DNA from: a virus
Direction: 5' to 3' (one strand)
Virus record (IMG/VR): IMGVR_UViG_3300033145_001105
Span: 1 to 22,083 of that record
Length of the DNA stretch: 22,083 nucleotides
Shown: positions 1-22,083 of the stretch, one piece after another
How positions within the stretch are numbered: position 1 is the stretch's first letter
Layout of the letters: each line of letters starts with the position of its first letter
The notes under the pieces: generated by a model
What the model was told of the DNA's origin: nothing
Database searches by the model: none
The model's input: only the letters and a program-made list of their open reading frames with translations
Position numbers and translations under genes: made by a program

Positions 1-1
1 C

Positions 2-592
2 ATCGTCGGCACCGGCAACAACGTCCAGGCGTCCGGAGAGATCGCTAAGCGGATCGTGCCCATCATGATCGAGCCGGCCTCGGCCAACCCCGAGGCCCGC
101 ACCGACTTCCAGCATCCGGACATCCGCGGCTACGTCCGCCGGCAGCGCCGGACGGTCCTGGAGTGCCTGCTGGGAATGGTGGAGAACTGGCTCGCCGCCG
201 GCCGGCCGAAACACGCCGACCGGCTCGGCGGCTTCGAGCGATGGTCCGAAACGGTCGGGGGCATTCTCCAGGTCAACGGCCTGAAAGCCTGGCGGACGAA
301 CGAGGGCGAGTGGCGGAGAGTAGCGAACCCGCAAGGAGCAGAGCTGGAGTCGCTTGTCCAAGCATGGCATGAAGCCTTCGGCTACGCCGAGGTGACACCG
401 AAAGAGCTTCGCGAGTTGGCCGAGCGAGAGGAGTTGTTCGGCTACCTGTTCGCAAAGCAGAACACCGCGGCCACGAGCGTCGCCTTCGGGCGAATGCTCA
501 GCAGGAACGTGGATAAGCCGGTGGGCTCCTGGTTCATCCGGCGAATCGGTGCATCAAACCACGTCAAGTATCACCTGGAGGGCGTCTCATGA
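2..592 (+). CDS. C-terminal part of phage replication ATPase/primase-helicase-type protein (5' end outside window)
   Basis: The reading frame is open from base 2, so the gene begins upstream; 196 residues are visible. The first residues, VGTGNN followed by SGEIAKR and a P-x-x-IEP stretch, resemble the end of the ATPase core in phage and plasmid primase/helicase proteins, where an Asn pair (sensor-like) is followed by a G-x-x-A-R arginine and a 'PEaRtdF.HPD' segment. The rest is an alpha-helical C-terminal domain rich in charged residues, ending in a probable winged-helix-like part (residues about 120-195). The role in phage DNA replication is inferred from this resemblance and from the repeat cluster just downstream. 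A GTG at 56 could be called as a start, but the conserved residues before it argue for a truncated gene. The stop overlaps the next ATG (ATGA). The family call is moderately sure; the exact activity is not. Confidence 0.7.
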   Translation: MVGTGNNVQASGEIAKRIVPIMIEPASANPEARTDFQHPDIRGYVRRQRRTVLECLLGMVENWLAAGRPKHADRLGGFERWSETVGGILQVNGLKAWRTNEGEWRRVANPQGAELESLVQAWHEAFGYAEVTPKELRELAEREELFGYLFAKQNTAATSVAFGRMLSRNVDKPVGSWFIRRIGASNHVKYHLEGVS

Positions 593-1188
593 GTTTGCGG
601 ACCGTGCGTGACAAGCTCGCCCGACGAGCGGAGGGAGAATCGGGGAGATTCGGGGAGAATCAAACCGCGATTCTCCCTGCTGTAACTTCCCATATAGGAA
701 TAGGGTTACGGCCACAGAGGGAGAATAGGGAGAATAACTCACTGTCTTCGCACGCACGCGGGCGCGCACGCGCGCACACGCGCGCCCGTAGGGGAAACCG
801 TGGTGCAGCAACCTCCCTTTTCTCCCCGATTCTCCCTCCGCCCGGCCCGGTGACGCTGCTGAAGCATTGCCGGTGCATGGACTGCCGGCGATTCCACCAG
901 GACGCGCGCGGGGAGTTCTTCTGCGAGTCCTACATCGGCGGCACGCGCGTCGAGTGGGCCACGGGCAAGCGATACTGCGACCCGCCGCCTGACGCATGGC
1001 ACTACTGCGCGGACTACCACGGCCCACAGATCAGCAAGGACGTGTGGGCTTGGCCTCGACGCAGCCACGCAGAGGTTGCAGGGGTCGCGGGTCCTTCCGG
1101 CGGTCCGCGCGAAGACAACCATGGCGGGAACGGTTCCGAAGCAGGTTTCTTTCGTTCGACGGCGCGCACAGAAGGGAAGAAGACGTAA
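589..1188 (+). CDS. Cys-rich hypothetical protein with low-complexity N-terminal half
   Basis: The ATG lies in an ATGA overlap with the upstream replication gene, which favours translational coupling. Residues 1-87 are low-complexity and Arg-rich and are encoded by a repeat cluster plus an alternating CG/CA tract, so this part may be DNA with its own function. From about residue 88 the protein looks like a real domain: CRCMDCRRF, then FFCES, then RYCDPPPDAWHYCADYHGP, giving seven cysteines and two histidines that could bind zinc. The tail after residue 150 is again Gly/Arg-rich. An in-frame GTG at 850 would give a shorter protein holding just the Cys domain, but I see no good ribosome-binding site before it. 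Function is unknown; a small zinc-binding phage protein is the most that can be said. The C-terminal Cys domain is fairly convincing, the N-terminal half is not. Confidence 0.5.
   Translation: MSLRTVRDKLARRAEGESGRFGENQTAILPAVTSHIGIGLRPQRENRENNSLSSHARGRARAHTRARRGNRGAATSLFSPILPPPGPVTLLKHCRCMDCRRFHQDARGEFFCESYIGGTRVEWATGKRYCDPPPDAWHYCADYHGPQISKDVWAWPRRSHAEVAGVAGPSGGPREDNHGGNGSEAGFFRSTARTEGKKT
628..841 (+). repeat. Cluster of GGGAGAAT-type repeats bounded by a 21-bp inverted repeat (possible replication origin)
   Basis: Direct copies of GGGAGAAT (or GGGAGATT) start at 633, 643, 653, 719 and 728, the first three at exact 10-bp spacing. Inverted copies (ATTCTCCC) start at 670 and 829. The outermost copies belong to a perfect 21-bp inverted repeat, 628-648 against 821-841. 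Between them lies a further imperfect dyad, GTAAC at 682-686 with GTTAC at 705-709. Iterated, helically phased sites beside a replication gene are typical of initiator-binding origins; that role here is inference. Confidence 0.6.
750..787. repeat. Alternating CG/CA low-complexity tract
   Basis: About 38 bases made almost only of alternating C and G with a few A (cgcacgcacgcgggcgcgc and onward). It lies inside the inverted repeat of the 628-841 cluster. Alternating purine-pyrimidine DNA of this kind is prone to adopt Z-form under negative supercoiling. The tract is translated as Arg/Ala/His repeats in the overlapping ORF. Confidence 0.7.
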
Positions 1189-1215
1189 GACATGAAGATC
1201 GGGAGAAAAGACAAC

Positions 1216-1689
1216 TCAATGCTGTGTAGTGGTTCTGACCGGAGACGGACTGAGCGTGATAGGGTCAACGACAATGACTTCGTCCGCATAGACCATCTTT
1301 GGAGTTCCATTTGGCGACTCAGGAATTGCGGATGGCGGTTCCAATCCCAACCACGGGCCGTACTGCATGGTGTCGCTTGCCAAATAGCCATCAGCCTTGA
1401 CCTGCAAGGAGAAGGCGGACACTGGGTCCATGGGCATGGGAAGCCACACGAAAACGTCGGTCTTTCCCCTGAAAAGGTAGTGTCCGCTGGAATCAGTCTG
1501 AGTCACCCGCTCAGAGCGGGGATTCAGCCAGCCGCTGGTGTTGTATACAACCGTCACCGTGGCCGATTCGATGGGAGCCCCCGTGACCGCATCGACAACG
1601 CTCCCCTCTATCGGCGGGCATACGCGCAAGACCGTGCATCCCACCAAGAAGTACACGCCACACGTCAGGAAGGTGACTGTTTTGACCAT
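1216..1689 (-). CDS. Lipoprotein with carboxypeptidase-regulatory-like (beta-sandwich) domain; moron-type gene
   Basis: This is the only convincing minus-strand gene in the window, 157 residues. The N-terminus is a lipoprotein signal peptide (Lys3, hydrophobic run, lipobox LVGC with Cys18), so the mature protein should be lipid-anchored outside the inner membrane. After it comes an EGSVVDAVTGAPIESATVTV segment, typical of CarboxypepD_reg-like beta-sandwiches, followed by T-D-x-x-G-x-Y-x-F and VKADGY, also typical of that fold. I chose the ATG at 1687-1689 because AAGGA lies 10 bases before it and it gives a compact signal peptide; an ATG six codons upstream lacks such a site. Base composition is visibly less GC-rich than the neighbours, and the orientation opposes the phage operon, which suggests a separately acquired and expressed gene. 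A role in superinfection exclusion or host surface change is a guess. Confidence 0.8.
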   Translation of the reverse strand: MVKTVTFLTCGVYFLVGCTVLRVCPPIEGSVVDAVTGAPIESATVTVVYNTSGWLNPRSERVTQTDSSGHYLFRGKTDVFVWLPMPMDPVSAFSLQVKADGYLASDTMQYGPWLGLEPPSAIPESPNGTPKMVYADEVIVVDPITLSPSPVRTTTQH

Positions 1690-1754
1690 CTTCTCACCGT
1701 CCTTCATGTATACCCAGCAGTAGCCATCTTGCGCAGCCTAAACACACCCCTGCA

Positions 1755-1783
1755 AGACTATTTATGAGATTGAAGGGAGTCAA
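1755..1783 (-). promoter_or_regulatory. Candidate promoter for the minus-strand lipoprotein
   Basis: On the minus strand TTGACT (1778-1783) is five of six to the sigma-70 -35 consensus, and TAGTCT (1755-1760) follows after 17 bases as a weak -10. It reads toward the lipoprotein gene and lies at the very start of the divergent ParB-like gene. The -10 match is poor, so this is a weak call. Confidence 0.25.
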
Positions 1784-1784
1784 C

Positions 1785-2270
1785 GTGAAGATCGAGCAAT
1801 GGGATATCGACAAGGTCAAGCCATACGAGAAGAACCCACGCCGCAACGATAAGGCCGTCGAGGCCGTGGCGAACTCCATTCGAGAGTTCGGCTTCCGCCA
1901 GCCCATCGTGGTCGATGAGCACGGCGTCATTGTCGTCGGGCACACGCGGCACAAGGCGGCTCTGAAGCTGGGCCTCAAGACCGTACCCGTCCACGTCGCC
2001 GCGGACCTCACGCCCCAGCAGGCGCGGGCGTACCGCCTGGCCGACAACCGCTCGGCTGCTGATTCCGAGTGGGACGTTGATCTTCTGCCCATCGAACTGG
2101 GCGAGCTTCGCGACGATGGCTTCGACCTGAAGCTGGTGGGCTTTTCCGACAAGGAGCTTGCCGAGTACCTCCGCGAGTTCGACACCGACCTCGACGGCGG
2201 TGCCGAAGCCGACGAAGCCGTCGAAACCGTCCGCTGCCCCAAGTGCGGCCACGAGTTTCCCCTGGAGTGA
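1785..2270 (+). CDS. ParB/Srx-fold (ParB-like nuclease domain) protein with C-terminal zinc knuckle
   Basis: Residues 1-100 carry the ParB N-terminal pattern: KVKPYEKNPRRND, then NSIREFGFRQPIVVDE, then GVIVVGHTRHKAALKLG (the G-H-T-R-H box, about residues 52-56), which binds and hydrolyses a nucleotide in this superfamily. The following LTPQQARAYRLADNRS...WDVDLLPIELGEL and GFSDKELAEY stretch is the arrangement known from phage ParB-methyltransferase fusions, but here no methylase follows. Instead the protein ends in CPKCGHEF, a lone zinc knuckle. The start is taken as GTG 1785 because AAGGGAG lies 7 bases upstream; an ATG at 1764 is in frame but has no such site. There is no ParA nearby, so plasmid-type partition is unlikely; DNA nicking, nucleotide kinase-like or regulatory roles are possible. 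Fold confident, function open. Confidence 0.85.
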   Translation: MKIEQWDIDKVKPYEKNPRRNDKAVEAVANSIREFGFRQPIVVDEHGVIVVGHTRHKAALKLGLKTVPVHVAADLTPQQARAYRLADNRSAADSEWDVDLLPIELGELRDDGFDLKLVGFSDKELAEYLREFDTDLDGGAEADEAVETVRCPKCGHEFPLE

Positions 2271-2275
2271 ATGCC

Positions 2276-3697
2276 ATGAGCGTACAAGTTGCCGTCTACG
2301 TTCAAAGCAAGTACGCCAAGCCCGCCTACACGGTGGAGAGCTACAACGTCCGCGCCTGGCCGGGGTTAGAACTGGTCTGTCACGCCTTGCGGCAAGCAGG
2401 GATCGAGGTGGACTACTGCTCGTCCGCCACGGCCGGCCGGTACAAGATCGTGCTGGTGTCGATCACGTCGGGTTGCGACTGGTATCCGTTCGTCGCCGAG
2501 CGGTTACGCTGGCCGAAGTCGGCCCGGCCGACCGTCATTGCCGGCGGCGCGGGCCTGCTGAACGTCCGGCCGCTGCTGCGATGGTGCGATGTCTTCTGCC
2601 TGGGCCGGGCGGAAAGCCACGTCGTGCCGCTGGTCCGCGCAGCGCTGGCCGGCGAGAAGTACGAGCACCCGTCGGTGATCTACGGGGCCGATTTCGACAT
2701 GAACCGGACATACTGCATCGACGCCGGCGAGAAGCTCTACCCGCATCCGGTGCCCCTGGCCAACGGCAAGATCTGGCGGGAAACCGCCTACGGCTGCCAG
2801 CGCAAGTGCCTGTTCTGCGCCTACACCTGGCACCGCCGGCACGTCGGCGGGATGCAGAACGAGGCCGGCGCGGGCGACGTACTTTGGGGCGGCTCGGCCG
2901 AGAAGACCATCTTCGAGCTTGACCTTGCCCGGCCGGAGACGTGGGGCCTGCCGAAGCTGCGGATCGTCGGGCTGGACGGCTTCTCCGAGCGGCTTCGGCG
3001 AATGGTCAACAAGCCCATCACGCGCGACATGCTCCGCGGCTTTTTCCGCGGCATGGCGGCGGCGAAGGTCAAGCCGAACCACATGAAGGTCTACAACATC
3101 GTCGGCTATCCGACGGAGACCGAGGCCGACTGGTTCGAGTTCCTCGAAGACCTTGCCGCGGCGGACGAAGGCTGGACCAAGATCGATCCGCAATGGGGTA
3201 TTGAGGTCCATTCGACGCCGTTTCGCCCCATGCCAGCCACGCCCGCCGCCTGCTGGCCGATGAGCCCGGTCAATTACCGCGGCCGAATCGCCAAGATGCT
3301 CGCCCAGGGCAAGCATCGGGAATACAAGAGCATCTTCTACCGCGGCAACCGCTTCTGGGCGGCCGAGTCGCGCGGGACCGAGAGTCTGCCGACGGTCATT
3401 CTCGACGCGCTGGTCCTTCGCGGCGTCGAGGACGACTCCGAGACAATCGCCCGGCTGGCCAGCTCAAAGAAGTTCCGCAACGCGAGCATGGCCCACAAGA
3501 CCGCCATTCTGGAGCGGTACGTCGATATCGCCCGGCTCTTTGGCGGCTACACGTGGGAGACGCTCCCGACGCGGTACCTGGCCTCGTATACACCGAACCA
3601 GAAGCTCCAGAACATCGACGCCGTGGCACGCAAGCGAGCCGGCGCGCCCTGGCCAGAGGAACAAGGCGCCACCGTAACCGCACTTGACCGTACTTGA
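2276..3697 (+). CDS. Radical SAM enzyme with B12-binding-like N-terminal domain
   Basis: The protein has 473 residues. Cysteines 174, 178 and 181 in YGCQRKCLFCAY form the CX3CX2C motif that holds the 4Fe-4S cluster for radical SAM chemistry. Residues 1-165 look like the Rossmann-type B12-binding domain that precedes many radical SAM domains (GLELVCHALRQAGIEVDY, IVLVSIT, TVIAGGAG, FCLGRAES), but I do not see the DxHxxG cobalamin motif. Downstream VYNIVGYPTETEADWFEF is the usual strand and helix late in the barrel. The substrate cannot be read from the sequence. The start is ATG 2276, with GGAG 8 bases upstream; the ParB-like gene ends 5 bases earlier, so the two are probably co-translated. Its site between a ParB-fold gene and the terminase suggests a phage-specific modification, of DNA or of a structural protein. 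Confidence 0.85.
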   Translation: MSVQVAVYVQSKYAKPAYTVESYNVRAWPGLELVCHALRQAGIEVDYCSSATAGRYKIVLVSITSGCDWYPFVAERLRWPKSARPTVIAGGAGLLNVRPLLRWCDVFCLGRAESHVVPLVRAALAGEKYEHPSVIYGADFDMNRTYCIDAGEKLYPHPVPLANGKIWRETAYGCQRKCLFCAYTWHRRHVGGMQNEAGAGDVLWGGSAEKTIFELDLARPETWGLPKLRIVGLDGFSERLRRMVNKPITRDMLRGFFRGMAAAKVKPNHMKVYNIVGYPTETEADWFEFLEDLAAADEGWTKIDPQWGIEVHSTPFRPMPATPAACWPMSPVNYRGRIAKMLAQGKHREYKSIFYRGNRFWAAESRGTESLPTVILDALVLRGVEDDSETIARLASSKKFRNASMAHKTAILERYVDIARLFGGYTWETLPTRYLASYTPNQKLQNIDAVARKRAGAPWPEEQGATVTALDRT

Positions 3698-3723
3698 GCG
3701 AGCTTTGAACGCGATTTGAACGC
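3682..3723 (+). repeat. Four imperfect 10-11 bp direct repeats before the small terminase candidate
   Basis: The units ACTTGACCGT, ACTTGAGCGAG, CTTTGAACGCG and ATTTGAACGCA begin at 3682, 3692, 3703 and 3714. They share (A/C)(C/T)TTGA-N-CG, one helical turn apart, and stop exactly at the ATG of the next gene. The first two units overlap the end of the radical SAM gene. In lambda-like phages the packaging site bound by the small terminase sits just before its gene, so this is a candidate TerS-binding (cos or pac) site or an operator. Confidence 0.45.
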
Positions 3724-3912
3724 ATGACTGAAGAACTGGACATCCGCTCCCTGTCGGTGACGGCCGCGGCGAAGCTGCTGAAGGTCTCGCCCAAGACCGT
3801 CCGCGCGCACATCCGCCGCGGCCTGCCGCTGGTGGGCAAGCGGATCGACCTGATCGTCTACGGGGCATGGCTGAACCAGCAGGAACAGAACCGGCGGACC
3901 GATGGCGCTTGA
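3724..3912 (+). CDS. Small helix-turn-helix protein, candidate small terminase subunit
   Basis: The protein has 62 residues. Residues 10-32 (SVTAAAKLLKVSPKTVRAHIRRG) fit a MerR/excisionase-type helix-turn-helix, followed by a short strand region and a polar tail. It ends 11 bases inside the start of the large terminase gene, the usual place of the small subunit, which recognises the packaging site and hands DNA to the motor. It is much shorter than most small terminases, so it may supply only the DNA-binding part. No clear ribosome-binding site precedes ATG 3724, but a stop 16 bases upstream (TGA 3706-3708) leaves no other start. It could instead be a regulator that binds the phased repeats immediately upstream. 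Confidence 0.65.
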   Translation: MTEELDIRSLSVTAAAKLLKVSPKTVRAHIRRGLPLVGKRIDLIVYGAWLNQQEQNRRTDGA

Positions 3913-6145
3913 CCCGAAAAAGCTGAGCCGCAACGAACTCGTCCAGCTTCTCAACTCGACGCCGCTGGGCGAGTGCCTTACGCGCTCGCGGCTGGATCGG
4001 CAGATGAATCGTGCCGGCCGGCGCTGGCACGACGGGCGGCGCATCCGCCTGCTGGATTACCTGCGCTGGCTGATCCGCGAGGTGGACCGGCCGGCCAAGC
4101 CGAAGATCGACGGCCGCGCCGCGGACCTCGCCCGCAAGAACACCGAGACCTGGCGAAGCCAGAACATCGCGCCGCTGCCGGAGATCGCCGACATGGCGAG
4201 GCGGCAGCGTGCCCGGGCCGACTTCCGCTTCTTCTGCGAGACCTACTTTGCCAGTGCGCTCTATCGCGGCTGGTCGGAAGACCACCTCCGCGTCATCGAG
4301 AAGATCGAGCGGGCCGTCAAGGAAGGCGGCCTGTTCGCATTCGCCATGCCGCGCGGTTCCGGCAAGACCACGCTAGCGCGCCTGTCGGCGTTGTGGGCGG
4401 TCCTGTCCGGCCACCGGCCGTTCGTGTGCCTCATCGGCGGCTCGCAGGAACGCGCGATCGAACTGCTCGCACCGATCCGCAAAGCCATCCTGGAAAACGC
4501 GCTGCTGCTGGCCGACTTCCCCAAGGCCATCTACCCGCTGAGCCGGCTCCAGAACAACGCCCGCCGGCAGATCGGCCAGCACATCGACGGCAAGCCCACC
4601 TACTGCACGTGGGCGGCGGACAAGCTCGTGTTCCCAACGGTCGAAGGCCCGCACAACGAGGCGTCCGGGGCGATCATCACCGTGACCAGCCTCGACGCCA
4701 ACATGCGCGGCCAGCAACACACGACCATGGACGGCCGGACGCTTCGGCCGTCGCTGGTGTTGCTGGACGATCCGCAAACGCGCCAGTCCGCCCGGTCCCC
4801 GACGCAGACGCGATACCGGCTCCAACTTCTCACCGGCGACGTACTCTGCATGGCGGGGCCGGGCGAATCCATCGCCGCGGTGCTGACCTGCACGAAGATT
4901 TACGCCGGCGACCTGGCCGACCAGGTGCTCGACTGCCAGAAGAATCCCGAGTGGCAAGGCGAGTGCACGAAGATGGTCTACGCCTTCCCCTCGAACGAGA
5001 AGCTCTGGGACGAGTACGCCCGCATCCGCGCCGAAGGCCTGCGGGCCGGCAAGGGCCTCAAGCCGGCGACGGAGTTCTACCAGAAGCACCGCCAGGCGAT
5101 GGACGCCGGCGCGGTCGTTGCCTGGCCCGAGCGTTACGACACCAGGACGGAGGTCTCGGCGGTCCAGCACGCCATGAACCTCAAGCTCCGCGACGAAGAG
5201 GCGTTCGCCGCGGAGTATCAGAACGAACCGGTGACCGAGCAGTCGCAGGAAGGGCGCCTCACCGCTGAGCAGGTGGCCGAGAAAACCACTGGCCGGCCGC
5301 GGGGCCAGGTGCCCCTGGCGGCAACGCGGATCACGGCTTTCATCGACGTGCACGACAAGCTGCTGTTCTGGTGCGTCTGCGCGTGGGAAGAGGACTTCAC
5401 CGGCTACGTCATCGACTACGGCACGTTCCCGGACCAGAAGCGGCTGTACTTCACGCTTCGCGACGCGACGCACACGCTGGGCCGGACGTTCCGGGGCGCG
5501 GGCAAGGAAGGCGCGGTCCAAGCCGGCCTGGAGAAGCTCGCCTCGGACCTGCTCGCCCGACAGTGGCAGCGAACCGACGGCACGGCGCTTCAGATCGAAC
5601 GGCTGCTGATCGACTCGGGTTATCTACCGGCGGTGTGCAACGCCGTAGCCGTCAAGCTGGCCCCGGCCGTGCTGCTGTCGAAGGGCATGGGCTTGCGGGC
5701 GGGCAACAAGCCGATGGCAACGTACACCCGTCGGCCGGGCGAGCGCCACGGGCACAACTGGTACATCCCGAACGTGTCGCGCTCCAGCGAGTTCCGACAC
5801 GTCGCCTTCGACGCCAACTTCTGGAAGACCTTCGTCCACGCGCGGCTGGCGACCGCCGCCGGCGACCGCGGGGCCATGACGCTGTTCGGCAAGAAGCCCG
5901 AACACCACCGGCTCTTTGCCGAGCACGTCGCCGACGCCGAGAGCTACGTCGTCACCGAAGGCCGCGGGCGGACCGTCCATGAGTGGCGGGCCAAGCCGTC
6001 CCGGCCCGACAATCACTGGTTCGACTGCCTTGTGGGCTGCGCCGTCGCCGCCTCGATGGTCGGCGTGAAAGTTCCCGGCGAAGGCGCGACCACCCGGCGA
6101 CGGAAGCGGTATACACAGGAAGACCTGAGAAGGCGCGTGCCATGA
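3902..6145 (+). CDS. Phage terminase large subunit (ATPase and nuclease)
   Basis: This 747-residue protein drives DNA into the prohead and cuts it. The Walker A motif is MPRGSGKTT (residues 149-157) and the Walker B motif is LVLLDD (285-290). The C-terminal RNase H-like nuclease begins with FIDVHDK (Asp482) and includes LLIDSGY and the terminal DNHWFDC box (703-709), which is characteristic of GpA-type large terminases. Residues 1-110 form an extra basic N-terminal region not needed for the motor and possibly used to contact DNA or the small subunit. The protein is longer than a typical terminase because of this extension and of the segment between ATPase and nuclease. The gene overlaps the upstream HTH gene by 11 bases and the downstream zinc-ribbon gene by ATGA. 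Confidence 0.93.
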   Translation: MALDPKKLSRNELVQLLNSTPLGECLTRSRLDRQMNRAGRRWHDGRRIRLLDYLRWLIREVDRPAKPKIDGRAADLARKNTETWRSQNIAPLPEIADMARRQRARADFRFFCETYFASALYRGWSEDHLRVIEKIERAVKEGGLFAFAMPRGSGKTTLARLSALWAVLSGHRPFVCLIGGSQERAIELLAPIRKAILENALLLADFPKAIYPLSRLQNNARRQIGQHIDGKPTYCTWAADKLVFPTVEGPHNEASGAIITVTSLDANMRGQQHTTMDGRTLRPSLVLLDDPQTRQSARSPTQTRYRLQLLTGDVLCMAGPGESIAAVLTCTKIYAGDLADQVLDCQKNPEWQGECTKMVYAFPSNEKLWDEYARIRAEGLRAGKGLKPATEFYQKHRQAMDAGAVVAWPERYDTRTEVSAVQHAMNLKLRDEEAFAAEYQNEPVTEQSQEGRLTAEQVAEKTTGRPRGQVPLAATRITAFIDVHDKLLFWCVCAWEEDFTGYVIDYGTFPDQKRLYFTLRDATHTLGRTFRGAGKEGAVQAGLEKLASDLLARQWQRTDGTALQIERLLIDSGYLPAVCNAVAVKLAPAVLLSKGMGLRAGNKPMATYTRRPGERHGHNWYIPNVSRSSEFRHVAFDANFWKTFVHARLATAAGDRGAMTLFGKKPEHHRLFAEHVADAESYVVTEGRGRTVHEWRAKPSRPDNHWFDCLVGCAVAASMVGVKVPGEGATTRRRKRYTQEDLRRRVP

Positions 6146-6351
6146 CGGACGAAGGCTCACGGAAACGATGGCCAACGGCGGAGAACCCGCAAGGCGTGGT
6201 GTGCCCGAAGTGTGGTTGCGCCCACCTGCCCGTGCTCAACACGCGGCGCTCGATGGACCGGATCGTCCGTTACCGTCGCTGCCGGAACTGCGGCAGGCGG
6301 GTCACGACCTACGAGGTCACGCCGTCGAAACTGGCGGACGTGCCTTCGTGA
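6142..6351 (+). CDS. NrdR-like zinc-ribbon protein without ATP-cone
   Basis: The protein has 69 residues and its start is an ATGA overlap with the large terminase. Cys21/Cys24 (CPKC) and Cys47/Cys50 (CRNC) form a zinc ribbon, with the NrdR-type signature around them: NTRRS, IVRYRRC, and RRVTTYE. In NrdR this ribbon binds DNA at ribonucleotide reductase promoters and is followed by an ATP-cone domain, which is absent here. The phage Ogr/Delta late-gene activators also end their ribbon with a T-Y-E motif, so a transcription role for the head and tail operon downstream is plausible. A packaging accessory role cannot be excluded. The next 250 bases are non-coding and include a terminator, which suits a regulatory gene at an operon end. 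Confidence 0.75.
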   Translation: MTDEGSRKRWPTAENPQGVVCPKCGCAHLPVLNTRRSMDRIVRYRRCRNCGRRVTTYEVTPSKLADVPS

Positions 6352-6352
6352 A

Positions 6353-6369
6353 GCCCCGAAAAGCGGGGC
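6353..6369. other. Hairpin just after the zinc-ribbon gene
   Basis: GCCCCG (6353-6358) and CGGGGC (6364-6369) pair around a five-base AAAAG loop, right after the TGA of the zinc-ribbon gene. No T-run follows, so it is not a classic intrinsic terminator. Two TGGCACA copies (6383, 6393; 10 bp apart) lie just beyond. Confidence 0.5.
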
Positions 6370-6410
6370 CGAATGACAGATATGGCACAATCTGGCACAG
6401 GCGGCGGGAT

Positions 6411-6425
6411 GGCCCTTGGAGGGCC
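6411..6425. other. Short perfect hairpin in the non-coding gap
   Basis: GGCCCT (6411-6416) and AGGGCC (6420-6425) pair around a TGG loop. It lies in the 6352-6602 non-coding stretch between the terminase cluster and the head genes. Its role is unknown. Confidence 0.4.
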
Positions 6426-6506
6426 GTTGATTCAGTAGTAATGTGAGAGCAGACAACCAGGACGCGCGGCGCGGCGGCTGATCACCGGCGCGACGCCACG
6501 GAACAC

Positions 6507-6547
6507 AAGGCCATGCGGGGCCGCATACCCGCACGGCCTTTTTCTTT
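6507..6547 (+). terminator. Intrinsic (rho-independent) terminator
   Basis: AAGGCC (6507-6512) pairs with GGCCTT (6535-6540), and TGCGGG (6514-6519) pairs with CCCGCA (6528-6533), giving a 12-bp stem with one mismatch and an 8-base loop. A TTTTTCTTT run follows directly. This should end transcription of the terminase cluster, so the head operon from 6603 needs read-through, antitermination or its own promoter. Confidence 0.7.
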
Positions 6548-6602
6548 GGCCCGCGCGACTGGTTGCCCGTTCTGGCGTGACGGACCGAAATCGAGGTGAC
6601 AC

Positions 6603-6803
6603 ATGGCGGACGACCTGAAAGACGCAATCAAGCAGAACGCCCAAGGCCCCAGGCAGGCCACGGCCGACGGCGTGAGCGCTCAGCAGCACTCGCTAACCGA
6701 GCAGATCGAAGCGGACAAGTACCTGGCCGGCAAGGAAGCGGCATCCCGCAACCCGGCCAAGGCGTTCACCCGCGTCAAGATCGTGCCGCCGGGAACGGTG
6801 TAA
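6603..6803 (+). CDS. Small phage head protein at the gpW position
   Basis: The protein has 66 residues with the pattern DLKDAIKQNAQGP...QQHSLTEQIEADKYLAGKEA...VKIVPPGTV. Small proteins of this form regularly sit between terminase and portal in lambda-like siphoviruses, where lambda encodes gpW, the head-to-tail joining protein. Sequence identity to gpW itself is not obvious, so the functional name rests on position and the recognisable pattern. GAGGTGA lies a few bases before the ATG. The portal gene starts 3 bases after the stop. Confidence 0.75.
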   Translation: MADDLKDAIKQNAQGPRQATADGVSAQQHSLTEQIEADKYLAGKEAASRNPAKAFTRVKIVPPGTV

Positions 6804-6806
6804 CGC

Positions 6807-8276
6807 ATGGGACTGTGGCCGTGGACAAGACGGAAGAAGGTCAAGGCAGCCGGGCAACTGCTGCTCGTGCGGGCGAAGTTCGACGCCGCGCAGACCACGC
6901 CCGACAACCGCAAGCACTGGGCCAACGCCGACCACCTCTCGGCCGACGTCGCAGCTTCGCCTGAAGTCCGGCGAACGCTCCGCAACCGCGCCCGCTACGA
7001 AGTGGCGAACAATTCCTACGCCCGCGGGATCGTCCTCACGCTGGCCAACGATGTCATCGGCACCGGCCCGCGGCTCCAGATGCTCACCGACTCGGCCGAG
7101 GCCAACCGCACCATCGAGGCCGAGTTCGGACGCTGGGCCAAGGCCGTCGGCCTATCCGAGAAGCTCCGCACCATGCGGCAGGCGCGAGCGCAGGACGGCG
7201 AAGCATTTGCCCTGCTGGTCAGCAACGCCCGCCACGACTCGGCGGTCAAGCTGGACGTGCGGCTGATCGAAGCCGACCAGGTGACCACGCCCGATCTTTC
7301 GTTCGCCAAGGGCAACGCGGTCGATGGGATCGTGCTGGACGAGTTCGGCAACCCGAAAGAGTACCACGTGCTCAAGCAACACCCCGGCGGCGACGCGGCA
7401 TCGGCCGGCACGCAGTACGACCGTATCCCTGCCAGCAGCATGATCCACTGGTTCCGCGCCGACCGGCCGGGGCAGAACCGCGGCCTGCCGGACATCCTGC
7501 CGGCGTTGCCCCTCTTTGCCCAGCTTCGACGGTACACGCTGGCGGTTATCGCCGCGGCAGAGAGCGCCGCGAACATTGCCGTGCTGATGAAGACCAACGC
7601 GCCCGCCGGCGGCGAAGCGGCCGAGGTCGAACCCATGACCGAGATGGAGTTCGCCCCGAACATGGCCGTCTTCACGCCGGAAGGCTGGGAGCCTTCGCAG
7701 GTCAGGGCTGAGCAGCCGGCGACGACCTACGACATGTTCAAGCGGGAAATCCTCAACGAGATCGCCCGCTGCCTGAACATGCCGTACAACATCGCGGCCT
7801 GCAACTCGTCAGGCTACAACTACTCGTCGGGGCGGCTGGACCATCAGACCTACTACAAGTCCATCCGGGTCGAACAGGCCCATATCGAGGCGGTCGTTCT
7901 GGACCGCATCTTCTCCGCGTGGCTGGCCGAGGCCGTGAAGGTGTTTGACATCGGCATCGACGACATAGGCGACGCGCCCCATCAATGGTTCTGGGACGGC
8001 CACGAGCATGTGGACCCGCAGAAGGAAGCCGCGGCGCAGGCCCAGCGGCTCGCCAGCCACACGACCACGCTGGCCACCGAGTACGCCCGCCAGGGCAAGG
8101 ACTGGGAAACCGAACTGCGCCAGCGGGCCAAGGAAGCGCAACTCTGCAAGGAACTCGGCCTTTCGTCCGCGCAGGCCGCCCCGCAGGCGCCCGCCGAAAG
8201 CGACAAGGGCGACGCCAACACTGAAGACCTGCCTGACCGGCAGGCGGACAAGGAGGACAACCGTGCCGCTGCCTGA
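6807..8276 (+). CDS. Portal protein, lambda gpB family
   Basis: This 489-residue protein forms the dodecameric ring at the head vertex through which DNA is packaged and ejected. Diagnostic stretches are the N-terminal VRRTLRNRARYEVANNSYARGIVLTLANDVIGTGPRLQ, the DGEAFALL strand, the IHWFRADRPGQNRGLPDILPALPLFAQLRRYTLAVIAAAESAANIAV core and the LNEIARCLNMPYNIAAxNSSGYNYSSGRLDHQTYYK segment, all standard for lambda-type portals. The last 50 residues are a charged Ala-rich tail. The 3' end overlaps the start of the protease-capsid gene by 14 bases, and a strong AAGGAGG within it serves that gene. Confidence 0.93.
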   Translation: MGLWPWTRRKKVKAAGQLLLVRAKFDAAQTTPDNRKHWANADHLSADVAASPEVRRTLRNRARYEVANNSYARGIVLTLANDVIGTGPRLQMLTDSAEANRTIEAEFGRWAKAVGLSEKLRTMRQARAQDGEAFALLVSNARHDSAVKLDVRLIEADQVTTPDLSFAKGNAVDGIVLDEFGNPKEYHVLKQHPGGDAASAGTQYDRIPASSMIHWFRADRPGQNRGLPDILPALPLFAQLRRYTLAVIAAAESAANIAVLMKTNAPAGGEAAEVEPMTEMEFAPNMAVFTPEGWEPSQVRAEQPATTYDMFKREILNEIARCLNMPYNIAACNSSGYNYSSGRLDHQTYYKSIRVEQAHIEAVVLDRIFSAWLAEAVKVFDIGIDDIGDAPHQWFWDGHEHVDPQKEAAAQAQRLASHTTTLATEYARQGKDWETELRQRAKEAQLCKELGLSSAQAAPQAPAESDKGDANTEDLPDRQADKEDNRAAA

Positions 8277-10350
8277 ACGAAACCAAGGTGAGACCCGAGA
8301 GCAGTTCATCGACCGCTGCATGGCGGACGAGACGATGGTTCGCGAGTTCCCCGATGCCGCCCAACGCCGGGCCGTGTGTGAGGAGCAGACCCGCGCACAG
8401 GCGGGAGCGACGCTTCAACTGCTCAGCGACCCCGGCGCGCTGTCGATCGAGGCCGCGGCCGACCTCGCGGCGGCTGACGACGACGGCAAGCCGAAGCTGC
8501 CGCGTTTCTCGATGGTCGCCTACACTGGCGGGGCCATGCGAATCGCCGGCTGGCGCTACCCGGTCGTCGTGGACCTGGCCGGCCTGGTCATTCCGTCGCA
8601 GTCGCGGCCGATCCGGTTTGGCCACGATGCCGCTGCCGGCGTGGGGCACACGTACCGGCTCGCCGTTGAGGAGGGCAAGCTCGTCGCGGCCGGCGTCGTC
8701 TCGCGGGACACGCCCGCGGCGAGGGAGATCGTCGCATCCGCCCGCAACGGCTTTCCCTGGCAGGCGTCGCTCGGGGCGTCGGTGGAGCAGTTCGAGTTCG
8801 TGCGTGAGAACCAGACCGTTCTGGTGAACGGCCGGGAGTTCAAGGGGCCCGTCAACGTCGTCCGTAAGGCGACGCTGGGCGAAATCTCATTCGTCGATCT
8901 AGCGGCCGACGGCAACAGCTCCGCGAGCGTAGCCGCGTCGGCCAAGGAGCAAGCAACTATGGAAGACAAAGAAGTCAAGCAGGATCAGGCCCAGATCGAG
9001 GCCGCGGCCCAGACGGACGGGGCCGACAAGGACACCTCGCCGGCGGTCGCCGATCCGGTGCCGGACATCCGCGCCGCCGCGGTCGAGGAAACGAAGCGCA
9101 TCGAGTCCATCCGCAAGGTGTGCGCCGGCCGGCACGCCGACATCGAGGCCAAGGCCATCGAGGAAGGCTGGGACGCCAGCCGCACCGAGCTTGAAGTGCT
9201 CCGTGCCGAACGGCCGAAGGCTCCGCCATCGCACATCCGCGACAACGCGGTCGATTCCGACGTGCTCGCCGCGGCGGTGTGCCTTACCGGCGGACTGAAG
9301 ATGATCGAGTCGTCCTTCGACGAGAAGGTCCTCGATACGGCAAGCCGGCGGTTCCGCCGGGGCATCGGCCTCCAGGAACTCATCATGGAAGGCGCCTGGG
9401 CCAACGGCTACCAGGGCCGAACCTTCCGCTCCGACATGGAAGGCGCGCTCCAGGCGGCGTTCAGCACGTTCCGCCTGCCGGGCATCCTGTCGAACGTGGC
9501 CAACAAGTTCCTCCTGGCCGGCTTCGAGTCGGTGGAAGACACCTGGAAGCGGATCGCCGCCACGCGGAGCGTCCGCGACTTCAAGGCGGTCACCAGCTAC
9601 CGGCTCACCGGCGCGTTCGAGTACGAGGAAGTCGGCCCGACTGGCGAACTGAAGCACGGCGCGGTCGATGAGGAAACCTTCACCAACCAGGCGAAGACCT
9701 ACGGGCGGATGTTCTCCATCACCCGCACCGACCTCATCAACGACGACCTCGGCGCGCTGACGGCCGTGCCGCGAAAGATCGGCCGAGGCGGCGCTCTGAA
9801 GCTCAACAAGGTCTTCTGGACCGCCTTCCTCGACAACGCCGCCTTCTTCACCGCCGCCCGCGGCAACTACAAGGCCGGCACGACGACGGCCCTGTCCGTG
9901 GACGGCCTGACCGACGCCGAACTGCTCTTCCTGGAGCAGAAGGACGCCGAAGGCAGCCCGCTGGGCGTCGTCGCCAGGGTGCTGCTGGTACCGCCGGCCC
10001 TGCTGGTCAAGGGCACGCAGTTAATGAACTCGACGGAGCTGCGAGACGGCGGCGCATCGAGCAAGTACGTCACGAACAACCCGCACGCCGGCAAGTTCAG
10101 CGTCATCCACTCGGCGTACCTGAGCAACGCGACCATCGAGGGCAACTCAGCGAAGGCGTGGTATCTGCTGGCCGACCCCGACGACCTGCCGGTCATCGAA
10201 GTGGCCTTCCTCAACGGCCAGCAGACCCCGACGGTGGAGCGGGCGGACGCGGACTTCAACGTTCTCGGCATCCAGTTCCGCGGGTATTTCGACTTCGGCG
10301 TCGCCCTCCAGGACTGGCGGGCCGGCGTGAAGATGAAGGGCGAGGCGTAA
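8263..10350 (+). CDS. Fused prohead protease - scaffold - major capsid protein
   Basis: The gene encodes 695 residues from GTG 8263, chosen because AAGGAGG lies 7 bases upstream. Residues 1-50 carry the REQFIDRCMADETMVREFPDAAQRRAVC segment often found before phage proteases. Residues 65-230 are an HK97-type (U35) prohead protease: His121 in IRFGHD and Ser169 in FPWQASLGASV are the likely catalytic residues. Residues 233-345 are acidic, Ala- and Gln-rich and helical, as expected for scaffold. Residues 347-695 are a Mu gpT-like HK97-fold capsid protein (VFWTAFLDNAAFF, LLVPPALL, LMNSTELRD, NPHAGKFSVIHSAYLSN, AWYLLADPDDLPVIEVAFLNGQ, GVALQDWRAGVKMKGEA). In most phages these are two or three genes. 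An internal start at 8959 probably yields scaffold-capsid without protease. Confidence 0.92.
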   Translation: MPLPERNQGETREQFIDRCMADETMVREFPDAAQRRAVCEEQTRAQAGATLQLLSDPGALSIEAAADLAAADDDGKPKLPRFSMVAYTGGAMRIAGWRYPVVVDLAGLVIPSQSRPIRFGHDAAAGVGHTYRLAVEEGKLVAAGVVSRDTPAAREIVASARNGFPWQASLGASVEQFEFVRENQTVLVNGREFKGPVNVVRKATLGEISFVDLAADGNSSASVAASAKEQATMEDKEVKQDQAQIEAAAQTDGADKDTSPAVADPVPDIRAAAVEETKRIESIRKVCAGRHADIEAKAIEEGWDASRTELEVLRAERPKAPPSHIRDNAVDSDVLAAAVCLTGGLKMIESSFDEKVLDTASRRFRRGIGLQELIMEGAWANGYQGRTFRSDMEGALQAAFSTFRLPGILSNVANKFLLAGFESVEDTWKRIAATRSVRDFKAVTSYRLTGAFEYEEVGPTGELKHGAVDEETFTNQAKTYGRMFSITRTDLINDDLGALTAVPRKIGRGGALKLNKVFWTAFLDNAAFFTAARGNYKAGTTTALSVDGLTDAELLFLEQKDAEGSPLGVVARVLLVPPALLVKGTQLMNSTELRDGGASSKYVTNNPHAGKFSVIHSAYLSNATIEGNSAKAWYLLADPDDLPVIEVAFLNGQQTPTVERADADFNVLGIQFRGYFDFGVALQDWRAGVKMKGEA
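8944..8961 (+). promoter_or_regulatory. Internal ribosome-binding site and ATG inside the protease-capsid gene
   Basis: AAGGAG (8944-8949) is followed after 9 bases by an in-frame ATG (8959-8961), exactly where the protease domain ends and the scaffold-like region begins. Initiation here would give a 463-residue scaffold-capsid protein. This mirrors the nested lambda C/Nu3 arrangement and would solve the stoichiometry problem of a 1:1 protease-capsid fusion. Confidence 0.55.
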
Positions 10351-10387
10351 GGGGCAGCCCGCCGCCATGAAACGCGGCGGGGACCCC
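10351..10387. other. Strong intergenic hairpin after the capsid gene
   Basis: CCCGCCGC (10358-10365) and GCGGCGGG (10374-10381) pair perfectly around an 8-base loop CATGAAAC. GGGG (10351-10354) can extend the stem with CCCC (10384-10387). No T-run follows, so mRNA processing, stabilisation or partial attenuation is more likely than full termination. Confidence 0.6.
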
Positions 10388-10415
10388 AGCCTCCAAACGA
10401 CAGGAGCAAATCGAC

Positions 10416-10751
10416 ATGGCAACGTTCGTACACGACGGCAAGAGCATCGACTTTCGCGCAAGCTCGGACGTGACCGCCGGCGACGTGGTGGTCCAGGGCG
10501 AACTTCTCGGCGTGGCCAAGGTGGACATTCCGGCCGGCCGGCTTGGGGCACTGGCGGTCGTCGGCGTCTTCGACTTCCCCAAGGCCACCGGAGCCGGCAC
10601 GGGCATCGCGGCCGGCGCGAACTGCTATTGGGACGTGGCCGACGGCGAGGCGAAGACCGACGCGGAAGGCGGGGCCAACAAGCTCATCGGCAAGTGCGTC
10701 CGCGCCGCAGCCGACGCCGACGCGACGGTCCGCATCCGCATGAGTCAGTGA
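10416..10751 (+). CDS. DUF2190-type capsid-associated protein
   Basis: The protein has 111 residues and is almost all beta. It has the DUF2190 layout: an N-terminal strand pair, VTAGDVVVQGELLGVAKVDIPAGRLGALAVVGVFDFPK, then GTGIAAGANCYWDVADGEAKTDAEGGANKLIGKCVRAA, ending in VRIRM. Members lie directly after the major capsid gene in many siphoviruses and are thought to be capsid decoration or cement proteins. ATG 10416 has GGAG 10 bases upstream (10402-10405). A strong hairpin separates it from the capsid gene. Confidence 0.85.
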   Translation: MATFVHDGKSIDFRASSDVTAGDVVVQGELLGVAKVDIPAGRLGALAVVGVFDFPKATGAGTGIAAGANCYWDVADGEAKTDAEGGANKLIGKCVRAAADADATVRIRMSQ

Positions 10752-10761
10752 GGTGTCCGCC

Positions 10762-11145
10762 GTGGCCGATATGCTCGAATCCGCTGTGGACTGGCTGGGC
10801 GACATGCGCAACCGGCACCTCTCGCGGGCGGTGACCTACACCCGCGGCGCGGAGTCGGTCGAGTTGTCGGCCACTTTAGGCGACACCCGGTATGAACTCA
10901 GTGACGAGGCCGGCGCGACGGTGCAGGCCAAGGCAACGGACTTCATCGTCGCGGCGGACGAACTGGTGCTCGGCGGCGAGGTGACGAAGCCCCAGGTCGG
11001 GGATCGGATTCGACTGCCCGCCGGGGCGAAGGTGCTGGTGTTCGAGGTTCTCGACCTGGCCGGGGCCGGCCACTGGCGGCCGGCTGACCCGTTCGGCAAG
11101 GCCCTGCGGATTCACGCCAAGCAGATCGACGAGGAAACGCCATGA
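10762..11145 (+). CDS. Head-tail attachment/head completion protein (lambda FII-like position)
   Basis: The protein has 127 residues. It opens with a helix (MLESAVDWLGDMRNRHLSRAVTYTRG) and continues as a beta-rich domain, VELSATLGDTRYELSDEAG, DFIVAADELVLGG, PQVGDRIRLPAGAKVLVFEVLDLAG, HWRPADPFGKALRIHAKQI. This pattern is shared by phage head-tail joining proteins that plug the portal ring and dock the tail. I chose GTG 10762 because GAGGTG ends 6 bases before it; GTG 10753 or ATG 10771 are alternatives. It lies right after the DUF2190 gene and ends in an ATGA overlap with the next gene. Family assignment is moderately sure. Confidence 0.75.
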   Translation: MADMLESAVDWLGDMRNRHLSRAVTYTRGAESVELSATLGDTRYELSDEAGATVQAKATDFIVAADELVLGGEVTKPQVGDRIRLPAGAKVLVFEVLDLAGAGHWRPADPFGKALRIHAKQIDEETP

Positions 11146-11378
11146 GCGTCTGCAACGAGCAATACGACCGTGTGTGCAAAAGCGAGTTCGCATCGATCCA
11201 CGTGAAGCTCGACCGGCTCGACGAGGCGATTCGCGGCAACGGCCGGCCGGGCATTCAGCTTCGCCTGGACCGCCTGGAAGCAGCCGAAGCGGTGTGGTCG
11301 AGGCTCATGTGGATCATCGCCGGCTCGACGGTGACGCTGGCGCTCGGCGCGGTGTGGACGCTGATCTTTGGAGCATAA
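11142..11378 (+). CDS. Small membrane protein, XhlA-like (coiled coil plus C-terminal TM)
   Basis: The protein has 78 residues. Residues 14-48 are a charged helix with a heptad-like pattern (IHVKLDRLDEAI...IQLRLDRLEAAE), and residues 52-77 form one hydrophobic segment (LMWIIAGSTVTLALGAVWTLIFG). This layout matches XhlA-type hemolysin/holin-associated phage proteins that help permeabilise the membrane. Here it sits among head-tail joining genes, an unusual place for a lysis gene, and starts in an ATGA overlap. It may instead tether something to the membrane. No endolysin is adjacent. Confidence 0.7.
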   Translation: MSVCNEQYDRVCKSEFASIHVKLDRLDEAIRGNGRPGIQLRLDRLEAAEAVWSRLMWIIAGSTVTLALGAVWTLIFGA

Positions 11379-11382
11379 CGGC

Positions 11383-11745
11383 ATGGCCAAACGCTGGATC
11401 AACTCGATGGACGTGGAGGTAAGCCCAAGCGGCGCGCCTCTGTTCGATATCGCCGGCTGCACCTCGCTTGCAGGCGGGACGAAGACCGTCCCTTCGGCCA
11501 GCACGCCCCAGCCGCTCGTGGCCGCGTCCACGCCGTGCCGGTTCGTGTGGGTCGGCGCTCGCGTGGACAGCTACGGCAACCCGCAGAACACCCGGCCGTG
11601 CTTCGTGGGCGATTCGGCGAACCAGAACATCCCGATCCTGCCCAGCAACTACGAGGGCGTCGTCATCCGCATCGACGACGCGAACAAGCTCTACGTCAAG
11701 GTCGGCATCAACGGCCAAGGCGTGGTCTATCGAATCTTCGCGTGA
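11383..11745 (+). CDS. Small phage structural protein, function unknown
   Basis: The protein has 120 residues from ATG 11383, with GGAG 9 bases upstream. It is beta-rich: VEVSPSG, CRFVWVGARVDSYGNPQNTRPCFVGDSANQNIPILPSNYEGVVIRIDDANKLYVKVGINGQGVVYRIFA. The C-terminal half, which ends in 'kvginGqGVvYrif', resembles short conserved proteins found in head-neck or tail modules of siphoviruses, but I cannot name a family. It lies directly before the Tyr-rich solenoid gene and is probably co-translated with it, with a stop 7 bases before that gene's GTG. Confidence 0.75.
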   Translation: MAKRWINSMDVEVSPSGAPLFDIAGCTSLAGGTKTVPSASTPQPLVAASTPCRFVWVGARVDSYGNPQNTRPCFVGDSANQNIPILPSNYEGVVIRIDDANKLYVKVGINGQGVVYRIFA

Positions 11746-11752
11746 GGTAGCC

Positions 11753-12766
11753 GTGGCCACAATCACCAGCGCACAAACCGGCATCTGGTCCGATCCGGCA
11801 ACGTGGGTTGGCGGTGTTGTGCCGGACATGACCGTGGACGATGCAATCATCGCCAGCGGCCATGCCGTGGTGATTCTCCCCTCGGACTACATCGTGCTTG
11901 TGGACGGTCACATGCTGGATGTGGAGAACGGGGCGCAGCTCATCGTTGTGGGCGGCGTGGAGGTCTACTACTACGGCTCGCTGTACGTGGAAGGGGAACT
12001 GGACATCATTTCCGGTGCATACGTGGCCGTGTACGACGACGGTGATGCGGACATCAACAGCGGCGCGATCGCATCCGTCGAGGGCTACTTCGACTTCTAC
12101 TACTACGCCTACCTGAACGTCTACGGCGAAGTGACCGTCGAGACGGACGGCTATCTCTCGGCCGATTACGACGGCTACATCTACATCTACGGCGGGATGG
12201 TCTCGGTCTACGGCGAACTCGACTTGTACGAGTACGGGTACATGGACCTGGACGGCGGCTACCTCGGCGTCGAAAGCGGCGGCGAAGTGTTCATCGCCGG
12301 CTACGTCAACTGCTACTACTCCAGCACCATTTCCGTCTACGGCGAACTGACGCTCGATTCCTACGGCTACATCGAGGCTGTCTCCTCCTCGGAAATCTCG
12401 TGCGAGTCGTCCGCGCTGGTCGCGGTGGGCGGATACCTGCTGGTCGCCGACGACGGCTCGTGCCGCGTTTACGGGCCGATGGAGATTGCGCGGTCGGCCG
12501 GCTTCGACGCCTGGTACTACGGCTACCTCGAAGTCAACAACGGCGGCCTCATCGAGGACTTCGGCTACCTCTACATTCACTACGACGCCTTCCTCTACGT
12601 GGGCGGTGAAGTCCGCGTCTACCGGGACATCTACATCTCCGGCCAGATGTACGGCGGCGGCAAGATCGTGATGTTCCGCCGCGACGGGCAGATCAAGGAC
12701 GGCGACGGCAACAGTCTCTTCAAGCTGGACCAAGCCTACGGGCATGGTTTGCAGCGGATCGCATAG
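11753..12766 (+). CDS. Tyrosine-rich beta-solenoid protein with G8-like N-terminus
   Basis: The protein has 337 residues from GTG 11753 (GAGGT 4 bases upstream). Residues 2-38 (ITSAQTGIWSDPATWVGGVVPDMTVDDAIIASGHAVVI) look like the G8-type start found on secreted beta-helix proteins. Residues 50-315 are an almost unbroken series of short strands and turns such as GSLYVEGELDI, AYLNVYGEVTV, GYIYIYGGMVSVYGELDLYEYGYMDLDGGYLGV and FLYVGGEVRVYRDIYI. It holds about 40 tyrosines, many acidic residues and very few Lys or Arg until the basic C-terminus (residues 311-337). This strongly suggests a right-handed beta-helix with stacked Tyr ladders. Such folds serve as phage adhesins, depolymerases or decoration proteins. 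I see no catalytic signature. It sits between head-tail joining and tail-terminator genes, not with tail-tip genes. Fold likely, function unknown. Confidence 0.85.
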   Translation: MATITSAQTGIWSDPATWVGGVVPDMTVDDAIIASGHAVVILPSDYIVLVDGHMLDVENGAQLIVVGGVEVYYYGSLYVEGELDIISGAYVAVYDDGDADINSGAIASVEGYFDFYYYAYLNVYGEVTVETDGYLSADYDGYIYIYGGMVSVYGELDLYEYGYMDLDGGYLGVESGGEVFIAGYVNCYYSSTISVYGELTLDSYGYIEAVSSSEISCESSALVAVGGYLLVADDGSCRVYGPMEIARSAGFDAWYYGYLEVNNGGLIEDFGYLYIHYDAFLYVGGEVRVYRDIYISGQMYGGGKIVMFRRDGQIKDGDGNSLFKLDQAYGHGLQRIA

Positions 12767-12777
12767 GAGAACCGGCT

Positions 12778-13155
12778 ATGGCTGAGCAACCCATGGGCGC
12801 ACAGGGCAACAAGACAATGGAACTGACCCCGGCCGAGCAACAGGCGGTGGAGCGGATGCGCATGACGCCTGCCGAGCGCGCCGCCGAGCAGCAGGCCCGC
12901 AAGCAAGCGCGGCTCGACGCGATGACGCCGGAGGTCCGGCAGGTCATCGAGGACCGCAACGCCCGCGTCGATGCGATGGACCCGGCGCAGCGCCGGGCGT
13001 TCCTCGCCGGCCGGCGTCTGGCTGGCGCGGCCCGGTCGCTCAAGCTCGAAGTCCAGAAGGGCCTGTCCTTCGACGAAGCGATGGCGTCGCTCGAACTGGC
13101 GGAAGCCGAAGCGGTGGACTGGCTCCGCGGGAAGCTCGCCGAGACAGGAGCGTAA
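12778..13155 (+). CDS. Alpha-helical charged protein, function unknown
   Basis: The protein has 125 residues and is rich in Ala, Arg, Glu and Gln. It is predicted to be almost wholly helical, with loosely repeating units: LTPAEQQAVERMRMTPAERAAEQQARKQARLDAMTPEVRQVIEDRNARVDAMDPAQRRAFLAG. The recurring (M/L)(T/D)P-x-x-(Q/R/E) helix caps suggest three or four short helices of similar build. AGGAG precedes the ATG by 9 bases. It could be a tail assembly or scaffold-like helper, or a partner of the beta-solenoid protein it follows after 11 bases. I do not recognise a family. Confidence 0.75.
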   Translation: MAEQPMGAQGNKTMELTPAEQQAVERMRMTPAERAAEQQARKQARLDAMTPEVRQVIEDRNARVDAMDPAQRRAFLAGRRLAGAARSLKLEVQKGLSFDEAMASLELAEAEAVDWLRGKLAETGA

Positions 13156-13163
13156 CGGAACTC

Positions 13164-13589
13164 ATGGCACTGATCGCAGATATCGCCGACGCCGTTGTCG
13201 CCGAGCTTAACGCCGGCTTGTTCAGCGTGCCCTTCACGGCCGAGCGGCTGTATCGCCCGGACTTCGAGCTTCCGGAGATGAAGGACCTGCGCGTGTCGGT
13301 CGTGCCGCACGGCCTGGAAATGACCACGGCCGGCCGGAGCCTGAGCCAGCACGACGTGCAGATCGACCTGGCCGTGCAGAAGAAACTTGACGCCGCCGAC
13401 AACGCGGAGATCGACGCGCTGATGGGCTTGGTCGAGGAACTCGCCGAGTTCCTCCGCACGAAGCGGCAGTTCGGCGACGCGGTGTGGGTGAGAACGGATA
13501 ACTCGCCCGTCTACTCGCAGGAGCACCTCGGCGAGCTTCGGCAGTTCACGAGCGTCCTGACGGCGACGTTGCGGGTGGTGAAGACATGA
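13164..13589 (+). CDS. Candidate tail terminator/tail completion protein
   Basis: The protein has 141 residues of mixed alpha/beta. It starts with a helix (IADIADAVVAELNAGLF), then LYRPDFELPEMKDLRVSVVPHGLEMTTAGRSLSQHDVQIDLAVQKKLD, a second helix (IDALMGLVEELAEFLRT) and a final strand region with TSVLTATLRVVKT. This order, helix then beta-sheet then helix then strand, is that of gpU/tail-terminator proteins, which cap the tail tube before it joins the head. Position, just before the gp10-like and major tail genes, agrees. The next gene begins in an ATGA overlap. Existence is certain; the function is inferred. Confidence 0.8.
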   Translation: MALIADIADAVVAELNAGLFSVPFTAERLYRPDFELPEMKDLRVSVVPHGLEMTTAGRSLSQHDVQIDLAVQKKLDAADNAEIDALMGLVEELAEFLRTKRQFGDAVWVRTDNSPVYSQEHLGELRQFTSVLTATLRVVKT

Positions 13590-14026
13590 TCGGCATGGTG
13601 ACCAGGCAGATGTTCTTCGACCGCGGCGCGGTGACTTCCGCCACCGACCGGGCAACGCGGCGCGTGCTCAGCCGTATCGGCGCGTACGTCCGCACGACCG
13701 CGAAGCACAGCATCCGCAAGCGCAAGCGGATCAGCGACCCCGGCGAGCCGCCGAGCAGTCACACGGGATTGCTGCGACGGTTCATCTTCTTTGGCTATGA
13801 CCGCGGCCGTCGGAGCGTAGTGATCGGCCCGATGCGGCTGAATCAGAAGGTCGGCGACGCGCCGGCGGCGTTGGAGTACGGCGGGACATCCACTGTGGTC
13901 GAAGGGCTTCGCCGCCGGCGGCGAAAGCGACGCATTCGGATTGCGGCCCGCCCCTATATGGGGCCGGCCTTCGAGCAGGAGAAACCCAAGCTGCCCGCCA
14001 TGTGGAGAGGCTCCATCACGCGATGA
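13586..14026 (+). CDS. HK97 gp10-like head-tail/minor tail component
   Basis: The protein has 146 residues and is very basic. A central GEPPSSHTGLLRRFIFFGYD, then VVIGPMRLN, APAALEYGG, and finally a RIAARPYMGPAFEQEKPKLPAMWRGSI C-terminus follow the pattern of HK97-gp10/virion morphogenesis proteins ('P..htG.Lr..i', 'alEyGt', 'aRPfm.PAl....'). These lie in the neck region between head and tail. An RRRRRKRR stretch near residues 110-118 is unusual and may contact DNA. The gene starts in an ATGA overlap, and a long hairpin spans its stop codon. Confidence 0.8.
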   Translation: MIGMVTRQMFFDRGAVTSATDRATRRVLSRIGAYVRTTAKHSIRKRKRISDPGEPPSSHTGLLRRFIFFGYDRGRRSVVIGPMRLNQKVGDAPAALEYGGTSTVVEGLRRRRRKRRIRIAARPYMGPAFEQEKPKLPAMWRGSITR

Positions 14027-14045
14027 AGTGCGTGATGGAGACCTC
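14007..14045. other. Long hairpin spanning a stop codon, before the major tail gene
   Basis: CTCCATCACGC (14011-14021) pairs perfectly with GCGTGATGGAG (14030-14040) around the loop GATGAAGT. GAGG (14007-14010) extends it with CCTC (14042-14045) past a one-base bulge, making 15 bp. It includes the TGA of the gp10-like gene and ends 32 bases before the major tail gene. There is no T-run. Confidence 0.65.
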
Positions 14046-14077
14046 GCGGGACAGCGTGAAATAGGGAGACGCAACTC

Positions 14078-14515
14078 ATGGCAACCTATGTACTCGGAAT
14101 GAACGCGGGCCTGTACCAGGGCACCGCCGGCGAAACCGATCCAACCTTGATGACCGAGGTGGATAACGTCCGCGACGTGACGCTCTCGCTGGAGGCCGGC
14201 GAAGCGGACATCACCACGCGTGGCAACTCCGGCTGGCGGGCCACGGCTCCGACGCTCCGCGAGTGCACCGTCGAGTTCCAGATGGTCTGGAAGCCCGGCG
14301 ATGCGGTCTTCGAGGCAATCAAGGCGGCGTTCCTCACCGCCGGCACCGTCGCCCTGGCGGTGCTCGACCAGAAGCGGACCATCTCCGGCGCGCAAGGGCC
14401 GCTCGGCGACTTCTCGATCACCAACTTCAGCCGCTCCGAAGCGCTGGAGGAGGCTATCGTCGCCGATGTGACGGCCAAGCTCGCCCGGTTCGAGGAATGG
14501 CACGAGGTGGTGTAA
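14078..14515 (+). CDS. Major tail (tube) protein
   Basis: The protein has 145 residues and is beta-rich. It matches the small tube-protein layout: an N-terminal YVLGMNAGLYQG, a helix-strand segment LMTEVDNVRDVTLSLEAGEADITTRGNSGWRATAPTLRECTVEFQMVW, then DAVFEAIKAAFLTAG, and a final GDFSITNFSRSEALEEAIVADVTAKLA strand pair. The phrase 'V.dvtl.ls..eaDvTtR.n.GWra...tLke..ve' is typical of tail-tube proteins of siphoviruses. AGGGAG precedes the ATG. The two genes after it are the tail chaperones, which is the canonical order. Confidence 0.88.
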   Translation: MATYVLGMNAGLYQGTAGETDPTLMTEVDNVRDVTLSLEAGEADITTRGNSGWRATAPTLRECTVEFQMVWKPGDAVFEAIKAAFLTAGTVALAVLDQKRTISGAQGPLGDFSITNFSRSEALEEAIVADVTAKLARFEEWHEVV

Positions 14516-14985
14516 TGAAGACCTTCACCGATGCGGCCGGCAGGACGTGGACGATCACGCTGAACCTCGGCACGGCGATGGCCGTGAAGGACAAGCTTGG
14601 CGTGGACCTGCTCCAGCCGGAGGCCGGCGATCCGCCGCTGCTGACCCGGCTGGGAACCGACGAGCTTCTGCTCGGCGAAGTGCTCTGCGCCCTGCTCGAA
14701 ACCCAGTTCGAGGCCAACAAGGTCACTGCCGAAGACGTGCGGGCCGGCTTCGACGGCGCGACGCTTCTGGCGGCACAAAAGGCCTTCTATGAGGAACTCG
14801 TGGATTTTTTCCAGAGCCGCGGCCGGTCGGACCGCGCCCGCGCCGTCCAGACGCAGGAGCGGATGATCGACGCGGCGGTCAAGGCCATCGAGACGCGGAT
14901 CGCCGGTCTGGACATCGACGAGACGATCCGTGGCGTGATGTCTGGCTCGTTGCCGGAGCCGTCGGAGTCGATCCCCGACCGCTGA
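14515..14985 (+). CDS. Tail assembly chaperone (G-type)
   Basis: The protein has 156 residues and its ATG shares one base with the stop of the major tail gene (TAATG). An N-terminal beta hairpin (FTDAAGRTWTITLNLGTAMAVKDKLGVDLL) leads into a helical body (ELLLGEVLCALLETQFEANKVTAEDVRAGFDGATLLAAQKAFYEELVDFFQSRGRSDRARAVQTQERMI). This is the G-like tail chaperone that coats the tape measure during tail assembly. The segment coding for residues 97-99 holds a canonical slippery heptamer, and the -1 frame stays open to the next ORF, so a G-T fusion is expected. The unshifted product ends in SGSLPEPSESIPDR. Confidence 0.85.
   Translation: MKTFTDAAGRTWTITLNLGTAMAVKDKLGVDLLQPEAGDPPLLTRLGTDELLLGEVLCALLETQFEANKVTAEDVRAGFDGATLLAAQKAFYEELVDFFQSRGRSDRARAVQTQERMIDAAVKAIETRIAGLDIDETIRGVMSGSLPEPSESIPDR
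14805..14811 (+). promoter_or_regulatory. Candidate -1 ribosomal frameshift site T_TTT_TTC
   Basis: In the chaperone frame the codons read GAT TTT TTC, giving the heptamer T TTT TTC that fits X_XXY_YYZ. Seven bases later GCGG (14819-14822) can pair with CCGC (14832-14835). A shift to -1 here enters a frame open to 15215 and gives a 233-residue product. A second slip-prone run, CCCC at 14973-14976 near the stop, is an alternative. Confidence 0.5.
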
Positions 14986-14987
14986 CG

Positions 14988-15215
14988 TTGCGGCAACTGC
15001 TCTGGATGGCCGAGGGCCACGGTCGCGACGAATGGGGCCGGATGTCGGTGTTGTGTGCGTTGATCGGCAACGCCCACCGCGACCCGAAGAAGGGCCGGGC
15101 ATTCAAGCCGTCGGACTTCGACCCATTCGGTCGCGAGCCGGGCGAGGTCATTGAGGTGAACCGAGAGAACATCGGACTTCTGAGAGAGGCCTTCACGGGC
15201 CGGAAAGGAATCTGA
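14988..15215 (+). CDS. Tail assembly chaperone C-terminal (T-type) segment, expressed probably by -1 frameshift
   Basis: The segment LRQLLWMAEGHGRDEWGRMSVLCALIGNAHRDPKKGRAFKPSDFDPFGR is the conserved T-like part of phage tail chaperones. The only start codon ahead of it is TTG 14988, two bases after the stop of the G-type gene and without a good ribosome-binding site. Its frame is -1 to that gene and stays open upstream through at least 14811, reading VAGAVGVDPRPLTLRQ just before the TTG; GVDPxPLTLR is itself familiar from such proteins. So the natural product is most likely a G-T fusion that binds tape measure and tube subunits. Independent TTG initiation by coupling to the upstream stop remains possible. 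Confidence 0.75.
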   Translation: MRQLLWMAEGHGRDEWGRMSVLCALIGNAHRDPKKGRAFKPSDFDPFGREPGEVIEVNRENIGLLREAFTGRKGI

Positions 15216-15216
15216 C

Positions 15217-15600
15217 ATGGACGCAAGCGGAATCATCGAGGCGGTGGGCAAGTTCCTCAACTCCGGCTTCGGCTTCGCCCTGGTGTGGGCTGGGCTCGTC
15301 GGCGTGTTCCTGTGGCTTGCCAGCCGCTATAACCCCTTCCAGGAGGCGTGGAAGAAGTACGAGGGCAGCATCATCACGGGCATCAAGCTGGCCGAGAAGC
15401 AGATTCCCGACGACACGCCCAACGCCGGCCTGGCCAAGCTCGACGCAGCCCTGCGGTTCGTCCTGAAGGCCTACGCCGAGGCCAACAACGGCAAGCAGCC
15501 GTCGGCCAAGGAAATCGAGCAGATCCGCCAGGGCATCCAGATCAAGCACGCCGACCTCGACCGCTTCGGCGGTCTGTCGAAGTCGAAAGAGGCCGCATAG
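15217..15600 (+). CDS. Holin-like membrane protein, single TM
   Basis: The protein has 127 residues. The N-terminal 15 residues are followed by a hydrophobic helix (residues 18-36, GFALVWAGLVGVFLWLASR), then a long charged amphipathic region (YEGSIITGIKLAEKQIPDDTPNAGLAKLDAALRFVLKAYAEANNGKQPSAKEIEQIRQGIQIKHADLDRFGG). One N-terminal TM plus a helical cytoplasmic tail with an 'lAEkqi.....aKldaal.yvlk' pattern recalls LLH-type phage holins. Two further membrane genes follow with overlapping ends. A membrane-anchored tail assembly role is the alternative, given its place between chaperone and tape measure. Confidence 0.7.
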   Translation: MDASGIIEAVGKFLNSGFGFALVWAGLVGVFLWLASRYNPFQEAWKKYEGSIITGIKLAEKQIPDDTPNAGLAKLDAALRFVLKAYAEANNGKQPSAKEIEQIRQGIQIKHADLDRFGGLSKSKEAA

Positions 15601-15755
15601 TGAAGTGGCTCGTCGCGCTCATCACGGCCGTGCTCCAGGCGCTTCTGCCATGGCTCGCCAAGAAGTCGAAGCCCACGGCCGAGGATGCCGACCCGGCGCG
15701 TGAAGACCGCGACAAGCTGCGGAAGAAGGTCCGCGAGCACTGGAGCAAGCCATGA
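15600..15755 (+). CDS. Small membrane protein, possible lysis accessory
   Basis: The protein has 51 residues from a GTG that shares its first base with the upstream TAG (TAGTG). Residues 2-22 are hydrophobic (KWLVALITAVLQALLPWLAKK), and the rest is a charged helix (DADPAREDRDKLRKKVREHWSKP). An AAAGAGG lies 7 bases before the GTG. It could be an inner-membrane spanin-like or antiholin-like subunit paired with the lipoprotein that follows in an ATGA overlap, but it is shorter than known i-spanins. Evidence is its tight coupling on both sides. Confidence 0.65.
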   Translation: MKWLVALITAVLQALLPWLAKKSKPTAEDADPAREDRDKLRKKVREHWSKP

Positions 15756-15973
15756 ATCTGCTGAAGCGACTGATCTGGTTCCTGCTTCCCATCCTGCTGC
15801 TGGCCGGCTGTGCGGTGCGGACGATCTACGTGCCGCACGGCACGCCCGTCCGCCTGCGCGAGACGGTCGAGAACGTGAAGGTCTGGGTCAAGGACGCCGA
15901 CGGCCAGACGGTCGCCGGCCGGATGGACCTGCCCGAGGGGTGGTATGCCTTACCCATGCCCGAGGAGGAGTAG
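15752..15973 (+). CDS. Small phage lipoprotein, possible outer-membrane spanin
   Basis: The protein has 73 residues. A short signal peptide (MNLLKRLIWFLLPILLLAGC) has a clear lipobox with Cys20. The mature 54 residues read VRTIYVPHGTPVRLRETVENVKVWVKDADGQTVAGRMDLPEGWYALP, a compact beta-strand pattern I have the impression is common in phage genomes near holin genes. Position after two small membrane proteins suits an o-spanin-like or other lysis lipoprotein, but classical Rz1 proteins are proline-rich and this one is not. It starts in an ATGA overlap. A GGAGGAG within its 3' end serves as the ribosome-binding site of the tape measure gene. Confidence 0.8.
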   Translation: MNLLKRLIWFLLPILLLAGCAVRTIYVPHGTPVRLRETVENVKVWVKDADGQTVAGRMDLPEGWYALPMPEEE

Positions 15974-15976
15974 TCC

Positions 15977-17983
15977 ATGCCGTCGGCCAAAGGCATCCGA
16001 GCAGGCCGGGCGTTCGTCGAACTGTTCGCCGACGACAGCAAGCTCGTGCGTGGACTGCGCCGGGCCGAGAAACGACTGAAAGCCTTCGGGGACCGCATCC
16101 GCAACCTGGGACTCAAGATCGCCGGCCTCGGTGCGGCAATGCTCGCGCCGCTACTCGGTGCGGCTAAGGCGTTCGGCTCCATGGGAGACCAGGTCGCCAA
16201 GATGGCCAAGCGGACCGGCCTGTCGGTCGAGGCACTATCGGAGCTTCGCTTCGTGGCCAGCCAGACCGGCACGTCCCTGGAGGCCCTGGAAACCGGCTTG
16301 CGCCGAATGCAGCGGAGCATCTACGACGCCGGGCGTGGGCTGAGCACACAGACCGACGCGCTGGCTGACCTTGGCCTGAAGTACAAGGACCTCAAGGGCC
16401 TCGCGCCCGAACGGCAATTCAAGCTCCTGGCCGATGCGATCAGCCGCGTGGAGGACCCAACCCGCAAGGCGGCGCTGGCACAGGCCCTGTTCGGCCGGGC
16501 CGGCACGCAACTGTTGCCGATGTTCGCACAGGGGGCCAAGGGGATCGAGACGCTCCAGAAGGAGGCCCGCCGGCTGGGGCTGACGATGAGCAGCGAAGAC
16601 GCAAAGGCCGCCGAGGACTTCACCGACGCACTCGACGCGCTCTGGAAGGTCGTCAAGATGGGCGTCTTTCGCGTCGGGGCAGCGTTGGCGCCGGTCCTCA
16701 AGCAACTGGCCAAAACGATCACAGACGTGGCTATGGACATCGGCGCGTGGATTCAGGCTAACCGTGAAATCATCGTCACGGTCATGAAGGTCGCAGCAGC
16801 CGTGGTCGCCGGCGGGATCGCACTGGCGGCGCTGGGCACCATCATCAGCGGCCTCGGCAGCGCGCTCGGCGTTCTCATCACGGTCGTTACGGGCGTCGGT
16901 GCAGTCTTCAAGCTGCTCGGTGCGGTGATTGCCTTCCTCGTCTCGCCGATCGGCTTGGTCATCGCAGCCGTGGCGGCGCTCGGGGCGTATCTGGTCTACG
17001 CGACGGGTGTCGGCGGCAAGGCGCTGACGTGGCTGGGTAAGAAGTTCGGCGTGCTCAAAGACGATGCGCTCACAGCCTACCAGGGCATCGCCGACGCGCT
17101 TGCCGCCGGGGACATCGGCCTGGCCGTCAAGGTGCTGTGGCTGACCCTCAAGATGGAGTGGACCCGCGGTATCAACTTCCTCGAAAAGGCGTGGCTCAAC
17201 TTCCGCAACTTCTTCATCCGGATCGGATACGACGCCTGGCATGGACTGCTGGCCGTGGTCGAGGTCGTCTGGCACGCGCTGGAGGTCGGCTGGATCGAGA
17301 CGGTCGCCTTCCTCGGCAAGGCATGGACGAAGTTCACCAGCTTCTTCGCCCGGACGTGGGAACGGATGAAGGCATGGGCGAAGAAGGCCTGGACGTGGAT
17401 CAAGGGCCTGTTCGACGACTCGACGGCCGAGTCGCGCGCCGCAACTTACGCAGAGATCGATCGGCGGAAGGAAGCTGCAATCTCCCAGATCAACTCGCAA
17501 GAGCAGCGCGACATCGCCCGCCGGGAGGCCGAGCGCCAGCGGAAACGCGAGGAAGCCGCCGCGGTGCACGAAGCGACCATGGCCGAGATCGGCCGGCAGA
17601 ACCTCCGCAAGCACCACGAACTCGATGCCGAGTACGAACGCCGCATGGCCGAGAACGAAGACGACCTGGCTAAGGCGCGGAAGGAATGGAAGGACGCCAT
17701 CGAGGCAGCCCGCAAGAAGCGGTCGCGCAAGGAAGCCGAGGGAGGCCCCGGCAAGCTCGACAGCGCCGATGACATCATCGACAAGGCGAATCGCGCCCTG
17801 GCCGGCATGGGCGACCTGCTCGCCGGCCAGGCCGCCAAGATCGGCGCGCAGGGCACGTTCGTCGCCGCAAACGTCCTGGGCCTACAGGCCGGCGGCGTGA
17901 GCGACCGCATGGCCAACGGCATCGACAAGATTGAACGCAACACCCGTCCGTTGCGGGACGCGGACAAAATCAGCTTCGCCTGA
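15977..17983 (+). CDS. Tape measure protein
   Basis: This 668-residue protein sets tail length and probably passes through the membrane during DNA entry. The N-terminal 250 residues are the usual TMP part: GRAFVELFADDSKLVRGLRRAEKRLKAFGDRIRNLGLKIAGLGAAML, then MAKRTGLSVEALSELRFVASQTGTSLEALETGLRRMQRSI and the LFGRAGTQLLPMFAQG motif. Residues 265-345 hold several hydrophobic Gly/Ala-rich segments. A Trp-rich amphipathic region (about 385-475) and a strongly charged coiled coil (about 485-600) follow. At roughly 0.15 nm per residue, the tail would be about 100 nm, typical of a siphovirus. GGAGGAG lies shortly before the ATG. Confidence 0.92.
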   Translation: MPSAKGIRAGRAFVELFADDSKLVRGLRRAEKRLKAFGDRIRNLGLKIAGLGAAMLAPLLGAAKAFGSMGDQVAKMAKRTGLSVEALSELRFVASQTGTSLEALETGLRRMQRSIYDAGRGLSTQTDALADLGLKYKDLKGLAPERQFKLLADAISRVEDPTRKAALAQALFGRAGTQLLPMFAQGAKGIETLQKEARRLGLTMSSEDAKAAEDFTDALDALWKVVKMGVFRVGAALAPVLKQLAKTITDVAMDIGAWIQANREIIVTVMKVAAAVVAGGIALAALGTIISGLGSALGVLITVVTGVGAVFKLLGAVIAFLVSPIGLVIAAVAALGAYLVYATGVGGKALTWLGKKFGVLKDDALTAYQGIADALAAGDIGLAVKVLWLTLKMEWTRGINFLEKAWLNFRNFFIRIGYDAWHGLLAVVEVVWHALEVGWIETVAFLGKAWTKFTSFFARTWERMKAWAKKAWTWIKGLFDDSTAESRAATYAEIDRRKEAAISQINSQEQRDIARREAERQRKREEAAAVHEATMAEIGRQNLRKHHELDAEYERRMAENEDDLAKARKEWKDAIEAARKKRSRKEAEGGPGKLDSADDIIDKANRALAGMGDLLAGQAAKIGAQGTFVAANVLGLQAGGVSDRMANGIDKIERNTRPLRDADKISFA

Positions 17984-17995
17984 GGCAAGGACGCC

Positions 17996-18814
17996 ATGCC
18001 TACGCTGACAGAGAAGATCGACAGCCGCGAATGGACCACCGGCGACAGGCCGGCGGTCACGCTGCACTATTCTTTAGCCGGCGTCGCCGACGATCTCACG
18101 GTCAAGGCCCTGCTCACAAGCTCCACCGCCTCCAGCTATGACGGCCTGGAGCGCGAGAGCATCCAGTTCGAGCCTGTCTGGGTCGATACCGCCGCCAACG
18201 ACGGCCTGTGGGATTGTCGCGTCCGCTACGTCGCGCCGGAGCAAAAGGAGCCGGAGGTCGGGGAGTCGAGCTTCAGCTTCGACACGGGCGGCGGCACCCA
18301 GCACATCACGCAGTCCATTACCACGGTGAACCACTACGCCGCACCGGGCAAGACCGCACCCGACTTCGGCGGCGCGATCGGCGTCACGCATGACAACGTC
18401 GAGGGCGTCGATATCACCGTGCCTGTCTACGCCTTCTCGGAAACCCACTACCTGGCCGACTCGTTCGTCACGCTGGCTTATCGCGGCACGCTGTTCAATC
18501 TGACCGGCAAGGTGAACAACGCCTCGTTCAAGGGCCTGGCCGCGGGCGAGTGCCTATTCCTCGGCGCGTCCGGCTCGAAGCGCGGCGCGGACGACTGGGA
18601 GATCACCTTCCGCTTCGCCGGTTCGCCCAATCGCAGCGGCCTGACCGTCGGCCCCATTACCGGCATCTCGAAGAAGGGCTGGGAATACATGTGGGTGCGC
18701 TACGCCGACACGGAGGACGCCGCCGCCAAGGCCATCGTCAAGAAGCCCGTCGCCGTCTACATCGAGCGAGTCTACGACGAAGGCAACTTCGCTTCGCTGG
18801 GGATCGGGACCTGA
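17996..18814 (+). CDS. Distal tail protein candidate, unrecognised family
   Basis: The protein has 272 residues and is beta-rich. AAGGA precedes the ATG by 5 bases. Two halves can be seen: residues 1-110, a beta-sandwich-like part with SREWTTGDRPAVTLHYSLAGVADDLTVKALL, and residues 115-272 with GVDITVPVYAFSETHYLADSFVTLAYRGTLFNLTGKVNNASFKGLAAGECLFLGASGSKRGADDWEITFRFAGSPNR. The second half recalls tail-tube/distal-tail beta-barrels ('G.vn...f.g..age.lflGasg...g.d.weitF.F..spn') that close the tail end. Position right after the tape measure fits Dit. No motif proves it. Confidence 0.8.
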   Translation: MPTLTEKIDSREWTTGDRPAVTLHYSLAGVADDLTVKALLTSSTASSYDGLERESIQFEPVWVDTAANDGLWDCRVRYVAPEQKEPEVGESSFSFDTGGGTQHITQSITTVNHYAAPGKTAPDFGGAIGVTHDNVEGVDITVPVYAFSETHYLADSFVTLAYRGTLFNLTGKVNNASFKGLAAGECLFLGASGSKRGADDWEITFRFAGSPNRSGLTVGPITGISKKGWEYMWVRYADTEDAAAKAIVKKPVAVYIERVYDEGNFASLGIGT

Positions 18815-18817
18815 GCC

Positions 18818-19651
18818 ATGGGCGACGCGATGAAAAAGGTCAAGCCGGGCGATCCGCTGGCCATCCCGGCCGCGACGTTCAACACCTTCGTGGACGCCGC
18901 TCGCGATTACCTTCAGCGTCGCCACGGCCAAGGCCAGCAGGCCACGCCCACCGGCCGGCACAACTGCATCGTCCCCGTCCGCAACGACAGCGGAGCCGAC
19001 CGCGAGCGATACGAGGTCCTCGGCATCGACTCGCCCGTCTTCGACCCGTCCAGCGACGAAGAGGCATTCAAGAACACCCCGGCGCTGTCCGGCGTCACGC
19101 CGGCGAAAGATGACCATACCGGCAAGTTCGCCGTCCTTCTGGAGCCTATTGCCGCCGGCGAAATCGCCCTGGCCGTCGCCGCGGGCGCGGTGCCCGTCCG
19201 CGTGAACGTGCCGGACGAGGACTACCCCTACCGCTTGGCCGAGGTGACGGACGGATCGGCCGCGAACCTCACCGCGGTCAAGGTCGGCTCGGCCGCGATT
19301 CTCTGGCGCGAAGGCGGCACCGGCGTCCAGTGGGCGCTGGTGCGGCTGGGTATCCTGCCCGAGCCGTCGGTGTTCCCGGTGGACCTCGCGCAGTACGGCG
19401 GCGACCAGGGCGACGATCAGAACCCGGCTACGTGGACCTACGACGTGACCGACCCGGTAAGCGGCGAGACGCTGGCCAGCGGCGTCGATCCCGTTGCCAC
19501 GCCGCACAAGTGGCAGCGACCATCGGTGGGCTTCATCATCCCGGCCACTTTCGGCTACGCCCACTGGGACGCCGAAGGCGAGCTTGTGCTCGGCTGGATC
19601 AACGAGGTCGCGGACCAGGAGCCGTGCGAGACCTCGGAGTCCCAGACGTAG
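18818..19651 (+). CDS. Tail-tip structural protein, unrecognised family
   Basis: The protein has 277 residues. The N-terminal segment KVKPGDPLAIPAATFNTFVDAARDYLQRRHG is a helix. A long beta-rich region follows (NCIVPVRNDSGADRERYEVLGIDSPVF, GKFAVLLEPIAAGEIALAVAAGAVPVRVNV, NLTAVKVGSAAILWREGGTGVQWALVRLG), and the last 60 residues (ATWTYDVTDPVSGETLASGVDPVATPHKWQRPSVGFIIPATFGYAHWDAEGELVLGWINE) look like a second small beta domain. Such 'PGdpl.ip..tfN.fvda' openings are shared by phage tail proteins of unknown role. A second ATG at 18830 is possible as the start. The call as virion protein rests on position. Confidence 0.75.
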   Translation: MGDAMKKVKPGDPLAIPAATFNTFVDAARDYLQRRHGQGQQATPTGRHNCIVPVRNDSGADRERYEVLGIDSPVFDPSSDEEAFKNTPALSGVTPAKDDHTGKFAVLLEPIAAGEIALAVAAGAVPVRVNVPDEDYPYRLAEVTDGSAANLTAVKVGSAAILWREGGTGVQWALVRLGILPEPSVFPVDLAQYGGDQGDDQNPATWTYDVTDPVSGETLASGVDPVATPHKWQRPSVGFIIPATFGYAHWDAEGELVLGWINEVADQEPCETSESQT

Positions 19652-19662
19652 GAGGGCCGGGC

Positions 19663-20298
19663 ATGTCTACAACGGGCAAGGCAGTAGCTATCGCCAGCGG
19701 CAAGCGGGGCGTCCTCGCTTCGGGCAAGGCTGCGGTCTACAACGCCGACGGCCAGTGCGCTGCCTGCTGTATCGAGTTCCTCCAGACCTGGAGCTTCACC
19801 GACGTGGGCTTCATCGACGGTGGGCAAAATGGGGCCTCCCGCGCCTACGACGACCCGGCCGACGTGCCGGCCAGCCCGTGGACCATTCTGAACGACGGTC
19901 GAAGCCTGCGACTGGATTGGGAAGACGACAACAACTGCATGAACCACAACCCCAACACGCAATCGGCAACGGCGACCTGCGAGATCATCGTGCCGCGCGA
20001 CACCCTCATGACCGTTGCGTGGTCGGGGATGGGCGAGACGCAGGACCCCAACTACGAACTGATGAGCCTGTACGTCAACGGCCTGCTTGTCGGCTCGGCC
20101 CACGCCCCCGGCGGCAAGCTCGGCTGCGCCGGCGGCATGGCCCCGGTCGTCTCCAACCCGCCGCCACCCCAGCAGGTGCTTCTGACGACCGGCCCGCACA
20201 CGCTGTTCATCGACGCGACCACGAACGACCCGCTCTATCACTTCGGGGCGTGGTATCGGTTCGACCTGACCTTCGAGGAAGTGCCGCCCGCACCGTGA
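19663..20298 (+). CDS. Predicted tail fibre/receptor-binding-type beta-sandwich protein
   Basis: The protein has 211 residues; the start ATG 19663 follows AGGAGG closely. Residues 1-35 hold short repeats (KAVAIASGKRGVLASGKAAVYNADGQCAACC) including a Cys-x2-CC group. Residues 40-211 read like a lectin or carbohydrate-binding beta-sandwich: WTILNDGRSLRLDWEDDNNC, CEIIVPRDTLMTVAWSGMGETQDPNYELMSLYVNGLLVGSAHAPGG, QQVLLTTGPHTLFIDATTNDPLYHFGAWYRFDLTFEE. This is the last virion gene before the lysogeny end, a usual place for host-binding proteins. Function is inferred from fold pattern and place, with no family match I can name. Confidence 0.75.
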   Translation: MSTTGKAVAIASGKRGVLASGKAAVYNADGQCAACCIEFLQTWSFTDVGFIDGGQNGASRAYDDPADVPASPWTILNDGRSLRLDWEDDNNCMNHNPNTQSATATCEIIVPRDTLMTVAWSGMGETQDPNYELMSLYVNGLLVGSAHAPGGKLGCAGGMAPVVSNPPPPQQVLLTTGPHTLFIDATTNDPLYHFGAWYRFDLTFEEVPPAP

Positions 20299-20305
20299 GG
20301 AAGCT

Positions 20306-20782
20306 ATGCTGATCCGCCGTTCCATCGCCGCTTTGAAACGCACCGCCCGCGCCCGGCCGGCGGGCTACGTCGAGTCCGTGCTCGCATCCGCCGAGCGCGC
20401 CGACAAGGCCCACTACTGGATCGACCTGGCCAACTACCTCGACCTCTGCCGGCGGCATGGCACGTTCAAGGGCGCCTCACCCGCCGCTGGCCGCCTTGCC
20501 GTCGCTCCGGGAATCCACGAGGCCCAGCCGATCCCCGCCCGCGAAGCACCACCGCCCCGCGAAGGCATGGTCCCCCAGCCGACGCCCGAACCGGACGCCA
20601 AGACCCAAGCTACCGCCGAAGCTGCCGTCGCCAGGCTCGCCGAGATCAAGCGCCGCTTCGCCATCTGCAAAGCCTGCGAGCACTCGCGGGACGACGGTTT
20701 CGCCTGCGCCCTTCACACCGGCTGCTGCTTCGGCCGCTTCCGCAGCGACCTCGCCAACCGCTGCCCGGCCGGCCGGTGGTAA
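20306..20782 (+). CDS. Cys-rich C-terminal phage protein, possible zinc binding
   Basis: The protein has 158 residues. The N-terminal 60 residues are basic and helical (LIRRSIAALKRTARARPAGYVESVLASAERADKAHYWIDLANYLDLCRRHG), the middle is a Pro/Ala linker, and the end is CKACEHSRDDGFACALHTGCCFGRFRSDLANRCPAGRW with six cysteines arranged CX2C, then C, then CC, then C, closing in CP-x-x-x-W. Small phage tail-region proteins often end in this 'C..C......C......C...........CP.GkW' form, which could bind zinc or an Fe-S cluster. Function is unknown. GAGGAAG lies shortly upstream of the ATG. Confidence 0.8.
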   Translation: MLIRRSIAALKRTARARPAGYVESVLASAERADKAHYWIDLANYLDLCRRHGTFKGASPAAGRLAVAPGIHEAQPIPAREAPPPREGMVPQPTPEPDAKTQATAEAAVARLAEIKRRFAICKACEHSRDDGFACALHTGCCFGRFRSDLANRCPAGRW

Positions 20783-20800
20783 GCAGACCATTTGCCTCCG

Positions 20801-20842
20801 GCTTCGGTAAGCACTTAACATGGAGCCGAGCGTCACCGAAGC
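20801..20842. repeat. 8-bp inverted repeat and direct repeat before the integrase cluster
   Basis: GCTTCGGT (20801-20808) and ACCGAAGC (20835-20842) form a perfect inverted repeat with a 26-base spacer. GGTAAGCA also occurs twice, at 20778-20785 and 20806-20813. The stretch sits between the last tail-region gene and the integrase cluster and includes the likely start of the next ORF. An operator or recombinase-related site is possible but unproven. Confidence 0.35.
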
Positions 20843-21047
20843 TAGAAGTTGCGAAAAGGAGCGAAATTTCACTTTCAAGCCCGGTCGCCGTGACGTAAAA
20901 TGCCATATAGAAAGGGCTTATGGAGATGAACGGCGAGAGCTATTCCAACCGAGTCGCCAGCAGGTGCGAGACGCCCGAAGCTGGCTGGTGCGGGTCATCG
21001 CCCGCCGTGCCGTCGAGATTCTCCAAGCCCAGGAGACCGGCCCATGA
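20820..21047 (+). CDS. Small protein coupled to the serine recombinase; start uncertain
   Basis: The C-terminal part, QQVRDARSWLVRVIARRAVEILQAQETGP, is a clear amphipathic basic helix, and the stop overlaps the recombinase start (ATGA), which speaks for a real gene. Only ATG 20820 gives the full 75 residues, but the N-terminal half is coded by a less GC-rich stretch (20843-20930) and looks less protein-like, so the real start may be a GTG near 20979. It could be a recombination directionality or regulatory partner of the integrase. I do not recognise a family. Confidence 0.5.
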   Translation: MEPSVTEARSCEKERNFTFKPGRRDVKCHIERAYGDERRELFQPSRQQVRDARSWLVRVIARRAVEILQAQETGP

Positions 21048-22083
21048 CCAAGAAAACGGCGATCTACGCGCGCTACTCCTCCCACGCGCAGGACGGCGGG
21101 ACCTCGATTGAGGTCCAGATCGACGCCTGCTCCCGCGACCTCGTACCGAAAAGCTATCTCGAATACGTTGACCGTGCCCGCACCGGCCGCTCGATGGCCG
21201 GCCGCGAGGCGCTGCTCCGGCTGCTGGACGATGCCGAAGCCGGCCGGATCGACCGGCTGCTGGTCTACAAGTTCGACCGGCTCGGCAGGAACCTGGCCGA
21301 GACCAGCGCGATCATCGCCCAGCTTGAGGACAGCGGCGTCGAGGTCGTCAGCGCCACCGAAGGCAAGGACGCGCTGGCCCGCGGGATGCACCTGGTCATC
21401 AGCGAGCACTACTCGCGCGTTCTGGCCGAGCGGACCCGCGACGGCCTAATCAAGCGGTTCGAGCAAAAGGCATGGACCGGCGGGCCGCCGCCTTACGGCT
21501 ACCGAATCGACAAGACCAACGACGGCCTGCACCGGCTGGCCATCAACGAGGAAGAAGCGGCGGTCGTGCGGTGGCTCTTCCAGGTCTACACCACCGAGTC
21601 GGTCGGACTGAAAACACTCGCCAAACGGCTGGGCAAGCGCGGCATTCCGACGCGGCGCTGCCCGACGTGGACGCACACCAGCGTCCGGCGGATTCTCACC
21701 AACGACATCTGCATCGGGCGGATCGTCTACAACCGCCGGCGGTTCAAGCTCAACAAGCGGACCGGCCGGCGGGTTCCGGTCTGGCGGGACGAGTCCGAGC
21801 ATCTCGTGCAGCACGACGAGGCCCTGCGGATCATCGACGACGAGACCTTCGCCGAAGCACAGGAGCGGCTCGCACTGCACGCCCGGCCGCGGCGAAACAC
21901 CGGGCAGCTTCTCGCCCCGGCCTACCGACCGTTCACCGGGATGATCTTCTGCGAAGAATGCGGCAGCGTGTGCTATCGGCGGACGAGCAAGAACCGCAAG
22001 GGCGAGTACCACTACTACGGGTGCGGCTGCCGCCAGCGGAACGGCCGGGACGCCTGCGACAACGCGGCGAGCATCCGCGAAGA
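21044..22083 (+). CDS. Large serine recombinase/integrase (3' end outside window)
   Basis: The first 346 residues are visible and the frame runs off the window. The resolvase domain starts with AIYARYSSHAQDGGTSIEVQID: Tyr8, Arg10 and the likely nucleophile Ser12 match the Y-x-R-x-S core. Further resolvase marks are TGRSMAGREALLRLLDDAEAGRIDRLLVYKFDRLGRN (the D-R-L-G-R box) and SEHYSRVLAERTRDGLIKRFEQKAWTGGPPPYGY, which leads into the recombinase domain (VRRILTNDICIGRIVYNRRRFK). A zinc ribbon begins at Cys303/Cys306 (FCEEC) and continues with CGCRQRNGRDAC. Such enzymes integrate phages into attB sites, which supports a temperate lifestyle. The start is an ATGA overlap. The coiled-coil and C-terminal part lie outside. 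Confidence 0.93.
   Translation, partial: MTKKTAIYARYSSHAQDGGTSIEVQIDACSRDLVPKSYLEYVDRARTGRSMAGREALLRLLDDAEAGRIDRLLVYKFDRLGRNLAETSAIIAQLEDSGVEVVSATEGKDALARGMHLVISEHYSRVLAERTRDGLIKRFEQKAWTGGPPPYGYRIDKTNDGLHRLAINEEEAAVVRWLFQVYTTESVGLKTLAKRLGKRGIPTRRCPTWTHTSVRRILTNDICIGRIVYNRRRFKLNKRTGRRVPVWRDESEHLVQHDEALRIIDDETFAEAQERLALHARPRRNTGQLLAPAYRPFTGMIFCEECGSVCYRRTSKNRKGEYHYYGCGCRQRNGRDACDNAASIRE

Follow-up and report, generated by a model that had tools for sequence, protein, structure and literature searches.

We propose that two adjacent genes of an uncultured phage, one for a ParB-fold protein and one for a radical SAM (rSAM) protein, form a DNA-base-modification module in which the ParB does the loading and the rSAM enzyme the modifying, a reading to which we give a probability of about 0.58. 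The rSAM protein is most likely a DNA-base-modifying enzyme that is brought to DNA by a CTP-clamp-like ParB. The argument for this substrate is one of guilt by association, drawn from the enzymes that accompany ParB proteins at the same genomic position in other phages.

In the mechanism that we envisage, the ParB would be the DNA-loading partner, a short nucleotide-gated (probably CTP-gated) clamp that lacks the other parts of a partition protein, and the rSAM enzyme would be the modifying partner, docking on the ParB through the C-terminal CPKCG tail of the latter. With a [4Fe-4S]/SAM radical and probably a bound cobalamin, the enzyme would alter a carbon of a DNA base, with C-methylation or a related alkylation as the likeliest reaction. 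So modified, the genome would be protected from host restriction and would then be packaged by the neighboring terminase.

The gene pair and its surroundings

The window, by which we mean the whole stretch of DNA analyzed, is a complete IMG/VR record of 22,083 bases and is probably a phage fragment. It runs from the end of a primase/polymerase-like gene through the ParB/rSAM pair, a small HTH protein, and the large terminase to the portal, a fused protease/major head protein, the major tail protein, and the tape measure. The features that matter for the argument are as follows.

1785..2270, plus strand: ParB/Srx-fold protein, 161 amino acids (GTG start, Pfam and PHROG matches, structure model)
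2235..2258, plus strand: codons of the CPKCGHEF tail, a proposed enzyme-docking or metal element
2276..3697, plus strand: radical SAM protein, 473 amino acids, candidate DNA-base-modifying enzyme
2795..2818, plus strand: codons of the [4Fe-4S] motif C174-X3-C178-X2-C181 (from a 25-member alignment)
3724..3912, plus strand: small HTH protein, possibly the terminase small subunit or a packaging regulator (HTH_17 E 1.5e-5, below cut-off; phrog_57 E 5.5e-5)
3902..6145, plus strand: large terminase, GpA nuclease type (PF20454 E 5.8e-21; phrog_38 E 1.3e-29)

The ParB gene begins with a GTG at 1785, has an AAGGGAG ribosome site just 5' of it, and stops at 2268-2270 (the mechanical open reading frame begins at 1764). 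The rSAM gene extends from an ATG at 2276 to a stop at 3695-3697 (mechanical frame from a GTG at 2243), with 5 nt between the ParB stop and the rSAM start. Neither gene is a chance reading frame, as both are under purifying selection, with dN/dS values of 0.08 to 0.18 for ParB and 0.12 to 0.27 for rSAM (five pairs with close relatives in each case). The coordinates, adjacency, and motifs that the first-pass annotation gave for the two genes were all confirmed, as was its placement of packaging genes beside them: the HTH protein and the GpA-type large terminase lie downstream, followed by portal and head genes. The large terminase is the landmark of the slot that holds ParB-linked modification genes.

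Two other frames lie between the primase-like gene and the pair. One is an open frame of 199 amino acids on the plus strand (589-1188) with no match in Pfam or PHROG. The other, on the minus strand (1216-1707), encodes a putative lipoprotein of 163 amino acids with a carboxypeptidase-regulatory-like domain (PF13620 E 9.8e-9) and faces the operon just before the ParB gene.

Distribution and linkage

With the rSAM protein and then alignments as queries, the widest scan yielded 55 viral loci. A scan of bacterial genomes with the rSAM yielded 7 loci, from six planctomycete assemblies (three Planctomycetota, two Phycisphaerales, and one uncultured planctomycete, the last with no more than a short match) and one Bacteroidetes assembly. 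The family is rare in hosts, since 1 of 294 Planctomycetota genomes matched at E<=1e-30, that one being the genome used as centre. The carriers of the cassette are uncultured phages, some of them found in planctomycetes; by tblastn against 50,697 phage records, there was no match for the rSAM of the window or of locus L096, and there were two weak partial matches for that of L105.

Linkage was assessed with one locus per contig, which gave 63 loci, or 62 once L123 was dropped because it had no usable rSAM match; the denominator is the 52 loci with at least 450 bases before the rSAM gene (rSAMs 27 to 90% identical). The ParB gene lies directly upstream of the rSAM gene in 48 of these 52, ending close before it or slightly inside it, in counts that include near-copies (L092/L093, L098/L100, L111/L114, L146/L147/L148, and L152/L153). 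The four exceptions are L160, with ParB downstream; L012, with a broken rSAM frame; L162, with no ParB nearby; and L149, which is treated separately below. In 44 of 50 loci, the ParB stop is located between -30 and +5 nt relative to the first rSAM residue in the alignment. Because the contigs were all retrieved with the rSAM, the ParB was found independently of the query (L074 came up first through its ParB, and its contig was also retrieved through the rSAM).

The large terminases of pair loci (n=10) have PHROGs 15, 38, 9, 3717, 979, and 4758 as best matches and lie 3' of the pair in nine cases and 5' in one (L110). Since several PHROGs are found among these neighbors, several phage lineages carry the pair. 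ParBs linked to the rSAM do not form a single clade: a tree that leaves out six of the near-copies has 14 label changes, at least 4 of them forced by supported branches. We conclude that the linkage is real and old. Conserved linkage across related phages had been set beforehand by the first-pass annotation as a point on which its reading could fail, and 48 of 52 loci show it.

Unusual arrangements were seen at three loci. In L111 and L114 (5511-6548 in both), no stop codon follows CPKCGFEFY in the ParB frame, which continues across the rSAM gene in a different frame for about 180 codons, either through a lost stop or as a frameshift arrangement. In L109, the ParB-rSAM pair is followed immediately 3' by another ParB (2274-3566), one that is fused to an N6/N4 DNA methyltransferase.

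Predicted fold and cofactors of the rSAM protein

The rSAM protein is predicted to comprise a B12-type Rossmann domain, an rSAM barrel, and a helical C-terminal region, in that order. In an alignment of 25 members spanning 26 to 90% identity to the window protein, the cysteines of the CX3CX2C motif (C174, C178, and C181) are invariant in all 25, and the other invariant residues include D234, G235, S237, R239, R241, F316, and R317. The Radical_SAM Pfam model matches 24 of the 25 at E<=0.01; the window protein itself scores 27.5 to 27.6 bits, just below the cut-off of 29.5. The best structural match of the AlphaFold2 model (pLDDT 87.3, pTM 0.87) is MgmA (Z 17.4, rmsd 4.1, 315 residues), which Foldseek also puts first, and the next are CysS (Z 13.4), MiaB (12.7), and TsrM (12.5), then AprD4, RimO, and OxsB (11.7). 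Sequence identity to the solved B12-dependent rSAM methylases is 12 to 18% over the aligned part. All NCBIfam matches are far under their cut-offs (13.5 bits against a curated 360 for TIGR04014, the MgmA family), and phmmer against solved sequences gave no relevant match. Among viral structure models, the best match is an Fe-S oxidoreductase of Siphoviridae sp. ctdcr45, 23% identical.

In the model, residues 1 to 126 fold as a B12-binding Rossmann domain (Z 8.0 against the B12 domain of 4r3u), and DxHxxG is absent; the earlier description of an rSAM enzyme with CX3CX2C and a B12-like N-terminal half lacking DxHxxG is thus borne out. The B12-binding Pfam model matches 10 of 25 family members at E<=0.01 and the window protein weakly (12.1 bits against a cut-off of 32.1). 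The missing DxHxxG is no argument against B12, because the cobalamin bound by MgmA, the protein with the closest fold, has no lower axial ligand, as described in the accessible part of its report (PMC11796369). A low-confidence stretch of the model, residues 16 to 24, may lie near the B12 site.

The solved folds that best match the protein act on proteins, small molecules, or RNA, and the sole match that acts on DNA, spore photoproduct lyase, scores much lower (Z 6.5 against the rSAM model). An enzyme that modifies tRNA or rRNA like the MiaB-type methylthiotransferases, with the ParB as a bystander, would accord with the presence of MiaB and RimO among the structural matches (Z 12 to 13) and with a weak match to TIGR00089. 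We consider it quite improbable, however, as that match reaches 14.5 bits against a cut-off of 251, no cysteine besides the cluster three is invariant in the 25-member alignment and hence there is no second, N-terminal three-cysteine cluster of the MiaB/RimO type, and linkage in 48 of 52 loci is not what one would expect of a bystander ParB. The methylthiotransferase identity as such was rejected on the absence of the second cysteine cluster from that alignment.

Nearest relatives of the ParB-fold protein

The ParB/Srx fold claimed earlier for the upstream protein stands, with a ParB_N match above cut-off (E 4.3e-10, 39.9 bits against 26.3) and a fold match to CTP-binding ParBs. The protein has both the GHTRHKA box and the terminal CPKCGHEF; the box fits the nucleotide-binding GxxRxxA motif, and among the ParBs compared G52 and N88 are invariant and R55 nearly so. 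The model (pLDDT 89.1) consists of a CTP-clamp-like body (residues 1 to 139), a flexible linker, and the C-terminal CPKCGHEF tail. Over residues 1 to 139, it matches CTP-pathway ParB/Noc structures at Z 13 to 15, the best being a CTPgammaS-bound ParB (Z 14.9 over 134 residues); sulfiredoxin (Z 11.0) and free serine kinase (Z 8.7) are more distant. Because the model is nearer to CTP-binding partition ParBs than to sulfiredoxin or the serine kinase, it does not favour a kinase role. The accessible text on Rhodococcus phage Tonitrus lists a 5-hmU DNA kinase gene separately from a ParB-like gene (PMC11955845).

Similarity of the PF02195 and TIGR00180 type would also be expected of a partition or nuclease ParB from a plasmid-like prophage, standing beside an unrelated metabolic rSAM gene. 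That explanation is very unlikely: the protein scores 42 bits against a curated cut-off of 58.45 for the partition family TIGR00180 and is only about 160 amino acids long, its nearest families are phrog_620 (E 7.6e-56) and methyltransferase-fused ParBs (phrog_498 is also matched), and its position before the terminase genes is fixed.

The first-pass annotation had likened the pair to thymidine hypermodification in phages, and this analogy fell. The gene for phage M6 gp053, which we take to be the rSAM of thymidine hypermodification, likewise adjoins a terminase small subunit gene, as one might expect if the present pair were a step in such a multi-enzyme pathway. But hhalign of the 25-member rSAM profile with the single M6 sequence gives a probability of 1.7%, so low that no relation is detectable; thymidylate synthase (PF00303) was found in none of the 10 viral records with the pair, which may be fragments; and the ParB is nearest to CTP-binding partition ParBs. 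We therefore regard the pathway as highly unlikely, and it was rejected as a candidate on the PF00303 and hhalign results.

The C-terminal CxxCG tail

CxxCG is present in 50 of 50 ParBs upstream of rSAM, including ParBs whose bodies are only about 20 to 30% alike, and it sits 8 to 14 residues before the ParB end in 48 of the 50 (in L111 and L114, the ParB frames run into the rSAM gene). It occurs in none of the 45 methyltransferase-fused ParBs among the best 80 of 598 loci in an N-domain scan. In the pair L155/L156, the rSAMs are 72% identical and the ParB N-domains 26%, and the tails read TACPKCGFEYAI and TTCPKCGFEYAI. Across 42 loci, which are not independent lineages, ParB distance and rSAM distance correlate at 0.76 (0 of 2000 permutations); the partial correlation of tail and rSAM with the ParB body held constant is 0.56 (0 of 2000), and that of tail and ParB body with the rSAM held constant is 0.02 (621 of 2000). 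Judged from these sequence comparisons, the tail varies with the rSAM and not with the ParB body. The nearness of the tail to the rSAM start codon accounts for part of the tail-rSAM correlation; such physical closeness does not explain why the motif is invariant.

Similar tails are found on ParBs that are neighbors of Mom or C5 methyltransferase genes and do not have this rSAM family as partner (L206 and L216, and also L037, L043, L047, L065, L067, and L073, whose frequency is biased because they were retrieved partly through the tail pattern). These tails argue for a general docking or metal element. They also bear on the possibility that the rSAM enzyme modifies a protein, be it the CPKCG tail of its own ParB or some other protein of the virion or the packaging machinery. 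Short C-terminal peptides of partner proteins are targets of rSAM enzymes, and the ParB tail is short, C-terminal, and invariant and goes with the rSAM. MgmA, whose solved fold is closest, has a wide peptide cleft and methylates a protein glutamine, in the accessible account of that enzyme (PMC11796369). We nevertheless think a protein substrate rather unlikely, given that ParBs whose neighbors are Mom or C5 methyltransferases rather than this rSAM have similar tails and that the slot is otherwise a DNA-modification slot.

More generally, ParB C-terminal ends seem alike within a partner type and different between types, as judged by eye in small numbers and with partner types assigned partly by eye. 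Look-alike ends were seen in 4 of 5 Mom-linked ParBs (L188, L209, L239, and L241), in 3 of 4 glycosyltransferase-linked ones (L218, L227, and L238; L210 differs), in 2 of 2 TET-linked ones (L205 and L243), and in 4 of 4 ATPase-linked ones (L184, L186, L215, and L219), where genes for ABC/AAA-type ATPases of about 230 amino acids lie directly 3' of the phage ParB genes.

Occupants of the ParB slot

The reading that we prefer, a DNA-base-modifying rSAM enzyme with a ParB as loading partner, draws on the other occupants of the slot. By its PHROG matches (phrog_620 and phrog_498), the window ParB groups with ParBs that adjoin DNA-modifying enzymes or are fused to them. In sister phages with large terminases 44 to 65% identical to that of the window, a ParB-N6_N4_Mtase fusion is found in the same slot (L020, L022, and L027), and L018, a sister phage by its large terminase, has a ParB plus Mom there. 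Among hand-picked ParB partners and fusions, 19 of 24 belong to known base-modification families: seven Mom, four N6/N4 methyltransferase fusions, three C5 methyltransferases, three TET-associated glycosyltransferases, and two Tet_JBP. Of the remaining five, one protein had no meaningful match; the others were a PAPS reductase, an ABC/AAA ATPase, and weak matches to a PLP enzyme and an NTP transferase. The best 80 of 598 loci in the ParB N-domain scan, classed by sequence motif and home-made profiles rather than Pfam, comprise 45 fused methyltransferases, 5 Mom, 2 separate N6/N4-type motifs, 1 rSAM, 23 others, and 4 lost at contig ends. Because DNA-modifying enzymes otherwise fill this slot, we read the rSAM as a putative DNA-modifying enzyme as well.

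The first-pass annotation had suggested a minimal nucleobase-modification module. The slot occupants speak for nucleobase modification, but minimality does not hold, with ordinary methyltransferases elsewhere in some carriers: PF01555 is matched in 6 of 14 viral records carrying the rSAM (5 above cut-off) and PF00145 in 1 of 14. The pair therefore need not be the sole modifier. Searches of the 14 records for Tet_JBP and Mom gave no matches, and control genomes were equally silent, so these negatives carry no weight.

A search by title and abstract, incomplete and thus no basis for claiming absence from print, found no paper that links ParB and an rSAM enzyme in phage DNA modification. Within the literature searched, the rSAM is probably a partner type not seen before for a ParB-type DNA-modification adaptor.

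A copy linked to csf genes

One exception to the ParB linkage, a rSAM family member that is 39% identical, lies in a cassette of another kind.

L149:1168-7287, contig IMGVR_UViG_3300010369_000009: csf1/csf2/csf3 type IV-like genes, with the rSAM last in the cassette

The order is csf1, opposite-strand genes, a small protein, csf2, HTH, csf3, and rSAM, in a siphophage-like record of 47 kb with terminase- and tape-measure-like frames (both by eye) and an integrase. The matches to csf1, csf2, and csf3 have E values of 2.6e-10, 6.8e-12, and 2.4e-11 and scores of 40 to 45 bits, below the curated cut-offs of 130 to 140, and are distant relatives. Neither a ParB match nor a CRISPR-like repeat array was found in 13 kb of L149. 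A scan with the L149 rSAM for a second csf-linked copy returned only its own contig, and 72,556 plasmids gave no match to this protein. If functional, the L149 Csf complex may replace the ParB as the DNA-finding partner. Elsewhere in the record is a gene of the PAPS-reductase family.

Wider meaning and comparison with known systems

Since the short tail stayed with its enzyme when the ParB body was exchanged, an adaptor model can be tested with two small proteins. Proteins of the ParB type are commonly found next to phage DNA-modification enzymes; they occur with the DNA cytosine carboxymethyltransferase CmoX, are frequently fusion partners of DNA methyltransferases, and have a role there that the accessible part of the source states to be unknown (PMC12783734). 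Should DNA be the substrate, this would be a DNA-acting rSAM enzyme of the B12 type, and an unknown phage base would be indicated. The Csf-linked copy would suggest to what use some nuclease-free type IV CRISPR systems put their accessory enzymes. A tentative generalization, which we think possible but doubtful, is that cobalamin-dependent rSAM enzymes C-alkylate DNA bases and are aimed by exchangeable partners, namely, in most phages a CTP-gated ParB clamp gripped by its CPKCG tail and, in one phage, a type IV Csf complex. Phage ParBs would then be plug-in adaptors with C-terminal ends specific to each modification enzyme.

Four known systems invite comparison. Phage M6 resembles the window in that its rSAM gene adjoins a terminase small subunit gene and gp053 matches the Radical_SAM Pfam model (E 1.8e-4). 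It differs in having an annotated thymidylate synthase, whereas the 10 viral records with the pair have none, and gp053 has no detectable homology to the window rSAM. The type IV-B CRISPR-Cas systems with a CysH-like gene, whose CasCysH is discussed as a possible DNA modifier in the accessible text (PMC8175902), share with L149 the csf1-csf3 genes, one accessory redox-type enzyme, and the lack of a repeat array (within 13 kb in L149). In L149, by contrast, the accessory gene at the cassette end encodes an rSAM, and the comparison involves one locus only.

The B12-dependent rSAM methylases (MgmA, CysS, TsrM, and OxsB) are alike in having a Rossmann domain followed by an rSAM barrel with CX3CX2C and in not needing the lower-ligand histidine motif. 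Unlike them, the window rSAM belongs to a phage family linked to ParB, and its cobalamin and substrate are putative. The ParB-linked phage modification genes (methyltransferase fusions, Mom, TET/JBP plus glycosyltransferase, and CmoX) likewise have, in sister phages, a ParB_N body just before the terminase, with an enzyme partner that is separate or fused and with partner families that interchange between related phages. What sets the present pair apart from these is that the partner is an rSAM and that the ParB ends in a CxxCG tail.

Follow-up and report, generated by a model that had tools for sequence, protein, structure and literature searches.

What a tyrosine-rich, solenoid-like protein might do in the neck region of a phage, encoded between head-joining and tail-terminator genes, is the question raised by the gene at positions 11753–12766 (+ strand) of the stretch of DNA analysed here (IMG/VR virus record, 22,083 bases; hereafter the window). 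The results described below favour, with a probability of ∼0.57, a role as an optional appendage at the neck of a siphovirus-like phage whose host is probably a member of Planctomycetota.

The gene starts with GTG and specifies 337 residues, in agreement with the coordinates, strand and frame proposed in the first-pass annotation. Close relatives were present in seven other IMG/VR records, five of them full length and 67–93% identical to the window protein. Since dN/dS against the close homologs was 0.17–0.36, the frame is, judged by sequence comparison, a real gene under purifying selection; in all five full-length pairs the solenoid body had changed faster than the C-terminal end. An antisense frame of 345 residues (11708–12745, − strand) is open across nearly the whole gene; it was set aside as a gene, as conservation tracks the + frame, and is probably a by-product of the Tyr-rich codon composition. 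The protein contains 42 Tyr residues (about 40 had been counted earlier), 40 of them within residues 61–300. Its body is acidic, as previously annotated, and free of Lys, with neither Lys nor Arg ahead of residue 238 and no Lys before residue 304. The C-terminal tail, earlier called basic, is only mildly so, because residues 301–337 contain three Lys and three Arg against four Asp and no Glu. The periodic pattern that had been noted was recovered as repeat signals above those of residue shuffles, both for Gly (autocorrelation at lags 7, 14, 21, 29 and 36; z 3.2–4.5) and small hydrophobic residues (lags 6, 8, 14 and 22; z 3.5–4.8), and for Tyr (lag 22; z 3.0). No signal peptide was evident at the N-terminus. 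The window protein did not significantly match any sequence family in Pfam or PHROG or any PDB sequence, and no enzyme was matched in Pfam or PHROG; a profile search of genome contigs with the alignment of close homologs found nothing.

When the 337-residue protein was modelled as a monomer with AlphaFold2 (seven sequences), a parallel β-helix was obtained with a mean pLDDT of 88.6, values being ∼94–99 for residues 31–240 and mostly 46–68 in the C-terminal tail. The strand spacing corresponds to three strands and ∼22 residues per turn; as predicted, residues ∼31–300 form a rigid parallel β-helix of about 12 turns, in which inward positions are hydrophobic with a single exception among 58, as expected of this fold. 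The solenoid proposed from the sequence was thus borne out by confident structure prediction. Alignment of 29 model strands gave the repeat G-x-[LIV]-x-[VI]; Tyr occupied none of the 87 Gly or inward positions and 11 of the 29 first outward ones. By the model register, Tyr 120, 142, 163, 184, 206 and 228 lie on successive turns along one face, forming a six-rung ladder (12110–12436, + strand). As a longest run, this ladder had p 0.001 against body shuffles and p 0.017 with strand positions kept, and five of its six residues were invariant among seven close homologs. Only this single ladder is claimed, because the excess of total stacked Tyr pairs was not significant with strand positions kept (p 0.26). 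The stacked Tyr-ladder solenoid of the first-pass annotation therefore stands in that one six-rung ladder is real, but not as a defining property, since homologs encoded in the same place have only 2.5–7.5% Tyr. The nearest solved folds by VIA-align were the autotransporter adhesins pertactin (Z 22.6), UpaB, TibA and Ag43 (Z 21.2), with Foldseek concurring on Ag43 and TibA. After these ranked 8egr_A (Z 19.4), a protein from the upper tail of phage Andhra, then alginate epimerases and tailspikes (the latter at Z about 17); enzyme and tailspike neighbours included the AlgG epimerase (Z 18.8), a PL6 lyase (Z 17.4) and the HK620 tailspike (Z 17.1). A BFVD match annotated 'neck appendage protein' had an E value of 5e-4.

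Divergent homologs, recruited through searches with neighbouring genes, showed 32–41% identity and kept the N-terminal cap and the C-terminal tail while ranging from 229 to 375 residues in length and from 2.5 to 14.5% in Tyr content. Because the ends are kept while length and Tyr vary, it is the solenoid and not Tyr that defines the family; Tyr richness is, in the sequences compared, a property of some lineages. The cap (residues 1–58; 11753–11926, + strand) is conserved, with S6, Q8, G10, W12, T17, W18, P24, D29, D30 and H37 invariant across 23 homologs. The earlier description of this end as G8-like held in part: weak Pfam G8 matches were found in 11 of the 23 homologs, but none in the window protein at E ≤ 0.1. 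The best homolog match (E 4.8e-4, 20.5 bits) lay under the curated cut-off of 22.9 bits for G8 (PF10162), a value reached by neither the window protein nor any homolog. The tail (residues 301–337; 12653–12763, + strand; outline GGGKIVMFRRDGQIKDGDGNSLFKLDQAYGHGLQRIA) is well conserved, is modelled with low confidence and is proposed as a docking element. Between these ends the body varies in both length and sequence. A comparison with the DNA of relative L004 is instructive: the flanks are ∼95% identical, whereas identity falls to ∼70% over 11743–12460, which covers the N-cap and most of the body, the C-terminal end being nearly identical again. At the sequence level, such a profile is what a fixed base carrying a swapped or rapidly diversifying outer portion would show.

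The placement of the gene in a neck operon, between head-joining and tail-terminator-position genes, was confirmed. The gene order runs terminase, portal, capsid/protease, decoration, head–tail joining, small putative membrane protein, adaptor, solenoid, charged 125-residue protein, terminator-position gene, neck1 and major tail, the features from decoration to major tail all lying on the + strand. The head decoration (cement) protein (10416–10751) matched Pfam Phage_cement_2 (E 1.4e-23) and PHROG head decoration (E 6.2e-22), and the head–tail joining protein (10753–11145), the upstream border of a variable site, matched Pfam Phage_H_T_join_3 (E 2e-35). There follows a possible small membrane protein of 78 residues (11142–11378), with a charged N-terminal half and a hydrophobic C-terminal stretch, which is kept in many relatives whether or not the cassette described below is present, and which had no confident Pfam or PHROG family match. 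The adaptor (11383–11745; 120 residues) is the first cassette gene; an alignment of 19 adaptors placed its start at ATG 11383 rather than TTG 11368. The solenoid gene is the second, and the third (12778–13155), recognized by synteny, encodes a charged, probably helical protein of 125 residues, again lacking a confident Pfam or PHROG match. The downstream border is the tail-terminator-position gene (13164–13589), named by position as it had no confident family match; it is followed by a Neck1/tail completion protein (13586–14026; PHROG phrog_5, E 2.1e-5) and the major tail (tube) protein (14078–14515; PHROG major tail, E 7.3e-11; Pfam Phage_tail_2, E 3.3e-6). Putative distal tail genes (17996–20298) lie after the tape measure gene.

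Other parts of the window also deserve mention. Between the ParB-like and terminase genes lies a radical SAM-like protein (2243–3697, with 1764–2270 beside it, both + strand; Pfam Radical_SAM E 4.1e-6, under the cut-off). The protease and major capsid protein appear to be fused (8008–10350, + strand; PHROG 'major head and protease protein', E 5.1e-84), and the true start is probably far inside this frame, beyond the portal overlap. Two further genes lie between those for tail assembly and the tape measure; one product has a hydrophobic segment at its N-terminus (15217–15600, + strand) and the other is small and lipoprotein-like (15752–15973, + strand), and the two could be lysis (holin/spanin-like) genes within the structural module.

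The distribution of the three cassette genes was followed in 60 loci bearing both the joining protein and the downstream border (the window and its own copy included). The complete trio was present in 21, the adaptor only in 2 and none of the three in 37; accordingly, all 21 solenoid loci with both borders had the adaptor, and all 21 had the 125-residue charged protein, which occurred in none of the other 39. The orthologs in neck operons of related phages that had been suggested as a check were thus found. In a census of the 58 loci in which both borders were seen (window excluded), 19 had the solenoid, 11 another insert at the same site and 13 an insert just past the terminator-position gene; 7 had no insert on either side of that gene, and 8 were not visible far enough. 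The solenoid gene therefore travels in a cassette with the adaptor and the 125-residue protein, and is absent or replaced elsewhere. Between the window and L003, the solenoid and adaptor shared 83% and 88%, respectively, against 47% for the capsid protein and 49% for the joining protein. Genes at the equivalent site in other relatives included some with weak β-helix/DUF5123 matches (L029, L160). The L023 gene at 8424–10499 (+ strand) encodes a 691-residue neck-site protein that matches type I dockerin (E 9.5e-5), slightly over the curated bit cut-off; L045 and L149 are relatives, and dockerins would not normally be expected on structural proteins of phages. In L065 the neck-site gene (12650–13396, + strand) encodes a Laminin_G_3 lectin fold (E 1.8e-14), and that of L070 (14951–15787, + strand) has weak leucine-rich-repeat matches; because the anchor peptide described below precedes neither, these two products may attach differently. 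In L008 and L009, one contig (1–2030) has fragments of the portal, capsid, solenoid and neck1 genes abutting one another, which probably reflects a chimeric assembly or a relic left by deletion.

The first 13 residues of the adaptor, MAKRWINSMDVEV (11383–11421, + strand), are common to adaptors whose C-terminal domains are otherwise unrelated, four adaptor classes sharing this anchor peptide while differing in the remaining domains. When IMG/VR was searched with a degenerate DNA pattern for the 13 residues, the peptide was found in 59 contigs, in all 59 downstream of the head genes of this phage group and mostly ≤54 bases from the joining or small membrane protein gene. In L022, L025, L026 and L029 the anchor-bearing adaptor lies past the terminator-position gene, farther from the head genes. 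Class A1 adaptors were accompanied by partners with an RRE tail (...RRE..I.D..GN...; 28 by automated scoring, with L083 and L130 assigned on visual inspection), whereas the partners of class A2 adaptors (n = 10) end in ...GVG(T/R) or variants of it. Partners at anchor-bearing loci include the dockerin-bearing protein and the products with weak β-helix or DUF5123 matches. No A1/A2 crossing was seen among the scored pairs, several partners being unscorable and related cassettes not being independent. The structure model of the adaptor was poor (pLDDT 63) and gave no significant fold matches, so no adaptor fold is claimed.

The host is probably a member of Planctomycetota, because 9 of 11 relatives found in genome assemblies sit in Planctomycetota bins; the other two may be binning errors. 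Matches to the family profile were also found in 38 of 392 sampled Planctomycetota genomes, mostly covering its initial portion and in long open frames, and two planctomycete proteins retrieved in this way were clear G8 proteins (G8 E about 1e-14). The full solenoid form with its C-terminal tail was not found in the 392 genomes, and none of the window's gene set occurred as neighbours at the host-genome loci fetched. A host-gene origin was set aside and the matches were rejected as orthologs, these being mainly to the N-cap, inside large unrelated proteins and, at the loci fetched, without shared neighbours. Neither of the outcomes named in the first-pass annotation as contrary to it (a non-solenoid or disordered structure, or orthologs that are always host genes outside phage operons) was observed, since the solenoid is confidently predicted, orthologs lie in neck operons and host matches are mainly limited to the N-cap. 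Neither adaptor nor solenoid occurred in 50,697 phage records of an isolate collection, in which the best portal match was 28% identical; the phage group is one without a close isolate in the collection searched.

These results suggest how the appendage might be built. Gene order points to attachment at the head–tail junction, where the near-invariant N-terminal peptide of the adaptor (MAKRWINSMDVEV) would plug into a fixed site, presumably on the connector; a fixed site is proposed because the peptide is constant while the attached parts change. The conserved C-terminal tail of the solenoid would fold onto the C-terminal domain of the adaptor, as the pairing of adaptor classes with tails suggests; since the adaptor model is poor, these docking steps draw on conservation and pairing. 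A tail docked in this way would leave the solenoid pointing outward with the G8-like N-cap at its distal end. Residues on the outer surface, among them the Tyr ladder in the sub-lineage of the window, could then bind host-surface polymers by stacking, most likely glycans, which would keep the virion at the cell surface until the tail tip engages. Tyr stacking cannot be a family-wide function, because homologs have as little as 2.5% Tyr; the ladder may serve in sugar stacking or as a dimer/oligomer face, as proposed for the ice nucleation protein (PMC3196904, PMC9418140). A more general scheme can be advanced tentatively, at somewhat less than even odds: a plug-in neck display in planctomycete phages, in which the 13-residue anchor fixes swappable adaptors at the head–tail junction and each adaptor class takes only arms with the matching tail, so that whole adhesins (Tyr-ladder and other solenoids, dockerin-bearing proteins) are exchanged with the rest of the virion unchanged.

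Other positions on the virion were considered. The solenoid could stand on the head as a fibre or surface decoration, the adaptor being bound to the capsid or decoration protein rather than to the connector. The cassette does lie directly after the head decoration and head–tail joining genes; this reading is nonetheless unlikely given the four relatives in which the anchor-bearing adaptor is found beyond the terminator-position gene, and given that the precedent sharing this gene order is located at the neck (PMC4759559). That the product is a receptor-binding protein of the tail tip, its gene merely lying upstream of the tail genes, is improbable. β-helices are common in tailspikes, and gene and virion positions can differ, as in TP901-1, whose neck gene comes after the baseplate genes (PMC4493119); however, the putative distal tail genes persist in relatives whether or not these carry the solenoid, so the cassette is no replacement for them, and the anchor peptide occurs only beside head/neck genes in the 59 IMG/VR contigs.

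The nature of the protein was weighed in the same manner. An intertwined trimeric β-spike of the gp5/VgrG or adenovirus fibre shaft type, instead of a single-chain helix, could still act as an appendage, and the family profile had weak PDB matches to the gp5/VgrG spike (E 3e-4) and the adenovirus fibre (E 4e-4), G-x-h-x-h repeats being present in both. Those matches span part of the repeat and may reflect composition, however, and the high-confidence AlphaFold model is a single-chain coil of three strands per turn, which makes a trimeric spike very improbable. Only a slight probability attaches to a depolymerase cutting a polysaccharide of the host surface: although AlgG, the PL6 lyase and the HK620 tailspike are among the structural neighbours, adhesins are better matches, Pfam and PHROG returned no enzyme, residues 1–237 lack Lys and Arg, and it is the body that varies while the ends are kept. 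Finally, G8-type N-caps in secreted-looking planctomycete proteins might suggest a lysogenic-conversion gene acting at the host cell surface with no part in the virion, but the lack of an evident signal peptide, the tight packing of the gene among structural genes of the same strand and the absence of the full form with its C-terminal tail from the sampled Planctomycetota genomes render this a very faint prospect.

The preferred reading, that of an optional neck appendage, may be set against known systems. The Ag43 and TibA (self-associating autotransporter adhesins), UpaB and pertactin share with the window protein a parallel β-helix (VIA-align Z 20.5–22.6), but identity is 9–18%, and here the gene lies in a phage structural operon and the chain has no translocator domain: Pfam gave no translocator match in the 337 residues, and the 37-residue tail directly follows the solenoid. 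G8 proteins such as the CEMIP-like proteins of planctomycetes display the same N-cap pattern (W...TW.GG..P...D.V.I..GH.V), although only the first part of G8 aligns, with homologs below the curated cut-off and the window protein unmatched at E ≤ 0.1. An outward Tyr ladder is common to the β-solenoid of the ice nucleation protein, which has 16-residue repeats and water-organising TxT motifs, in contrast to the ∼22-residue turns and six-rung ladder seen here (PMC3196904, PMC9418140). The Andhra upper-tail protein and the BFVD neck appendage protein are alike in being β-helices, a likeness of fold only, with no sequence relation detected, and belong to other phage types.

A near counterpart in function and in gene order is the neck passage structure (NPS) of lactococcal siphophages of the 936 and P335 groups, present in 73 of 113 phages and seen by immunogold between capsid and tail (PMC6669499, PMC4759559). 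It is encoded by an optional gene, upstream of the major tail gene in the 936 group, and its attachment part is constant whereas its ends vary, some being a β-helix and others carbohydrate-binding modules (PMC6669499, PMC4759559); that of TP901-1 is dispensable and associates with the portal vertex (PMC4493119, PMC6669499). Similarly, the cassette described here, known from its genes, comes after the head genes and upstream of the major tail gene, and combines a constant attachment part with variable partners in only part of the relatives, seven having no insert at all. The NPS, however, is a single long chain that has a BppU-like domain at its N-terminus and in some phages a coiled coil, whereas here anchor and arm are separate proteins, a 13-residue peptide makes up the constant part and the hosts are apparently Planctomycetota; no sequence relation was found, and BppU was not listed among the matches when profiles of the solenoid and adaptor families were run against the PDB (the adaptor model having a pLDDT of 63). 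The earlier suggestion of an undescribed decoration was therefore too strong as regards its kind, lactococcal NPS having preceded it (PMC6669499, PMC4759559). The novelty lies in the adaptor and its anchor peptide, in the pairing of adaptors with tails and in the phage group itself, the adaptor–anchor system being the most original. If the proposal is right, a second phage group, apparently unrelated, also has neck adhesins, attached here through two components; a short constant peptide and a pairing rule are then directly testable, and the peptide would be a sequence marker for a variable neck site by which surface-binding modules can be found in uncultivated phages with unknown hosts or receptors.
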